From Xanthobacteraceae bacterium 501b (lineage in GTDB: Bacteria > Pseudomonadota > Alphaproteobacteria > Rhizobiales > Xanthobacteraceae), in assembly GCA_000378025.1 (NCBI GenBank), contig KB899087.1, forward strand, positions 2,356,001 to 2,420,000: a DNA stretch of 64,000 nt. Reading direction: 5' to 3'. Under the pieces are notes generated by a model. That model was not told the DNA's origin, made no database searches, and worked only from the letters and a program-made list of their open reading frames with translations. Each line of letters opens with the position of its first letter. The stretch's first letter is position 1. Both the position numbers and the translations under genes were made by a program. This document shows positions 1 through 64,000 of this stretch, in pieces.

Positions 1-257
1 TAGCGGCCATTGCCCGGCGGGTGGGCGTGTCGACGCGGGGGCTGGAGACGCTGTTCGTTAAAACGGTGGATGTGTCGCCCGGCGCCTATTACGTCACGCT
101 GCGGCTGAAGGCGGCGCGGCGGCTGGTGCTCGACACCAATCTGCCGATCGCCGACATCGCCGAGCGCACCGGCTTTTCCGCCATCGCCTCGCTGTCGCGG
201 GCGTTCCGGCGGCAGTTCGGCGCGCCGCCCTCCGCGGCGCGCCGTCAGCGATTGTAA
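1..257 (+). CDS. AraC-family transcriptional regulator, C-terminal part
   Basis: Only the last 84 or so codons are in the window; the frame is open through the left edge, reading from base 3. The visible part is the AraC/XylS DNA-binding domain: the end of one helix-turn-helix (AIARRVGVSTRGLETLF) and the second (IADIAERTGFSAIASLSRAFRRQFG), followed by the usual short PPSAARR tail. The sequence style resembles GlxA/GbdR-type regulators. It converges on the choline-binding protein gene, with only five bases between the stop codons. Regulation of choline or betaine genes is suggested by this neighbour but is inference. Confidence 0.85.
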   Translation, partial: AAIARRVGVSTRGLETLFVKTVDVSPGAYYVTLRLKAARRLVLDTNLPIADIAERTGFSAIASLSRAFRRQFGAPPSAARRQRL

Positions 258-262
258 AAGGC

Positions 263-1207
263 TCAGAGGCCGAGGCCCGTCTTCACCGCCGCCGCGCCGG
301 GCTTGCCGTCGAGCGTCGTCACGCCGGCCAGCCATTTCTCGACCGCCGCCGGGTTCTGCTTCATCCACGCCTTCACCGCGGCATCGGGCTGCATCCCCTT
401 GTCGAGAATGTCGCTCATCAGGCGATCTTCCATCGCCACGTCGAAGACGAGGTTCTCCAGGAGCTTGCCGACATTCGGGCAGTCCTTGACGTAGCCCGGC
501 CGGGTCAGCGTCAGCACGCTGGCGCCGCCATCCTTGGGCCCGAACACGTCATTGCCATTGGTGAGGTATTCGATCGGCAGGTTGACGTTCATCGGGTGCG
601 GCCGCCAGCCGAAGAACACCACCGGCTCGCCCTGCTTGATGCGGTGGCCGACCTGGGTAAGCATCGCCTGCTCGCTGGATTCCACCAGATCGAAACCCTT
701 CAGCCCGAACGTGTCCTCGGTGATCATCTTGGAGATGGTGGCGTTGGCACCGCTACCGGCCTCGATGCCGTAGATCTTGCCCTGCAGCTTGTCCTTGAAT
801 TTGGCGATGTCGGCATAGGTCTTCAGCCCGGCATCATAGGCCGCCTTGGAGGTGGCGAAGCCGATGCGCGCGCCGTCGAGATTTGTGGCGACCACGTCGA
901 TCTTGCCGGCCTTCACAAGAGGAACCTGTGTCGGCTCCTGCAACGGCATCCAGTTGCCGAGGAAGATGTCACGGTCGCCATTCTCCAGCGCCTTGAAGGT
1001 GATGGCGACCGAGAGCACGGCGACGTCGGGCTTGTAGCCGAGATGGGTGAGCAGTTCGTCGGCCACCGCCGTGGTCGCGGTGATGTCGGTCCAGCCGACA
1101 TCGGAGAAGCGCGGCTTGGCGCAGGAAGCGGGGTCCACGGCAAAGGCGGAGGACGACATGAGCGTGGCGGACAAGGCGACGCACGTCACGAGCAGGCGTG
1201 AAATCAT
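263..1207 (-). CDS. choX: ChoX-like choline/betaine ABC transporter substrate-binding protein
   Basis: Periplasmic binding protein of 314 residues with a clear signal peptide (cleavage near SAFA, residue 23). It matches the OpuAC/ChoX family over its whole length. Three tryptophans expected in the aromatic ligand box are visible at 39 (DVGWTD), 86 (GNWMP) and 201 (FFGWRPHPMN). I could not find an obvious partner for the box tyrosine. GAGGGA lies six bases before the ATG. No permease or ATPase gene of a choline system is adjacent, so it is an orphan here or works with components outside the window. Quaternary-amine binding is well supported; choline versus betaine is not decided. Confidence 0.8.
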   Translation of the reverse strand: MISRLLVTCVALSATLMSSSAFAVDPASCAKPRFSDVGWTDITATTAVADELLTHLGYKPDVAVLSVAITFKALENGDRDIFLGNWMPLQEPTQVPLVKAGKIDVVATNLDGARIGFATSKAAYDAGLKTYADIAKFKDKLQGKIYGIEAGSGANATISKMITEDTFGLKGFDLVESSEQAMLTQVGHRIKQGEPVVFFGWRPHPMNVNLPIEYLTNGNDVFGPKDGGASVLTLTRPGYVKDCPNVGKLLENLVFDVAMEDRLMSDILDKGMQPDAAVKAWMKQNPAAVEKWLAGVTTLDGKPGAAAVKTGLGL

Positions 1208-1341
1208 GGCTGTTCCCTCGATTGGCGATCATGCCGCAGACCGGCATCGCAAGGGAAAGCCTATCGACAGGTGAGCCGGTTGATTGACCTTGTTCGAAGT
1301 AGAGATGACCGAATGCGCAGCCCCGCCATCCCCGCCCGCGC

Positions 1342-2142
1342 CTATTCGCGCCCGCTGAGCCGCAGCAGCGCGGCGTGGACGACGGCATTGCCGGCCCACA
1401 TGGCGCCGGGCCGGGTGAAATCGCCCTCGAAGCTCACCAGCCCGCCGGCCTCGCGCACCAGCACCATGCCGGCCCAGCAATCCCAGCAATGCAGCGTCGG
1501 GTCGTAATAGCCGGCGAGGCGGTTGGCGGCGACATAGGCCAGCATCAGCGCCCCCGAGCCGACGCGGAACAGCACGCCGCCCTCGCGATAGAGCCCTTCG
1601 ACAAAGGCACCGACTTCGGCGGGCGACGCCTTTTGCGTGGCGCCGAAACCGATGGTGGTGGAGGCGATGGTCCAGTCCGGGTTCATCGCCAGCGCCCGCC
1701 CGTTGAGCCGGGCGCCACCGCCCGCGACGGCGGAATAAAGCTCGCGCAGCATAGGAGCGTAGATCACGCCGGCGACCGGTTCCGTCCCCCGCGCGATGCC
1801 GATTGATACCGTCCAGTTCGGCTGGCCGACGAGAAACGGCATGGTGCCGTCGATTGGGTCGATCACCCAGACGAAGCCGGACGTGCCCTCCGTTGCCGCC
1901 TCTTCCTCGCCGACAATGCCGTCGCCCGGGAAATGCCGGCTGATCGTCCGGCGCAACCAGGCCTCGATGCTGCGGTCGGCCTCGCTGACGAGATCTTGCG
2001 AATCGGACTTCAGCTCCGGGTGCAGCGTGTCGCGCTGGAGAAAGAACTTGCGCGCCCGCGCCCCTGCCCCGCGTGCCAGCGTCTCGGCAACCGCCTGTCG
2101 GGCGCGGAGCGGTTCCATTCCGTCGTCATGCTCCGCTGCCAT
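1342..2142 (-). CDS. Inositol monophosphatase family protein
   Basis: A Mg-dependent phosphatase of the IMPase/FIG superfamily, 266 residues from the chosen ATG, which has GGAG nine bases upstream; a GTG at 2184 is the alternative. Metal-site motifs are present in order: GEE at 78-80, DPIDGT at 95-100 and WDCWAG at 220-225. The residues after DPIDGT read MPFLVGQPNW, not the usual xNFxxG, so inositol phosphate is not assured; a sugar phosphate or histidinol phosphate is possible. It is divergent from the pentitol operon starting at 2439, so a role in polyol phosphate metabolism is conceivable but unproven. Confidence 0.8.
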   Translation of the reverse strand: MAAEHDDGMEPLRARQAVAETLARGAGARARKFFLQRDTLHPELKSDSQDLVSEADRSIEAWLRRTISRHFPGDGIVGEEEAATEGTSGFVWVIDPIDGTMPFLVGQPNWTVSIGIARGTEPVAGVIYAPMLRELYSAVAGGGARLNGRALAMNPDWTIASTTIGFGATQKASPAEVGAFVEGLYREGGVLFRVGSGALMLAYVAANRLAGYYDPTLHCWDCWAGMVLVREAGGLVSFEGDFTRPGAMWAGNAVVHAALLRLSGRE

Positions 2143-2204
2143 CCTGCCTGTCTCCACGCTTGTTGACTGCCACGCTTCGGCCACCGCGTCGCCTGTGATG
2201 CTAT

Positions 2205-2238
2205 TGCATATTTCAGATTACAAATGTATCGGTTTCCC
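2205..2238. promoter_or_regulatory. Possible promoter/operator between phosphatase and pentitol operon
   Basis: This AT-rich patch in a GC-rich intergenic region of about 300 bases holds TTGCAT followed after 17 bases or so by TATCGG, and an imperfect inverted repeat CATATTT...ACAAATG. It is the only AT-rich stretch between the divergent genes. It would suit the promoter of the ABC operon and an operator for the SorC regulator at 7168. The assignment is weak and rests on composition and symmetry. Confidence 0.35.
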
Positions 2239-2438
2239 GTCGACGACAGTGCTGTTGTCGCGGCCGGGCTTCTCGAAAAGCGCCGGCGCGGGTTGAGGCC
2301 GGCACGTCCGGCGGAACTGCGGAAGGAAGCGGCGCCGGCGACGGCTCCACGCCTCCGCCAATGATGAGAGACGGTTTTCAACCGTCCGCATGTCGGCCTC
2401 GCCCGAACCGTGGCGCTGCGCCATTTCAGGAGGAAACC

Positions 2439-3788
2439 ATGAAGCGTGCATTGAAAATCTGCGCCAGCGTCGTCGCCCTCGCGGCGGCAACGGCGGCCAT
2501 GCCGGTGGCGGCGATGGCGGACTGGCTCGAAGAGGCGGCCAAGCCCCTCAAGGGCACTGAAGTCAACGGCATCTTCCTCGATCGTCCGGGCTACCGCGCC
2601 ATCATCAAGCTGCTGCCCGAATTCGAGAAGAAGACCGGCATCAAGGTCAATTACGAAATCGTTCCCTATGAGAACGCGCGCGAGAAGGAAGTGCTGAACT
2701 TCACCTCGCAGGGCGACCTTACCATGGCTCTCGTCGATCTCGTATGGATCGGCGAGTTCGCCGAGAATGGCTGGCTGGTGCCGGTGGACGATCTCGCCAA
2801 GGACAAGGCGATCACCGACCCCAACCTCAAGCTCGACGGCTTCTTCCCGCTGCTGCTGGAAGCGTTCGGCTCCTGGGGCGGCACGGTCTATGGCCTGCCC
2901 TTCGACAATTATTCCGGCCTGCTGTTCTATAATTCCTGCAAGCTCAAGGAAGCAGGCTTCGACAAGCCGCCGGCGACCTGGGAAGAGGTGATGACCGTCT
3001 ACGGTCCCAAGCTCACCGACAAGTCGAAGAACGAGTTCGCCTATGCGCTGCAGTCGCGCCGCGGCGAGACCCAGTCGGCCGACAGCTTCATGCGCTTCCT
3101 CTGGCCCTTCGGCGGCTCGCTGCTGAACAAGGAATTCAAGTCGAACCTGCTCAGCAAGGAGAGCCAGGCCGGCCTGCAGTTCCGCCAGGACCTGATGAAG
3201 TACCAGCCGCCCGGCGTCGTCTCCTTCGATCACGCGGAATCGGTGAACGCGCTGGCCCAGGGCCAGGTGGCGATGATCACCGAATGGTCGGCCTTCTATT
3301 CCACCCTCGCCGACCCCGCGACCTCCAAGCTCGGCGACTGCCTCGCCGTGGCGCCGGAGCCCGCCGGCCCGGCCGGCCGCCTGCCCGCGCTGGGCGGCTT
3401 CTCGCTCGCCGTCGCCGCGCAGGCGACTCCCGAGCAGCAGAAGGCCACCTGGCTGTTCATCCAGTGGGCGACCTCGGAAGACATCGCCAAGGCCTATGTC
3501 GAAGCCGGTGGCGTGTCGGGCCGCATGGCCGTCTACAACGACCCGGAAATCAAGGCGAAGTACAAGTTCGTCGAGCCGATGGTCGCCTCCTGGCAGGCCG
3601 GCGTTCCCGAATATCGCCCGCGCTTCCCGGCCTGGCCGGCGATCTCCGAGATCGTCGCCGAGTGGGGTTCCAAGATGATGCTGGGTGAAGTCACCGTCGA
3701 AGGCGGGTCCAAGGAGATCGGCACCCGCATGGAAGCCATCCTCGGCAAGGAAGGCTACTACGACGGCAAGAAGAAGCTCCTTCAGTGA
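2439..3788 (+). CDS. Sugar/polyol ABC transporter substrate-binding protein
   Basis: Family-1 extracellular solute-binding protein of 449 residues. The start is fixed by AGGAGG six bases before the ATG. The signal peptide covers about residues 1-27 ([13 protein letters not shown]... cut near AMA). The mature protein shows the usual pattern of polyol and sugar binders: [47 protein letters not shown]. It is the first gene of an operon with two permeases, a SorC regulator and an ATPase. With ribitol dehydrogenase and ribulokinase downstream, ribitol or a related pentitol is the likely ligand (inference). Confidence 0.88.
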
Positions 3789-3794
3789 GTTGAA

Positions 3795-3828
3795 GCCGGC
3801 GGCGGGGCCTCTCTCCCGCGCCGCCGGC
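3795..3828 (+). terminator. GC-rich hairpin after the binding-protein gene
   Basis: A perfect 10-bp stem (GCCGGCGGCG and CGCCGCCGGC) with a 14-base loop starts six bases after the stop codon. No T-run follows, so it is more likely a 3'-end stabiliser or attenuator that keeps binding-protein mRNA in excess over permease mRNA. A similar hairpin follows the binding-protein gene of the mannitol operon (22090-22132). Confidence 0.55.
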
Positions 3829-3902
3829 CTCCGGGCGGATGCTGCAACCCGCGAAGCGGCATCCGCCCATTTTCATTGCGGACTGTTCCGGGACCCGATG
3901 AC

Positions 3903-4457
3903 ATGACCACTCTCCACGGCCGGGCGCTGGACGAGATCCGCGCCTGCCTCGACAAGGTGCGCGGCGACGAGCTGGACGGGGCCATCGCCGAACTGGCAGG
4001 CGCCGGACGCATCGCGCTGTATGGCGTTGGCCGCGAGGGCCTTCAGATCAAGGGCCTCGCCATGCGCCTCTATCATCTTGGCTGCAAGGCGGCCGTGGTG
4101 GGCGACATGACCGCGCCGCCGGTCGGACCGGGCGACCTGCTGGTCGTCTCCGCCGGGCCGGGCGACTTCTCGACCGTTTCCGCGCTGATGGGCGAAGCCC
4201 GCGCCGCCGGCGCCCGCACGCTTCTCGTCACCGCCGAGCCGAACGGCACTGCGGCCGCCCGTGCCGACCGCGTGCTCACCGTGCCGGCGCAGACCATGGC
4301 GAGCGACCAGGGCGCGGCCGCCACCTCCGTGCTGCCGATGGGCTCGCTCTATGAGGGCGCGCTCTATGTGCTGTTCGAGATCCTGATCCTCGGCCTGCGC
4401 GAGCGGCTGGGCGTGACGCCGGCGCAGATGCGCGCCAACCATACGAATCTGGAGTGA
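3903..4457 (+). CDS. SIS-domain protein, 6-phospho-3-hexuloisomerase (HxlB) family
   Basis: A 184-residue single SIS (sugar isomerase) domain. The N-terminal ALYGVGREGLQIKGLAMRLYHLG and C-terminal LPMGSLYE...ERLGVTPAQMRANHTNLE match the HxlB signature closely. HxlB converts 3-hexulose-6-phosphate to fructose-6-phosphate. Two points differ from typical HxlB: the GxGRSG serine is a glutamate (GVGREG) and the SGSG(E/Q)T loop reads SAGPGDF. No hexulose-phosphate synthase gene is near. It sits between binding protein and permease genes of a pentitol operon, so it probably acts on a phosphorylated ketose of that pathway. A TTG at 3876 is an alternative start. Confidence 0.75.
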   Translation: MTTLHGRALDEIRACLDKVRGDELDGAIAELAGAGRIALYGVGREGLQIKGLAMRLYHLGCKAAVVGDMTAPPVGPGDLLVVSAGPGDFSTVSALMGEARAAGARTLLVTAEPNGTAAARADRVLTVPAQTMASDQGAAATSVLPMGSLYEGALYVLFEILILGLRERLGVTPAQMRANHTNLE

Positions 4458-4510
4458 CCGGAGAGGTTTCTCCGCACACCGCCCCAGCAAGACGCGACAG
4501 GGAAAACGCC

Positions 4511-5428
4511 ATGAGCGAGGCCGCGACATCCGCCGCACGACGCAAGCCCAACCGGGGCTATGGCCGCTGGACGCCGCTGTGGTTTCTTGCCCCGGCCGTG
4601 CTGACGCTGCTGCTGATCGGCATCTACCCGACCATCTTCGCGCTGGTCACCTCGTTCCGCCGCTACAACATCACCCGCCCGCGCGAAGGCTTTCCGTTCG
4701 TCGGCTTCGAGAACTATGTGAACGTGCTGACCGACAGCACCTTCTGGTCCTCGCTGTTCCTCACCGCGAAGTTCTACGTCGCCGTGCTGCCGATCCAGGT
4801 GGTGCTCGGCCTCGCCATCGCGCTGCTGCTGCACAAGCCGGGCATGGGGCTGTTGAAGTCGCTCGCACGAGTCACACTGGTCGTCCCACTGGCCACCACC
4901 TACGCTGTGGTTGGCCTCGTCGGGCGCCTCATCTTCAACCGAGACTTTGGCGTGGCTAACCAGGCGCTGAGCATCTTCGGCTTTGGCCCGATCGACTGGC
5001 TCTCCACCCAGGACGGCGCCTTCGCTGCCATCGTCATCATGGATGTGTGGCAGTGGACGCCGTTCTGCGCCCTCATCTTTCTCGCGGGCCTGTCCATGGT
5101 GCCGGGCGAGATCGAGGAGGCGGCGCGGCTGGAAACCTCGTCCAAGCTCGCTTTGCTGCGGCATGTGCAGTTGCCCTATCTGCTGCCCGGCCTCACCGCG
5201 GTGATGATCCTGCGCTCGGCCGACGTCCTCAAGCTGTTCGACATGGTGTTCGTGATGACGCGCGGCGGCCCCGGCTCGGCCACCGACCTGATCTCGATCT
5301 ATATCCAGCGCGTGGGCTTCCGCATTTTCGATCTCGGCACGGCATCGGCGCAGGCGATCCTCTTGCTGATCCTCACCATCATCATCAGCCGGCTTTATAT
5401 CCGCCTGCTCTACCGCGAGGTTCACTGA
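4511..5428 (+). CDS. Polyol ABC transporter permease (MalF type)
   Basis: Inner-membrane permease of 305 residues with six predicted membrane segments. The EAA loop that contacts the ATPase is present (EIEEAARLETSSKLALLRHVQLPYLLPGL). AGGGA lies seven bases before the chosen ATG; a GTG at 4454 overlapping the previous stop is possible but adds an unlikely tail. Its stop codon overlaps the next permease start (TGATG). It pairs with the permease at 5428 and the ATPase at 8190. Confidence 0.88.
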   Translation: MSEAATSAARRKPNRGYGRWTPLWFLAPAVLTLLLIGIYPTIFALVTSFRRYNITRPREGFPFVGFENYVNVLTDSTFWSSLFLTAKFYVAVLPIQVVLGLAIALLLHKPGMGLLKSLARVTLVVPLATTYAVVGLVGRLIFNRDFGVANQALSIFGFGPIDWLSTQDGAFAAIVIMDVWQWTPFCALIFLAGLSMVPGEIEEAARLETSSKLALLRHVQLPYLLPGLTAVMILRSADVLKLFDMVFVMTRGGPGSATDLISIYIQRVGFRIFDLGTASAQAILLLILTIIISRLYIRLLYREVH

Positions 5429-6246
5429 TGCGTATCTCGTCCGGCAAGCTGCTTCACGCCCTCGGCCTGACCGCCGTCGTCATCTTCACGCTGTTTCCGT
5501 TCTTCTGGATGGTGTCAGCCAGCTTCAAGACCCAGGCCGACATCCTGTCCTCGCCGCCGGTGTGGTTCTTCACCCCGACGCTGCAGAACTATGCCGAGAT
5601 CTTCGCGGACACGAAGGTGAGCGGGGCGATCATCAACTCGCTGATCGTGGCCACCTGTTCGACCCTGCTCGCGGTGATCCTCGGTGCGCCCGCCGCCTTC
5701 GCGCTCGCCCGCTACGAGTTTCGCGGCAAGTCGGACCTGTGGTTCTGGTTCATCTCCAACCGCATGATCAGCCCGATCGTGCTGGCGCTGCCGGTCTATC
5801 TGCTGGCGATCCAGACCGGGCTGCTCGACACCCATCTGGTGCTGATCCTCATTTACCTCACCTTCCAGCTGCCGATCGTGGTGTGGATCGTCACCGACCA
5901 GTTCAAGTCGATCCCGGCCGATCTCGAACAGGCCGCGCGGCTCGATGGCGCCGACCAGTTCACCATCTTCCGCAAGATCTACCTGCCGCTTGGCGCGCCG
6001 GGCATCGCCGTGTCGGCGATCTTTTCCTTCATCTTCTCGTGGAACGAGCTGCTCTATGCGCTGGTGCTGACCCGCCGCGCCGTGCAGACCGCCCCGGTCG
6101 TCGCCACCAGCTTCATGTCCGGCTATGAGCTGCCCTGGGGCAAGATCATGGCCACGGGCACGGTGATCGTGCTGCCGGTGACGATCTTCGCCCTCATCGT
6201 CTCGCGCCACATGGTGCGCGGCCTGACAATGGGAGCGACCAAGTGA
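5428..6246 (+). CDS. Polyol ABC transporter permease (MalG type)
   Basis: Second permease, 272 residues, about six membrane segments, with the EAA motif DLEQAARLDGADQFTIFRKIYLPLGAPGI. The ATG shares one base with the stop codon of the preceding permease, so translation is coupled. The C-terminus SRHMVRGLTMGATK is typical of MalG-type polyol permeases. The gene ends inside a four-base GTGA overlap with the next gene. Confidence 0.88.
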   Translation: MRISSGKLLHALGLTAVVIFTLFPFFWMVSASFKTQADILSSPPVWFFTPTLQNYAEIFADTKVSGAIINSLIVATCSTLLAVILGAPAAFALARYEFRGKSDLWFWFISNRMISPIVLALPVYLLAIQTGLLDTHLVLILIYLTFQLPIVVWIVTDQFKSIPADLEQAARLDGADQFTIFRKIYLPLGAPGIAVSAIFSFIFSWNELLYALVLTRRAVQTAPVVATSFMSGYELPWGKIMATGTVIVLPVTIFALIVSRHMVRGLTMGATK

Positions 6247-7157
6247 CGGACTCCCCGGCGCCGATCCGCTTCGGCATCAATCTCGGCTTCTGCACCAAGC
6301 GCTGGGTGACGCCGGAGCTGTGGACGCGCATCGTGCGCGAGCGGCTCGGGCTCGACCTCGTGCAGTTCTCCTTCGACCTCGTCGACCCGATGTGGCCGGA
6401 CGCCATCGTCGACCGCCACGCCGCCGACATAAGGCGCGCGGCGGAAGCGGCGGGCGTCACCATCCACAGCGCCTTCATCGGCTTGGCCCATTACAGCTTC
6501 AACCAGCTGCTGCACCCCGATCCGGCGGTGCGCAACTACGCCGAATACTGGCTCGGGCGCGCCTATCGCTTCGCCGCGCTGGCCGGCATTCCCCGCGTCG
6601 GCGGCCCGCTCGGCGCCATCCCCGCCACACTCGACTGCAGCGAGGCGGACGCGCTTGATCCGGCCGACTACGCTGAACTGATCACCCGCCTGCACCGGCT
6701 CGGCGAGCGCGCCGCCGCAGAGGGCCTGAGCGAACTCTATGTCGAGCCGACGCCGCTGCGCCGGGAATGGCCGTGGACCATCGGACAGGCGCGGCAGATG
6801 ATGGACGATGTGGCGGACAGCGCGGTGCCGTGGCGGCTGTGCATCGATTGGGGCCACGCCACCTTTGCGCCGCTTTATGGCGACGTGACAGACGGCATGG
6901 AATCCTGGCTGCGGGAACTCGCCGACGTCACCACCGCCGTACACATCCAGCAGACCGATTTCGCGCTCGACCGCCATTGGGACTTCACCGTCCCCGGCAA
7001 GGTCGATCCACTGGAGGCTGCGGCGCTGCTTCGGCGCACCGGCACCGACACCTGCCCGGTTTTCCTCGAAGTGTTCTATCCCTTCGAGCAGGACAGCCGG
7101 TCGATCCTCGGCGCGCTGGAGACGACCTGCGCACGCCTCACGCAGACTTTGGCCTGA
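6243..7157 (+). CDS. Sugar phosphate isomerase/epimerase, TIM-barrel family
   Basis: A 304-residue member of the xylose-isomerase-like TIM-barrel (AP endonuclease 2) superfamily. Likely metal ligands lie in the usual positions: Glu in YVEPTP, Asp and His in CIDWGHATF, His in VHIQQTDF and Glu in FLEVFYPF. The GTG start overlaps the upstream stop (GTGA), so it is coupled to the permease. Relatives in rhizobial and mycobacterial polyol clusters isomerise tetrulose or pentulose phosphates. The exact substrate cannot be read here. It may work with the SIS protein on side products or on a second pentitol. Confidence 0.75.
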   Translation: MTDSPAPIRFGINLGFCTKRWVTPELWTRIVRERLGLDLVQFSFDLVDPMWPDAIVDRHAADIRRAAEAAGVTIHSAFIGLAHYSFNQLLHPDPAVRNYAEYWLGRAYRFAALAGIPRVGGPLGAIPATLDCSEADALDPADYAELITRLHRLGERAAAEGLSELYVEPTPLRREWPWTIGQARQMMDDVADSAVPWRLCIDWGHATFAPLYGDVTDGMESWLRELADVTTAVHIQQTDFALDRHWDFTVPGKVDPLEAAALLRRTGTDTCPVFLEVFYPFEQDSRSILGALETTCARLTQTLA

Positions 7158-7167
7158 GGGGGATGGG

Positions 7168-8142
7168 ATGAACGGTAGCGGGCGCGAGCGCGGCAAGCCA
7201 GTGGGCACGCAGGAGATGGAGGCGGCGCAAATCCGTGCGCGGGTCGCCTGGCTCTATTACATTGGCGGCCTGACCCAGCAGGAGATTGCCGACCAGCTCG
7301 GACTCACGCGCCTGCGCACCAACAAGATACTTGGCCAAGTGCGCTCCGACGGCTCGGTCTTCATCGACATCCGCCTGCCCATGGCCGACTGCATCGAGGC
7401 CGAGGAGCGGCTGAAGGCGAAGTTCGGGCTCGCCCATGTCAGCGTCGTCCCTTCCCTGCCTGATGAGACCGAGCAGCAGCGCGTGATCGGCGAGGCCGCC
7501 GGCGGGATGCTCGACGGTCTGCTGGAGAACGGCATGGGCCTGGGCGTCGGCTGGGGCAAGACGCTTGCCGCCGGGCTCAAGCGCGTTACCGCCCGCCCCA
7601 TGGCGGAGAGCTGGGTGACATCGGTCATGGGCGGGCTCACGCGCGGCTCGGGGTCGAGCACTTTCGAGGTCGCCACCGGCTTTGCCCGCGCGATCTCGGC
7701 CGAATGCTACTATCTCGCCGCGCCGCTCTATTTCCCCACCCCGGAGAGCCGCACCATGCTGCTCTCGCATCATGGGATCAGCGAAACCATGCGCCGCGCG
7801 CGCACCGTGGACGTGGCGCTGCTCTCCTGCGGCGACATGACGACCCGCTCCCTGCTGGTGCAGACCCAGACCGTTTCGGAAAACCTCGACAGCCTGCGGG
7901 CCGCCGGCGCGGTGGGCGACTTGTTGGGCATGTTCCTCGATGCCGATGGGCGCCCGGTGGACCACCCGCTGAACGAGCGCGTGCTCTCGCTGGCCCCGCA
8001 CGAGCTGAACCCGGTGCGCCATTCGATCCTCGCCTCGGGCGGCCTCTATAAGGTGCCGATCGTGCGGGCGATCCTGCGGGCGGGCTATGTGAACCGATTA
8101 GTAACGGACGAACGCTGCGCCGACGCGCTGCTCAAGAGCTGA
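7168..8142 (+). CDS. SorC/DeoR-family sugar-binding transcriptional regulator
   Basis: A 324-residue regulator. The N-terminal helix-turn-helix (about residues 25-60, [26 protein letters not shown]) is followed by the SorC sugar-binding domain with the hallmark [12 protein letters not shown] segment. SorC proteins bind phosphorylated sugars or polyols and control their own operons. It is encoded within the transporter operon, between the isomerase and ATPase genes, so it most likely controls the promoter before 2439. A second SorC regulator serves the mannitol cluster at 23799-24758. Confidence 0.88.
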
Positions 8143-8189
8143 TGGACGGCCACCGGACCTTCGCGGCCGGCCTATCTGGAGACTGCACG

Positions 8190-9268
<1,079 letters not shown>

Positions 9269-9272
<4 letters not shown>

Positions 9273-9322
9273 AGCATTTTCCGCGAAAGTTGACAGACTT
9301 TCGCGACCAGAAAATGCTCTAG
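9269..9322. repeat. Palindromic intergenic element with nested inverted repeats
   Basis: A perfect 12-bp outer inverted repeat (CTAGAGCATTTT at 9269-9280, AAAATGCTCTAG at 9311-9322) encloses an inner 9-bp repeat (CGCGAAAGT at 9282-9290, ACTTTCGCG at 9297-9305). The left arm overlaps the ATPase stop codon. AGAGCATTTT-type elements recur between genes in many Hyphomicrobiales genomes. It may act as a weak terminator or as mRNA stabiliser inside the operon. Confidence 0.75.
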
Positions 9323-9349
9323 CTTATTGATTACATGGCACTTTCTTAT

Positions 9350-9373
9350 CGATCAGGTGATTTCACCTGATCG
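9350..9373. repeat. Perfect 11-bp inverted repeat with 2-bp spacer
   Basis: CGATCAGGTGA and TCACCTGATCG are separated by TT. The repeat lies 28 bases after the AGAGCATTTT palindrome and 52 bases before the dehydrogenase start. The two are probably parts of one mobile intergenic element. Its symmetry would also suit a protein binding site. Confidence 0.65.
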
Positions 9374-9425
9374 GAAAGGGCCCTGAGCACTCCCGACGAC
9401 GGCACACTCCAGCAGGACACGCCCC

Positions 9426-10466
9426 ATGGTGCAGGCACTGGTTCTCGAAAAGAAGGGCGAGCTTTCCCTTCGCGACATCGACCTCCCGCTTGAGGTCGGC
9501 CCGGACGACGTCAAGATCGCCATCCACACGGTCGGCGTCTGCGGCAGCGACGTGCATTACTACACCCATGGCGCCATCGGCTCCTTCGTGGTGCGCGAGC
9601 CCATGGTGCTCGGCCATGAGGCGGCGGGCGTCGTCACGGCGGTCGGAGCCAACGTGAAGAACCTCAAGGTCGGCGACCGGGTCTGCATGGAGCCGGGCGT
9701 GCCGAACATGAATTCGCGCGCCACCAAGCTCGGCATCTACAATGTCGATCCGGATGTGCGCTTTTGGGCGACGCCGCCGATCCATGGCGTGCTGACCCCC
9801 GAGGTCGTCCACCCCGCCGCTTTCACCTACAAGCTGCCCGGCAACGTCTCCTTCGCGGAAGGCGCGATGGTGGAGCCCTTCGCGGTCGGCCTGCAGGCCG
9901 CCACCCGCGCCCGCATCACCCCCGGCGATGTCGGTGTGGTGATCGGCTGCGGCCCGATCGGCATCATGACGGCGCTGGCGGCGCTGGCGGGCGGCTGCTC
10001 GCGCGTCTACATCTCCGATCTCTCGGCGCCGAAGCTGGCGATTGCCGGCCAGTATCCGGGCGTCCACCCCGTCAACATCACCGAGCGGCCGCTCGCCGAG
10101 GTGGTCTCGGAGGAAACCGAGGGCTGGGGCGCGGATGTGGTGTTCGAGGCCAGCGGGTCGCCGCGCGCCTATGAGGGCATCTTCGATATCGTCCGCCCCG
10201 GCGGCACGCTGGTGCTGATCGGGATGCCGGTGGAGACGACGAAGTTCGACGTGGCGGCGGCGATCATCAAGGAAGCGCGGATCGAGACCGTGTTCCGCTA
10301 CGCCAATAATTTCGACCGCGCGGTCAACCTCATCGCCTCCGGCAAGGTCGATCTCAAGCCGCTGGTCTCCGAGACCTTCGACTTCGCCCGCAGCATCGAG
10401 GCGTTCGACCGCGCCGCCAAGGGCCTGCCGACCGACGTGAAGCTGCAGATCGTGATGCCGGGCTGA
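9426..10466 (+). CDS. Zinc-type polyol dehydrogenase, xylitol/D-xylulose reductase-like
   Basis: A 346-residue medium-chain dehydrogenase. Catalytic zinc ligands are visible as Cys39 ([10 protein letters not shown]), His64-Glu65 (GHEAAG) and Glu150 (MVEPFAVGL); the nucleotide motif GCGPIG is at 174-179. The cysteines of the structural zinc lobe are absent (the region reads [13 protein letters not shown]), as in some sorbitol/xylitol dehydrogenases. It would oxidise a pentitol to a ketopentose with NAD. Together with the ribitol dehydrogenase next door it suggests the cluster handles more than one pentitol (inference). Confidence 0.85.
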
Positions 10467-10480
10467 GGCGGCGCCCTACC

Positions 10481-10593
10481 CCCTCTCCCCGCCGGGGAGA
10501 GGGTTGGAGTGAGGGGCCGGTTCGCCCATAAGAAGGCCCCGATTCCCCCTCACCGACCCGCTTCGCGGGCCACCTCTCCCCCGCGGGGAGAGG
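10481..10593. repeat. Dispersed double-hairpin repeat, copy 1
   Basis: Two GC-rich hairpins face each other: CCCTCTCCCC-GCC-GGGGAGAGGG (10481-10503) and CCTCTCCCC...GGGGAGAGG (10573-10593), joined by TTGGAGTGAGGGG and CCCTCACCGACCCGCTTCGCGGG-type linkers. A second copy with the same order is at 43057-43165. This is the layout of a REP-like intergenic element. Confidence 0.8.
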
Positions 10594-10653
10594 AAAGAGA
10601 CGAGCTTCTTCCGCCCGTTCGATCGGGCGTCTACCAACCCATCGGAGTCTCAC

Positions 10654-11382
10654 ATGGCAAACCGGCTTGAAGGCAAGGTGGCCGCCATAACAGGCGCAGC
10701 GTCAGGCATCGGGCTCGAATGCGCCCGCGCCATGCTCAACGAGGGCGCCACCGTCGCCCTCGTTGACCGCGCCGCCGACACGCTCGCCGCGCTCTGCACT
10801 GAGCTCGGCCCGAAGGCGGTGCCTGTCGTGGTCAATCTGCTCGACCCCAAGAGCGTCGCCACCATGCTGCCGCAGATCCTCGAGAAATGCGGGCAGCTCG
10901 ACATCTTCCACGCCAATGCCGGCGCCTATATCGGCGGCGACGTGGTGGAAGGCGACCCCGACGTGTGGGACCGGGTGCTGAACCTCAACATCAACGCCGC
11001 CTTCCGCACCGTGCAGGCGGTGCTGCCGCACATGGTGGAGCGCGGAAGCGGCGACGTGCTGTTCACCTCCTCCATCGCCGGCGTGGTGCCGGTGGTGTGG
11101 GAGCCGATCTACACCGCCTCGAAATTCGCCGTGCAGGCCTTCGTCCACACCACGCGGCGGCAGGTGGCCAAGCACGGCATCCGCGTCGGCGCGGTGCTAC
11201 CGGGGCCTGTCGTCACCGCCCTCATCAAGGACTGGCCACAGGCCAAGCTCGACGAGGCGCTTGCCTCCGGCGCCCTGATGGAAGCAAAGGAAGTGGCGGA
11301 CTGCGTCATCTTCATGCTGACGCGACCGCGTAACGTGACCATACGCGATCTAGTGATCGTGCCGAACGGAACGGACCTCTAG
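10654..11382 (+). CDS. rbtD: Ribitol 2-dehydrogenase (SDR family)
   Basis: A 242-residue short-chain dehydrogenase: TGAASGIG at 13-20, NAG at 88-90, catalytic Ser near 140 and YTASK at 153-157. As I recall the sequence, it is strikingly close to Klebsiella ribitol dehydrogenase across the whole chain, for example [42 protein letters not shown] and [13 protein letters not shown]. It oxidises ribitol to D-ribulose with NAD in the cytoplasm. The gene stops three bases before the ribulokinase start, giving a matched dehydrogenase/kinase pair. This is the best-supported substrate assignment in the cluster. Confidence 0.9.
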
Positions 11383-11385
11383 GCC

Positions 11386-12990
11386 ATGGGCGGATGCTTC
11401 GCGGGAATCGATGTCGGCACGGGTAGCGTGCGCGCCGGCATTTTCGATGCGGACGGACGGCAGCTCGCCGTCGCCAAGCGCGACATCCGCATGTGGAAGG
11501 AAGCGGGCGATATCGTCGAGCAATCGAGCGACGATATCTGGGCCTGCGTCTGCGCCTGCGTGAAGGAGGCCTTGGCCGCCGCCGGGCTCGCGCCGGCCGA
11601 CATTGCCGGCATCGGCTTCGACGCCACCTGCTCGCTGGTCGTGCTTGGCGAGGGCGGGCATCCCCTCCCCGTCGGCCGGCATGGCGACCCCGCCCGCAAT
11701 GTCATCGTGTGGATGGACCACCGCGCCACCGGCCAGGCCGATCGCATCAACGCGCTGGGCAGCCCGGTGCTGGACTATGTCGGCGGCACGATCTCGCCGG
11801 AGATGGAAACGCCCAAGCTGCTCTGGCTGAGCGAGGAACTTCCCGCCACCTTTGCCGGCGCCTGGCAGTTCCTCGACCTCGCCGATTTCCTTACCTGGAA
11901 GGCCACCGGCAGCCTCGCCCGCTCAGTTTGCACCGTCACCTGCAAATGGACCTATCTCGCCCATGAGCAGCGCTGGGACGCGAACTATTTCCGCAAGATC
12001 GGCCTTGGTGCGCTGGCCGATGAGGGTTTTGCCCGTATCGGGACCGAGATCGTCGCCGCCGGCACACCGCTCGGTGCCGGGCTGACGGCCGAAGCCGCGG
12101 ACGAACTCGGCCTCGCGCCGGGCATCGCCGTGGCGGCAGGGCTGATCGACGCGCATGCCGGCGGCATTGGCACGGTGGGTGCGCGCGGCGGCAGTGGCGA
12201 CGTGCTCAGCCGCATGGCCTATGTGTTCGGCACCTCGGCCTGCACCCTGCTCACCACCACCGAGCCTGCCTTCGTGCCCGGCGTCTGGGGGCCCTATTTC
12301 TCGGCCATGGTGCCGGATGTCTGGCTGAACGAGGGCGGCCAGTCCGCCGCCGGCGCGGCTATCGACCGGCTGGTGCGGCTGCATCCCGCAGCACCCCAGG
12401 CCGCTGAGCTGGCGCGCGGCGCGGGGCAGAGCCTCAATGTCTGGCTCGCCCAGCGCGCCGAGGCGGCGGGCGGCGCCGGCGCCATTGCCGAGCTCGCCGG
12501 CACGCTGCATGTGGTGCCGGAGTTTCTCGGCAACCGCGCCCCCTTTGCCGACCATCTCGCGCGCGGCATCATCGCCGGGCTCGGCATGGATGAGGGGCTC
12601 GACAGCCTGGTCGGGCTCTACATGGCCGGGCTGGCGGGTATCGGCTACGGGCTGCGCCAGATTCTCGACGCTCAGGCCGCTAAGGGCGCGCGCACCGAGA
12701 CCGTGGTGATTTCCGGCGGCGCCGGCCAGAGCCCGCTGGTGCGTCAGGTGCTCGCCGACGCGGCGCAGGTGAACATCGCCGCCACGTCATCACCCGAGCC
12801 GGTGCTGCTCGGCTCGGCGATTCTCGGCGCCGTCGCCGCCGGCCGCTATACCAGCTTCACCGATGCCATGGCCTCCATGTCGCAGATCGAGGTGGTGTAT
12901 CCGCCGGGGGCGCAGACGCGCGACTGGCACGCACGCCGCTTCAAGGCGTTCGAGACCCTGCAGGCCGCCTATCGCAGTCTGCGGGACTGA
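11386..12990 (+). CDS. rbtK: D-ribulokinase, FGGY-family pentulose kinase
   Basis: A 534-residue FGGY carbohydrate kinase. The N-terminal phosphate-1 motif is GIDVGTGSVRAGIFD, and the C-terminal half carries GLIDAHAGGIGTVG, FLGNRAPFADHLARG and VVISGGAGQSPLVRQVLAD. The length and these blocks fit the subfamily of FGGY pentulose kinases that contains D-ribulokinases. It would phosphorylate D-ribulose made by the upstream ribitol dehydrogenase, feeding D-ribulose-5-phosphate into the pentose phosphate pathway. It is the last gene of the pentitol operon. Confidence 0.87.
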   Translation: MGGCFAGIDVGTGSVRAGIFDADGRQLAVAKRDIRMWKEAGDIVEQSSDDIWACVCACVKEALAAAGLAPADIAGIGFDATCSLVVLGEGGHPLPVGRHGDPARNVIVWMDHRATGQADRINALGSPVLDYVGGTISPEMETPKLLWLSEELPATFAGAWQFLDLADFLTWKATGSLARSVCTVTCKWTYLAHEQRWDANYFRKIGLGALADEGFARIGTEIVAAGTPLGAGLTAEAADELGLAPGIAVAAGLIDAHAGGIGTVGARGGSGDVLSRMAYVFGTSACTLLTTTEPAFVPGVWGPYFSAMVPDVWLNEGGQSAAGAAIDRLVRLHPAAPQAAELARGAGQSLNVWLAQRAEAAGGAGAIAELAGTLHVVPEFLGNRAPFADHLARGIIAGLGMDEGLDSLVGLYMAGLAGIGYGLRQILDAQAAKGARTETVVISGGAGQSPLVRQVLADAAQVNIAATSSPEPVLLGSAILGAVAAGRYTSFTDAMASMSQIEVVYPPGAQTRDWHARRFKAFETLQAAYRSLRD

Positions 12991-13131
12991 GGCGCCCCGC
13001 TTCAGCTCACCGCGACGAAGAGTCCATACGTCGTCTTCCGTCTTCTGCTTTTCATCGGAGTGGGGCACCTTGCCTATAGCGCAGCGGTGCCGAACGGTTC
13101 ACGCTGGACGATCTGTTGCAGGGGACCCGCC

Positions 13132-13509
13132 ATGAACGAGCGAGAGACGCGTATCCGTGAATGGGCCTACCGGCTTTGGGAAGAAGAGGGATATCCTCAT
13201 GGCCGCGACGGAGAGCACTGGTTCCGCGCCGTCGCGATCGTGATGGAGGAAGACGAACTGCCAGAGGCCGGGAGTGAGCCTGAGGCTGCTGCCGACACGG
13301 AACTCGCGACCGAATCGGAAGCCTTGCCCGAATTGGAAGCCGCGCCCGAAGTGGAAGCCGCGCCCGAGGCGGCCGCCGAGCCGGAGCCGGCACCGGTGGC
13401 CGCCGCGAAGCCGAAGGCGGCCCGGCCGAAGAAGGCCAGCGCGGAATCGACCATCACGGAAGCGCCGGCACCCGCCCCGGTATCACCCGGCCGTCGCAAG
13501 CGGTCCTAA
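13132..13509 (+). CDS. DUF2934 domain protein with Ala/Glu/Pro-rich tail
   Basis: A 125-residue protein. Residues 5-38 (IREWAYRLWEEEGYPHGRDGEHWFRA) are a clear DUF2934 domain, a short helical segment common in Hyphomicrobiales stress clusters and of unknown function. The rest is low-complexity, with repeats of EAAPEVEAAPEA followed by a basic KPKAARPKKA stretch and RRKRS at the end. This gives an acidic-then-basic tail that might bind nucleic acid or protein. GCAGGGGA lies upstream of the ATG. No EcfG-type promoter was found before it, unlike three neighbours. Confidence 0.8.
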   Translation: MNERETRIREWAYRLWEEEGYPHGRDGEHWFRAVAIVMEEDELPEAGSEPEAAADTELATESEALPELEAAPEVEAAPEAAAEPEPAPVAAAKPKAARPKKASAESTITEAPAPAPVSPGRRKRS

Positions 13510-13540
13510 GCCGGTCGCTACCATCTTCCTACCGGGCGAT

Positions 13541-13566
13541 GGAACGCCCGATCGTCCTCATTCGTT
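13541..13566 (+). promoter_or_regulatory. EcfG-type (general stress sigma) promoter
   Basis: GGAAC at 13541-13545, a 17-base spacer and CGTT at 13563-13566 match the alphaproteobacterial EcfG consensus exactly. Transcription should begin near 13573. This makes the 13576 ATG almost leaderless and favours a start at 13591-13606 for the ROK-like gene downstream. Confidence 0.75.
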
Positions 13567-13605
13567 CTCGACACGATGAAGCGAGAGCGAATGGGAAGCA
13601 TGGGA

Positions 13606-14745
13606 ATGGCCAAGAGCGCAGCGCAGACCAAGAGCGCGGAGCACAAGACCAAGGAGACACCGCCGAATGTGGCGGTGCACGGCGCCGCCACGCTGACCGG
13701 CGTGACGGTGGATGCGTTCAACGCTCAGCTGCGCGACGAAGATGGCTTTATCGGCGACCGCGCCCGCCGCGCCGCCTTTTTCGAGATCTTCGACCGATGG
13801 CGTGATCTAGGCGACCGCAAGCTCTCAGTTCTCGGCGACACGCCGACAGCCGAGCTGTCCAAAACGGTGATCGACGACGCCCTGGCCAACGGCAAGCCGC
13901 ATGAGCAGGCCATCATCCACAGCGCCATCGAGGAATACGCCAACGAGCTGTTCGCCGTGCTCCGCCGTCTGCTGCGCAGCAAGGAATGGCGCGACACCCA
14001 GCGCGTCGTCATCGGCGGCGGGCTGAAGGCCGGCCGCTTCGCCGAGATCGCGGTGGCGCGGACGGAACTTCTGGCGCGTGCCGAGGGCATCGATATCGAG
14101 CTGCGTCCGATCCGGCACGAGCCCGACGAGGCCGGGCTGATCGGCGCGGCGCATCTCGCCCCAAGCTGGATGTTCACCAGCTTCGACAATATTCTGGCCA
14201 TCGACATCGGCGGCACCAACATTCGCTGCGGCATCGTCAGGCTCAACCTCGACAAGGCGGACGACCTCTCCAAGGCCCGCGTGCGCAGCTTCGAGCTGTG
14301 GCGCCATGGCGATGAAGAACCCAGCCGCGAGGAGGCTGTCGCAACGCTGGTCGGCATGCTGGAAAAGCTGATCGCACAGGCTAAGAAGGACGATCTGCGC
14401 CTCGCGCCCTTCATCGGCGTCGGGTGCCCCGGCTCGATCGCCGGCGACGGCACCATCGAGAATGGCGCGCAGAACCTTCCCGGCAACTGGCAGAGCTCGC
14501 GCTTCAACCTGCCCTCGGCACTATGGGAGGCCATCCCCTCCATCGCCGGCAACGAGACCACGGTGGTGATGCACAATGATGCCGTGGTGCAGGGGTTAAG
14601 CGAGGTGCCCTTCATGCAGGATGTCGCGCATTGGGGGGTGCTGACCATCGGCACCGGCCTTGGCAATGCCCGCTATACCAATCGCAAGCGCTCCACCGGC
14701 AAGGACAGGAGTGGGGGCGGCAAGATGTCGGGCGAGAAGGACTGA
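13606..14745 (+). CDS. ROK-like protein with apparently permuted domain order
   Basis: About 379 residues from the ATG at 13606, which has GGAAG at a good distance; ATGs at 13576, 13591 and 13600 are alternatives. ROK kinase motifs are all there but in swapped order. First come the usual C-terminal ones: YANELFAVLRRLL, VVIGGGLKAGR (GGG at 137-139) and DEAGLIGAAHLA (174-183). Then the usual N-terminal ones follow: LAIDIGGTNIRCGIV (DIGGTN 200-205), GVGCPGSI, MHNDAVVQG (Asp base at 325) and LTIGTGLGN (349-354). The chain ends soon after. The ROK zinc motif CxCGxxGC is missing. Substrate unknown. An EcfG promoter directly upstream implies stress induction. Confidence 0.8.
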   Translation: MAKSAAQTKSAEHKTKETPPNVAVHGAATLTGVTVDAFNAQLRDEDGFIGDRARRAAFFEIFDRWRDLGDRKLSVLGDTPTAELSKTVIDDALANGKPHEQAIIHSAIEEYANELFAVLRRLLRSKEWRDTQRVVIGGGLKAGRFAEIAVARTELLARAEGIDIELRPIRHEPDEAGLIGAAHLAPSWMFTSFDNILAIDIGGTNIRCGIVRLNLDKADDLSKARVRSFELWRHGDEEPSREEAVATLVGMLEKLIAQAKKDDLRLAPFIGVGCPGSIAGDGTIENGAQNLPGNWQSSRFNLPSALWEAIPSIAGNETTVVMHNDAVVQGLSEVPFMQDVAHWGVLTIGTGLGNARYTNRKRSTGKDRSGGGKMSGEKD

Positions 14746-14753
14746 GGTCAGCC

Positions 14754-15242
14754 TCAGCCCGGGGTGGGCGCCGGCCGCGGGCCGCGTTCCGCCTCGGGCT
14801 TGCCTAAGCGGCCGGTGGCGCGTCCGGCCGGCGCATCCGCTTCATCCTCGCCGCCCTCACGCTCACGGCGGGCGAGTTCTTCATATTCGCCGCGAATCTT
14901 CTCTAGCGCCCCATCGTCGAGCTCCTCCAGATCGAGCAGGACACGCCGCGTCCCCTCGGTCCGGGCGATCAGCTCGTCGATCTTGATGTGAAGCGCGGCC
15001 GTGTCCCGATTCTGGCTGTTCTGGATCACGAACACCATCAGGAAGGTGATGATCGTGGTGGAGGTGTTGATGATGAGCTGCCAGGTATCGCCGAAACCGA
15101 CAAAGGGCCCGGTGAGGGCCCACAGCACGATAAGACCCGCCGCGCCGGCAAAAGTCACCGGCTTGCCGGCCTGGGTCGATATCCACTGGGCGAAGCGGGT
15201 GAAATAGGAGCGCGTCGGCTTGCCACGGCTGCTGAGTGCCAT
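14754..15242 (-). CDS. Low-affinity iron permease family membrane protein
   Basis: A 162-residue protein of the Iron_permease (PF04120) family. Two membrane helices are evident (about residues 28-48, VTFAGAAGLIVLWALTGPFVGF, and 55-75, QLIINTSTTIITFLMVFVIQNSQNRD). The family hallmark QNSQNRDTAALHIKIDELI follows. The C-terminal 50 residues are charged and Pro/Ala-rich. Bacterial members are often stress-induced and iron transport by them is not proven. It lies 53 bases downstream of the DUF3008 gene and may share its transcript. Confidence 0.85.
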   Translation of the reverse strand: MALSSRGKPTRSYFTRFAQWISTQAGKPVTFAGAAGLIVLWALTGPFVGFGDTWQLIINTSTTIITFLMVFVIQNSQNRDTAALHIKIDELIARTEGTRRVLLDLEELDDGALEKIRGEYEELARREREGGEDEADAPAGRATGRLGKPEAERGPRPAPTPG

Positions 15243-15295
15243 TTTCGACCTCTATGATGACTGCGGGTCGCCGCGCTACCGGCCCAAGCCGGCCT

Positions 15296-15481
15296 TCAGT
15301 CGTCCACGCGCTCGGGCTTGCCTTTGCGCTTGGTGCTGGCGAGTTCTTCCAGCTCCTTTTCCGTCATGGATTTCGCCATCGACTTTGAGGCTCCCTTGAG
15401 TTCGCTCTTCTCTGTTTCGCCGCGCTTGGCGGAGAGCGCCGCGCCGGCGGCCATCTGCTGGGCTTTCGATTTGGCAGGCAT
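15296..15481 (-). CDS. DUF3008 family small stress protein
   Basis: A 61-residue basic, hydrophilic protein. MPAKSKAQQMAAGAALSAKRGE and the end region MAKSMTEKELEELASTKRKGKPE are diagnostic of DUF3008. The function is unknown; members are small, probably disordered and often found in general-stress regulons. AGGAGG lies five bases before the ATG, a very strong ribosome binding site. No promoter of its own was seen, so read-through from the YciE-like gene upstream is likely. Confidence 0.9.
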   Translation of the reverse strand: MPAKSKAQQMAAGAALSAKRGETEKSELKGASKSMAKSMTEKELEELASTKRKGKPERVDD

Positions 15482-15517
15482 TGCGTCCTCCTCTCTCGCG
15501 TCTTGCCGCATCGCGCC

Positions 15518-15551
15518 GCTGCCGGCCTCGCCGAGGGCGAGTGCCGGCAGC
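15518..15551 (-). terminator. Long GC-rich hairpin between YciE-like and DUF3008 genes
   Basis: Stem arms GCTGCCGGC-CTCGCC and GGCGAG-T-GCCGGCAGC pair along 15 bp with one bulged base and a three-base loop. No T-run follows on the minus strand. It may be a leaky terminator or an mRNA processing and stability element that sets the relative level of the two small stress proteins. Confidence 0.5.
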
Positions 15552-15561
15552 GTGTACGCTC

Positions 15562-16068
15562 TTATTCGGCAGCGTGCAGGTTGACACGGGCTTCCGCCAG
15601 CTTGGTCAGCTTGGCGTCCGTGGCTTTTTCCTCTTCGAGGTTCTTCGCCAGCACGCTGGCGCAGTCCGGCCGGCCCAGCAGCTTGGCCCAGGCGATGAGG
15701 GTGCCGTAGCGCGTCATCTCGTAATGCTCGACCGCCTGCGCCGCCGCGATCAGCGCGGCGTCCAGCACCTGCTTGTCCGCCACCTCGCCGGAGATTTCCT
15801 CGGCCTCGTCAACAATGCCGTCGATCGCCGGGCAGGTGACGGCCTTGGCCTCGACGCCATGCATCTTGAACACTTCCTCGACGCGAAGAATGTGGCCTTC
15901 GGTTTCAGACAGGTGCTTCTGGAAGTCAGCCTTGAGTTGAGGATCGCTCGCCTTCTCGATCATGTCGGGCAGCGACTTGGCGATCTTCTTCTCGGCATAA
16001 TAGATGTCGCGAAGCGTATGGACGAAGAGATCATCCATCGTCTTGATGTCCTTGGAGAACAGACCCAT
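15562..16068 (-). CDS. YciE-like ferritin-fold protein (DUF892)
   Basis: A 168-residue four-helix-bundle protein of the DUF892/YciE family. Conserved stretches include FVHTLRDIYYAEKKIAKSLP at the start, HLSETEGHILRVEEVF and AAAQAVEHYEMTRYGTL, which supply the Glu and His residues expected for a di-iron site. GGAGG lies eight bases before the ATG. Such proteins accumulate in stationary phase and stress; the activity is not settled. An EcfG-type promoter lies about 90 bases upstream. Confidence 0.9.
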   Translation of the reverse strand: MGLFSKDIKTMDDLFVHTLRDIYYAEKKIAKSLPDMIEKASDPQLKADFQKHLSETEGHILRVEEVFKMHGVEAKAVTCPAIDGIVDEAEEISGEVADKQVLDAALIAAAQAVEHYEMTRYGTLIAWAKLLGRPDCASVLAKNLEEEKATDAKLTKLAEARVNLHAAE

Positions 16069-16156
16069 GGTAAATTCCTCCATGTGAGATGGTATACGGG
16101 CGCCCTCTATTGCCAGGCACCGCACGCGGCGGATTTAGGCCGCGCTCTATCACATC

Positions 16157-16182
16157 AACAACTGAACCCGGCCCGTCGTTCC
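16157..16182 (-). promoter_or_regulatory. EcfG-type promoter for the YciE-like gene
   Basis: On the minus strand GGAAC (16182-16178), 17 bases, then TGTT (16160-16157). The -35 is exact and the -10 keeps the GTT core. This predicts a transcript starting near 16150 with an 80-base leader to the ATG at 16068. Confidence 0.6.
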
Positions 16183-16207
16183 CGGATTTTCCGAGCGCCC
16201 CGCGCGC

Positions 16208-16624
16208 TTACATCGGCGCGGGCACAGGGTCGCGCGGAGGAAGATCGATCGGCGGCGCGGTCGGCTCGTCGAGCGGCTCCTCGACCTCAGGGGTGATGTC
16301 CGGGTCCTGGTCGGGCGGCATCGCCGGCTCATCGATGCCCGGCTGCGGCCGATCCGGCGGCGGATCGCGCGGCGGCGTCGCCAGAACCGGAACGGCGCCC
16401 GCCCCCTGTTGCGGGGGCGGCGGGGCGGGCCAGGGATCACTGACATTGGGCGGAACAGGATCGCGGATCTCGGGGACGTCGGGATCATGCACCGGCGGCT
16501 GCACCGGATCGTGAATCGGTGCCGGGTCAGGGGTGGGGGGCGTGTCCGGCACCGGGTTCACATCCGGCATCGGCGGCACACCCGGCGAGCCGGGCGTTAT
16601 GGCGGCGGCCTGGCTGGGGATCAT
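16208..16624 (-). CDS. Proline/aspartate-rich hypothetical protein
   Basis: A 138-residue low-complexity protein, mostly Pro, Asp, Glu and Ala, with irregular repeats of the type P-x-x-D-P (VPDTPPTPDPAPIHDPVQPPVHDP). No signal peptide or membrane segment is visible and it is probably disordered. GGAGG lies ten bases before the chosen ATG. Support for a real gene comes from the ribosome binding site, the exact EcfG-type promoter upstream and the stress-island setting. I recognise no family. Confidence 0.6.
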   Translation of the reverse strand: MIPSQAAAITPGSPGVPPMPDVNPVPDTPPTPDPAPIHDPVQPPVHDPDVPEIRDPVPPNVSDPWPAPPPPQQGAGAVPVLATPPRDPPPDRPQPGIDEPAMPPDQDPDITPEVEEPLDEPTAPPIDLPPRDPVPAPM

Positions 16625-16658
16625 GGCGAACTCTCCTCCCGTTTTGCCTGTCAGGCTC

Positions 16659-16684
16659 AACGCCGCCCGCAGGCGGGGGGTTCC
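16659..16684 (-). promoter_or_regulatory. EcfG-type promoter for the proline-rich protein gene
   Basis: On the minus strand GGAAC (16684-16680), a 17-base spacer and CGTT (16662-16659), an exact consensus match. The start codon at 16624 leaves a leader of roughly 25-30 bases. Confidence 0.72.
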
Positions 16685-16702
16685 GGAGAGATGGCCCTGC
16701 CT

Positions 16703-17671
16703 TCAGTCCGCCGTCGCCACCTCGTCTCGCCAGGGCGGATTGGCGCCGGCGCGTGTGACCGAGATCGCCGCGGCGCGGCTGGCGAAATCGAGCACCGCGC
16801 CGAGCACGTCTTCCGACAGGCCCGACAGCGCCCGCGGCGTCGCCAGTCCCCGCTCGACCAGCGCGCAGAGGAAAGCAGCGTTGAAGGTGTCGCCGGCCCC
16901 GACCGTGTCGGCGACCGTCACCGCCTGCCCCGGCACGGCCACGTCCAGTCCCTCGCCGAACGCGCGGGCGCCCTTGGCCCCCAGCGTGATGAGAACAAGG
17001 CGCGGCCCCATGGCGCGGATACGCTCCGCCTGGGTCGCGATCTCACCCGGCCCGGTGAGCCAGAACAGGTCCTCGTCGGAGAGCTTGACCACATGGCTGA
17101 GGGCGATCAGCCGGAAGAGGCGAGCGCGATAGATGGCCTCGTCGCGGATGAAGCCGGGGCGGATATTGGGGTCGAGCACGATAAGCCGCCCCTGCCCGTC
17201 CGCTGCCGTGCGCGTCGCCAGCGCCTCCATGGCCGAACCGACCGGCTCGCCCACCAGGCTGATCCCGCCAAAGAACAGCACCCCGACCTCGTCGGGAAGA
17301 TCAGGCAGATCGGCCGGGGTGAGCATGCGACCGGCGGTGTTCTCGTCGAGGAAGAGATAGCGCGCCTGCCCTTCCACCAGCGTGACGAAGGCCAGCGTGG
17401 TGTGGCGGTCCACCGGGACGCACAGGCTGGCATCGGCGCCGGCCGCGTCGAGGGCGGCACGCAGCTGCACGCCGAACATGTCGTTCGACAGGCCATACCA
17501 GAAGCGCGTCTTCACGCCCAGCCGGGCAGCAGCGATGGCGGTGTTGAACACCGCCCCGCCCGGCAGCGGTAGGAAGGCCTGCCCCTCCGGCGTCGGACGC
17601 GGCACCATGTCGATCAGCGCCTCGCCAGCGCAGAGCAGAACCGGTGCGGAGGGCGTGGCGGGGGCGGACAT
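16703..17671 (-). CDS. mtlZ: Fructokinase, PfkB family
   Basis: A 322-residue ribokinase-family sugar kinase. The N-terminal CAGEALIDMVP and GGAVFNTAIAAARLG (sugar site, residues 38-52) and the C-terminal DTVGAGDTF (255-263, base Asp261) are intact. It lies 23 bases downstream of the mannitol dehydrogenase gene on the same strand. Mannitol to fructose to fructose-6-phosphate is therefore the natural reading, as in the Rhodobacter polyol operon. The ATG at 17671 is chosen because upstream frame extension is arginine-rich antisense of the neighbour. Confidence 0.85.
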   Translation of the reverse strand: MSAPATPSAPVLLCAGEALIDMVPRPTPEGQAFLPLPGGAVFNTAIAAARLGVKTRFWYGLSNDMFGVQLRAALDAAGADASLCVPVDRHTTLAFVTLVEGQARYLFLDENTAGRMLTPADLPDLPDEVGVLFFGGISLVGEPVGSAMEALATRTAADGQGRLIVLDPNIRPGFIRDEAIYRARLFRLIALSHVVKLSDEDLFWLTGPGEIATQAERIRAMGPRLVLITLGAKGARAFGEGLDVAVPGQAVTVADTVGAGDTFNAAFLCALVERGLATPRALSGLSEDVLGAVLDFASRAAAISVTRAGANPPWRDEVATAD

Positions 17672-17694
17672 GGGCGGGCTCCGATGCGTTCCGA

Positions 17695-19131
17695 CTAGCC
17701 CGCGAGATAGTCGTCGAGAACGGCGCGGGCGCCCTTCGCCCATAGCGCGCGCAGCGCCTGCGCGAAAGCCACCACAATGTCGGGATCGCTGCCGAGATCG
17801 CCATAGACCTCGCTCATGGCGAGCCAGACGGCGGGATCCTCCTTCGCCGCGCGGGCGCGGGCGGTCAGTTCGTCCCAATTAGGGTCGTTCGGCGCGATCA
17901 CCGCCCCGCTGTCGCTCCCCCCGGCGCAATAGCGGCACCACAGGGCGGATTCGAGAATCAGCCCTGTGGGCAGGCAGCCGGCGGCGCGGTTATCGCGGAT
18001 CGAGGGGACGATGAATTTCGGCTGGCGGTTGGAGCCGTCGAGGCAGAGCCGGCGCACCGTGTCCGCCACCTCGGGGTTGGCGAAACGCTCGCGGATGACG
18101 GCGTAATAGGCGGCGAGGTCAGTGTCCGGCACCGGCGGCACGATCGGGATGATTTCCTCGCGCTCCACTTTGTCGAGGAAGGCGGAGATGAGCGGCTCCT
18201 CCATCGCCTCGTGGACGAGATCGACATCCATCAGCCCGCCGGGATAGGCGATGATGGCATGGCCGCCATTGAGGATGCGGATCTTCATCGCCTCATAGGC
18301 GTGGACATGCTCGGTAAAGACGACGCCGACTTTTTCAAGCGCCGGGCGGCCGGCGGGGAAATGATCCTCCAGCACCCATTGGCGGAAGGGCTCGCAGGTG
18401 ACAGGCACCGGGTCAATGAGCCCGAACGCTGCGGCCATGGCGCGCTCGCGCTCCCCCGTGGCGGGGGTGATGCGATCGACCATGCCATTGGGGAAGGCGA
18501 CATGGGCTTCGACCCAGGCGGCGAAGTCCGGGTCGGACAGCCGGGCCAGCCCCACCACCACCTGCTGCGTCACATGGCCATTGCCGGGAAGGTTGTCGCA
18601 AGACATCACGGTGAAGGGCGGCACACCCGCTGCCCGGCGACGCTTCAGCGCGGCGAGAAGGGCGCCGAACGCCGTCTCCGGCGCGTCGGGGCTGGCCGCA
18701 TCGGCCTGGATGGCGGGCGCGCCGGTGTCGAGCCGCCCGGCCGAATCCATGAAATAGCCGCCCTCGGTCACGGTCAGGCTGACGATGCGGATTTCCGGCC
18801 GCGCCATGGTGGCGATCAGCGCGCCATTGCCCGGCTCGACGGGGAGAAAGTCGATCATCGCGCCGATGCGGCGGGCGCGCCGGCCGGAGGGGTCGAGTTC
18901 GATGACTGTGGAGAGGCAGTCCTGCGCCTTCAGCGCGTCGCGCATCGCCGCATCGGCCGGGCGCACGCCCGCGCCGATGATCGCCCAGTCATGCCCCTCG
19001 CCGAGGGCGAACAGGTCGTCCAGATAGACCGCCTGATGGGCCCGGTGAAAATTGCCGAGGCCGATATGGACGATGCCCGGCGTCAGGCGGGCGCGGTCAT
19101 AAGCGGGAAGCGCGGGGGCGGGGGTCGTCAT
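17695..19131 (-). CDS. mtlK: Mannitol 2-dehydrogenase (long-chain polyol dehydrogenase)
   Basis: A 478-residue polyol-specific long-chain dehydrogenase. The N-terminal VHIGLGNFHRAHQAVYLDDL is the nucleotide-binding signature, SCDNLPGNG is at 177-185 and the catalytic K-x4-N-x2-H is at 283-291 (KIRILNGGH). It oxidises mannitol, and often D-arabitol, to fructose or xylulose with NAD. It follows the ABC ATPase gene after a 105-base gap. The sorbitol dehydrogenase gene smoS, which fills this position in Rhodobacter, is absent. Confidence 0.9.
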   Translation of the reverse strand: MTTPAPALPAYDRARLTPGIVHIGLGNFHRAHQAVYLDDLFALGEGHDWAIIGAGVRPADAAMRDALKAQDCLSTVIELDPSGRRARRIGAMIDFLPVEPGNGALIATMARPEIRIVSLTVTEGGYFMDSAGRLDTGAPAIQADAASPDAPETAFGALLAALKRRRAAGVPPFTVMSCDNLPGNGHVTQQVVVGLARLSDPDFAAWVEAHVAFPNGMVDRITPATGERERAMAAAFGLIDPVPVTCEPFRQWVLEDHFPAGRPALEKVGVVFTEHVHAYEAMKIRILNGGHAIIAYPGGLMDVDLVHEAMEEPLISAFLDKVEREEIIPIVPPVPDTDLAAYYAVIRERFANPEVADTVRRLCLDGSNRQPKFIVPSIRDNRAAGCLPTGLILESALWCRYCAGGSDSGAVIAPNDPNWDELTARARAAKEDPAVWLAMSEVYGDLGSDPDIVVAFAQALRALWAKGARAVLDDYLAG

Positions 19132-19236
19132 CTCTCAGGTCTTCCGGTTGTCGCGCCATGGGGGATGGCCGACGTTGAAGGCGGGGCCGACGGCCGGGCG
19201 CCCTATCTCAGGCGAAGGAGGCAGAGGCGCGCGCTT

Positions 19237-20235
19237 TTACGCCATCGCCTTGCCGGCGGCGTCGAAGCGGTGAAGCTTGTCGGCCTGCGGTCTCAGGCTG
19301 ACCGAGGCCCCATGGCGCAGCGGCACGTCGCCGCCGACGCGGACATTGATCTGGCCGACGCCCTCCACCTCGACCTTGAGGAAGGTGTCGGAGCCGAGGT
19401 GCTCGCACAGGCCGACCATGCCCTTCCATGGCCCGTCCTCGGCGATGTCGATATGCTCAGGGCGCACGCCGAGCGTGTGGGCACCATGCTTCGCCGCTTC
19501 CGCGCCCTCGATCAGGTTCATCTTCGGGCTGCCGATGAAGCCGGCGACGAACAAATTGGCCGGCGAACGATAGAGCTCCAGCGGGCTGCCCACCTGCTCG
19601 ATCCGCCCGGCATTCAGCACCACGATGCGGTCGGCCATGGTCATGGCCTCCACCTGGTCGTGGGTGACGTAGACCATCGTGGTCTTGAGCGTGTGGTGCA
19701 GCTCGGAAATTTCCTGCCGCATCGAGACACGCAGCGCCGCGTCGAGATTGGACAGCGGCTCGTCGAACAGGAACGCCGCCGGCTCGCGCACAATGGCGCG
19801 GCCGATGGCGACGCGCTGGCGCTGGCCGCCGGAAAGCTGGCTCGGCTTGCGGTCGAGATAGGGGGTGAGGTTCAGCACCTTCGCCGCTGCCTCCACCTTG
19901 CGCTGCTGCTCCTCGGCCGGCAGGCCGGCCATGCGCAGCGGGAAGGCGATGTTCTTGCGCACGCTCATATGCGGGTAGAGCGCGTAGCTCTGGAACACCA
20001 TGGCGAGGCCGCGCTTGGCCGGCGGCAGCTTCGTCGCGTCCTTGCCGTCGATGGAGATGGTGCCGGACGACGTGTCCTCCAGCCCGGCGATGAGGCGCAG
20101 CAAGGTGGACTTGCCGCAGCCCGAGGGGCCGACGAACACCACGAACTCGCCCTCGGGAATGACGAGGTCGATGCCCTGGATGATCGACACGCCGCCGAAG
20201 GACTTGCGGACCTCGGAAAGAACGATCTCGCCCAT
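19237..20235 (-). CDS. smoK: Polyol ABC transporter ATPase
   Basis: A 332-residue MalK-type ATPase: Walker A GPSGCGKS at 36-43, [13 protein letters not shown]-loop, [14 protein letters not shown] signature, [11 protein letters not shown] Walker B and VTHDQVEA switch, then a TOBE-type end ([10 protein letters not shown]). It serves the permeases just upstream. It is clearly paralogous to the ATPase at 8190. Confidence 0.9.
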
Positions 20236-20245
20236 AAGTCTCTCC

Positions 20246-21076
20246 CTATTTCACGGCGCCGAAGGTCAGCCCGCGCACGAGCTGCTTCTGGCTGAACCAG
20301 CCCAGGATCATGATCGGCGCGATGGCCATGGTGCTGGCGGCTGAAAGCTTGGCGTAGAACAGCCCTTCCGGGCTGGAATAGCTGGCGATGAAGGCGGTGA
20401 GCGGCGCGGCGCTGGCCGCCGTCAGGTTCAGCGTCCAGAAGCTCTCATTCCAGGCCAGGATGACGTTGAGCAGCAGCGTCGAGGCGATGCCCGGCACCGC
20501 CATAGGCGTCAGCACATAGAGGATTTCCGAGGACAGCGTCGCCCCGTCCATCCGCGCGGCTTCGAGGATCTCGCCGGGGATTTCCTTGAAGTAGGTGTAG
20601 AGCATCCACACGATGATCGGCAGGTTCACCATGGTGAGCACGATGACGAGACCGGTCTTGGTGTCGAGCAGGCCGGCGTCGCGGGCCAGCAGGTAGATCG
20701 GCACGAGCACGCCCACCGCCGGCAGCATCTTGGTGGAGAGCATCCACATCAGGATGTCCTTGGTTCGCTTGCCCGGCACGAAGGCCATCGACCACGCCGC
20801 TGGCACGGCGATGATGAGCCCGAGCACGGTCGAGCCGACCGAGATCACCACCGAATTCCAGAAATGCGCGAGATAGTCGGAACGCTGGTTTACCGTCTCG
20901 TAGTTCTCAAGCGTCCACTCGAAGAACAGGAAGGACGGGTGCGAGTTGATCGCCTCGCCTTCGGTCTTGAACGAGGTGAGGAAGGTCCACAGGATCGGGA
21001 AGAAGATCAGCAGCGCCACGCCCCAGGCGAGCACCGTGACGGCGGCCTTGTGGCCCTTGGAAGCCTCGCGTGCCAT
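20246..21076 (-). CDS. smoG: Polyol ABC transporter permease (MalG type)
   Basis: A 276-residue permease with about six membrane segments and the EAA loop [29 protein letters not shown]. The C-terminal [15 protein letters not shown] is typical of mannitol/sorbitol systems. It starts two bases from the end of the preceding permease gene and ends ten bases before the ATPase start. Confidence 0.88.
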
Positions 21077-21077
21077 C

Positions 21078-21950
21078 TCATGCCTCCAGGTTCTTGCCGA
21101 TCATCCGCATCAGGAAGATCGCGACGATATTGGCGAGGATGACCGCGACGATGCCGCCCGCCGAACCCAGGCCGACGTCGAACTGCAGCATGGACTGCAT
21201 GTAGACGAGGAAGGTCAGCGTGGTGGAAGCCGTGCCCGGACCGCCATTGGTGGTGACGAGGATTTCGGCGAAGACCGACAGCAGGAAAATGGTCTGGATC
21301 AGCACCACCACCGTCATCGCCCGCATCAGATGCGGAACGGTGAGGTGCACGAAGCGCCAGATCGGGCCGGCGCCGTCCATCTCGGCCGCTTCCATCTGCT
21401 CGCGGTCGAGGCTCTGCATCGCGGTGAACAGGATCAGCGTCGCAAAGGGCAGCCACTGCCAGGCGACGATGGCGGTGATGGAAGCGAGCGGGGCACTGGC
21501 GAAGAAGTCGATAGGCTGCAGCCCCAGCGCCCGCGCCAGCGCCGCGAACAGCCCGTTCACCGGGTTCATCAGCATGTTCTTCCACACCAGCGCGGACACG
21601 CTCGGCATGACGAAGAACGGCGCGATGACGAGGATGCGCACGATCCCCTGCCCCCACATGGGCTGGTCGAGCAGCACCGCCAGCGCGATGCCGCCGACGA
21701 CGGTGATGACCAGCACGCCGAGGACGAGCGTCAACGTGTTGACCAGAGCCGGCCAGAAGGCCGGATCGGTGAAGAAATAGCTGTAGTTCTCGAAGCCGGT
21801 GAACTCTTCCGTGCCCGGCATCAACAGGTTGAAGCGCAGGAAGGAGAAATAGATGGTCATGCCCAGCGGCACGATCATCCAGAGGAACAGCAGCAGAACC
21901 GCCGGGGAGAGCATCAGCCGGCCGGCAATGCGTGAGGCTTGCGTCGCCAT
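21078..21950 (-). CDS. smoF: Polyol ABC transporter permease (MalF type)
   Basis: A 290-residue permease with six membrane segments and the EAA loop QMEAAEMDGAGPIWRFVHLTVPHLMRAM. GGGAGG six bases before the ATG fixes the start. A 253-base gap with a strong hairpin separates it from the binding-protein gene upstream, so its expression is likely lower than that of the binding protein. Confidence 0.88.
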   Translation of the reverse strand: MATQASRIAGRLMLSPAVLLLFLWMIVPLGMTIYFSFLRFNLLMPGTEEFTGFENYSYFFTDPAFWPALVNTLTLVLGVLVITVVGGIALAVLLDQPMWGQGIVRILVIAPFFVMPSVSALVWKNMLMNPVNGLFAALARALGLQPIDFFASAPLASITAIVAWQWLPFATLILFTAMQSLDREQMEAAEMDGAGPIWRFVHLTVPHLMRAMTVVVLIQTIFLLSVFAEILVTTNGGPGTASTTLTFLVYMQSMLQFDVGLGSAGGIVAVILANIVAIFLMRMIGKNLEA

Positions 21951-22089
21951 GGAGGGCCTCCCTGGCCAGAGCGCGCCGCCGGCGAGGCGCGCCGCGGGCT
22001 CGGAGAAACGGAACGGATCGGGTTCGACGGCGCGGCGGCACGGGGCGTCGCCAGCGTAGCCGCGAGGTTTCACCCCTTCAGGGGAAGGT

Positions 22090-22132
22090 CCCGACACGGC
22101 GCGGGAGCGGGAGACACCCGCACCGTGTCGGG
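22090..22132 (-). terminator. Hairpin between binding-protein and permease genes
   Basis: Outer arms CCCGACACGG (22090-22099) and CCGTGTCGGG (22123-22132) pair perfectly; inner arms GCGGG and CCCGC extend the stem. There is no T-run. The placement after the binding-protein gene matches the hairpin at 3795-3828 in the pentitol operon and suits transcript protection or partial termination. Confidence 0.6.
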
Positions 22133-22203
22133 AAGCAGCCCGGCGCGGGCGGGCGCCGGGCGGACCGTGACGGCCTTCGCAGCGCGAAGGCCGGTAGAGA
22201 CGC

Positions 22204-23526
22204 CTACTTCTTCGGGTAGCCGGCGCGTGTCATCTCACGGGTGGTGAGCGCCTGCGCGGCGGCGAGCGCCTGGTCGGCGGTCGAGGTCCCGGCGAGAGCG
22301 GCCGAGAACTGCTGGCCCACCGCCGTGCCGATCGCCTGGAACTCCGGGATCGCGACGAACTGGCCGCCCGTATAGGGCACAGGCTGGTCGGACGGCTTCT
22401 GGGTGTTGGCCGATTCGATCGCCGTGAGGGTCATCTCAGCGAAGGGCGCGACCTTCAGATAGTCCGGGTTCTTGTAGAGCGAGGTGCGCGTGCCGGGCGG
22501 CACATTGGCGATGCCCTCCTTCTCCGCCACCAGCTTGCTATAGGCCGGCGAGGTCGCCCAGGCGACGAAGGTCTTGGCGGCTTCCGCCTTGGAGGTGGTC
22601 GCCGGGATGGCGAGGTTCCACGACCACAGCCAGTTGCCGTGGTTGGAGCCGCCCTTGCGAACCGGCGCCGGGGCGAAACCGACCTTGTCGGCGACCTGCG
22701 ATTCCTTGGGGTCGGAGATGAAGGACGCCGCCACGGTGGCGTCGATCCACATGCCGCACTTGCCGGTCTGGAACAGCGCCAGGTTCTCGTTGAAGCCGTT
22801 AGAGGAGGAGCCGGGCGGGCCGTATTCCTTCATCAGCTTCAGATAGGTGTCGAGGGTCTTCTTCCACTCGGCCCCGTTGAACTCAGGCTTCCATTCCATG
22901 TTGAACCAGGCGCCGCCCATGGAATTGTTCATCGAGGTGAGGAACGCCATGTTCTCGCCCCAGCCGGCCTTGCCGCGCAGGCAGATGCCATAGATGCCGG
23001 CGCCCTTGTCGGTCATCTTCGCCGCGGCGTCGGTGATGAAGTCCCAATCGGGATTCTCGGGCATCTTCAGCCCGGCCTTCTCCAGAAGGTCGGTGCGATA
23101 CATCAGCATCGAGCTTTCGGCGTAGAACGGCACGGCGTGGAGCTTGCCGTCGACGGTGAGGCCCTGCGCCACCTGCGGCAGCAGGTCGGCCTGGTCGTAA
23201 GCGGCGCCAAGGTTCTCCAGCGGCATCAGCCAGCCCTGCTTGGCCCAGATCGGCACTTCGTAATTGCCGATGGTCAGCACGTCATACTGGCCGCCCTTGG
23301 AGGCGATATCGGTGGTCACGCGCTGGCGCAGGACATTCTCTTCCAGCGTCACCCAGTTGACCTTGATGTCGGGATGCAGGGCGTTGAACTCGGGCGTCAG
23401 CCGCTGCATGCGGATCATGTCGCCATTGTTCACGGTCGCCACGGTGATGGTCGTCTGCGCCGAGGCCGAGCCCATCAGGGCAACCAGCAGCGAGGCACCC
23501 GCGAGGGTGCGGAATGTCACGGTCAT
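22204..23526 (-). CDS. smoE: Mannitol/sorbitol-type ABC transporter binding protein
   Basis: A 440-residue family-1 solute-binding protein with a signal peptide (cut near ASAQ, residue 23). GGGAGG six bases before the ATG fixes the start. Ligand-site segments include YDVLTIGNYEVPIWAKQGWL, VPFYAESSMLMYRTDL and CGMWIDATVAASF. Position and similarity to Rhodobacter and rhizobial SmoE, plus the mannitol dehydrogenase at the operon end, point to mannitol or D-arabitol. First gene of the transporter part. Confidence 0.87.
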   Translation of the reverse strand: MTVTFRTLAGASLLVALMGSASAQTTITVATVNNGDMIRMQRLTPEFNALHPDIKVNWVTLEENVLRQRVTTDIASKGGQYDVLTIGNYEVPIWAKQGWLMPLENLGAAYDQADLLPQVAQGLTVDGKLHAVPFYAESSMLMYRTDLLEKAGLKMPENPDWDFITDAAAKMTDKGAGIYGICLRGKAGWGENMAFLTSMNNSMGGAWFNMEWKPEFNGAEWKKTLDTYLKLMKEYGPPGSSSNGFNENLALFQTGKCGMWIDATVAASFISDPKESQVADKVGFAPAPVRKGGSNHGNWLWSWNLAIPATTSKAEAAKTFVAWATSPAYSKLVAEKEGIANVPPGTRTSLYKNPDYLKVAPFAEMTLTAIESANTQKPSDQPVPYTGGQFVAIPEFQAIGTAVGQQFSAALAGTSTADQALAAAQALTTREMTRAGYPKK

Positions 23527-23798
23527 AGCTCTCCTCCCTTCGGCGTTTTTGAGCAAATAATCGCCGTATGGGCAAATACTCACGCGCACCCATGCAGGCG
23601 TCAAGTGAATTCGATGCTGCACGCGCGAGCAGTCCGCCCGCCTTTGGTCGAAAGAACGCCATTCTGTGGTATTATATTAGGCATTCCGGCCACTTAGTGT
23701 GCACGCAACAGCCCGCCCCGGCACGCTGCCGATGCGTCACAGGCCTCACATGCACGTGTGCGGGGGGCGAACCCTTTGGGCGGCGGGTGGGCGGAGGC
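23527..23798 (-). promoter_or_regulatory. Promoter/operator region of the mannitol operon
   Basis: On the minus strand a TATAAT box sits at 23676-23671 without a good -35, suggesting activator dependence. Nearer the gene, two direct copies of TATTTGC occur at about 23575 and 23555 (GAGTATTTGCCC and GATTATTTGCTC), 20 or so bases apart, a plausible site for the SorC regulator encoded upstream. The rest of the 272-base region shows nothing further. Confidence 0.45.
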
Positions 23799-24758
23799 TC
23801 AGCCCGCCAGAATGCCGGCGGCGGTCGGCTCATCGGTGACGAGGCCGTTAATGATGCCGGAGGTCAGCGCCGCCCGGAGCGCCACGATTTTGGCTTCGCC
23901 AGCGGCGATGCCGATAACCGGGCGCTCGGGGGTCGCAATCTCCACCCGCACGCCGGTCAGGCGGGCATTTAGCGCGAGGTCGAGATAGCGCCCCTGGCGA
24001 TCATAGATCCAGCCGGCCACCTCGCCGGCCGCGCCGACACGCTGGATCTCGTGCAGTTCGTCCGCCGTGAGGAAGCCGTCGGTCATCAGCGGCGCGTCCT
24101 CGCTCATCTGGCCCACGCCGACAAAGGTCACGTCCGCCGCCTGTGCCAGCCCGCGCACCTTGCGCACGGCGCCCAGCGACTGGAGCGTGCGGTTCTCCTC
24201 GACGCTGTCGACCAGCACCGGAACCGGCATCGGGTAATGCGGCGCGCGCACCTTCTCGGCCAGACGCATGATGACCTCGAAATAGGAGGCCGAGCCATCA
24301 AGCGCGATATTGCCGAGCAGTGAGACGAGGCGGTGCTGCGGCGCCTCCACCGGGCTCAGCGCGTCCACCATGCCGCGCAGCGCCCGCCCGGTACCGAGCG
24401 CGATGACGCGCGAGCCGTTTTCTGCCAGCACCCGCTCCATCTCCTCGGCGGCGGCGGGGGCGATCGAGCGCACCGGGTCGCGCGAAGGGCCTAGGCCCGG
24501 CATCACCCGGCAGCGCACCAGTCCGAAGCGCGCGCGCAGCGCCGCTTCCAGTTCGACGCAGCGGGCGAGGTGATGGTTCAGCCGCACATGGATGAGCCCG
24601 GCCGCCACCGCCCGGCTGACAAGGCGCTGCGCCCGCTGGCGCGACAGCCCCATCTCGCTGGCGATCTGGTCCTGCGTCAGGCCCCCGACATAATAGAGCC
24701 AGGCCGCGCGGGCGGCCTGGTCGTCGATCGAAGCGTCCATGTCGGAGGTCAGGCTCAT
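23799..24758 (-). CDS. SorC/DeoR-family regulator of the mannitol operon
   Basis: A 319-residue protein with an N-terminal helix-turn-helix (WLYYVGGLTQDQIASEMGLSRQRAQRLV, residues 20-47) and the SorC effector domain (VIALGTGRALRGMVDAL). The start overlaps the HAD gene stop by four bases (ATGA), so the two are co-translated. It lies directly upstream of and in line with smoE, and is a paralogue of the regulator at 7168. It most likely binds the 23527-23798 region. Confidence 0.88.
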   Translation of the reverse strand: MSLTSDMDASIDDQAARAAWLYYVGGLTQDQIASEMGLSRQRAQRLVSRAVAAGLIHVRLNHHLARCVELEAALRARFGLVRCRVMPGLGPSRDPVRSIAPAAAEEMERVLAENGSRVIALGTGRALRGMVDALSPVEAPQHRLVSLLGNIALDGSASYFEVIMRLAEKVRAPHYPMPVPVLVDSVEENRTLQSLGAVRKVRGLAQAADVTFVGVGQMSEDAPLMTDGFLTADELHEIQRVGAAGEVAGWIYDRQGRYLDLALNARLTGVRVEIATPERPVIGIAAGEAKIVALRAALTSGIINGLVTDEPTAAGILAG

Positions 24759-25447
24759 GTCGGGTCTGCTATGTCGGGCGGGACGTGAAAGAGAGTGGGC
24801 ATCGCCGCCCGGATTTCCTGGAAGCTGGCAAAGCGCCGGTGCGGACTTACGTCGGCGGGCAGTGGCATGTCCATGCCCGCGAAATGCGCGCCGCCGACGA
24901 AATGCCAAACCTCCATGCCGGCAGCCAGTCCGGCGGTGACCCCCGCAGCGCTGTCCTCCACCACCACACAGGCGGCCGGATCGACGCCCATCTGCGCGGC
25001 GGCGTACAGGAAAAGGTCCGGCGCCGGCTTGCCGCGCGCCACCTGCGAAGCAGTGAAGGCGCGGCCCGCGAACAGCTCCGCAAGGCCGACCATCCGCAGC
25101 GAGGCGGCCAGGCGCGGGGGGCTGGACGAGGTGGCGAGGCAGAACGGCACGGTGAGCGCCGCCAGCGCCTCCATCGCCCCCGCCATGGGGGCGAGACCGG
25201 CCTCGAAGCCCACCAGCAGCCGGCTGCGGTAATCATCCTCGAACGAGGCCGGCAGATCCCTGCCGAAACGCGCCTTCACCTCGGTTCGGATCACCGTATG
25301 GGCGCGGCCGATGAAATGGCGCGCCACGAAATCCATGTCGACGGCGACGCCGTTACAGGCAAGCTCGTCGATCAGCGCGCGGGCAGCGAGCATCTCGCTG
25401 TCGATCAGCACGCCGTCGCAATCGAAGATGATGAGCCCAGGCCGCAT
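24755..25447 (-). CDS. HAD-superfamily phosphatase (beta-phosphoglucomutase-like)
   Basis: A 230-residue HAD hydrolase: motif I DCDGVLIDSE (Asp9, Asp11), motif II LATSSSP, motif III Lys in ARGKPAPDLF and motif IV VVVEDSAAGV. A helical cap lies between motifs I and II. Such proteins often accompany mannitol/sorbitol operons and probably remove phosphate from sugar or polyol phosphates. It is translationally coupled to the SorC regulator. Confidence 0.85.
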   Translation of the reverse strand: MRPGLIIFDCDGVLIDSEMLAARALIDELACNGVAVDMDFVARHFIGRAHTVIRTEVKARFGRDLPASFEDDYRSRLLVGFEAGLAPMAGAMEALAALTVPFCLATSSSPPRLAASLRMVGLAELFAGRAFTASQVARGKPAPDLFLYAAAQMGVDPAACVVVEDSAAGVTAGLAAGMEVWHFVGGAHFAGMDMPLPADVSPHRRFASFQEIRAAMPTLFHVPPDIADPT

Positions 25448-25513
25448 GCGAGCGGTCTAGCCTTCAAGCCGCCCGCCGTCCAGCGGCACCGGCAAGGCTT
25501 CCGCGCGCTCTGA

Positions 25514-26482
25514 TCACCCGCGCTTTTGCGGCGGCAGCAACCGGCCGCTCGCCAGCTGCCAGAGGCTGTGGGCAGAAGCGAGGGTGACGACGCCGGTGGC
25601 GAGCGCGAGCAAGAACGGCGCCAGCATCGCCAGCACGCCCGTCTCGCCCCGTGCCACCAGAATCAGGGTCGCGGTCGCCAGCGCGGTCAGGCCGAAGGTG
25701 AAGGCCCAATAGGCCGGCGACAGTGGCTGGCGCAGGATCCAGGGCAGCAGCCGGGCGATCAGCAGCAGCTGGAGCAGCCCATAGCCCAGCAAGGCCCGGG
25801 CGAAGATATCCGGCCCGCCCGAGGTCAGGCTGAGATAGGTCACGGCGCCGACCACCGGCGGCGCCAGCTGGATGCCCAGCGTCGGGCGCTGCGCCGGCGG
25901 CAAGGCGGAGCCGTGCTGGAAGCGGTTCAGAAGTACCGATTCCATGGCGAGCCAGGAGAACAGGCCGGCGCCGAAGGCCAATTGGCCCCAGTCCTGGAAG
26001 CCGAGCACCCCGCAGGCAGTGCCGGTGACGAAACTCCCGGCCACCAGCGGCAGGTACATCACCGGCGTCGCCGCTTCCGGGTCGCGCTCGCCGCGCCACA
26101 TGCCGCCGGTGCGCCAGACGCCGAAGCCAAGCGTGAACAGGGCGCCGGCCAGCAGAAGCCCCTCGGCGATGGCGCGGGAATAGGGCGCCGCCCCGATGCT
26201 GACCAGCAGCGTCGCCACGCCGGCCAGCCCGACGAAACCCGATTGCACCGGGTGGTGAAGCTCCTCCAGCGCCAACGGGCGGGCGAGCAGCCATTTGAGG
26301 ACATAGAGCAGCAGGACCACCGCCCAGACGAGGGCGCCCGCCGCCATGATCGCCTCGCCGAGGACCGCGGGCACGCCCCAGAGCGCATGGGCGGCGCGCC
26401 AGCTTCCGCCCAGCCCGCAAAGGCCCAGCACCATGCCGAAGAAGGAGACCGGCACGATCGGCAACCCGCTGTTTTCCCGCAC
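25514..26482 (-). CDS. tehA: TehA/SLAC1-type membrane transporter
   Basis: A 322-residue membrane protein with about ten helices in the pattern of the tellurite-resistance/dicarboxylate (TDT, SLAC1) family. It opens SGLPIVPVSFFGMVLGLCGLGGSWRAA, a typical TehA start, and includes HPVQSGFVGL and MYLPLVAGSF. The start is a GTG with GGAGGGAG six bases upstream. It is the last gene of a minus-strand run with sulfur-related genes, so transport of a sulfur oxyanion is possible; tellurite resistance itself is not shown. Confidence 0.8.
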   Translation of the reverse strand: MRENSGLPIVPVSFFGMVLGLCGLGGSWRAAHALWGVPAVLGEAIMAAGALVWAVVLLLYVLKWLLARPLALEELHHPVQSGFVGLAGVATLLVSIGAAPYSRAIAEGLLLAGALFTLGFGVWRTGGMWRGERDPEAATPVMYLPLVAGSFVTGTACGVLGFQDWGQLAFGAGLFSWLAMESVLLNRFQHGSALPPAQRPTLGIQLAPPVVGAVTYLSLTSGGPDIFARALLGYGLLQLLLIARLLPWILRQPLSPAYWAFTFGLTALATATLILVARGETGVLAMLAPFLLALATGVVTLASAHSLWQLASGRLLPPQKRG

Positions 26483-26516
26483 GGCGCTCTCCCTCCGGCG
26501 CTGGTGAAACGGCTCG

Positions 26517-26933
26517 TCAGACCTTGCGTTCGGCCAGGGCGCGCGCCGCCCACATGCCCGCCAGCATGGCCGGAATGAAGGCCAGCGTCCCCGGCGCGGC
26601 AAGGCCGAGCGCGGTGAAGGCCGGGCCGGGACAAAAGCCACCCAGCCCCCACCCTATGCCAAACAGTGCCGGCCCGACGATCAGCCTTGCGTCGATATCG
26701 CTGCGGGTCGGCAACTGGAAGCGCGGCGCCATCAGCGGCGCGTCGCGCACCAGCACCAGCCGGAAGCCGATGAAGGCGACCACCACCGCACCGCCCATCA
26801 CAAAGGCGAGCGAGGGATCGAACGTGCCGAACAGATCGAGAAAGTTCAGCACCTTGGCCGGGTTGCTCATGCCGGAGACGATAAGGCCGAGGCCGAACAA
26901 CAGGCCGAGGCCGAGATTGACGAGGATCGACAT
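26517..26933 (-). CDS. pmpB: YeeE/YedE-family permease, second subunit
   Basis: A 138-residue protein with four membrane helices. It opens ILVNLGLGLLFGLGLIVSGMSNPAKVLNFLD, the standard YedE/PmpB start, and has the GFCPGPA motif with the conserved cysteine (residue near 106). Half-size YeeE proteins work as pairs to move thiosulfate or related sulfur species. Its partner ends four bases upstream. Confidence 0.85.
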   Translation of the reverse strand: MSILVNLGLGLLFGLGLIVSGMSNPAKVLNFLDLFGTFDPSLAFVMGGAVVVAFIGFRLVLVRDAPLMAPRFQLPTRSDIDARLIVGPALFGIGWGLGGFCPGPAFTALGLAAPGTLAFIPAMLAGMWAARALAERKV

Positions 26934-26937
26934 CGCC

Positions 26938-27366
26938 TCAGCCTCCGATCACATGGCGCACGACATAGACGGTGGCAAAGCCCGCCGCCATGAACACGCC
27001 GGTGGCGACAAAGGAACGCCGCGACAGCCGTGCCAGCCCGCACACGCCATGGCCCGAGGTGCAGCCCGAGCCCCAGACCGAGCCGAAGCCGACCAGCAGA
27101 CCGGCAACCACCATCAGCACGAGGTTCGCCGACACCGTCTGCACCACCGACGCGCCGGTGACGGCGGCATAGAGCAGGGGCGCGCCGACCAGCCCGGCGA
27201 TGAAGGCCAGCCGACCGGGAAAAGCCCTGTCCCCATAAGGCGGGAACAGCCGGCTGGCGATACCGCTGATGCCGGCGATGCGGCCTTCCGCCAGCAGCAT
27301 CAGCACGGCGCTGAGCCCGATCAGGGCACCGCCGATGAGGGAGGCAACGGGGGTGAAGTCGGTCAT
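26938..27366 (-). CDS. pmpA: YeeE/YedE-family permease, first subunit
   Basis: A 142-residue membrane protein with the family motif [24 protein letters not shown], including the two conserved cysteines that bind sulfur compounds. It is paired with the following half-size permease. It starts four bases after the ArsR-type regulator, so the whole set is one operon under BigR-type control. Confidence 0.86.
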
Positions 27367-27370
27367 GATC

Positions 27371-27706
27371 CTATCGTGTGGTTTCGGCCGCGTGCGGTGC
27401 GCAGAACAGGGCGTGCATGGTGGCGATGAAGGCTTCGACACGCGGATCGGCGAGCCGGTAGAACACCTGCTTGCCCTCCTTGCGGCCGACGATCAGCCCC
27501 GCTTCGCGCAGCCCGGCGATCTGCTGCGACAGGCCGGGCTGGCGGATGCCGAGCAGATCCTCCAATTCGCGCACCGAGCGTTCGCCCTGCACCAGCGCAC
27601 AGGCCACCATCAGCCGGTCAGGATTGGACAGGGTCTTCAGGAAGGCCGAAGCCTCCCCCACCCTGGCCTTCATCTCGGCGATGTCACTGGCGGGCGTGTC
27701 GAGCAT
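27371..27706 (-). CDS. bigR: BigR/SqrR-type ArsR-family sulfide-responsive repressor
   Basis: A 111-residue winged-helix repressor. The DNA helix reads IRQPGLSQQIAGLREAGLI. Two cysteines, Cys36 (MVACALVQGE) and Cys102 (LFCAPH), sit where BigR and SqrR carry the pair that forms a disulfide or polysulfide bridge. It would release the operator at 28895-28926 when sulfide or persulfide rises. It is encoded inside the operon it should control. Confidence 0.88.
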   Translation of the reverse strand: MLDTPASDIAEMKARVGEASAFLKTLSNPDRLMVACALVQGERSVRELEDLLGIRQPGLSQQIAGLREAGLIVGRKEGKQVFYRLADPRVEAFIATMHALFCAPHAAETTR

Positions 27707-27726
27707 CGTGTCTTCCCCGGATGGCG

Positions 27727-28608
27727 TCAGTCCCACACCGCGCCCTTGAGCAGGTCGAGCGGGATCTTGAGATAACGCACCCCGTTCGATTCCGGCACCG
27801 GCAGCCGACCACCATTGGTGTTGATCTGCAAGGACTGGAGGATCAGCTTGGGCATGGCGAGGCTGCGGTCGCGCGCCTCGCGGATGGCGACGAAGGCGTC
27901 CTCGTTCCGGCAGCGCGCCATGTGGATATTGCCCGTCTTCTGTTCGGCGACGGTGGATTCCCACAAGGGTTCGCGCCCGCCCGGCTGGTAGTCATGGCCG
28001 GTGAAGAGGCGGGTCTCGTCGGGAAGCGCCAGAATGGCCTGGATCGAATTCCACAGTACCCTCGCGCTGCCGCCGGGGAAATCGGCCCGCGCGGTGCCGC
28101 TGTCGGGCATGAACAGCGTGTCGTGGACGAAGGCGGCATCGCCGATGACATAGGTGATCGAGGCCAGCGTATGGCCGGGAGAGAACATCACCCGGGCACG
28201 GATGTCGCCCACCATGAACGTCTCGCCGTCAGTGAACAGCCGGTCCCATTGCGAGCCGTCGGCGGGAAAGTCCGGCCAGTTGTAGAAGCCCTTCCAGAGC
28301 CTCTGCACGTCCTTCACCCTTTCGCCGATGGCGGTGGGGGCGCCGGTCTTCTCCTTGAGATAGGGCGCGGCGGAGAAGTGGTCGGCATGGGGGTGGGTGT
28401 CGAGAATCCACTCGACCGTGTAGCCCCGCTCGCGCACGAAGGCGAGGATGCGGTCGGCATTGAGAGAGGCGGTCTGGCCCGACTTCTCGTCGAAATCATA
28501 GACCGGGTCGACGATCGCGCACTTCTTCGTCGCCGGATCGGCGACGACATACTGGACCGACCAGGTGCGCGGATCGAAGAAGCCAGTCACTTCGGGCTTT
28601 TGCGTCAT
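27727..28608 (-). CDS. blh: Persulfide dioxygenase-type metallo-beta-lactamase (Blh)
   Basis: A 293-residue metallo-beta-lactamase-fold protein: THPHADH at 71-77, the SPGHTLAS histidine, the DTLFMPDSGTARADFPGG segment that marks persulfide dioxygenases, and TGHDY. It oxidises glutathione persulfide to sulfite. No rhodanese domain is fused, unlike some Blh/PRF forms. It lies 20 bases before the bigR gene and 36 after DUF2892. Confidence 0.87.
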   Translation of the reverse strand: MTQKPEVTGFFDPRTWSVQYVVADPATKKCAIVDPVYDFDEKSGQTASLNADRILAFVRERGYTVEWILDTHPHADHFSAAPYLKEKTGAPTAIGERVKDVQRLWKGFYNWPDFPADGSQWDRLFTDGETFMVGDIRARVMFSPGHTLASITYVIGDAAFVHDTLFMPDSGTARADFPGGSARVLWNSIQAILALPDETRLFTGHDYQPGGREPLWESTVAEQKTGNIHMARCRNEDAFVAIREARDRSLAMPKLILQSLQINTNGGRLPVPESNGVRYLKIPLDLLKGAVWD

Positions 28609-28644
28609 GGCGGGCTCCTTGACGTCAACCGGCATCGGCCAGCC

Positions 28645-28848
28645 TCACTTGCGCCCGGCCACCGGGCAGGTGGAAAGGCCGAACACGGAATAGAGTGGGC
28701 AATTGCCCATCAGCGCGGTCAGCAGCGGCACGAGGCCGATGAGGCCAATCCAGCGCAGATCGCCTTCCAGCACGAAAATCAGCGAGAGCAGGACGAGGCC
28801 GAGGACGATGCGAACGGCCTTGTCGATGGGTCCGACGTTGCGGGTCAT
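28645..28848 (-). CDS. DUF2892 small membrane protein
   Basis: A 67-residue protein with two membrane helices and the standard DUF2892 pattern: TRNVGPIDKAVRIVLGL at the start and MGNCPLYSVFGLSTCP at the end. The two cysteines are conserved in sulfide-operon members. It is the first gene after the BigR-type operator. The function is unknown; association with persulfide oxidation is consistent. Confidence 0.9.
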   Translation of the reverse strand: MTRNVGPIDKAVRIVLGLVLLSLIFVLEGDLRWIGLIGLVPLLTALMGNCPLYSVFGLSTCPVAGRK

Positions 28849-28894
28849 GGCGGTTTTCCTGGGCGCGGCAGGTCCGTTCCTGCCACTCTCTATC

Positions 28895-28926
28895 TATAAC
28901 GATTGCATTAAATTGCAATCGTTATA
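28895..28926. promoter_or_regulatory. BigR-type operator, perfect 13-bp inverted repeat
   Basis: TATAACGATTGCA (28895-28907) and TGCAATCGTTATA (28914-28926) flank the 6-base spacer TTAAAT. The AT-rich palindrome starts 47 bases upstream of the DUF2892 start, where it can cover the promoter. Only one full site is seen. Binding by the BigR-type repressor at 27371 is inferred from placement and symmetry. Confidence 0.8.
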
Positions 28927-28975
28927 TCACAAGTATAAATGCGTAAGCCTCCCCCTATCGCTGCCGCCTCTCTCG

Positions 28976-30145
28976 TCAGCGGGCGGCGGCGGGAGGCTCC
29001 AGCAGCGGCTCCAGGCGTTGGTCGGTCAGCGTCTTCAGGAACGCGACCAGCGCGTCGATGCGCCGATCATCAAGCGCGGGGCCGCTCTCAAGCTCCTTGA
29101 GTGACAGCGTGCCGGCAACCTCCGGCGGGTCCCAGGCCTCGCCGGTCTCAGGGTTGATCTGCCGCCCCGGCGCGGCGGAATTATACTTGTTGTAGAACAG
29201 GATCACCGTCCTCAGATCGTTGAAGACGCCATTGTGCATATAGGGCCCCGTCACCGCGACATTGCGCAGGCTCGGAACCTTGAACTGGCCGTCATGGGCA
29301 CGAGCCGACGCCACCTTGCCTGTCTTGCGCCGCTTGATGTCGGCCCGCGCCGCCAGGCCTCGATCCGCCGGCACGGCGAGTTCCGGGTTGGCTGGCGTGC
29401 CGATATTGTGGAAGCGGTAATTTGAGAAGGTCTCGCCCTCCCCGCCATTCGGGGTGAGCTTGTGGCACTGGCCGCAATTGGTGAACTGGTTGGAGAAGAA
29501 CAGCACCCGGCCCAGTTCCTCCTGCGGGGTCAGGGCGAGGGTACCGCGCAGATAGCGGTCATAACGGGAATCGAAGGGCGAGACGGCGGTGCTCTGCTCA
29601 TAGGCCGCCAGCGCCTGCGTGAGCGCGGCGAAGGCGCGGGTGTCATCGTCGAAAACGTCCGGGCCGAAGGTGGCGCGGAAAGCGTCGAAAGTGCCGGGCT
29701 TCTCCTTCAGCCGAGCGACGACGCTCGCCTTGTTGGGCATTGCCATCTCAACCGGGTTGAGCAGCGGCTGCCCCGCCTGGTCGGCCAGCGTCGCCGCGCG
29801 CCCGTCCCAAAACTGGCCACCCACCGGGTTGCCCTTGGCATCGGTGCCGAAGGCGGGCGCGTAGCCGGCATAGCTCACGCTCGGCGCGTTGCGGACCCCG
29901 CGCGAGACCCCGTCATCGCCCAGCGACACCGGCCCGCCGCGCGGATCGGCGAAGCCTTGGGCGGGATCGTGGCAGGTGGCGCAGGACTGGGTGCGGTGGC
30001 GCGAGAGATCGACATCGAAAAACAGCGCCTCGCCCAGCCGCACACGGGCCTCCTTGTCCGGCCCGTCCTGCTCCTCGGCCCACCCCATCGAGGCGAGCGG
30101 TAGGAGGGCAATCAGGGTCGCCAGTATGGCCATGGAGGATTTCAT
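28976..30145 (-). CDS. Di-haem cytochrome c peroxidase (CcpA/MauG family)
   Basis: A 389-residue periplasmic protein with a signal peptide (cut near GWAEE, residue 23). Two haem c sites, CATCH at 55-59 and CGQCH at 224-228, and the segments FWDGRAATLADQAGQPLLNPVEM and SLRNVAVTGPYMHNGVF define the peroxidase family. It reduces peroxide with electrons from cytochrome c. It is divergent from the dehalogenase/rhodanese pair and separated by a 306-base gap. Confidence 0.9.
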   Translation of the reverse strand: MKSSMAILATLIALLPLASMGWAEEQDGPDKEARVRLGEALFFDVDLSRHRTQSCATCHDPAQGFADPRGGPVSLGDDGVSRGVRNAPSVSYAGYAPAFGTDAKGNPVGGQFWDGRAATLADQAGQPLLNPVEMAMPNKASVVARLKEKPGTFDAFRATFGPDVFDDDTRAFAALTQALAAYEQSTAVSPFDSRYDRYLRGTLALTPQEELGRVLFFSNQFTNCGQCHKLTPNGGEGETFSNYRFHNIGTPANPELAVPADRGLAARADIKRRKTGKVASARAHDGQFKVPSLRNVAVTGPYMHNGVFNDLRTVILFYNKYNSAAPGRQINPETGEAWDPPEVAGTLSLKELESGPALDDRRIDALVAFLKTLTDQRLEPLLEPPAAAR

Positions 30146-30451
30146 GATCGGCCACCACGCCGAAGGAACGTTACGCCCGCCGCTTGTCCTGCCAGACGAG
30201 GCCCCGCACGATTGGACATTCTGACCTACCGGCCCGCCGGCCTCGCCGTCATCCATAGGAGTGCTGGGTCGACATGGAAGGGCGCGCCGCTCGTTGGATC
30301 GGCGCCCGCGTGGTCGACAATCTGAACCTTGCCATCAGTTCGTCGCCGAATTGGCACTGGCTGCGCAATGCTCTTGCCTTTCGCAGCCATATTGTTGACA
30401 GTTGGCACAATGCGGACAGCGAAGTCCGATCCCCTGCGAGGAAAGCGCCCA
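30146..30451. other. Divergent intergenic region, peroxidase and dehalogenase
   Basis: This 306-base gap contains no convincing gene. Its notable content is the TGTTGACAGTTG motif at 30393-30404, 48 bases before the dehalogenase start, flanked by an ATTGT...ACAAT inverted repeat. The part near the peroxidase gene shows no clear promoter by eye. Confidence 0.6.
30393..30404 (+). promoter_or_regulatory. TGTTGACAGTTG motif upstream of dehalogenase/rhodanese genes
   Basis: An exact copy of the 12-base motif that recurs at 36363, 36546, 42309, 44989 and 45179. TGT-TG-ACA is a short palindrome of the kind bound by FadR-type GntR proteins. It also contains TTGACA, so a plain -35 box is an alternative, but no -10 lies at 16-18 bases. 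Confidence 0.5.
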
Positions 30452-31381
30452 ATGGAAGTCGCCGAAGCCATTCCCGAACTCGTTCCCACCACACGGCTGA
30501 TGGAGGGCTTCACCTTCCAGCGCATCAAGACGCGCGGGGCCGAGATCAATGTCGCCATCGCCGGCGAGGGCCCGCCGCTGCTGCTCATACATGGCAACCC
30601 TCTGACGCTGGTCAGCTGGCACAAGGTCGCCCCCTCGCTGGCCCGCGACTTCACTGTCGTCGCCATCGACATGCGTGGCTATGGCGACAGCTCCAAGCCC
30701 GAGGGCGGCGAGGACCATTCCGGCTATTCCTTCCGGGCGCTGGGCGAGGATGCGTTCGAGGTGATGGACGCGCTCGGCCATGAACGCTTCGCCGTCGCCG
30801 GCCATGACCGTGGCGCCCGCGTCGGCTTCCGCATGTGCCTCGACCGGCCCGAGCGCATCACACGCTACGCCGCACTCGACATCGTGCCGACGCATCATGT
30901 GCTGAACAACATCACGCTCGGCTGGGCGCGCGAGAGCTATCACTGGTTCTTCATGGCGCAGAAGGCGCCGTTTCCGGAAAACCTGCTGGGCGCCGACCTC
31001 GATTATTACATGCGCTACAAGCTCAACAAGAAGGGTGTGGGGCTGGAGATATTCACACCCGAGGCGATGGACGAATATATACGCTGTGCCACCAAGGAGC
31101 AGATTCACGCCGTCTGCGAGGATTACCGCGCCACCATCACCGTCGACCTCGACATGGACACGGCGGACTATGGCAAGCGCAAGATCGCCTGCCCGACGCT
31201 GGTGATCTGGGGCACCAACAGCCATTGCGGCCGCCACTTCAAGCCGGTGGAAGCCTGGTCGGAATGGGCGGACGACCTTGTCGGCCTGCCGGTGCCGACA
31301 GGCCACTACCCGGCCGAGCACCGCCCCGACCTCATCTATGCCGCCTTCCACCGCTTCTTCCGTGGTCAGCCCGTGACATGA
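30452..31381 (+). CDS. Fluoroacetate/haloacetate dehalogenase-like alpha/beta hydrolase
   Basis: A 309-residue alpha/beta hydrolase; GAGGAAA upstream supports the ATG. The fluoroacetate dehalogenase residue set is visible: nucleophile Asp119 with Arg120 and Arg123 (GHDRGARVGF), the halide-site His164-Trp165 (SYHWFFMAQ) and Tyr225 (CEDYRAT), and base His285 (TGHYPAEH). The oxyanion segment is HGNPLTLVSWHKVAP. Hydrolysis of a C-F or C-Cl bond in a haloacetate is the family reaction; other esters or epoxides remain possible. The stop codon overlaps the rhodanese start by four bases. Confidence 0.8.
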   Translation: MEVAEAIPELVPTTRLMEGFTFQRIKTRGAEINVAIAGEGPPLLLIHGNPLTLVSWHKVAPSLARDFTVVAIDMRGYGDSSKPEGGEDHSGYSFRALGEDAFEVMDALGHERFAVAGHDRGARVGFRMCLDRPERITRYAALDIVPTHHVLNNITLGWARESYHWFFMAQKAPFPENLLGADLDYYMRYKLNKKGVGLEIFTPEAMDEYIRCATKEQIHAVCEDYRATITVDLDMDTADYGKRKIACPTLVIWGTNSHCGRHFKPVEAWSEWADDLVGLPVPTGHYPAEHRPDLIYAAFHRFFRGQPVT

Positions 31382-32967
31382 GCGCGGCAGCTTTAACGGC
31401 AGCGGCGGCGAAGGCCCGCCTGCATGAAGGCGAGGAGATCGCCTTTCTCGACGTGCGCGAGGCGGCAGCGTTCGGCGAAGGGCACCCGCTCTTCGCCGTG
31501 CCCTGCCCGTTCAGCCGGCTCGAGGCCTCCGCCCTCGCGCTGGTGCCGCGCGCCGACTGCCCGGTGCTGCTTATCGACGACGGCGATGGCATCGCCGAGA
31601 AGGCCGCGCAACGGCTGGCGGCCTGCGGCTACACCGATGTTTCCCTCGTCCAAGGCGGCCTACCGGCCTGGGACGCGGCAGGCTTTGGCGTGTTCGCCGG
31701 AGTCAATGTGCCGAGCAAAACGCTCGGCGAACTTCTGGAGCACGACCATCACCCCGCGATGATCGACGCCGCCACGCTGGCTCGCTGGCGGCGCGAGGGG
31801 CGCGCACACGCCTTCTTCGATGCCCGCCCTCCCGTCGAATACGCCAAGATGCGGATCGAGGGCGCGCGCTGCGTGCCCAATGGCGAGCTCGCCCATCGGG
31901 TCGGCGTCGCCGTGCCGGACACGGCAACGCCGATCGTCATCACCTGCGCCGGCCGCACGCGCGGCATTGTCGGTGCCCTGACACTGCGCGCCATTGGCGT
32001 GCCCAACCCGGTCTATGCGCTGGAGAATGGCACGCAGGGCTGGGCGCTCGCCGGCCTGCCGCTGGATAGGGGCGCGCAGGCCGATCCGCTCCCGGAACTG
32101 GACCGGACGCAGGCGCAGGCCAGCCGGGAAGGTGCGGCGCGCCTCATCGCCGCCGCGCAGCTCTCCACCCTCACGCCTCGCGCGGCGCAAAGCCTGCTGG
32201 ACGAGCCCGGCCGCACCAGCTTCCTGTTCGATCTGCGCAGCGCCCAGGAGCGGGCCAGCCGGCCGGTGCCGGGCGCCGTCCCCGCCCTTGCCGGCCAGTT
32301 GATCCAGGCGACGGACCAGTATGTCGGCGTCCGCCATGCGCGGCTGGTCCTGGTCGACGACACCGGCCTGCGGGCGGCGCTGGCGGCGCTGTTCCTGCGC
32401 GCGCTCGGTTACGACACGCATGTGCTAGCGCTGGACGATGCCGAGGCGGCCGAGGCCCCCGTCGTCCCCTCCCCCGCGCTCACCGCCCCCGCCCTGCCGC
32501 CGGCGATCGACGCCCGGGCGGCATGGAGCCTGGCGCAGAACGGCGTGCCGGTGCTGGATGTGCGCAGTTCCACCGAATGGGAGGCGTGGCGGCTTGACGG
32601 GGCGCGCTGGGTGCTGCGCGGCGAGCTGCCGGGCACGCTCGCGCCCTCCACGCGGCGGGTCCTTCTGCTGGGCGATGAAGCTGGCGTCGCGGCGGCAGCC
32701 TGCGAACTGAAAGCGGCTGGCATTTCCGCCCGCTGGCTACCGGCCGATGCCGACGCCTGCGCGCAGGCGGGGTGGCCGGTCGATCGCGTGCGCCGGCGCA
32801 TGAGCCGGGAGGACGCCCGCGACCGGGTCTGGTTCGTCCATGACCGGCATGACGGCAATGCGGAAGCGTCCCGCCAGTATCTCGCCTGGGAGATGGGTCT
32901 GGTCCACCAGCTGGATGAGGCCGAACGCGCCGCCTTCGGCTGGGTCCCGGTTCCCGCCCCGGCCTGA
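31378..32967 (+). CDS. Four-domain rhodanese-like protein
   Basis: A 529-residue protein made of four rhodanese folds (about 10-105, 118-260, 285-400, 410-490). Only domain 2 has the catalytic cysteine loop (ITCAGRTRG, Cys190). The loops of domains 1, 3 and 4 read LLIDDGDG, LVDDTGLR and LLGDEAG. Blocks such as FFDARPPVEYAKMRIEGA, ALENGTQGWALAGLPL and VLDVRSSTEWEAWRLDGA are typical. The ATG overlaps the stop of the dehalogenase-like gene (ATGA), so the two are translated together. Sulfur transfer from thiosulfate is likely; why it is tied to a dehalogenase is unclear. Confidence 0.85.
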   Translation: MSAAALTAAAAKARLHEGEEIAFLDVREAAAFGEGHPLFAVPCPFSRLEASALALVPRADCPVLLIDDGDGIAEKAAQRLAACGYTDVSLVQGGLPAWDAAGFGVFAGVNVPSKTLGELLEHDHHPAMIDAATLARWRREGRAHAFFDARPPVEYAKMRIEGARCVPNGELAHRVGVAVPDTATPIVITCAGRTRGIVGALTLRAIGVPNPVYALENGTQGWALAGLPLDRGAQADPLPELDRTQAQASREGAARLIAAAQLSTLTPRAAQSLLDEPGRTSFLFDLRSAQERASRPVPGAVPALAGQLIQATDQYVGVRHARLVLVDDTGLRAALAALFLRALGYDTHVLALDDAEAAEAPVVPSPALTAPALPPAIDARAAWSLAQNGVPVLDVRSSTEWEAWRLDGARWVLRGELPGTLAPSTRRVLLLGDEAGVAAAACELKAAGISARWLPADADACAQAGWPVDRVRRRMSREDARDRVWFVHDRHDGNAEASRQYLAWEMGLVHQLDEAERAAFGWVPVPAPA

Positions 32968-32999
32968 GACCGCCGCGCGGCACCTCGCTCCGCCCTCAG

Positions 33000-33029
33000 C
33001 CCCTTCCGCCAGCGGTGGAAGGGGTTTTT
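33000..33029 (+). terminator. Rho-independent terminator after the rhodanese gene
   Basis: CCCCTTCC (33000-33007), a 9-base loop and GGAAGGGG (33017-33024) followed by TTTTT. It closes the plus-strand dehalogenase/rhodanese unit. Confidence 0.88.
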
Positions 33030-33061
33030 CTTTGCTCAGTGGCCGGGGGTATCGCGCAACG

Positions 33062-33088
33062 AAAAGGGCGGGTTCGCACCCGCCCTTT
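33062..33088 (-). terminator. Rho-independent terminator after tctA
   Basis: AAAGGGCGGGT and ACCCGCCCTTT form an 11-bp stem with a 4-base loop; on the minus strand it runs into TTTT. It lies 27 bases after the tctA stop, back to back with the rhodanese terminator. Confidence 0.82.
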
Positions 33089-33114
33089 CGGTCGTCGTGG
33101 AAGAGAGAAAACCC

Positions 33115-34683
33115 TCAGCCCTTGCTCGGCGTCGTGTGCGCGGCGCGGGTTTCTTCCTGAATCTGCCGCATCGCGAGCGCCTCGGCCGCTTCTGCCCGGT
33201 TCTGCTTGCGCTTACCCCAAGCCGTCATCGCCAGCGAGATGAACATCACCGCGAAGATCGCCATCGCGCCGGGCCGCTCCAGCACATAGAGCGGGTTGCC
33301 GCCGGAGAGCTGGTAGGAGCGCAGGAACTCGGTCTCCAGCATCCGCCCGAGCAGGATGCCGACCACCACCGCCGAGACCGGGTACTGGTAGCGGTTGAGG
33401 GCGTAGCCGAGCAGGGCGAACACGAACAGCGTGATCGGGCCGGCGGCCTCGCCCGTCACCGCGAAGGTGCCCAGCGTGGCGATGACGAGGATCGCCGGCA
33501 GCACGTAGCGGGTGCGCACCTTCATGATGTTGGAGGCGACATAGATGAAGCCGATGCCCACCGCCAGCAGCACGATGGCCTGGACGATGTTGTTGAGGAT
33601 GATCGCATAGACCATCGGCTTCTGAGTCTCGATGAAGCTCGGGCCGGGCACGATGTTGTGCATCATGAACGCCGCGATCAGGATCGCGGTGGCGCCGCCG
33701 CCGGGAATGCCGAGCGCCAGCATGGTGGCCATTGAGCCGCCCTCGCCGCTCGCCACCGCCGATTCCGCCGCGATGACGCCCTTGGGGTTGCCCTTGCCGA
33801 AGGTGGCGCTGTCCTTGGCGGTGCGCTTGGTCTCGGCATAGGCGATGAGGTTGCCGATGGAGGAACCGACGCCCGGCACCGCGCCGATGATGATGCCGAT
33901 GATCGAGCCGCGCAGCAGCACGCCGGGATATTTCAGCGTGCCCCAGCAGCCCTTGAGGATCTTGCGCAGGCTCACCTCGCGCGAGCCCTCGGCCTCGATG
34001 ATGTAGTCGCGGCTGGCCAGGCTGAGCAGCTGGCTCGCCGCCAGCAGGCCGATCATCGCCGGGATCGGCGCGATGCCGTCGAGCAGCACCGGCAGGCCCA
34101 GCGTGCCGCGGGTGAAGCCGGCGGTGTTCATGCCCACCGTGCCGAGCAGGATACCGAGCGCAGCGGCCAACAGGCCACGGCTGATATAGGTGGAGCCGAG
34201 CGAGCCCAGGAGCATCATGCCCCAGATCGCCACCGCGAACATTTCCACCGGCCCGATCCGCAGCACGATGTCGGCAAGCGGCTCGATGACCAGCAGCAGC
34301 AGCACATAGCCGGCGATGCCGCACAAAGTGGAGGCGAACAGCGCATAGCCGAGCGCCTCGTTGTGCTCGCCCTTCTGCGACATGGCGTAGCCGTCGAAGG
34401 TGGTGGCGAAGGACGATGGCGAGCCCGGTATGTTCATCAGGATCGCCGGCACCGAGCCGCCGAACCCCGCCCCGGTATAGACCGAGGTGAGAAAGACGAT
34501 GGCCGAGAAGAAATCCATGTAGAGCGACATCGGCAGCACGATCGCCATCGCCATGGTGATCGAAATGCCGGGAATGGCGCTGAAGACGAGGCCGACGATC
34601 AGGCCGGGGACAATCCATCCCCAGGACCCGACTGACGTGAACATGATGCCGAGGGCATCATTGAAGGCGGAAACGTCGATCAT
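33115..34683 (-). CDS. tctA: Tripartite tricarboxylate transporter, large permease TctA
   Basis: A 522-residue membrane protein with about twelve helices. Signature segments are GLVFSAIPGISITMAMAIVLP, YTGAGFGGSVPAILMNIPGSPSSFATTFDGY and ALGIPGGGATAILIAAFMMHNIVPGP. It works with TctB and the binding protein TctC encoded upstream. TTT systems carry citrate, terephthalate and many other carboxylates, so the substrate must come from context: the neighbouring organic-acid genes. Confidence 0.93.
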   Translation of the reverse strand: MIDVSAFNDALGIMFTSVGSWGWIVPGLIVGLVFSAIPGISITMAMAIVLPMSLYMDFFSAIVFLTSVYTGAGFGGSVPAILMNIPGSPSSFATTFDGYAMSQKGEHNEALGYALFASTLCGIAGYVLLLLVIEPLADIVLRIGPVEMFAVAIWGMMLLGSLGSTYISRGLLAAALGILLGTVGMNTAGFTRGTLGLPVLLDGIAPIPAMIGLLAASQLLSLASRDYIIEAEGSREVSLRKILKGCWGTLKYPGVLLRGSIIGIIIGAVPGVGSSIGNLIAYAETKRTAKDSATFGKGNPKGVIAAESAVASGEGGSMATMLALGIPGGGATAILIAAFMMHNIVPGPSFIETQKPMVYAIILNNIVQAIVLLAVGIGFIYVASNIMKVRTRYVLPAILVIATLGTFAVTGEAAGPITLFVFALLGYALNRYQYPVSAVVVGILLGRMLETEFLRSYQLSGGNPLYVLERPGAMAIFAVMFISLAMTAWGKRKQNRAEAAEALAMRQIQEETRAAHTTPSKG

Positions 34684-34693
34684 CGAGCGCGCC

Positions 34694-35206
34694 TCACAGC
34701 AGGGTCGTGTGCATGGGATAGGAGATCAGGGCGCGGAAGCCGTAGATCGTGACCAGTGTCACGGCGAGCGAGAAGAACAGCAGGTGCAAAGGTCGCCGCT
34801 CGCCGCAAATGGCCATGGCCGCAGCGGCGAACAGGAAGATGGCGATGTCGAAGCCGATGACGTCGAGCAGGAACACCATCAGCCCGAGCGACACGCCGAG
34901 CGCCGCCATGCGGATCACATCCGCGCGGTCCGTGGACAGGCTCACGGCGAACGGGTCGTTCTCGGATGTGGGCTTGGCCGCCTCGCGCGCCTCCACCTTG
35001 TGGAAGCATTGCGGCAGGATGAACAGGTACATCGCCAGCGCGAAGATCGCCACCGGCTGCACAAGAAGCAGATTGTTCACGCTCAGCGACACGCTGCGGG
35101 CATCCAGAAGATACCAGAAGACGAGCGCCGCGATGAACGTGATGAGCGCGAGATGGCCATAGTCGATGGCATAGCTGTGCCGACCGATGCGCATCTTCAT
35201 CTCCAT
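34694..35206 (-). CDS. tctB: Tripartite tricarboxylate transporter, small permease TctB
   Basis: A 170-residue protein with four membrane helices (about 18-36, 47-66, 105-130, 140-162), the usual TctB layout. Several in-frame ATGs cluster at the start; the one at 35194 has GGAG six bases upstream and may be the true start. It ends ten bases before tctA. Confidence 0.85.
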   Translation of the reverse strand: MEMKMRIGRHSYAIDYGHLALITFIAALVFWYLLDARSVSLSVNNLLLVQPVAIFALAMYLFILPQCFHKVEAREAAKPTSENDPFAVSLSTDRADVIRMAALGVSLGLMVFLLDVIGFDIAIFLFAAAAMAICGERRPLHLLFFSLAVTLVTIYGFRALISYPMHTTLL

Positions 35207-35271
35207 TCGTCGGAGGAGGGAGAATGAAGGCGGGCGCGCAACACGGGCAGCCCGCCTTCCACTGATGCGGC

Positions 35272-36264
35272 CTACTTCAGCAGGTCGACGTATTTCGCCA
35301 TCTTGGCGGCGTTGTCGAGATAGGCCTTGTTGGAGGCATCCGGCCCGTACCAGGTGGTGGCCAGTTCCTGCAGCTTCAGCGTCTCGATCGCCTTCGGGTT
35401 CTTGCTTGCCTTCTCGACCGCCGCGACGAGGATCTTGAAGATCTCCGGCTGCTCGTTCTTCAGCTTGGTGGAAACCGCCCAGCCGCGCTGCGAGCCTTCG
35501 ACGAAATCGGTCTTGAGGGTGGCGCCGATCAGCGGCGCATCGGGATACCAGTCCACCTTCTCGGCGGCGAAGATGGCGAGCGGGCGGACCTTCGACTTCA
35601 GCGGCAGGAAGCCTTCGCCGCCGACGAAGCCGACATCGACCTGGGCGCCGGCAGTGGCGTTGCGGGCCGGGCCGCCGCCATCATAGGTGACGATGCGCAG
35701 CTTGCTGGCATCGATGCCAGCGGCCTGGAAGGCCAGCACCATATTGGCATAGTCTGCCGAGGCCGGCTGCACGCCGATGCTGAGGCTGGACGGGTCCTTC
35801 TTCAGTTTCTCGAGCACCTCGGCGAAGGTCTGCACCGGCCCGCCGGACGAGGTAGCCGCCAGCGTGTAGTCACGCGACGGCAGGTTGATCATCGAGAAAT
35901 CCTCGACCTTGTAGGGCGCGTTCTGCAGAAGCACGGTCAGCGGGATATAGGGCGCCGCCGAGGTGCACAGGATCGAGTAGCCGTCGGCCGGCTGGTTCAG
36001 CGCATAGGAATTGCCGAGCTGGGTGCCGGCGCCGGGCTTGTTGACGATGACGAGAGGCTGGCCCAGCTCCTGCTCCAGATAGGGCATGAAGGCACGGGAG
36101 AGACGATCATTGTAACCGCCGGTGGCGAAGGGCACGATCACGTTGATCGGACGCGAGGGATAGGTCGCGGCGCGCAGGATGGACGGCATGGCGACCATGC
36201 CGGAGGCGACGGCAACGCCGCCGGCCGAAATCTTGAAGACGTCTCTGCGTGTGAAATGGGTCAT
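35272..36264 (-). CDS. tctC: Tripartite tricarboxylate transporter binding protein TctC
   Basis: A 330-residue periplasmic protein of the Bug/TctC family. It starts with a twin-arginine signal (THFTRRDVFKISAGG, then a hydrophobic run to about residue 34), so it is probably exported folded. PSRPINVIVPFATGGYNDRLSR is the family start, with the loop that holds the carboxylate. GGGAGG before the ATG fixes the start. The 12-base shared motif lies about 100 bases upstream. Confidence 0.9.
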   Translation of the reverse strand: MTHFTRRDVFKISAGGVAVASGMVAMPSILRAATYPSRPINVIVPFATGGYNDRLSRAFMPYLEQELGQPLVIVNKPGAGTQLGNSYALNQPADGYSILCTSAAPYIPLTVLLQNAPYKVEDFSMINLPSRDYTLAATSSGGPVQTFAEVLEKLKKDPSSLSIGVQPASADYANMVLAFQAAGIDASKLRIVTYDGGGPARNATAGAQVDVGFVGGEGFLPLKSKVRPLAIFAAEKVDWYPDAPLIGATLKTDFVEGSQRGWAVSTKLKNEQPEIFKILVAAVEKASKNPKAIETLKLQELATTWYGPDASNKAYLDNAAKMAKYVDLLK

Positions 36265-36362
36265 GTTTTCCTCCCGCCGTTCCATCTGGGTCCTTCGGCC
36301 GGCGACCATGAAGCGGCCGGCCCGTGTGGATTAGGCGGGGGCAAGACTGTCCCGCTGCCCGT

Positions 36363-36374
36363 CAACTGTCAACA
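36363..36374 (-). promoter_or_regulatory. Shared motif upstream of tctC
   Basis: CAACTGTCAACA, that is TGTTGACAGTTG on the minus strand, an exact copy. It is 99 bases upstream of the tctC start. Confidence 0.55.
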
Positions 36375-36545
36375 CATTTGCAGCCTGACTTGCCACCCGG
36401 GATCGCCCGTATTGACGGCAGGCAAGGACCGCGCAGGGCAACCATTATGGCGTCCTTGGCCGCAGAGTCGTTGAAACACGGCACGCCGCCGCCGATACCC
36501 CATCTTTCGACCGGCTGTGGAGGAGTGGGTCGAGCTTCATCAATC

Positions 36546-36557
36546 TGTTGACAGTTT
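36546..36557 (+). promoter_or_regulatory. Shared motif upstream of the AbrB-type operon
   Basis: TGTTGACAGTTT, eleven of twelve bases identical to the motif at 30393. It lies 218 bases before the AbrB-type start. Confidence 0.5.
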
Positions 36558-36774
36558 TCATTCCAGCTGTCTCTATCGCCCCATGCCCTGCCGGCGGGAA
36601 AACGGCCCGCTGCGAGACAGGCGCCAACAAACCGCCGCGCCGATGCGAAAAGTCGCGGCACATTCGGGAGGCCGTCATGTCCGAACGCCCGCGCCACCGC
36701 CGGATGCCGGCCTCCCGCCTTATCGCGAACGTGGTGACGGAAAAGCAGGCACGTGCCGGGCGGGCGATCGGGTG

Positions 36775-37929
36775 ATGGCGGCGCATCCCGCACCGCCGGA
36801 ACCCCCGAGCGAAGGGGGGGAATCACCCGTCTCCTCGCCGAGACCCACGCCGAGACCCACGCCGAGACCTTCTTGGCGCGCCTCCGGGTTGCGCCTCGTC
36901 GGCACCTATGCCGTCGCCACCGCCGCCGGCTATACCGCCTCGTTAATCCATGTCCCCCTGCCCTGGATGCTCGGCCCGCTGTTCGTCTGCGGCCTGCTGA
37001 ATGTCTCGGGCGTGCCGCTGCGGGCCGGGCCGCACCTGCGCGAGATCGGGCAGGTCATTGTCGGCCTCGCCATCGGCATGCGCTTCACCCCGCACCTGCT
37101 GCTGGTGTCGCTGGAACTTCTGCCGGCAATGCTGGTGGCGACGCTCTACATCATCATTGCCACCTTCATCGGCGCGTTGATCATGCGCCCGCTGGCGCGC
37201 ATCGATGCCACCACCGCCTTCTTCGCCACCGCCGCCGGCGGCATGGCCGACATGGCGGTGGTGGCGGCGGCGCGGGGCGGCGACACCAACGCGGTCTCCA
37301 TCGTCCACGCGCTGCGGGTGACGACGGTGGTCAGCCTCGTGCCGTTCATGGTGTTCGCCTTCGGCGAAGCCGGGAACGTCAACACGGCCGACCCCGCCGC
37401 CTCGCACGACCTGCTGCTGCTCGCGCTCGGCCTCGTCATCGCCTATCTCGGCGCGCAGGCGCTGCGCCCGACGGTGATCCCCAATCCCTGGCTGCTCGGC
37501 TCGCTGCTGCCAAGCGCGGCGCTCGGCGCCTCCGGCCTGCTCAATGTCGCGGTACCGGGCGTGCTTATCATCGCCGCGCAGGTGATGATCGGCGTCTGGC
37601 TCAGCATGCGCTTCCGGCGCGACCTGTTCGTGCGCCTGCCGCGCGTAGCCGCCTCCGGCCTGCTCATCGGCGTGCTGCTGATCGGCGCCGCCGCTATCGG
37701 GGCGGAAGGGCTCTCGCTGGCCACCGGCCTGCCGCTCACCACCAGCTTCCTCGCCCTCGCCCCGGCGGCGATCACCGAAATGGTGCTCACGGCCAAGGCG
37801 ATGCACGCCGATGCCGAGCTGGTAACCGCCTTCCACATCGTCCGCATCGCGGTGATCTCGTCGACCATCCTGATCGTCTTCCGCGTCTACCGCTTCGTGC
37901 TGAGGAGCCATTATGAATCTGGGGTTTGA
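36775..37929 (+). CDS. AbrB-family membrane protein (putative transporter)
   Basis: A 384-residue protein of the AbrB/DUF-type duplication family (PF05145), with about ten membrane helices in two halves. It has AGYTASLIHVPLPWMLGPLFVCGLL in the first half and PNPWLLGSLLPSAALGASG in the second. A Pro/Arg-rich tail (PRPTPRPTPRP, from a short DNA tandem repeat) precedes the first helix. The start is uncertain because the ribosome binding site is weak; GTG at 36772 also fits. It opens the operon with SDR, PrpD and dehydrogenase genes, so it may carry an intermediate. Confidence 0.75.
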   Translation: MAAHPAPPEPPSEGGESPVSSPRPTPRPTPRPSWRASGLRLVGTYAVATAAGYTASLIHVPLPWMLGPLFVCGLLNVSGVPLRAGPHLREIGQVIVGLAIGMRFTPHLLLVSLELLPAMLVATLYIIIATFIGALIMRPLARIDATTAFFATAAGGMADMAVVAAARGGDTNAVSIVHALRVTTVVSLVPFMVFAFGEAGNVNTADPAASHDLLLLALGLVIAYLGAQALRPTVIPNPWLLGSLLPSAALGASGLLNVAVPGVLIIAAQVMIGVWLSMRFRRDLFVRLPRVAASGLLIGVLLIGAAAIGAEGLSLATGLPLTTSFLALAPAAITEMVLTAKAMHADAELVTAFHIVRIAVISSTILIVFRVYRFVLRSHYESGV

Positions 37930-38707
37930 CGGCCGCCGCGCCGTCATCGTCGGCGGCAGCTACGGCATTGGCGAGGCCACCGCCGCGATCCTGCTACGCG
38001 AGGGCGCGCAGGTAATCATCGCCTCGCGCAGCCGGGACAATCTGGAGGCCGCCCGGACCCGTCTCGAAGCGGCCACCGGGCGCGCGCCAGAAATCTTCGT
38101 CGCCGATGTGGTGAAGGACGCCGGTTCGGCCGCCGCGCTGATGGAGGAGGTGCGGACCCGCTGGAGCGCGCTCGACCTCCTCGTCAGCGCCGTCGGCGGC
38201 AGCGTGCGGGCCGATTTCGACACGCTGAGCGACGAGGACTGGCTCGCCAGCTACGAGTTCAACGTGCTCTCCACCGTGCGCAGCGTGCGCGCCGCATTGC
38301 CCCTGCTGGCGGCGGGCGACGCCCCGGCCGTGGTGACGCTGGGCGCTGCGGCGGCGAAGATGCCCTATGCCCACCAGATCATGACCAACGTTCACAAGGC
38401 CGGCCTGCTCGGCCTCGTCAAGACGCTGGCGCTCGAACTCGGCGAGAAGGGAATCCGCATCAACGCGGTCGGCCCCGGCCGGACCCGCACCCCGCTCTGG
38501 ATCAACCGCGCCACCAAGATGGCGGCGGAGCGCGGCGTGCCGGTGGAGGAGATCTTCGCGGAATTCGCGGAAGAAATCCCGCTCAGGCGCTTCGCCGAGC
38601 CCAATGAGATCGCGGTCATGGTCGCCTGGCTCGCCAGCCCGCTCGCCAGCTACATCACCGGCCAATCCATCAATGTCGACGGCGGCATCGCGCGCGGCCT
38701 CGTTTAA
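37913..38707 (+). CDS. Short-chain dehydrogenase homologue lacking Ser-Tyr catalytic pair
   Basis: A 264-residue SDR fold: GGSYGIG nucleotide motif at 14-20 and the usual C-terminal SPLASYITGQSINVDGG. The active site is not canonical. Lys162 is present (TNVHKAGLLG) but the position four residues before it is Thr158, not Tyr, and the Ser position reads GAAAA (VVTLGAAAAKM). The NAG motif is replaced by AVGG. It may bind NAD(P) without classical SDR chemistry or catalyse another reaction. It overlaps the AbrB-type gene by 17 bases. Confidence 0.8.
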   Translation: MNLGFDGRRAVIVGGSYGIGEATAAILLREGAQVIIASRSRDNLEAARTRLEAATGRAPEIFVADVVKDAGSAAALMEEVRTRWSALDLLVSAVGGSVRADFDTLSDEDWLASYEFNVLSTVRSVRAALPLLAAGDAPAVVTLGAAAAKMPYAHQIMTNVHKAGLLGLVKTLALELGEKGIRINAVGPGRTRTPLWINRATKMAAERGVPVEEIFAEFAEEIPLRRFAEPNEIAVMVAWLASPLASYITGQSINVDGGIARGLV

Positions 38708-38718
38708 AGGAGAACAGA

Positions 38719-40086
38719 ATGTCCCATAAAGACGTTACCCGCCAGCTCGCCGCCTGGATTGTCGGCTGCAGGCTCGACGACATTCCCGCCCCCGTGCAGA
38801 CGGAGGGCGTGCGCACTTTCTTCAACTGGATGGGCTGTGCCGTCGGCGGCGCCCGCCATGAGACGGTGGACCGGGCGCTGGCCGGCATCTCCCCCTTCGC
38901 CGGCAAGCCGCAGGCGACCATCATCGGGCGCGGCGAGCGGCTGGACGTGCCAAACGCGGCGCTCATCAACGGTATTTCCTCGCATGTGCTCGACTATGAC
39001 GACACCCATCTGAAGACCATCATCCACCCCGCCGGCCCGGTCGCCTCGGCGCTGCTGGCGGCGGCCGAGTATCAGCCGATGTCAGGCGCGGACTTCCTCA
39101 ACGCGCTGATCGTCGGCGTCGAGGTGGAATGCCGCATCGGCAACAGCGTCTACCCCGCCCATTACGACCGCGGCTGGCACATCACCGGCACGACAGGCGT
39201 GTTCGGCGCCGCCGCCGCCGTCGGCCACATGCTGAAGCTCGACGCGACGCAGATGACCTGGGCGCTCGGCATCGCCGCGACGCAGGCCTCGGGCCTGCGC
39301 GAAATGTTCGGCACCATGTGCAAGAGCCTGCATCCGGGCGCGGCCGCCCGCAACGGCGCGCTGGCCGCTTTCCTCGCCAAGGCCGGCTTCGACAGCTCGC
39401 TGCAGGCGATCGAGGCGCCGCGCGGCTTCGCCAATGTGCTCTCCACCAAGCAGGATTATAACGAGATCCTCGGCGGGCTGGGCGAGACCTGGGAAGCCGG
39501 GCTCAATTCCTACAAGCCGTTCGCCTGCGGCATCGTCATCCACCCCACCATCGACGGCTGCCAGCAGTTGCGCGAGGAACTGGGCGACGCGGTGAACCAG
39601 ATTGCCGCCGTGCGCCTGCGCACCCATCCGCTGGTGCTGGAACTCACCGGCAAGCGCACGCCGAAGACCGGGCTGGAAACCAAGTTCAGCGTCTTCCACG
39701 CCGCCGCCTGCGCCCTGCTGCGCGGTGACGGTTCGCCCACCGCCTTCACTGACGAAGCCGCCAACGCGCCTGAGATCATCGCCCTGCGCGACAAGGTGGA
39801 CGCCACATCCGACACCTCGATCCATGAGGCATCGGTGGTGATCGAGGTTCAGTTCGAGGACGGGCGGGTGATCGAAAAGACGATCGAGCGCGCCATTGGC
39901 AGCCACGACAAGCCGCTGAGCAACGCCCATCTGGAGCGCAAATTCGCTCACCAGTCGGGGCTCGTGGTCGGCGACGAGGTCACGGAGCAGCTGATGGCCC
40001 TGTGCTGGCGCCTGCCGGAGCTGGCCGATGTCGGCGAGATCGCCCGCGCCTCGGTGCCGGCCGGCCTGCGCGACGCGGCGGAGTGA
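38719..40086 (+). CDS. MmgE/PrpD family protein, copy 1
   Basis: A 455-residue protein of the MmgE/PrpD family (2-methylcitrate dehydratase, cis-aconitate decarboxylase, iminodisuccinate epimerase). Typical segments are INGISSHVLDYDDTH, HPAGPVASALLAAAE, GIAATQASGLREMFGTMCKSLHPGAAARNG and SYKPFACGIVIHP. AAGGAGAA precedes the ATG. It probably acts on a di- or tricarboxylate. A second copy is at 46372. Both stand beside isocitrate/isopropylmalate-type dehydrogenase genes, suggesting dehydration or epimerisation coupled to oxidation. Confidence 0.85.
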   Translation: MSHKDVTRQLAAWIVGCRLDDIPAPVQTEGVRTFFNWMGCAVGGARHETVDRALAGISPFAGKPQATIIGRGERLDVPNAALINGISSHVLDYDDTHLKTIIHPAGPVASALLAAAEYQPMSGADFLNALIVGVEVECRIGNSVYPAHYDRGWHITGTTGVFGAAAAVGHMLKLDATQMTWALGIAATQASGLREMFGTMCKSLHPGAAARNGALAAFLAKAGFDSSLQAIEAPRGFANVLSTKQDYNEILGGLGETWEAGLNSYKPFACGIVIHPTIDGCQQLREELGDAVNQIAAVRLRTHPLVLELTGKRTPKTGLETKFSVFHAAACALLRGDGSPTAFTDEAANAPEIIALRDKVDATSDTSIHEASVVIEVQFEDGRVIEKTIERAIGSHDKPLSNAHLERKFAHQSGLVVGDEVTEQLMALCWRLPELADVGEIARASVPAGLRDAAE

Positions 40087-41189
40087 GCGCCGTGACCACG
40101 CACGCACCTCTGCGCATCGGCGTTCTCAATGGCGACGATATCGGCCATGAGATCGTCCCCGCCGCCCACGCCATCGCCGCAGCGGCGGCGCAGGCCTGCG
40201 GCCTCGCCATCGACTGGCGCCCCATGCCGCTCGGCCGCACGGCGCTGGACGAGCTCGGCCACACCATGCCGCCGGGCACGCTGGAAACCCTCGGCACGCT
40301 CGACGGCTTCATCCTCGGCCCGATCGGCCATCAGGCCTATCCGAAGGTGCCGGAGGCGATCAATCCGCACCCGATCCTGCGCAAGAGCTTCGACCTGTTC
40401 GCCAATGTGCGGCCCACCCGCTCCTATCCCGGGCTCGGCTGCCTTTACGACGATATCGACCTCGTCATCGTGCGCGAGAACAATGAGGGCTTCCAGCCGG
40501 ACCGCAACGTGGTGGCCGGCTGCGGCGAATTCCGCCCGACCCACGACACCACCATTTCGGTGCGCGTCATCACCCGCGAGGGCAGCCGCAAGGTCGCCCG
40601 CGCCGCCTTCGAGATCGCCCGCGCGCGCAAGAAGCGACTCACCGTCGTGCACAAGAACACGGTGTTCAAGCTCGGCTGCGGCATGTTCGTCGAGGAGTGC
40701 TACGAGGCCGGCAAGGAATTCCCCGACGTCGCCATCGAGGAAGTCATCGTCGACACCTTCGCGATGAAGCTGGTGCGCGAGCCGCAGCGCTTCGACGTGG
40801 TCGTCACGACAAACATGTTCGGCGACATCCTCACCGACGAAGCGGCGGGCCTCGTCGGCGGGCTCGGCATGGCGCCCGGCCTGTGCATCGGGCGCGGCGA
40901 CATCGCCATGGCGCAGGCCACCCATGGCTCGGCGCCCGATATCGCCGGCAAGGGCCTCGCCAACCCCTACGCGATGATCGAATCCACCCGGATGCTGATC
41001 GAATGGCTCGGCCGCCGGCGCGGCATTCCGGCCGCCGCCGAGGCGGCCGCGCTGATGAAAGCCGGCATCGACGCCGCGTTGGCGAACCCCGCCACCCGCA
41101 CGCCCGACATTCGCGGCACCGGCACCCAGGCCGACATGACCAACGCCGTTCTTTCCTACATGGAGACCCACGCTCATGCGCCGGCATAA
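40083..41189 (+). CDS. Isocitrate/isopropylmalate-type dehydrogenase, catalytic Tyr replaced
   Basis: A 368-residue beta-decarboxylating dehydrogenase fold. The GTG start overlaps the PrpD stop (GTGA); a GTG at 40092 is possible. Substrate and metal residues: Arg100 and Arg110 (LRKSFDLFANVRP), Arg131, Lys191 (HKNTVFK), Asp224, Asp248 and Asp252 (GDILTDE). At the position of the catalytic tyrosine in RENxEGxY the sequence reads RENNEGFQ (Gln138). Without this acid the decarboxylation or protonation step should differ. Substrate unknown. Confidence 0.8.
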   Translation: MSAVTTHAPLRIGVLNGDDIGHEIVPAAHAIAAAAAQACGLAIDWRPMPLGRTALDELGHTMPPGTLETLGTLDGFILGPIGHQAYPKVPEAINPHPILRKSFDLFANVRPTRSYPGLGCLYDDIDLVIVRENNEGFQPDRNVVAGCGEFRPTHDTTISVRVITREGSRKVARAAFEIARARKKRLTVVHKNTVFKLGCGMFVEECYEAGKEFPDVAIEEVIVDTFAMKLVREPQRFDVVVTTNMFGDILTDEAAGLVGGLGMAPGLCIGRGDIAMAQATHGSAPDIAGKGLANPYAMIESTRMLIEWLGRRRGIPAAAEAAALMKAGIDAALANPATRTPDIRGTGTQADMTNAVLSYMETHAHAPA

Positions 41190-42282
41190 AATCGCGCTCA
41201 TTCCCGGAGACGGCATCGGCTCCGACGTCATCAATGCCGGCCGCGAGGTGCTGGACGCGCTGGCCGCCAGCGATGGCAGCTTCGGCTTCGATTTCGAGAG
41301 CTTCGACTGGGGTTCGGACCGCTACCGCCGCGTCGGCACGATGATGCCGGCGGACGGGGTCGACACGCTGCGCGGCTTCGACGCCATCTATTTCGGCGCC
41401 GTCGGTGACCCGGAGATTCCCGACCACATCACCCTGTGGGAGCTGCGCCTCGCCATCTGCCAGGGGCTCGACCAATACGCCAATGTCCGCCCCTCACGCC
41501 TGCTGCCGAACATCACCGGCCCGCTGCGGCCGGAACTGGGCCGCGACATCGACTGGGTGATCGTGCGCGAAAACAGCGAGGGCGAATATGCCGGCGCCGG
41601 CGGGCGGGCGCATCGCGGCCTGCCGATCGAGGTCGGCATCGACGTTTCCGTCTTCACCCGCGCCGGCATCGAGCGCGTCTGCCGCTTTGCCTGCGAACTC
41701 GCCCTGTCGCGTCCGCGCAAGAAGCTCACCATCGTTACCAAGTCCAACGCCCAGCGCCACGGCATGGTGCTGTGGGACGAGGTGTGCCGGGGCGTGATCA
41801 AGGACTTCCCCGCGCTCGCTGTCGACTGGATGCTGGTGGATGCCATGACCATGCGCCTTGTGCTGCGCCCGGGCACGGTGGACACGGTGCTGGCGACCAA
41901 TCTGCACGCCGACGTGCTCTCCGACCTCGCCTCGGCGTTGAGCGGGAGCCTTGGCATCGGCGCCACGGCCAATCTGGCGCCGGATCGTTCCACCCCCTCG
42001 ATGTTCGAGCCGATCCACGGTTCCGGCTTCGACCTGGTCGGCAAGGGCATCGCCAACCCGATCGGCGCGTTCTGGAGCGCGGTGATGATGCTGGAGCATC
42101 TGGGCGAGGCGGACGCCGGCGCCCGGCTGATGGCTGCCATCGAGCAGGTGACGGCCGAGGGCACCGCCCTGACCCCGGATCTCGGCGGAACGGCAGGCAC
42201 TCGCGACGTGACGGCGGCGGTGATCGCCATCCTTCAACGTCAAAGTGTCGCAGAAGCCGGCACAACCCGGCGCAGTGCGTAG
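41176..42282 (+). CDS. Tartrate/D-malate dehydrogenase-like protein, first substrate Arg replaced
   Basis: A 368-residue member of the tartrate dehydrogenase/D-malate dehydrogenase branch, overlapping the previous gene by 14 bases. Arg105 (QYANVRP), Arg131, Tyr138 (RENSEGEYAG), Lys189 (TKSNAQRHGM), Asp222, Asp246 and Asp250 are in place. The first substrate arginine, present as Arg94 in the copy at 45275, is Cys95 here (LAICQGLDQY). The metal loop reads HADVLSD, not GDILSD. These changes suggest a shifted substrate range. Confidence 0.82.
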   Translation: MRRHKIALIPGDGIGSDVINAGREVLDALAASDGSFGFDFESFDWGSDRYRRVGTMMPADGVDTLRGFDAIYFGAVGDPEIPDHITLWELRLAICQGLDQYANVRPSRLLPNITGPLRPELGRDIDWVIVRENSEGEYAGAGGRAHRGLPIEVGIDVSVFTRAGIERVCRFACELALSRPRKKLTIVTKSNAQRHGMVLWDEVCRGVIKDFPALAVDWMLVDAMTMRLVLRPGTVDTVLATNLHADVLSDLASALSGSLGIGATANLAPDRSTPSMFEPIHGSGFDLVGKGIANPIGAFWSAVMMLEHLGEADAGARLMAAIEQVTAEGTALTPDLGGTAGTRDVTAAVIAILQRQSVAEAGTTRRSA

Positions 42283-42308
42283 AAACTGGAAGCCTTCCAA
42301 CGCGAAAC

Positions 42309-42320
42309 TGTTTACAATTG
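42309..42320 (+). promoter_or_regulatory. Shared motif, divergent copy, upstream of first GntR gene
   Basis: TGTTTACAATTG, ten of twelve bases as in the other copies; the TGT...ACA arms are kept. It ends four bases before the ATG of the GntR regulator, ideal for autorepression. Confidence 0.4.
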
Positions 42321-42324
42321 ACGG

Positions 42325-43026
42325 ATGAGCATCATCAGCGATTCCGCTCATTTGAGCGACCTGTCCGTTGTGAAGAGCGTCTCCCTCACGAGCGCGCTCG
42401 AAAAGGAACTCGAGCGCCTCATTCTGACAGGCGAGCTGGAGCCGGGGGTTCGGATCAACGAGATTCACCTCTCGAACCGCTTCGGCACCAGCCGCGGCCC
42501 GATCCGCGAGGCCACCCGCAGCCTTGAGGCGAAGGGGCTGGTCGAGGTGGTGCGCAATCGCGGCGTCTTCGTCCGGCGGCTGTCGGTCGAGGACGCGATC
42601 GAGATTTATGACGTGCGCGCCGCGCTGTTCGGCCAGGCAGGTCGCCTGCTAGCGGAGCGGATGACCGACGGGCTGCTGGCCGAACTGACCCGCATGGTCG
42701 ACGAGATGGACGCGGTGGCCGAGCGCGGCAGTTTCGACGATTATTACCCGCTCAATCTCGGCTTCCATAACCTCATCGTCAGCTCCTGCGGCAACCGCAC
42801 GCTGCTGGCCGAGTACCACCGCTTCGTCAACAAGCTGCATCTGTTCCGCGCCCGCGCGTTGGTGCAGGGCGGCGGCCTCGCCGTGTCGAACCGCGAGCAC
42901 CGGGCGATGCTGGAGGCGCTGGCGTCAGGCGATGGCGAGCGGGCGCAGGTAACGCATTGGCGCCATGTGGCGCTGGCCAAGCGCCGGCTCATCGCCGCCG
43001 TCGACGGCCACGCCCGCAACGACTGA
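42325..43026 (+). CDS. GntR-family regulator, FadR/VanR (FCD) type, copy 1
   Basis: A 233-residue regulator. The winged helix covers about residues 15-80 (LEKELERLILTGELEPGVRINEIHLSNRFGTSRGPIREATRSLEAKGLVE), and the all-helical FCD effector domain covers 90-215 with metal-site Asp/His candidates in IYDVRAALFGQAGRL, NLGFHNLIVSSCGN and SNREHRAML. FCD regulators bind small carboxylates. It ends the first module of organic-acid genes. It is a paralogue of the regulator at 44224, sharing GTSRGPIREA-type recognition helices. Confidence 0.87.
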   Translation: MSIISDSAHLSDLSVVKSVSLTSALEKELERLILTGELEPGVRINEIHLSNRFGTSRGPIREATRSLEAKGLVEVVRNRGVFVRRLSVEDAIEIYDVRAALFGQAGRLLAERMTDGLLAELTRMVDEMDAVAERGSFDDYYPLNLGFHNLIVSSCGNRTLLAEYHRFVNKLHLFRARALVQGGGLAVSNREHRAMLEALASGDGERAQVTHWRHVALAKRRLIAAVDGHARND

Positions 43027-43056
43027 GGGGCCGTGCCCCTCCCCGGCGGCCGCGCT

Positions 43057-43165
43057 CCCTCTCCCCGTCGGGGAGAGGGTTGGGGTGAGGGGGCACGCCG
43101 ACTTACCCGCGCTACACCCCCTCACCGACCCGCTGTGCGGGCCACCTCTCCCCATTGGGGAGAGG
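43057..43165. repeat. Dispersed double-hairpin repeat, copy 2
   Basis: The same layout as the element at 10481-10593: CCCTCTCCCC-GTC-GGGGAGAGGG (43057-43079), TTGGGGTGAGGGG, CCCCTCACCGACCCGCTGTGCGGG and CCTCTCCCC-ATT-GGGGAGAGG (43145-43165). It lies between convergent genes, where its hairpins could also end transcription from both sides. Confidence 0.8.
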
Positions 43166-43190
43166 ACGAGACCACGGAGGGATGCCCCCC

Positions 43191-44219
43191 TCACGCGGCG
43201 ACGGCGCGGGCCTCGATCTTTCGCGCGGCCACGCGGGCGGCGAGGCGGATGGCGGACTGGAAGGCGCCGATATCGGCCACGCCTTTGCCGACAATGTCGA
43301 AGGCCGTGCCATGCGCCGGGGTGGTGAACACCACTTCAAGCCCGGCGGTGATGGTCACGCCCTTGTTGAAGCCCTTCAGCTTGGTCGCGATCTGGCCCTG
43401 GTCGTGATACATCGCCAGCACACTGTCATAGGCGCCGGAAAACGCCTTGAGATAGACGGTGTCGGAGGGATAGGGCCCTTCGCAGGCGATGCCCTCCTTC
43501 GCCATCGCCTCTACAGCCGGGCGGATGATCTCGATCTCCTCCATGCCGAACAGCCCGCCCTCGCCGCCATGCGGGTTGAGCGCCGCCACCGCGATGCGGG
43601 GGCGGTCGATGCCGGCCTTGCGCATGGTCTCATCGGCGAGGCGCAGCGCGCCGCACACACTGTCGAACGTCACCTGGTCCAGCGCCGTGCGCAGCGAGAC
43701 ATGCGAGGTCACGCGCGTCATCCACTGGCCCTCCAGCACGTTCATCTCGCTGAATGGGCCCTTATGGTCGAGCAGATGGGCGAACATCTTGTGCTCGTCC
43801 GGAAAACGCCAGCCGCCTTTGAACATGGCCTGCTTGTTCAGCGGGGCGAAGCACACGCCGTCCACCTCCCCCGCCTTGGCGAAGTCGATGGCGCGGGCCA
43901 GCGTGTCGCCGGTCAGCCGGCCGGAATCGGGGTTGGCGACGCCGAGCGGGAAGGCGTCCGGGTCGGTATTGCCGAGGTCGACGAGCGGAATGCCCGGCGC
44001 GCTCCAGTCCACCGCGCCGGGGGACTCATAGCGCTGGAAGGCCAGCGTCACCCCGGCATGGCGCGCACCCATCTCAAGCACACGGGCATCGCCCACCACC
44101 ACCAGCCGCGCCACCTCGCCGAGGCCGCCCTGGCTCAGCAGGCGCGCGGTCTGTTCGGGGCCGATGCCGGTGCAGTCGCCGGGGGTGAGGGCGAGAATGG
44201 GGAGCGGGTGCGCGGTCAT
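43191..44219 (-). CDS. PdxA-family 4-phospho-hydroxyacid dehydrogenase-like protein
   Basis: A 342-residue PdxA-family protein. It begins PILALTPGDCTGIGPE. The three metal histidines are visible at 173 (TSHVSLRTAL), 217 (ALNPHGGEGGLFG) and 272 (MYHDQGQIATKLKGF), with the spacing of E. coli PdxA (166, 211, 266). PdxA proteins oxidise and decarboxylate 3-hydroxy-acid type substrates. Because it is cotranscribed with a GntR regulator in an organic-acid locus, a catabolic role (as for PdxA2, DenD or TphB relatives) is likelier than vitamin B6 synthesis. Confidence 0.83.
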   Translation of the reverse strand: MTAHPLPILALTPGDCTGIGPEQTARLLSQGGLGEVARLVVVGDARVLEMGARHAGVTLAFQRYESPGAVDWSAPGIPLVDLGNTDPDAFPLGVANPDSGRLTGDTLARAIDFAKAGEVDGVCFAPLNKQAMFKGGWRFPDEHKMFAHLLDHKGPFSEMNVLEGQWMTRVTSHVSLRTALDQVTFDSVCGALRLADETMRKAGIDRPRIAVAALNPHGGEGGLFGMEEIEIIRPAVEAMAKEGIACEGPYPSDTVYLKAFSGAYDSVLAMYHDQGQIATKLKGFNKGVTITAGLEVVFTTPAHGTAFDIVGKGVADIGAFQSAIRLAARVAARKIEARAVAA

Positions 44220-44223
44220 GAAA

Positions 44224-44961
44224 CTACCTGTCCTTGGAACGTGACTGTCGGGGATCGAGCGGGCCGGGGCGTGCCTCGGTGGCGCTGTCATCCTCCAGCG
44301 TGCGCAGGAAGCGCGCCTTGCCGGCGAGGATGTGCCGCTCCAGCAGGCGGGCGGCGCCGGTGCCGTCGCTCTGGCGCAGCGCGTCGAGGATCGCCTTGTG
44401 CTCGTCATTGGAGGTGCGCATCGAGCCGGGCAGCACCAGGCCGCGCCGGCGGAACAGATGCAGCTCCGCCTCCAGCAGCGGGTAGAGCTCGATCAGCTTG
44501 TCATTGTCGGAGGCGACGACGACCTGGCGGTGGAACTCGTTGTTCAGCGTGTAGAAGGTTGCGATGTCGGGCGCCTCGATCGCCGCGTCCATCGCGCCGA
44601 TCAGCTCTTCCAGCCCGCGCAGCTGCACGGTGGTGATGATGGCGGCCGAAAGCCGCCCGGCGGTGCCGAACAGGCCGGCGCGGATGTCGTAGAGGTCGAG
44701 CGCCTCCTTGGTGGAGACCTCGCGCACGAAGAAGCCGCGATTGAGCTCGCTGCGCAGCAGGCCGATCTGCTCCAGCGCCCGGCAGGCCTCGCGCACCGGC
44801 CCCCGGCTGATGCCGAGCCGCAGCGCCAGCGTGCTCTCATTGATGCGGGTGCCGCCGGTGAGTTCGCCGGTGCCGATCATCCGCTCGATCTCGCGCTGGA
44901 TCAGCGGCACGAAGGAGGCGGTGCGCGGGGTGCGGGCGGGGTTTGCGGCGGGGCGGAGCAT
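44224..44961 (-). CDS. GntR-family regulator, FadR/VanR (FCD) type, copy 2
   Basis: A 245-residue FCD-type GntR protein: winged helix around residues 18-85 (LALRLGISRGPVREACRALEQIGLL), then the FCD domain with LDLYDIRAGLFGTAGRL, LNNEFHRQVVVASDNDKL and SNDEHKAILDAL, closely parallel to the copy at 42325. It ends four bases before the PdxA-like start. The palindrome ATTGTCAACAAT lies 28 bases upstream of its ATG, suggesting autoregulation. Confidence 0.86.
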   Translation of the reverse strand: MLRPAANPARTPRTASFVPLIQREIERMIGTGELTGGTRINESTLALRLGISRGPVREACRALEQIGLLRSELNRGFFVREVSTKEALDLYDIRAGLFGTAGRLSAAIITTVQLRGLEELIGAMDAAIEAPDIATFYTLNNEFHRQVVVASDNDKLIELYPLLEAELHLFRRRGLVLPGSMRTSNDEHKAILDALRQSDGTGAARLLERHILAGKARFLRTLEDDSATEARPGPLDPRQSRSKDR

Positions 44962-44988
44962 GCCGCCATCTGGCCCGCATAATCGCCG

Positions 44989-45000
44989 ATTGTCAACAAT
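44989..45000. promoter_or_regulatory. Palindromic member of the shared motif family
   Basis: ATTGT-CA-ACAAT is a perfect inverted repeat; read on the minus strand it is ATTGTTGACAAT, matching the TGTTGACA core of the other sites and the TnGTnnnACnA pattern of FadR-type regulators. Confidence 0.55.
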
Positions 45001-45178
45001 GTCGCGCCGAAAGGACGATTTTCGCCACATGCGGCAGCGAAGGCGCCTGCGGCCTTCGCACCCGCATTCCGTCGCGCCAAACGTTGGAAGGATTGGCATC
45101 GCTGCGTCCCCAGCACGTCAGTCCGACAATGAACATCAAGAATGAACGGCCCGAACGCACGCTGCCATTGCCATTAAG

Positions 45179-45190
45179 TGTTGACAGTTG
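45179..45190 (+). promoter_or_regulatory. Shared motif upstream of third dehydrogenase/PrpD unit
   Basis: An exact TGTTGACAGTTG, 84 bases before the ATG at 45275. The internal TTGACA has no acceptable -10 at 16-18 bases. Confidence 0.55.
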
Positions 45191-45274
45191 TCGGTTCGTT
45201 GAACACTGTCGCGGGCACCAGCGCTGCGGTGCCGCCGCCCCGATAGGCCGCACCCCGATATCCCAGGAGTTTCC

Positions 45275-46345
45275 ATGACGACCTATTCCATAGCGGTCAT
45301 TCCCGGCGACGGGATCGGCAATGAGGTGGTGCCGGAGGCGCAGCGGGTTCTGGAGGCGGCGAGCCGGATCGGCGGCTTCTCCTTCGACTGGACCCATTAC
45401 GATTGGAGCTGCGAGCGCTTCGCCAAGACCGGGGCGATGATGCCGGCGGATGGCTTGCAGCAGATCCGCGACAAGGACGCGATCTTCCTCGGCGCCGTCG
45501 GCTTTCCCGGCGTGCCGGATCATGTCTCGCTCTGGGGCCTGCTGATCCCGATCCGCCGCAGCTTCCATCAATATGTCAATCTGCGCCCGGTGAAGCTGCT
45601 GGCCGGCGTGGAGAGCCCGCTCAAGGGCCGCGAGGCCGGCTCGATCGACTTCTATGTCGTGCGCGAGAACAATGAGGGCGAGTACTCGTCCATTGGCGGC
45701 CGGCTCTATGAGGGGCTGGAGGACGAGCTGGTGATGCAGCAGTCCATCTTCACCCGCCGCGGCTGCGACCGGGTGATGCGCTACGCCTTCGAGCTCGCCA
45801 AGGGCCGCAAGCAGCACGTCACCTCGGCCACCAAGTCCAACGGCATCAGCCACACCATGCCGTACTGGGACGAGCGCTTCGCCGCGATCTCCAGGGAATA
45901 TCTCGGCTTCAGCACCGACCAGTACCATATCGACATCCTGACCGCGCATTTCGTACGCAACCCGGACTGGTTCGACGTCGTGGTCGCCTCGAACCTGTTC
46001 GGCGACATCCTGTCCGATCTCGGCCCGGCGGTGGTCGGTTCCATCGGCATCGCGCCCGGCGCCAACATCAATCCCGAGAAGGACTACCCCTCCATGTTCG
46101 AGCCGGTGCACGGCTCGGCGCCTGACATTGCCGGCAAGGGCGTCGCCAATCCCATCGGCCAGATCTGGTCGGGGGCGATGATGCTGCGCCATCTCGGCGA
46201 GGAAGCCACCGCGCGCGCCGTCGAGCAGGCGATCGAGGACGTGCTCGCCCGCCGCGACAGCCTCACCCGCGACCTCGGCGGCACCGCCGGCACAAGCCAA
46301 CTGACCGACGCCATCATCGGCGCCCTGCCCTCCGTGGCCGCCTGA
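45275..46345 (+). CDS. Tartrate dehydrogenase/decarboxylase-like protein
   Basis: A 356-residue NAD-dependent beta-decarboxylating dehydrogenase of the TtuC/DmlA branch. All catalytic residues are present: Arg94 and Arg104 (IPIRRSFHQYVNLRP), Arg130, Tyr137 (RENNEGEYSS), Lys187 (TKSNGISHTMPYWDER), Asp220, Asp244 and Asp248 (LFGDILSDLG). Tartrate, D-malate or a 3-alkylmalate are family substrates. It is followed after 26 bases by the second PrpD gene. Of the three paralogues in this region it is the only one with a complete active site. Confidence 0.86.
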   Translation: MTTYSIAVIPGDGIGNEVVPEAQRVLEAASRIGGFSFDWTHYDWSCERFAKTGAMMPADGLQQIRDKDAIFLGAVGFPGVPDHVSLWGLLIPIRRSFHQYVNLRPVKLLAGVESPLKGREAGSIDFYVVRENNEGEYSSIGGRLYEGLEDELVMQQSIFTRRGCDRVMRYAFELAKGRKQHVTSATKSNGISHTMPYWDERFAAISREYLGFSTDQYHIDILTAHFVRNPDWFDVVVASNLFGDILSDLGPAVVGSIGIAPGANINPEKDYPSMFEPVHGSAPDIAGKGVANPIGQIWSGAMMLRHLGEEATARAVEQAIEDVLARRDSLTRDLGGTAGTSQLTDAIIGALPSVAA

Positions 46346-46371
46346 CGCCCAAAAACACGAGGAAACGTTCC

Positions 46372-47799
46372 ATGACGCTGCACCAGACCAACCCCGCCCA
46401 GGCCCAGCCCATCGTCGAGGGCCTCACCCAGGAAGTGGCGGAATTCGTCGTCGGCACGAGCTATGCCGATTTGCCGGCCGAGGTGGTCGAGCTTGGCAAG
46501 AAGTCGATCCTCGACGGCATCGGCCTTGCGCTCTCCGGCTCGGTGGCGAAAAGCGGCGAGCATATCCAGGCCTATCTGGCCGGGCTCGGCATCAAGGAAG
46601 GGCCGGCCACCGTGATCGGCACCGCGCTGAAGGTGCCCACCCGCTTCGCCGCCTTCGCCAATGGCGTTGGCATCCATGCCGACGATTATGACGACACCCA
46701 GCTCGCCGTCGCCAAGGACCGCGTCTACGGCCTGCTCACCCACCCGACCGCGCCGGCCCTGCCGGCCGCGCTGGCGGTTGCCGAGGCGGATGGCCGCTCG
46801 GGGCCGGACATGATGCTGGCCTATCACCTCGGCGTCGAGGTGGAGTGCAAGATCGCCGAGGCGATCAACCCGCGCCACTACCAGCACGGCTTCCATGCCA
46901 CCGCGACCTGCGGCACCTATGCCGCCGCCGCCGCCGCCGGCAAGCTCAAGGGGCTGGATGTCGAGCAGATGGTGCGCGCCTTCGGCTGCGCCGGCAGCCA
47001 GTCGGCCGGGCTGCGGGAGAATTTCGGCACCATGATGAAGCCCTTCCACGCCGGCCGCTCCTCGGAGAGCGGCGTGGTGGCGGCGGACTTCGCCGCGCTG
47101 GGCTGGACCACGACCGACAAGATACTGGAAGCGCCGCGCGGCTTCTTCCAGGCGGCGGGAGGCGGCTTTGATCCCACCGCCATCGTCGGCAAGCTCGGCC
47201 AGCCCTGGACCTTCGCCTCACCGGGCGTCTCCATCAAGCCGCATCCGTCGGGCTCGCTCACCCATCCCGGCATGACCAAGATGCTGGAGCTCATCCGCAC
47301 CCATGCCATCAAGGCCGAGGATGTCGAGCGGGTCGATGTCGGCACCAACCAGAACATGCCGAACGCGCTGATCCATCACCGCCCGAAGAACGAGCTTCAG
47401 GCCAAGTTCTCGATGGAATTCTGCATGGCGATCCTGCTGCTCGACGGGCGCGGCAGCCTGCCGGAGTTCACCGACGAGACGGTGGAGCGGGACGACGTCA
47501 AGGCGATGATCGAGCGGGTGAACTTCCATGTCCACCCGGAGGCGGAAGCCGCCGGCTACGACAAGATGACCACCATCATCGACATCCACATGAAGGACGG
47601 GCGCACCATTTCCGGCCGTTCCGACTTCGGCAAGGGCAGCCCGGCCAACCCGATGACCTATGACGAGGCCGCCGACAAGTTCCGCGGCTGCGCCGAATTT
47701 GCCCGCTGGGATAAGGCCAAGACCGAATCCATCGTCGAGACGGTGCGCCGGCTGGAGCAGCTGGGCGACATCCGCGAGCTCACGCGCCTCTGCGCCTGA
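46372..47799 (+). CDS. MmgE/PrpD family protein, copy 2
   Basis: A 475-residue MmgE/PrpD protein with GVGIHADDYDDTQ, HPTAPALPAALAVAE, GCAGSQSAGLRENFGTMMKPFHAGRSSESG and SIKPHPSGSLTHPGM, the same framework as copy 1 at 38719. GAGGAAA lies upstream of the ATG. It and the dehydrogenase at 45275 form a two-gene unit ended by a terminator. The unit repeats the PrpD plus dehydrogenase pairing of the first module. Confidence 0.85.
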   Translation: MTLHQTNPAQAQPIVEGLTQEVAEFVVGTSYADLPAEVVELGKKSILDGIGLALSGSVAKSGEHIQAYLAGLGIKEGPATVIGTALKVPTRFAAFANGVGIHADDYDDTQLAVAKDRVYGLLTHPTAPALPAALAVAEADGRSGPDMMLAYHLGVEVECKIAEAINPRHYQHGFHATATCGTYAAAAAAGKLKGLDVEQMVRAFGCAGSQSAGLRENFGTMMKPFHAGRSSESGVVAADFAALGWTTTDKILEAPRGFFQAAGGGFDPTAIVGKLGQPWTFASPGVSIKPHPSGSLTHPGMTKMLELIRTHAIKAEDVERVDVGTNQNMPNALIHHRPKNELQAKFSMEFCMAILLLDGRGSLPEFTDETVERDDVKAMIERVNFHVHPEAEAAGYDKMTTIIDIHMKDGRTISGRSDFGKGSPANPMTYDEAADKFRGCAEFARWDKAKTESIVETVRRLEQLGDIRELTRLCA

Positions 47800-47818
47800 C
47801 GCCGCCCGTCGCTAGCAA

Positions 47819-47847
47819 GGGCGCCCCTGCCCCGGGGCGCCCTTTTT
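47819..47847 (+). terminator. Rho-independent terminator after PrpD copy 2
   Basis: GGGCGCCCC (47819-47827), a 6-base loop and GGGGCGCCC (47834-47842), then TTTTT. The yghU gene converges from the other side and ends 14 bases away. Confidence 0.9.
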
Positions 47848-47860
47848 CATGCCCGCGCCG

Positions 47861-48733
47861 TCAGCCCTCCAGCTTGTCCTGGGTGCGCGTGTCGAAATCG
47901 CCCGCGTCATGCCGCTCGCGCAGCTGTTCGGAAAGCTCGCCGGTCATGCGGTTGACCATGCGCCCGCGCTTCACCGCCGGCCGGGCGAACAACTCATCGG
48001 CCCAACGCAGGACGTTGGCGTATTCATGCGCGGAGAGGAAGGTGCCGGCATCGCCATAGGCCCACCCCTTCACCACCGCGCCATACCAGGGCAGCACCGC
48101 CATATCGGCGATGGTGTAATCGTCGCCGGCGAGATAGCGGGTCTCCGCCAGCCGCCGGTCCAGCACGTCGAGCTGGCGCTTGGCCTCCATAGCGTAGCGG
48201 TCGATGGCGTATTCGATCTTCACAGGCGCATAGGCGTAGAAATGGCCGAAGCCACCGCCGAGGAACGGCGCGCTTCCCATCTGCCAGAACAGCCAGGACA
48301 GGCATTCGGCGCGCTTGGCCGGATCGGTCGGCAGGAAGGCGCCAAACTTCTCCGCGAGGTGGAGCAGGATGGTGCCGGATTCGAACACCCGGATCGGTGT
48401 CTCCCCCGAGCGGTCCATCAGCGCGGGAATCTTCGAGTTCGGGTTGACCGCGACGAAGCCGGAGCCGAACTGGTCGCCCTCGCCGATCTTGATCAGCCAG
48501 GCGTCATATTCCGCGCCCGTGTGGCCGGCGGCGAGAAGCTCCTCCAGAAGGATCGTCACCTTCTGCCCGTTCGGCGTCGCCAGCGAATAGAGCTGGAACG
48601 GGTGTTTGCCGACCGGCAGTTCCTTCTCATACGTCGCCCCGGCGGTCGGGCGATTGATATTGGCGAAGGCGCCGCCATTTCCCTTGTTCCAGGTCCACAC
48701 CTTGGGCGGCGTGTAGTCGGTCGGTTCGGACAT
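47861..48733 (-). CDS. yghU: YghU-type glutathione S-transferase / disulfide-bond reductase
   Basis: A 290-residue protein of the YghU/Ure2p-like class. It starts with YTPPKVWTWNKGNGGAFANINRPTAGAT, a family hallmark, and continues with the thioredoxin-like half (YSLATPNGQKVTILLEELL, NPNSKIPAL) and the helical half (LSWLFWQMGSAPFLGGGFGHFYAYAP). Such proteins bind two glutathiones and reduce disulfides. GGAGAA precedes the ATG. Confidence 0.92.
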   Translation of the reverse strand: MSEPTDYTPPKVWTWNKGNGGAFANINRPTAGATYEKELPVGKHPFQLYSLATPNGQKVTILLEELLAAGHTGAEYDAWLIKIGEGDQFGSGFVAVNPNSKIPALMDRSGETPIRVFESGTILLHLAEKFGAFLPTDPAKRAECLSWLFWQMGSAPFLGGGFGHFYAYAPVKIEYAIDRYAMEAKRQLDVLDRRLAETRYLAGDDYTIADMAVLPWYGAVVKGWAYGDAGTFLSAHEYANVLRWADELFARPAVKRGRMVNRMTGELSEQLRERHDAGDFDTRTQDKLEG

Positions 48734-48942
48734 CGGGAGTTCTCCATGCGTGGGGCGGGCGGCCCGCAGGGGCGCCGCCGAATCCGTGTGCTGTCGCGCC
48801 GACTTTAGCGGCGCCACCGGCCCGGTCATCCCCGGTCGCATCACATCGCGGCGACGCGACGTTGGGTAAGCCGACATCATCACGGTTGCGCGCGGCCCTG
48901 TCCTTGCCTAGTGCAGTCGGGACAGGGCGAGAGCGAGCGCAC

Positions 48943-50706
48943 GTGACCCCCGATTTCACCACCGGCGAGCGGCATCTGGCGCAAGGCCTGCGCCGTCTGG
49001 TCCGGACCAGCGAGCTCGGCATCGTCGCGCTGGCCGCCCTTGTCGGCGTGGTCGCCGGCCTTGTGGTGATCGCCATGAACGCAGCGCTGCAGGCGCTGCA
49101 CGAACTCCTGTTCCGCATTCCGACCGCCAGCCACCTCTCGATCACCGAGGGCATCGCCCCCTTTCTGGTGCTGCTGGTTCCGGCGCTCGGCGGCCTCGCC
49201 TTCGGCTTGTGTGTGCGGGCCTTCCTGCGTACACGCGCCAGCCCGCCGGTCGACCCGATCGAAGCCAATGCGCTTCAGGGCGGGCGGATGTCGCTGGGTG
49301 ACAGCCTCATCGTCGCCTTGCAAACGCTGTTCTCCAGCGGGGTCGGCGCCTCGGTGGGGCTGGAGGCCGGCTATACCCAGGCGGCGGCCGGCTTCGCCTC
49401 CTGGTTCGGCCGGGTGTTCCATGTCCGGCGGGCGGATTTGCGCCTGCTCGTCGGCTGCGGCGCCGGAGCCGCCATCGGCGCCGCCTTCGATGCGCCGCTG
49501 ATGGGGGCGTTTTACGGCTTCGAGCTGGTGCTTGGCACCTATGCCATCCCCGCCTTCGTGCCAATGATGACGGCAACCTTCGCCGCCGCCCTCACCCAGC
49601 AAGTGCTGGCGCCGCCGCATCACCCGCCGCTGCCGGCGCTGCATGCCCCGCAACTGTCCGATCTGCCCTCGGTGCTGCTGCTCGGTTTTTTCTGCGCGCT
49701 GGTCGGCATCGCCGTCATGCGCGGGGCAACGCTGGTGGAAGCCGGCTTTCGCCGCTCGGCCTTGCCTGTCTGGCTGCGCCCGGCGGTGGGCGGGCTGATC
49801 GTCGGCGCCCTCGCTTTGTGGAACCCGGCGGTGCTCTCGGCCGGGCATGGCGCGGTCTATCACTTCCTCGCCGCCGATACCGGGCTGGCAATGGCGGCGC
49901 TGCTGCTGGTGGCGAAGGTCATGGCCTCCTCCGTCTCCATCGGCGCCGGCTTTCGTGGTGGCCTGTTCTTCGCCTCGCTGCTGATGGGGGTGATGGCCGG
50001 GCGGGTCTATGCCGCTGGCATGGGCCTCATCCTGCCCGATCTCGTGCCCGCCCACGCCTTCTACGCCCTCATCGGCATGAGCGCGCTGGCGGTGGCGGTC
50101 GTCGGCGGGCCGATGACCATGACGCTGCTGGCGCTAGAGATGACCGGCAATCTGCAGCTGACGCTGGCCGTGCTGGCGGCGGCGGGCACCGCCTCGCTGG
50201 CCACGCGGCGGCTGTTCGGCTTCTCCTTCGCCACCTGGCGCTTTCATCTGCGCGGCGAGAACATTCGCGGCGCGCACGATATTGGCTGGCTGCGCGAGCT
50301 GACCGTCGCCACGCTGATGCGCCGCGAGGTGCCGCTTCTCGACATCGACACCCCGCTCATCGAGGCCCGCCATCGCTACCCGCCCGGCGCCACCGCCTAT
50401 CTCGTCGCCACCGAGAACGGCCGCTATGCCGGCATGATCGCGCCCGCCGCGTTGTTCGAGACGGTGGAGGGCGAGGCGCCGCTAACCCTGCGCTCGCTGC
50501 TGCGCCACACCGACACCGCGCTGCGCCCGACCGCCACGTTGCACGAGGCGCTGGACCTGTTCGAGCGCACCGAGGCCGACGCGCTCGCCGTCACCCTGCC
50601 CGATGGCACGGTCGCTGGCGTGCTCAGCGAGGCGCACGCGGTCAAGCGCTACAGCGACGAGATGGGCCGGCGCCTCGCCGAGGTGACAGGCGAGAAATTC
50701 GACTGA
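48943..50706 (+). CDS. CLC-family chloride channel/antiporter with CBS domains
   Basis: A 587-residue membrane protein with the CLC fold in the first 430 residues and two CBS modules at the end (about 455-580). CLC signatures are modified: GASVGLEAGYTQ in place of GREGP (the gating glutamate is kept) and GAGFRGGLFFASLLMG in the second half; I see no clean GSGIP selectivity motif, so anion choice is uncertain. The GTG start is the best fit to the protein pattern, though its ribosome binding site is modest. The gene ends four bases before the convergent regulator gene. Confidence 0.82.
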   Translation: MTPDFTTGERHLAQGLRRLVRTSELGIVALAALVGVVAGLVVIAMNAALQALHELLFRIPTASHLSITEGIAPFLVLLVPALGGLAFGLCVRAFLRTRASPPVDPIEANALQGGRMSLGDSLIVALQTLFSSGVGASVGLEAGYTQAAAGFASWFGRVFHVRRADLRLLVGCGAGAAIGAAFDAPLMGAFYGFELVLGTYAIPAFVPMMTATFAAALTQQVLAPPHHPPLPALHAPQLSDLPSVLLLGFFCALVGIAVMRGATLVEAGFRRSALPVWLRPAVGGLIVGALALWNPAVLSAGHGAVYHFLAADTGLAMAALLLVAKVMASSVSIGAGFRGGLFFASLLMGVMAGRVYAAGMGLILPDLVPAHAFYALIGMSALAVAVVGGPMTMTLLALEMTGNLQLTLAVLAAAGTASLATRRLFGFSFATWRFHLRGENIRGAHDIGWLRELTVATLMRREVPLLDIDTPLIEARHRYPPGATAYLVATENGRYAGMIAPAALFETVEGEAPLTLRSLLRHTDTALRPTATLHEALDLFERTEADALAVTLPDGTVAGVLSEAHAVKRYSDEMGRRLAEVTGEKFD

Positions 50707-50709
50707 ACC

Positions 50710-52128
50710 TCACAGCCCCCGCCGCGCCGGGGCGTAGAAGCTTTCCGACATGTCGATCTCGTTCAGCGTGAAACGGTGGTCGGTTGGTGGCTGGGCGCGC
50801 TGCTCGCAGTCGAGCCGCGGGCAGATGCGGCAGCCGACCCCGATCGGCACGGTCTGCGAGGGGTCGGAGAGGTTCATGCCGTCGGAATAGACCATCTGGT
50901 GGGCGTGGCTGATATGGCAGCCGAGCCCAATGGAAAGATGCCGGCGCGGCGCATTGTGGCGGTGGCCGCCCTTGGTGATCGACTTGGCGATGCAGAAATA
51001 GCGCTGGCCTTCCGGCATCTGGCTGAGCTGCACATTGATCCGCTCGGGGTGGAAGAACGCGGCATAGACATTCCAGCGCGGGCAAGCGCCGGAATGGCGG
51101 GAAATATGGATGCCCGACAGCGAGAAGCGCTTGGAGATGTTGCCGGCGATGTCGGTGCGGACCAGATGCAGCGGAATGCCCGAGCGCCCCGGCCGCTGCA
51201 GCGTCGTCATGCGGTGGCACACCTGCTCGAAGCTGGTACGGAAGCGGCGCTGGATGCGCTCAATGTCGTAGCGCGTTTCCTGGCAGGCGGCGAAGAACGG
51301 CTCATAGGGCATGACCAGCGCCGAGGCGAAATAGCTCGCCAGTGCGTTGCGGGTGACGATGGGCGCGTCCGCCGGCAGGTTGCCGGCCTCGATCAGTTCG
51401 TCGATCTGGCGCGAGGCGGCGAGCAGGCCGAGCTGGTGGGCAACCACGAACAGCGCCGATTCCGGCGGCAGCACCTCGGCGGTGATGAGCTCATGCGCCC
51501 CCGCATCATAGCGCCGGGCGATGCCGGCCGGCAGCGAGGCGGAGCGCCAGTTCAGCCCGAACACATTGGAGAGGTAGCTCTTCAGCCCGTACTCGAACGA
51601 ATCCGAGGCGAAGTCGATGTCGCGGCGGATGCGCTCGGCCTCGGTCTCCAGGCTGGGAAAGTAATTGGCGTTTTCCTGAATGAAGTCGGAGACCGCATCG
51701 GTCGAGGGGTGATAGCCGGTCTCACTGTCGAGGGCGCCGGCGCCGGTGCGGTGCGCCTCGCGCAAGGTCTTGAACTGGTCGTAGAGCCGCACCACCGCCC
51801 GCCCGACCGCCGGGTTGGAAGCGGCGAGGTCGCGTATGTCCTGGTTGGTCAGCGCGTTCTCGGCGAACAGCTCGTCGCTGAACAGCTCCATCATGTCGCC
51901 GACGAGGCGGGATTCGTCGTTCTCCACCAGCTCGCCCGGCTCGATGCCGAAATAGCCGGCCAGCTTCATCAGCAGCGGCACGGTGATGCGCCGGCGATTA
52001 TGCTCGATGAGATTGAGATAGCTCGCGGAAATGCCGAGCGCGCTCGCGAGGTCCGCCTGCGAGATGCGCTTGGCGCGGCGCAGCCTCTGCACCCGGCTGC
52101 CAATGCGCGGTTCGGTGGTGGCGAGCAT
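50710..52128 (-). CDS. ScfR/RamB-like short-chain fatty acid/glyoxylate regulator
   Basis: A 472-residue regulator: XRE helix-turn-helix at about 10-65 (RLRRAKRISQADLASALGISASYLNLIEHNRR), a degenerate IrrE/ImmA-like middle domain (the HExxH site reads AHQLGLL, so it is not a protease), and a cysteine-containing C-terminal domain (ISRHSGACPRWNVY, LGCHISHAHQMVY, CRICPRLDC). This is the RamB/PrpR/ScfR architecture, which senses acetyl- or propionyl-CoA metabolism. It is divergent from isocitrate lyase, which it probably controls. Confidence 0.88.
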   Translation of the reverse strand: MLATTEPRIGSRVQRLRRAKRISQADLASALGISASYLNLIEHNRRRITVPLLMKLAGYFGIEPGELVENDESRLVGDMMELFSDELFAENALTNQDIRDLAASNPAVGRAVVRLYDQFKTLREAHRTGAGALDSETGYHPSTDAVSDFIQENANYFPSLETEAERIRRDIDFASDSFEYGLKSYLSNVFGLNWRSASLPAGIARRYDAGAHELITAEVLPPESALFVVAHQLGLLAASRQIDELIEAGNLPADAPIVTRNALASYFASALVMPYEPFFAACQETRYDIERIQRRFRTSFEQVCHRMTTLQRPGRSGIPLHLVRTDIAGNISKRFSLSGIHISRHSGACPRWNVYAAFFHPERINVQLSQMPEGQRYFCIAKSITKGGHRHNAPRRHLSIGLGCHISHAHQMVYSDGMNLSDPSQTVPIGVGCRICPRLDCEQRAQPPTDHRFTLNEIDMSESFYAPARRGL

Positions 52129-52162
52129 GGTCCGGCCCTTTGCTGGCTTTACAAAACAGACC

Positions 52163-52175
52163 TGTAAACTTTACA
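52163..52175. promoter_or_regulatory. Likely ScfR/RamB operator TGTAAACTTTACA
   Basis: A perfect 13-base odd palindrome (TGTAAA-C-TTTACA) 35 bases upstream of the regulator start. Two more TTTACA half-sites lie nearby (about 52148 and 52240). The AT-rich block 52140-52260 contrasts with the GC-rich surroundings and contains the promoters of both divergent units. Confidence 0.65.
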
Positions 52176-52271
52176 AGACTTATCAGCTTAACACGCTCAA
52201 ATCATTATCTTTCTTGCCTTTCGGTGTCGAGTGTTAAATCTTTACATCACACATCGCAGGGAGGAATTGAC

Positions 52272-52520
52272 ATGAGCCCCACCACAAGCCACGCCACCCC
52301 GGGCGAAGACGAATTCGTCACCATCATCGGCGGCGACGCCGAGGAGATCGGCCAGGTCTTCCGCGACCAGGGGCTGGCCGCCAAGGACTTCACCATCGTC
52401 CACCGCATCGGCCGCCACCGCATCGCCATGGCGCCCGGCCAGGACGACATGAGCGCCCTCGTCGGCGCGCTGCTCGGCGGGCGGCTGGTGGCGGCCACCT
52501 ATGCGCGGCGCCCGCGCTAG
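52272..52520 (+). CDS. Small hypothetical protein upstream of isocitrate lyase
   Basis: An 82-residue protein; GGGAGG seven bases before the ATG makes expression very likely. The sequence ([40 protein letters not shown]) suggests a compact alpha/beta fold, perhaps ferredoxin-like, with no cysteines and no membrane segment. I recognise no family. It lies in line with aceA, 164 bases upstream, directly downstream of the ScfR-type operator region, so a small accessory or regulatory role in acetate metabolism is possible. Confidence 0.7.
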
Positions 52521-52541
52521 AGGCATGGCCGCAAGACCGCG

Positions 52542-52601
52542 CTTCAGGCCGCACACCTTCAGGCTGCCCGACTTCAGGCCGTCCCGCTTCGAGGACGCGC
52601 G
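52542..52601. repeat. 15-bp tandem repeat, about four units
   Basis: Units start at 52542, 52557, 52572 and 52587: CTTCAGGCCGCACAC, CTTCAGGCTGCCCGA, CTTCAGGCCGTCCCG and a decayed CTTCGAGGACGCGCG. They lie in the 164-base gap between the small gene and aceA. No gene explains them. Confidence 0.7.
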
Positions 52602-52684
52602 AAGCGGGTCGGCCGGCGCGGGAGCCGTCCCCTCCTCGGCCCCCGCGTCTCTCTCCCTTCCCGATCTCGCTGCAGGAAACGACC

Positions 52685-53980
52685 ATGCTCGACCAGCTTC
52701 GCCCCACGCCCGACAGCTTCCCCGCCCCGCATTGGGCGCCGGAGCGCTGGCGGAACATCCATCGCAGCTACGCCCCCGCTGAGGTCGCCCGCCTCGCCGG
52801 CTCGCTGCGCATCGAACACACGCTCGCCACCCATGGCGCCCGCCGGCTGTGGGAACTGCTGCAGACGCAGGATTTCGTGCCGACCATGGGCACCTATACC
52901 GGCATCCAGGCGGTGCAGCAGGTGAAGGCCGGGCTGGAGGCGATCTATCTCTCCGGCTGGCAGGTGGCCGCCGATGGCAATTCGGCCGGCGACATGTATC
53001 CCGACCAGAGCCTCTACCCCGTTGACAGCGTCCCCGCCGTGGTCCGGCGCATCAACAAGGCGCTGATGCGCGCCGACCAGATCCAGACCATGGAGCGCGC
53101 GGACGGCGCCAAGGGCCCGGAGCACGACTATTTCGTGCCGATCATCGCCGATGCCGAAGCCGGCTTCGGCGGCCAGCTCAACGCCTATGAGCTGACCAAG
53201 GCGCTGATCGAGGCCGGTGCGGCGGCGGTGCATTTCGAGGACCAGCTGGCCTCGGAGAAGAAGTGCGGCCATCTCGGCGGCAAGGTTCTGGTGCCCACCC
53301 GCCAGTTCGTCCGCACGCTGAACGCGGCGCGGCTCGCCGCCGACGTGCTCGGCGTGCCCACCGTCATCATGGCCCGCACCGATGCGGAATCGGCCCGGCT
53401 CATCACCTCGGATGTCGACGAGCTGGACCGGCCCTTCATCACCGGCGAGCGCACGCAGGAAGGCTTCTACCGCTACAATGGTGGCTTCGAGGCCGGCATC
53501 GCCCGCGCCATCGCCTATGCGCCCTATGCCGATTTGCTGTGGTGCGAAACCTCGACGCCGAGCCTCGATGATGCCCGCCGCTTCGCCGAGGGCGTGCACC
53601 GGGTCCATCCGGGCAAGATGCTGGCCTATAACTGCTCGCCGTCCTTCAACTGGGCCAAGCACATGGACAAGGCTCAGATGAAGACCTTCCAGGCCGAGCT
53701 GGGGGCCATGGGCTACAAATACCAGTTCATCACGCTCGCCGGCTTCCACAACCAGTGCTTCACCACCTTCGAGCTGGCGCGGCGCTACCGGGAAGACGGC
53801 ATGGCCGCCTATTCCGAGCTGCAGCAGCGCGAATTCGCGGCCGAGGCGCAGGGCTTCACCGCCACGCGCCATCAGCGCGAAGTGGGCACCAGCTATTTCG
53901 ACGCCATCGCCACCGTGCTCAGCGAAGGCAGGAGCGCCACCACGGCGATGCAGGACTCGACGGAAACGGCGCAGTTCTGA
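52685..53980 (+). CDS. aceA: Isocitrate lyase
   Basis: A 431-residue isocitrate lyase. The catalytic loop KKCGHLGGK is at 192-200 with Cys194. Other family blocks: [48 protein letters not shown] and YNCSPSFNW. It splits isocitrate to succinate and glyoxylate in the glyoxylate shunt. CAGGAAAC precedes the ATG. It is followed by malate synthase G, with its own promoter region between. Confidence 0.97.
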
Positions 53981-54289
53981 GGGCTTGTCACCTCGGGGCG
54001 CGCATGCCGCGCGCCCGGCGGCGGTTCGGGGAGAGCCGCCGCCGTGGTCCGGCGAAGGCCGGGCGCCTCGGGGTGACGTTTTTGTCGTCCCCGGGGTGAG
54101 GTTTTTCATTTTCGCGCTGCAACGCAAACGCCTCACGAAGCGTTGACCTGCAAGGGTTCACCCCTTGCCGCACGTATAACTTCGACTATGTGCGATGTTG
54201 CGCCGCACTCGCACTTTTGTCTATTGGAAAGCACAGCTGTGCCGGTCGCTCGCGGCGACCGGCTTTCCGCTCGCGTGAAGGGACCCGTC
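53981..54289. other. Intergenic control region before malate synthase
   Basis: This 309-base gap contains two direct copies of GGGGTGA(C/G)GTTTTT (54070-54083 and 54093-54106), 23 bases apart. It also has a palindrome GCAAGGG-TTCAC-CCCTTGC (54150-54168) and a TATAAC box at 54175-54180 just after it. The palindrome overlaps the expected -35 of that box, so it may be an operator. No gene is supported. Confidence 0.5.
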
Positions 54290-56476
54290 ATGAACTACAC
54301 CGACCTTGCCGGCCTGAAGGTGGATTCCGCCCTTGTCGACTTCATCAACAAGGAGGCCATTCCCGGCACCGGGGTCGAGGTAGACGCCTTCTGGCAGAGC
54401 TTCGCCGGGATCGTGCGCGACTTCGCCCCGCGCAATGCGGAGCTGCTGGCGCGCCGCGACGAATTGCAGGCGCAGATCGACGCCTGGCACCGCACGCACC
54501 GCAACAAGCCGATCGACCCCGTCGCCTATGAGGTGTTCCTGGCCGAGATCGGCTATCTCCTCCCCGAGCCGGAAGCCTTCGAGGTCGTCACCGACAAGGT
54601 CGATGACGAACTCGCCCGCATTCCCGGCCCGCAGCTGGTGGTGCCCGTCACCAATGCCCGCTACGCGCTGAACGCCGCCAATGCCCGCTGGGGCAGCCTC
54701 TATGATGCGCTCTACGGCACCGACGCGCTGCCCGAGGACAAGGGCGCCAGCCGGTCCAACGGCTTCAACGCGGTGCGCGCCCAGCGCGTCATCGAGAGCG
54801 CCCGCGCCTTCCTTGACGACAGCGTGCCGCTGGCCGCCGGCAGCCATGCCGATGCCGTCGCCTACCGCGTCACAGAAGGCGCGCTGGAGGTCGAGCTCGC
54901 CTCCGGCACCCGCACCGGGCTGAAGGACGCCGCGCAATTCGCCGGCTTCGATGGCGCGGCCGAGGCGCCGTCCTCCGTGCTGCTGGTCAATCACGGCTTG
55001 CACATCGACATCGTCATCGACCGCAGCCACCGCATCGGCAAGACCGACGCGGCCGGCATCGCCGATATCGTCATCGAGGCGGCCGTGACCACGATCGTCG
55101 ACTGCGAGGACAGCGTCGCGGCGGTGGACGCGCAGGACAAGGTGCTGGTCTATCGCAACTGGCTCGGCCTGATGTCCGGCACGCTCAGCGCCAGCTTCGC
55201 CAAGGGCCGCGAGACGGTGGAGCGCAGCCTCGCCGCCGATCGCCGCTACACCTCCGCCACCGGCGGCGAACTCACCCTGCACGGGCGCAGCCTGATGCTG
55301 GTGCGCAATGTCGGCCAGCACATGCTGACCGACGCGGTGCTCGACGAAGAGGGCCGGGAGATTCCCGAGGCCATTCTCGATGCCGCCGTCACCTCGCTGA
55401 TCGCGCTGCACGACCTCAAGGGCCAGAGCGCGCTGCGCAACAGCCGCGCCGGCTCGGTCTATATCGTCAAGCCGAAGATGCACGGCCCGGAAGAGGTCGC
55501 CTTCGCGGTGGACCTGTTCGCCCGCGTCGAGCAGGCGCTGGGGCTGGATCTCAACACGCTGAAGATCGGCATCATGGACGAGGAGCGCCGCACCAGCGCC
55601 AACCTCTCCGCCTCGATCCGCGCCGCCCGCGAGCGGGTGGTGTTCATCAATACCGGCTTCCTCGACCGCACCGGCGACGAGATCCACACCTCGATGGAGG
55701 CAGGGCCGATGGTGCGCAAGAACGAGATGAAGGCGCAGGCCTGGATCAAGGCCTATGAGGACAACAATGTCGACGCGGGCCTTGCCGCCCATCTCGACGG
55801 CCATGGCCAGATCGGCAAGGGCATGTGGGCGATGCCCGACCGCATGGCCGACATGATCGCGCAGAAGGTCGCCCATCCGCTGGCCGGCGCCAACACCGCC
55901 TGGGTGCCCTCGCCCACCGCCGCCACGCTGCACGCGCTGCACTACCACAAGGTGGACGTTTTCAAGCGACAGGCGGAGCTGCGCCACCGCAAGCGCGCCG
56001 CCCGCCGCGACCTGCTCACCATCCCCGTGGTTGACCGCGGCAATTGGGACCCGGCCGATGTGCAGCAGGAGCTGGACAACAACATCCAGGGCATTCTCGG
56101 CTATGTCGTGCGCTGGGTGGACCAGGGGGTGGGCTGCTCCAAGGTGCCTGATATTCACGATGTCGGGCTGATGGAAGACCGCGCGACGCTGCGCATCTCC
56201 TCGCAGCACGTCGCCAACTGGCTGATGCACGGCGTGGTCACGGCCGAGCAGGTCGAGGAGACGCTGCGCCGCATGGCCAAGGTGGTCGACGGCCAGAACG
56301 CGGGCGACCCGGCCTATGTGCCGATGGCGCCGGCCTATGACGGCTTCGCCTTCCGCGCCGCCCGCGATTTGGTCTTCGAGGGCCGCGCCCAGCCGAACGG
56401 CTACACCGAATTCGTTCTCACCCGCCGCCGCCGCGAGGCCAAGCGCGCGCAGGCCGAGGCACAAGCCGCCGCCTGA
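54290..56476 (+). CDS. glcB: Malate synthase G
   Basis: A 728-residue malate synthase of the long G isoform. Segments include [20 protein letters not shown], the catalytic [55 protein letters not shown] and the C-terminal [26 protein letters not shown]. It condenses glyoxylate with acetyl-CoA to malate, completing the shunt begun by isocitrate lyase upstream. AAGGGA lies before the ATG. Confidence 0.97.
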
Positions 56477-56515
56477 TTCATCGTTCGAGGAAACGCCAAA
56501 AACGCCAAGAAGAAA

Positions 56516-56546
56516 GGCCGTCCCGGTTCGCCGGGGCGGCCTTTTT
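56516..56546. terminator. Bidirectional terminator, glcB and nitroreductase
   Basis: GGCCGTCCCGG, loop TTCG, CCGGGGCGGCC, then TTTTT on the plus strand; on the minus strand the run AAA before the stem gives TTT. The stem ends at the nitroreductase stop codon. Confidence 0.88.
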
Positions 56547-57160
56547 CATGGCTGAGGCGGCGACCAGTGGGTGGTGAGCGCCGCCACATCCGGGCGCGGC
56601 CGGTCGGCGGGGGCGTCCTTGGCGGTTCCGATATGGAGGATGCCGGCGACCCGCTCGCCCTCCCCCACGCCCAGGATCGCCAGCGCCGCCTTGTGCGTCG
56701 CCGCCCAGCCCGTCACCCAGATGCCGTGGAAGCCCATGGCCGCCGCGCCGGTGAGCAGGTTCATGCAAGCCGCGCCGGCGGAAAGCTCCTGCTCGAAGGC
56801 GGGAATGGTGGCGCCGACCACCGGCCGGCTGACCACCACCACCGCCAGCGGGGCGGGAAACAGCCGTCCCATGATAGCGGCGAACTTCTCCCGCTTCTCC
56901 TCCGGCATATGCGCGTTGGTCTCGCGATAGGCCTGCGACAGCAGCGCGCCGATTTCGCCCCGCGCCGCGCCTGAGATGACGATGAACCGCCACGGCGCCA
57001 GCATGGCGTGATCGGGCACCCGGGCGGCGATGGCCAGCAGGCGGCGGGTCTGGTCGGCATCCGGCCCCGGCGCCTGCAGCCCGGCGGCGGCGACCGAGCG
57101 GCGGGTCTCCAGCAGCGTCAGCGCTTCGGGAGTGGGCAAACGGCGAGTGTGCGGGGTCAT
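56546..57160 (-). CDS. Nitroreductase family protein
   Basis: A 204-residue FMN-dependent nitroreductase-fold protein. LLETRRSVAAAGLQAPGPDADQTRRLLAIAARVPDHAMLAPWRFIVISG holds the FMN-contacting Arg-Arg-Ser motif and APWRF segment; ACMNLLTGAAAMGFHGIWVTGW and VAGILHIGTAKDAPADRPRP complete the pattern. It probably reduces quinones or nitro compounds with NAD(P)H. GGAAGAG lies upstream of the ATG. Confidence 0.9.
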   Translation of the reverse strand: MTPHTRRLPTPEALTLLETRRSVAAAGLQAPGPDADQTRRLLAIAARVPDHAMLAPWRFIVISGAARGEIGALLSQAYRETNAHMPEEKREKFAAIMGRLFPAPLAVVVVSRPVVGATIPAFEQELSAGAACMNLLTGAAAMGFHGIWVTGWAATHKAALAILGVGEGERVAGILHIGTAKDAPADRPRPDVAALTTHWSPPQP

Positions 57161-57337
57161 GAGCGCTCTCTTCCCTGCTGTGTGAGCTGCGCTATATCGG
57201 ACCCTGCCGATAAATTCACCCCGCACGGCCAAACGGGGGCGACGCTGCGCCCGTTTTGGTCGACAATATCCCAGCGCCCGCACCTGACGCCAAACCAACC
57301 TCACGAACCTGAACCGGGCGCCGCCAAGGAGAAAATC

Positions 57338-57658
57338 ATGAGCATGAACGGCGAAGTCCCGGTGCGCGACAACCGCGCCGCCGACCGCTTCGAGATCGAG
57401 CAGGACGGCCAGACCGCCATCGCGCAGTATATTCTCGCGCATGACCACATCATCTTCACCCACACCGAAGTGCCGCCGGAACTCGGCGGGCGCGGGCTCG
57501 CCACCAAGCTGGTCGAGGCCGGCCTCGCCAGCGCCCGCCAGCGCGGTCTCGCCGTGGTGCCGCGCTGCTCGGTGTTCGGCCGCTACATGATGAAGCACCC
57601 CGAGACGCATGACCTGATGCCGGCGGAAATCCGCGCCACGCTCGGCCTTCCGGTCTAA
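57338..57658 (+). CDS. Small GNAT-family acetyltransferase (YjdJ type)
   Basis: A 106-residue minimal GNAT domain. RFEIEQDGQTAIAQYILAHDHIIFTHTEVPPELGGRGLATKLVEAGLASARQRGLAVVPRCSVFGRYMMKHPE shows the acetyl-CoA loop (GGRGLAT) and the family cysteine (RCSVFGRYM). AAGGAGAA precedes the ATG. Target unknown. Confidence 0.88.
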   Translation: MSMNGEVPVRDNRAADRFEIEQDGQTAIAQYILAHDHIIFTHTEVPPELGGRGLATKLVEAGLASARQRGLAVVPRCSVFGRYMMKHPETHDLMPAEIRATLGLPV

Positions 57659-57837
57659 CGCACCCGCTTTAGCCAGTGGAGAGACGCGCCGGTCTGCGCC
57701 TGTCGACGCGGGAAATCCCGCCGCTTCATACCGTTCGTTAACGCTGTGGGCCTAACCATATGGCACGGCCGCGACGGCGCCTTTCGCGCTTCGTCCGGCA
57801 GGCTCAACGGCAGTAGCGGCAAAGGTTCCAGCGTCCC

Positions 57838-60774
57838 ATGCGTAATCCGGCGCGTCCCTCCGATCCGAATGCGGACAAGGCTTCCGAGTCGAAGGCGACC
57901 GCCCAGACTCATGTGTTCTCCCGCGCCAACCCGCAGGTGACGCACGCGCCACCCGCGCCCAAGGTACCGAAGACGGCCGCCGCCCCGGCGCCGCGCCCGC
58001 CGGCCGTGGCGCCGCAGCATGAAGTGGTGCCGAGCTGGCTGCAGCCTTTCACCATGCCGCCCAATACGCGCTTCACCCGCACGCCGGACTATCTGATGCG
58101 GCAGCCGCTTCCGGCACCGGTGCCGGAAGCGCCGGCCACCGATACCGCCATCGTGGCGCCGCCGCGCCCCTCGCAGACGCCGGTGCTGCGCGTGCCGCCG
58201 CGCAAGCCGCCGCTCGGCGCGGTGCCGAAGGCGCTGATCGCCGCCCATGCCCGGCGCGCGCTCTCCGCCCAGCCCGACATCGCCCCCACGGCTGTCGCGC
58301 CCGCCGCTTCCGTGCCCAACGTTGCCGCGCCCAACATTGCCGCGCCGCAGGCGCAGGCTCCGCTGACGCCGGCCGCGCCGGTGCCCGCCGCTCGCCCGGC
58401 CGCGCCGCCGGTCGCCTCGATGATCCAGTTCGGCTACGACACCCCGCCTGTCATCCCCGCCGCGCGCTCGGCCACCCGGGGCGCCAGCTGGGTGCCGGAC
58501 GAGCAGTTCACCGCCGCCAATGACGTGGCAGCGCATGACGTGGCAGCCCACGATGTCGCGGCCCACGATGTCGCCGACATCTACGACCTCATTCCGCTGG
58601 AAGAGGGCGCCTATGAGGACGAGTTCCCGGAGGAGGAGCGCCTTCTCGCCGCGCGCTATGGCGCTGTGCGGGAGGCGCCGCTGGCTGGAGAGATGGCGCG
58701 GCAGGAAAGCCGAGCCGAGGCGCAGGACGCCGCCCCGGAATCCGTCGCGCTTCAATCCGCAGCTCCTCAGCCCGTCTTCGCGGCGGATGACGAACAGGAT
58801 TTCGCTGAACAGGAATCGGACGAGCAGGAATCGGACGAGGATGCGTTCGCCGAACAGGATTTCGGCGACGACGAGGACGACGAGTTCGAGGAAGACGCCG
58901 CGGTCGAGGCGTTCTGGGCCGAAGACAGCGCCGCTCACCATGTCGCGGCCGAGCTTGCCGGCGACGACGCGCCGAGTGACGACAGCGCCGTCGCGGCCGA
59001 CGCGCCCGCCGCCGTGCTGGGCGGCTTCTCCGGCTACAGCGTGAGCCCGGCCGAATTGTCGTTCTCCTGGCCGATGTTCGGCATGGTAGCCGTCGCACCG
59101 CCGGCCCCGGCCCCGGTGGCGCCGCCCGCGCCGGCCCCCGCCGCCGTTGCGCCTGTTGCGGCCGCGGTTGTCGCCCCGGTTGCCGCGCCCGCGCCTGTGC
59201 CCGCCCCGGCTCCCCGCGCCGCCCGTCCCGCCCCGCGCCCGGCCACCGAGGCCGGCGACGACTATGAGCTGCCGCCGCTGGAACTGCTCACCGAGCCCCC
59301 GGCCAACGAGCCCGACTACGAGCTGTCGGAAGAATTCCTCGACCGTAATTCGGTGAAGCTGCAGCAGGTGCTGCACGATTTCGGCGTGCGCGGCGAGATC
59401 ATCGACGCCAATCCCGGCCCGGTCGTCACGCTGTATGAGCTGGAGCCGGCCCCCGGCATCAAGTCCAGCCGCGTCATCGGCCTGTCCGCCGACATCGCCC
59501 GCTCGATGAGCGCCATATCCGCCCGCGTCGCCGTGGTGGAAGGGCGTAACGTCATCGGCATCGAACTGCCCAACCAGCGCCGCGAGACGGTGTGGCTGCG
59601 CGAGATGCTGGCGAGCCATGAATTCGAGGCCGCCCGCGCCAAGCTCGGCATCGGGCTCGGCAAGACCATTGGCGGCGAGCCCGTCATCGTCGATCTCGCC
59701 CGCATGCCGCATCTGCTAGTCGCCGGCACCACCGGTTCGGGCAAGTCGGTCGCCATCAACACCATGATCCTCAGCCTGCTGTACCGGCACCGCCCGGACC
59801 AGTGCCGGCTGATCATGATCGACCCGAAAATGCTGGAACTCTCGGTCTATGAGGGCATTCCGCACCTTTTGACGCCGGTCGTCACCGACCCGAAGAAGGC
59901 CATCGTCGCCCTGAAATGGGCGGTGCGGGAGATGGAAGACCGCTACAAGAAGATGAGCCGCCTGGGCGTGCGCAATATTGACGGCTTCAACGCCCGCGTG
60001 GCGGAGGCCACCGCCAAGGGCGAGATCATCACCCGCACGGTGCAGAAGGGTTTCGACAAGGAGACCGGCGACCTGATCGAGGAGGAGGAGATCATGGATC
60101 TCGCCCCCCTCCCCTTCATCGTCATCGTCGTCGACGAAATGGCCGACCTGATGATGGTCGCCGGCAAGGAAATCGAAGGCGCCATCCAGCGCCTCGCCCA
60201 GATGGCGCGCGCCGCCGGCATCCACCTCATCATGGCCACCCAGCGCCCGAGCGTCGACGTCATCACCGGCACCATCAAGGCAAACTTCCCCACCCGGATT
60301 TCCTTCCAGGTGACCTCGAAGATCGACAGCCGCACCATCCTCGGCGAGATGGGCGCCGAGCAGCTGCTCGGCCAGGGCGACATGCTCTACATGGCCGGCG
60401 GCGGGCGGATTTCCCGCGTCCACGGGCCGTTCGTCTCCGACCAGGAGGTCGAGCGCGTGGTGGAGCATCTTAAGGGCCAGGCGCGGCCGGAATATCTCGA
60501 AGAGGTCACGGCCGAGGAGGACGAGGAGCCGGTCGCCGAGGACAGCGCGGTGTTCGACAAGTCGGCCATGGGTGCCGAGGATACCGGCGATCTCTACGAT
60601 CAGGCGGTGGCCATTGTGCTGCGCGACAAGAAGGCCTCCACTTCCTACATTCAGCGCAGGCTGCAGATCGGCTATAACCGCGCTGCCTCGCTGATGGAGC
60701 GGATGGAAACTGAAGGCATTGTCGGCCCGGCGAACCATGCCGGCAAGCGCGACATCCTGCGCGAGACGCGCTGA
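57838..60774 (+). CDS. ftsK: FtsK/SpoIIIE-type DNA translocase without visible membrane anchor
   Basis: A 978-residue protein. Residues 1-465 are low-complexity: Ala/Pro-rich runs, four tandem DVAAH units near residue 225-240 and an acidic block with repeated EQESDE near 320-360. No transmembrane helices are seen, although FtsK normally starts with four. From about 480 on comes a normal translocase motor: alpha domain, Walker A GTTGSGKS at 630-637, Walker [11 protein letters not shown] near 765, then the winged-helix gamma domain ([39 protein letters not shown], 915 to end) that reads KOPS. It probably acts in chromosome segregation, perhaps as a second FtsK. Confidence 0.88.
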
Positions 60775-61144
60775 GCCCCTCGCCCGGCCTCTCCGGCCGG
60801 GCATTCCTCACCGCCTGACGTCCCCGCTGTCGGCAGCTTCGGGCATCGCGGCCTGCGCCGGGAGAGGCCGGCGGGGCGCAGATGACGGAGCCGGCCGCAG
60901 GGGGCGAACAGGCCCCGCGCGCAAGCCCTGCGCGCTGCCGTAAGCGATGGCGGCAGTGCCGGCTTCTAGGCCGTTCTCTGGTGCAAGCTGCTGGCCCGCC
61001 TGAGCGCGTGGCCGCGCCACCTTCCTCGCCTGTGGCAGGCGGAAAATTGGATCCAATGAAGCTGCGGCCGCCCGACTTGCCCCTTTCCGTCCGGCGCCGG
61101 GGCGATTAGGTATGCCCGCACATCCTGTCGCGAAAGGTTCGGCC
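60775..61144. other. Intergenic region after ftsK
   Basis: A 370-base gap. A hairpin of 8-bp arms GCCCGGCC and GGCCGGGC (60782-60802, 5-base loop) lies just after the ftsK stop and may end transcription, although no T-run follows. The remainder shows no supported gene or recognisable control site; the GATCCAATGAAG patch near 61050 is the only less GC-rich part. Confidence 0.5.
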
Positions 61145-62587
61145 ATGCCCCATTCCGTGTCCTACCCCGAGGTCCAGCTCTACATTGACGGCATCTGGCG
61201 CGGGGGCAGCGGTAGCCAGCCGGTGATCAACCCGGCGACAGAAGAGGCGATCGGCACGGTCGCCCATGCCAGCCGCGCCGATCTCGACGCCGCGCTCGCC
61301 GCCGCAGAGAAGGGCTTCGCCGTGTGGCGCCACACGCCGCCGCACGAGCGCTACAAGATCATGCGCAAGGCGGCCGAGCTCCTGCGCGAGCGGCATGAGA
61401 CGATCTCGACCCTGATGACGATGGAGCAGGGCAAGCCGCTGCCCGAGGCGCGGATGGAAACGCTGGCCTCCGCCGACATCATCGACTGGTTCGCCGAGGA
61501 AGGCCGCCGGCAATATGGCCGGCTCATTCCCGCCCGCGCCGCCGGCGTGCAGCAGGCCGTCCACCGCGAGCCGGTGGGCGTCGTCGCCGCCTTCACCCCG
61601 TGGAACTTCCCGATCAACCAGGCGGTGCGCAAGGTGTCCGCTGCGCTGGCCGCCGGCTGCGCGGTCATTCTCAAGGGGCCGGAGGAGACCCCGGCGAGTT
61701 GCGCCGAGCTGGTGCGCGCCTATGCCGATGCCGGCGTGCCGGCAGGCGTGGTCAACCTCGTCTTCGGCGTGCCGGCGGAGATTTCGCAGTACCTGATCCC
61801 GCACCCGATCGTGAAGAAGATCTCCTTCACCGGCTCCACCGTGGTCGGCAAGCAACTGGCCGCGCTGGCCGGCGCGCATATGAAGCGCGTCACCATGGAA
61901 CTGGGCGGCCATGCCCCGGCCGTGGTGTTCGAGGATGCCGACGTCGAAGTGGCGATCAAGCTGCTGTCGGGCGCCAAGTTCCGCAATGCCGGCCAGGTCT
62001 GCGTCTCGCCGACCCGCTTCCTCGTGCATGAGGACCTCTATGCCCGCTTCGTCGACGGCTTCACCGAGGCGGTGAAGGGCGTGAAGGTCGGCAACGGCCT
62101 GGACGAGGGCGTGCGTATGGGCCCGCTGGCCAATCCGCGCCGGGTCGAGGCGATGGAGGCGCTGACCGCCGACGCCCTCGCCAAGGGCGCCACCCTGCAC
62201 ACCGGCGGGGCGCGCATCGGCAATAAGGGCTATTTCTTCGAGCCGACCGTGCTCACCGGCCTGTCGGCGGATACGCGCATCCTCAATGAGGAGCCCTTCG
62301 GCCCGATCGTGCCGATCCAGTCCTTCACCTCGACCGAGGCGGTCATCGCCGAGGCCAACCGCCTGCCCTATGGCTTGGCGGCCTATGCCTACACCACCTC
62401 TTCCGCCCGCGCCGACGAGTTCGCCCGCCGGGTGGAAAGCGGCATGATCTCGATCAACCATCACGGCCTCGCCCTTCCCGAAGTGCCGTTCGGCGGCATC
62501 AAGGATTCCGGCTATGGCTCGGAAGGCGGCACCGAGGCGATGGAAGCCTATGTGAACACCAAGTTCGTGACCCAGCTCGGGGTCTGA
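61145..62587 (+). CDS. NAD(P)-dependent aldehyde dehydrogenase (semialdehyde type)
   Basis: A 480-residue aldehyde dehydrogenase. Asn154 (FTPWNFP), FTGST at 228-232, general base Glu252 (TMELGGHAP) and nucleophile Cys286 ([12 protein letters not shown]) are intact. The sequence is nearest in style to succinate semialdehyde and alpha-ketoglutarate semialdehyde dehydrogenases. GAAAGG seven bases before the ATG marks the start. No partner genes point to a specific aldehyde. Confidence 0.88.
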
Positions 62588-62651
62588 CACCGGCCTCGCC
62601 AGCGGCCGCGATGTGGGGTAACGACGTAGTGTCCCTCATCGCGGCCCTGCC

Positions 62652-63488
62652 ATGGACCTTGCTGTTCTTCTCGTCGTGCTGCTGTCGGCCCTGCTTCAGG
62701 CCGGCTGGAACGTGCTGCTGAAGCTGCGGCTCGATCCGCTATCGGCGCTGATGCTGGTCGTGCTCGGCGGCGGCGCGGTGGCGCTGCCGGTCGCGCTCGC
62801 GCTTGGCCCGCCCGAACCGGCGCTGTGGCCGTGGATGGCGGGCTCGATGAGCGCGCATCTCGCCTTCTATGCCTGCCTCGTCGGCGCCTATGCCCGCGCC
62901 GATCTCGGCCTCGTCTATCCCGTCGCGCGCGGCGGCGCGCTGCTGATGACCGCCGGCGTCGCCATCCTGGTTCTGCACGAGCCGGTGCGCCCGATCGGCA
63001 TCGCCGGCATCGCGTTGCTCTCGGCCAGCGTGCTGGTCACCGCCTGGCGCAGCCGGGGCGAGGCCTCGCAGGCCGCGGCCTTGGCGCTGGCGCTGGGCTC
63101 GGGCGTTGCTGTTACCGCCTATTCCCTCGTCGACGGCACCGCCGGCCGGATGGGGTCGCCGGCCATCTATACGGCGTGGCTGTTCGTCGGCGATGCCGTG
63201 TTGATTGCCGTCGGCCTAACGCTTTGGAAGGGTGCGGCCTTCCTGCACCCGGTGCGCCGGCATTGGGGGCTGGCGCTTATCGGCGGCGCCATGCTGTTCG
63301 TCAGCTATTGGCTGTGTGTCTGGGCGATGACGCGGGCGCCGATCAGCCTGGTGGCGGCGGTGCGCGAGGCCAGCGTACTGTTCGGCGCCGGCTTCGCCGT
63401 GCTGGTGCTGCAGGAGAAGCTGCGCCCCGAGCGCCTCCTCGCCGCCCTGCTGGTCGTCGCCGGCGTGACGCTGATCAAGCTGCATTGA
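62652..63488 (+). CDS. EamA/DMT-family transporter, first of a tandem pair
   Basis: A 278-residue membrane protein with about ten helices in two EamA repeats. It begins DLAVLLVVLLSALLQAGWNVLLKLRLDPLSALMLVVLGG, and the second half ends VAAVREASVLFGAGFAVLVLQEKLRPERLLAALLVVAGVTLI, a typical DMT exporter end. Substrate unknown; amino acids or metabolites are usual. The next gene is its close paralogue. Confidence 0.87.
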   Translation: MDLAVLLVVLLSALLQAGWNVLLKLRLDPLSALMLVVLGGGAVALPVALALGPPEPALWPWMAGSMSAHLAFYACLVGAYARADLGLVYPVARGGALLMTAGVAILVLHEPVRPIGIAGIALLSASVLVTAWRSRGEASQAAALALALGSGVAVTAYSLVDGTAGRMGSPAIYTAWLFVGDAVLIAVGLTLWKGAAFLHPVRRHWGLALIGGAMLFVSYWLCVWAMTRAPISLVAAVREASVLFGAGFAVLVLQEKLRPERLLAALLVVAGVTLIKLH

Positions 63489-63558
63489 GCTGATACTCCT
63501 CGGCAGCGCCTGCGGAATCGGCTAAAGCCCGGCCTCCTTTCTCCGGCCGGCCGTCCCC

Positions 63559-64000
63559 ATGGAACCCAGCGTCTTCCTCGCCGTCATCGCCGCCGCGGCG
63601 ATGCATGCCGGCTGGAACGCGGTGCTGAAGATACGGCTGGACCCGTTTCTCGCCGTGGTGCTGGTCAATGCCGCCTGCGGCCTCCTCGCTCTGCCGGTGG
63701 CGCTGTATCTCGGTCCGCCTGAGGCGCATGTGTGGCCGTGGATCGCGGCCTCGGTGGCTATCCACCTCGTCTATTACCTGACGCTGGCCGGCGCCTATCG
63801 CCGCGCCGATATGGGGCTGGTCTACCCGCTGGCGCGCGGCAGCGCCCCGCTGCTCACCACCATCCTCTCGGTGACTCTGGTGGGGGAGGCGGTGGACGCG
63901 CAGGGCTTTCTCGGGGTCGGGCTGCTGGCGCTCGGCATCCTGTCGATCGCCTGGCGGCGGGCTGGCGCTGCCGCCTTCGACCGGACGGCGCTGCGCCTCG
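63559..64000 (+). CDS. EamA/DMT-family transporter, second of a tandem pair, partial
   Basis: The first 147 codons are visible; the gene runs off the right edge. The protein starts MEPSVFLAVIAAAAMHAGWN and continues with AVLKIRLDPFLAVVLVNAACG and YRRADMGLVYPLARGSAPLL. It aligns with residues 5-150 of the previous transporter almost without gaps (AGWNVLLKLRLDP and YARADLGLVYPVARGGALLM there), so the pair arose by tandem duplication. Four to five membrane helices fall in the visible part. Confidence 0.85.
   Translation, partial: MEPSVFLAVIAAAAMHAGWNAVLKIRLDPFLAVVLVNAACGLLALPVALYLGPPEAHVWPWIAASVAIHLVYYLTLAGAYRRADMGLVYPLARGSAPLLTTILSVTLVGEAVDAQGFLGVGLLALGILSIAWRRAGAAAFDRTALRL

Follow-up and report, generated by a model that had tools for sequence, protein, structure and literature searches.

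A Candidate Circularly Permuted ROK Sugar Kinase in Alphaproteobacteria, with Possible Ties to Stress Trehalose Metabolism

The DNA considered here (the window) is a stretch of 64,000 nucleotides from Xanthobacteraceae bacterium 501b, and one of its genes almost certainly encodes a circular permutation of a ROK kinase, a conclusion with as much support as sequence analysis can give. Along the chain, the C-terminal lobe of the ROK fold (GGG, DEAGLIGAA) comes first and is followed by the N-terminal part (DIGGTN, NLPGNW, HND, GTGLGN). The permuted family is widespread in soil and plant-associated bacteria. Taken as a whole, the reading of the protein as a permuted ROK hexokinase, probably for glucose, that serves stress trehalose metabolism is the one we favor, with a probability somewhat better than even.

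Gene and Motif Arrangement

The gene is an intact open reading frame of 379 residues, closed by a stop after codon 379. An alternative ATG lies upstream at 13576, and the start at 13606 is favored because a MAKSAA/MGKSAA beginning is common to the Ancylobacter homologues (L002-L005), homologue starts having been chosen by a simple nearest-ATG rule. The features of the locus are as follows.

13541..13566, + strand: EcfG-type (general stress response) promoter GGAAC-N17-CGTT, an exact site 65 bp before the start codon
13606..14745, + strand: putative circularly permuted ROK-type sugar kinase, 379 aa (profiles, alignment, model)
13678..13785, + strand: new N-terminal segment, residues 25-60, proposed for the place after PHOSPHATE-2 (alignment, tree data)
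13894..14160, + strand: ROK C-terminal lobe, placed first, residues 97-185 (profiles, profile-profile alignment, Foldseek)
14005-14022, + strand: adenosine motif VVIGGG, codons 134-139
14125-14160, + strand: final helix DEAGLIGAAHLA, codons 174-185
14161..14187, + strand: linker that joins the former C- and N-termini, residues 186-194 (cut-point scan)
14203..14220, + strand: DIGGTN, PHOSPHATE-1 motif, residues 200-205 (sequence, alignment)
14422..14436, + strand: GCPGS, residues 273-277 (sequence, alignment)
14470..14490, + strand: QNLPGNW, presumed sugar-loop motif, residues 289-295 (sequence, alignment)
14572..14580, + strand: HND, residues 323-325, with the presumed catalytic Asp325 (sequence, alignment)
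14644..14667, + strand: TIGTGLGN, PHOSPHATE-2 motif near the C-terminus, residues 347-354 (sequence, alignment)

The first-pass annotation had described this swapped order of ROK motifs; the codon positions are confirmed, and library profiles agree with it. The zinc motif CxCGxxGC occurs neither in the window protein nor in the family consensus, and the canonical Glu-x-x-His motif (EIGH) is also missing from the permuted protein. The new N-terminal segment contains six invariant residues (H25, N39, G47, F48, G50, and D51) and, judged from the alignment, may fill the place after PHOSPHATE-2 that EIGH and the zinc motif hold in canonical proteins. The residue equivalence is weak, and to name the residues that replace the two motifs is to guess. 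At the other end of the chain, a variable, low-complexity tail rich in Lys and Asp, of up to 40 residues, follows GTGLGN in many members (e.g., L021, L028, L031), and the tail of the window protein (14689-14742) has low confidence in the predicted model.

Sequence Evidence for Circular Permutation

Library profiles recognize the two halves of the protein in reversed positions. The Pfam ROK profile (PF00480) matches with 41.9 bits against a gathering cut-off of 22.9 and does so in two stretches, the better of which places residues 197-366 on profile positions 2-148. Among NCBIfam models, residues 97-185 match the C-terminal end (207-286 of 291) of an N-acetylmannosamine kinase (E 2.3e-5) and residues 197-369 match the start (1-152 of 318) of a ROK glucokinase (E 4.4e-6), both matches being weak and far below the curated cut-offs. 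The canonical order, in which DIGGT comes first and GGG/AGLIGAA last, is thus replaced by a rotated one, as in all 42 aligned sequences.

Rotation was examined by aligning a profile of 42 sequences (the window protein and 41 homologues) with ROK proteins from related genomes, comprising 14 canonical ROK rows and six rows of the PPGK-like group. In native order, hhalign matches the family profile to the ROK profile in two separate pieces, scoring 77.9 and 52.3 (P 1.7e-6 for the N-terminal half), whereas the rotated order gives a single match of 286 columns with a score of 108.1. With the combined ROK and PPGK-like profile the top score rises from 102.0 to 135.9. A scan of cut points against the ROK profile peaks at 112.4-113.7 for a cut at residues 186-194, declines on either side, and compares with 77.7 for the native order; against the combined profile the peak is 137-138 and the native value 101.9. 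Against the six PPGK-like rows by themselves, the alignment covers 136 columns in native and 238 in rotated order, while the score stays flat (92.3 vs. 92.4). A control, in which the halves of the canonical ROK alignment are swapped before comparison with the PPGK-like profile, shortens the alignment from 223 to 146 columns and keeps the score (124.0 to 123.8), meaning that so small a profile does not register the second half; the case for permutation therefore rests on the ROK and the combined profiles. The circular permutation read in the first-pass annotation is accordingly upheld by library profiles and by profile-profile alignment with and without rotation, including the cut-point scan.

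Relatives of the N-terminal half were also sought in 278 genomes of the class. Strong matches occur in 10 genomes, all at known loci of the permuted protein, together with two weak ones (E 0.002 in G475 and 0.006 in G297), and no canonical-order relative of this half was seen in that search.

Predicted Structure

Structure prediction, proposed together with the original reading, yields a confident AlphaFold2 model when the 42-sequence alignment is supplied (pLDDT 86.3, pTM 0.85). Foldseek, which aligns in sequence order, places the two-domain human hexokinase 2 at ranks 1, 2, and 4 of the full-length search, over 405-434 columns and with an rmsd of about 30 Å; we read this alignment as bridging the two repeats, from the latter half of one domain into the opening half of its successor. 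Most one-domain ROK kinases among the Foldseek rows shown have alignments of 161-176 columns with an rmsd of 2.0-4.7 Å; the best of them is 2yhy (166 columns, 2.0 Å), and one exception is 3lm2 (188 columns at 11.7 Å). Helices at about residues 55-95 are without a clear counterpart in ROK kinases.

Modelled alone, the N-terminal half reaches a pLDDT of 72, a moderate confidence. ROK kinases are its top seven Foldseek matches, an unrelated reductase is at rank 8, from which unrelated folds begin, and the ROK glucokinase of S. griseus (3vgk) is at rank 9 with a probability of 0.99 over 131 columns at 3.5 Å. All E-values are 0.024 or worse and the ROK matches among the first nine have an rmsd of 3.5-7.3 Å, and the result for this half is only supportive. 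Together with the matches to ROK C-terminal profiles, it runs against the possibility, raised at the outset, that residues 100-190 fold as an unrelated domain.

Distribution, Conservation, and Relatives of the Family

Members belong mainly to the Hyphomicrobiales, with others in the remaining Alphaproteobacteria and in five genomes outside the class. Scanning named genomes gives 27 loci, in Ancylobacter, Bradyrhizobium, Rhodoplanes, Methylobacterium, Bosea, Rhizobium, and several metagenome-assembled genomes, some of which are labelled Variovorax and Binatia. In overlapping samples, matches are present in 40 of 297 genomes of the order (fragments only in G227 and G230), in 12/289 of the class, and in 22/398 of the phylum, the five outside the class being among the last. 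Plasmid records contribute 206 matches in 72,556, mostly from Rhizobium and Sinorhizobium, and nearly all annotated plasmid rows shown read “ROK family protein,” apart from one glucokinase and two hypothetical proteins.

The swapped order and the kinase motifs are kept in 42/42 aligned sequences, the window protein included, which answers the question, posed by the first-pass annotation, of whether homologues conserve the order. N324, D325, and G349-G353 are invariant, and every row has DxGG[TS]N. The alignment leaves out 15 of the 57 fetched loci, of which 14 are near relatives of others and carry the same swapped order in a single open reading frame; such a frame is found in 56 of the 57, the exception (L026, the fifteenth locus left out) being split by unknown bases.

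A tree of 19 of the 42 aligned permuted sequences, six PPGK-like, and 14 canonical ROK proteins joins the permuted family into one clade (support 100/97) that groups with the PPGK-like proteins (99/98). Due to midpoint rooting, long branches, and few rows, the PPGK-like group is only tentatively the sister of the permuted family. The zinc motif is absent from all six PPGK-like rows as well, and these are in canonical order, so its loss may be older than the permutation and need not result from it. The earlier claim that the motif was lost at the new ends is therefore right about the absence, but its attribution to the new ends may not hold. Methanotroph polyphosphate glucokinases that phosphorylate glucose are likewise reported to be devoid of the ROK zinc motif (PMC6406325).

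The polyphosphate glucokinase model NF045942 is the best NCBIfam match of the permuted protein (residues 197-357), at 28 bits against a cut-off of 250. The genome of the window encodes a second ROK-like protein, which is PPGK-like (G000:C1:4214409-4214819, L100) and scores 110 bits against the same cut-off of 250. At a further locus (L106, G207:C1:4855423-4861798), a ROK gene that is in canonical order and lacks the zinc cysteines lies some 0.9 kb from a second gene of the otsB family, and a classical glucokinase is about 4.4 kb further on.

EcfG-Type Promoter

The kinase gene is preceded by a site of the form GGAAC-N16..18-CGTT, the sequence criterion for the EcfG regulon. When spacings of 15-18 bases are allowed, the window holds four EcfG-type sites against 1.2 expected, a number reached by 1 of 100 shuffles; the site at 13541-13566 stands above chance because it recurs upstream of homologues. 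In the 250 bp before the start, 21 of 55 distinct homologues carry such a site, whereas its frequency in the rest of the loci predicts 0.44. For matched 250-bp upstream stretches the count is 21/54 homologues (one dropped for its short flank) versus 12/622 neighboring ORFs, which were taken from a rough ORF caller, as were the neighborhood controls (Fisher p 2.6e-17, ignoring phylogeny). Six of the 21 homologues are from Ancylobacter and the rest from several other lineages, while the site is absent in 33/54, including those of Bradyrhizobium. Both plasmid homologues looked at, on S. meliloti pSymB and on a Phyllobacterium plasmid, also have it upstream. The exact EcfG promoter reported by the first-pass annotation is thus present, and is a recurrent feature of the family. 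A term search of the main text of the R. etli EcfG paper (PMC3892343) found neither a ROK protein nor a glucokinase.

A second exact EcfG-type site, at 16659-16684 on the minus strand, immediately precedes a proline-rich ORF (16559-16700) of about 140-150 aa that has no Pfam match; a relative of this ORF is found near the kinase gene in other Ancylobacter loci.

Gene Neighborhood and the Trehalose Link

The otsB gene family is found in 38 of the 40 order genomes with the permuted protein or a fragment of it, and in 155/297 in the order overall; the corresponding Fisher test (38/40 vs. 117/257, p 5.6e-10) ignores phylogeny and assumes that both 297-genome sets are identical. It is present in all 17 further genomes (two from the order, 10 from the class, and five from the phylum). 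In 11 of the 38 order genomes having both genes, otsB is located 167-706 bp from the kinase gene, with an adjacency limit of 710 bp and with one of the 11 (G227) having only a fragment of the kinase gene. The wider neighborhoods of nine of these 11 were fetched, and eight also hold OtsA (the GT20 trehalose-6-phosphate synthase) and a GH15 protein, with a PfkB kinase added in the otsB neighborhoods of one family. Pfam naming of representatives gave one each of OtsA, GH15, and PfkB plus a second OtsA, the GH15 protein having a trehalase-like N-domain. The ORF caller missed otsB in five of the 11 tabulated neighborhoods (L111, L113, L114, L115, and L116), for which a Pfam search was therefore used. 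On a Rhizobium leguminosarum plasmid otsB adjoins the kinase gene in divergent orientation.

Adjacency is limited to three sampled families of the order (f20, f2, and f24) and some rhizobia. The two genes are not adjacent in 27 of the 38 order genomes with both, the genome of the window among them, and adjacency was not seen in the 17 further genomes, which are drafts in which a contig end may hide a case. No neighbor is universal, and the trehalose link is present in a minority of lineages. In G117 (C1:4355422-4357239) and G196 (C9:35351-37114), where the permuted gene is located elsewhere, only about 0.2-0.3 kb separates a classical glucokinase gene (PF02685) from otsB, an arrangement that cooperation between otsB and a glucose kinase would predict.

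In the window, the neighbors of the kinase gene are an SDR dehydrogenase, an FGGY kinase, a DUF2934 protein, a low-affinity iron permease, and a DUF892 protein. As trehalose genes are not adjacent there, the trehalose link of the window gene is by homology only. The genes for the permease (PF04120) and the DUF892 protein are next to the kinase gene, at 14757-15242 and 15565-16125 (minus strand), and a permease relative (BLAST cluster) is placed between otsB and the kinase gene at L039/L110, which are one genome (G090). On S. meliloti pSymB, a neighbor (L148, 4663-5820) is annotated as the M42 peptidase of the osmoprotectant NAGGN system, another stress link.

Proposed Function and Alternatives

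The permuted protein is likely to be active as a kinase, and a role in glucose and trehalose metabolism is plausible. In the proposed arrangement, the old C- and N-termini are fused via the short linker (residues 186-194, as computed), and the new chain ends lie in the second lobe, directly behind the PHOSPHATE-2 hairpin, at a point that by computation corresponds to the place of the canonical zinc segment. The rotated chain would refold into the usual two-lobed kinase of the actin-like (ASKHA) type, with a hexose held between the lobes by HND and NLPGNW. A nucleotide or polyphosphate would be bound by DIGGTN, GTGLG, and GGG, and the sugar then phosphorylated. The most likely substrate would be glucose, freed from trehalose by the GH15 trehalase-like enzyme that is encoded nearby in several lineages, and the product, glucose-6-phosphate, would feed OtsA/OtsB. 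Transcription in many lineages would depend on EcfG, the sigma factor of the general stress response. The genome of the window also has a match to classical glucokinase besides its PPGK-like ROK protein, so glucose phosphorylation would be redundant there. A more specific version, in which a permuted glucokinase uses polyphosphate, alone or besides ATP, on trehalose-derived glucose during the EcfG stress response and so links polyphosphate and trehalose stores, the chain being opened at the zinc-segment place and the new N-terminus supplying sugar contacts, is speculative and given a low probability.

The permuted kinase could act on another substrate, such as a different hexose, an amino sugar, or a compound derived from trehalose, and the trehalose neighborhood would then be only lineage-specific. 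The varied surroundings of the gene agree with this: Ancylobacter has an SDR/FGGY-kinase cluster there, Bradyrhizobium a ribosomal L21/L27-like pair (names read from sequence), S. meliloti pSymB the peptidase annotated for the NAGGN osmoprotectant system, and Phyllobacterium tetronate genes; the first half, too, fits NCBIfam models of N-acetylmannosamine kinase. The co-occurrence and adjacency of otsB and the grouping with PPGK-like proteins favor glucose, however, and leave a non-glucose kinase rather unlikely. Many ROK proteins are regulators, and the missing EIGH and zinc motifs as well as the stress promoter could fit a stress-induced sugar or nucleotide sensor that keeps the kinase fold without catalysis. 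Set against the retention of the kinase motifs, including the presumed catalytic Asp, in 42/42 sequences, and the absence of a DNA-binding domain in a Pfam search of the 379-residue protein, a sensor is unlikely.

Two further alternatives dispense with permutation. If an unrelated N-terminal domain were joined to a truncated ROK N-lobe, the poor Foldseek statistics of the N-terminal half (no E-value below 0.02, rmsd of 3.5-7.3 Å) and its pLDDT of 72 would fit; but this half fits ROK C-terminal profiles (hhalign P 1.7e-6), its top seven Foldseek matches are ROK kinases, and rotation produces one continuous alignment. A fusion of unrelated domains, largely refuted by the conserved order in a single ORF and by the rotation test, is very improbable. 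An artefact of sequencing, assembly, or reading frame, for which no support was found, is refuted by the conserved homologues, the same order being present in one ORF in 56/57 fetched loci and in further genomes, and its probability is negligible.

Comparison with Known Systems

Natural circular permutations of whole enzymes that are conserved over many genera are uncommon. For the ROK branch of the hexokinase/actin superfamily we found no earlier account of one, although an account may exist elsewhere. The literature searched, with subscription journals mostly outside its scope, contained no description of a permuted ROK protein and none that ties such a protein to EcfG or otsB, in line with the first-pass annotation, which knew of no account. 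Permutation between families of the kinase fold group is discussed in one paper, in passages that do not concern ROK (PMC1079889). One ROK member, SMa2004, is listed as a transcription factor in another (PMC11387232).

The permuted ROK kinase would be a naturally rewired enzyme, whose genes often have a general-stress promoter in front of them or genes for trehalose synthesis next to them. The large size of the family (Rhizobium, Sinorhizobium, Bradyrhizobium, Methylobacterium, Bosea, Ancylobacter, and others) allows direct tests of how chain ends within a lobe relate to hinge closure and catalysis. A further gain is a candidate kinase for the stress and trehalose metabolism of Alphaproteobacteria, from a set of genes whose annotations, in the plasmid rows shown, nearly always read just “ROK family protein.”

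Three known systems are closest. Trehalose OtsA/OtsB modules with GH15 trehalase-like genes include several of the homologue genes within their clusters, whereas the window gene is not adjacent to such a module. We know of no described ROK kinase that is part of OtsA/OtsB-GH15 modules, and the literature search found no paper on one. ROK proteins resembling polyphosphate-glucose phosphotransferase (NF045942) share the absence of the zinc motif and group with the permuted family in the tree, yet they are in canonical order, and the permuted protein, by its score, is not an NF045942 member. With the ROK sugar kinases (PF00480; bacterial glucokinase, NagK/NanK), the permuted protein shares DIGGTN, NLPG.W, ND, GTGxG, GGG, and the final AGLIGAA helix. 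By contrast with them, its halves are rotated and it is without CxCGxxGC and EIGH.
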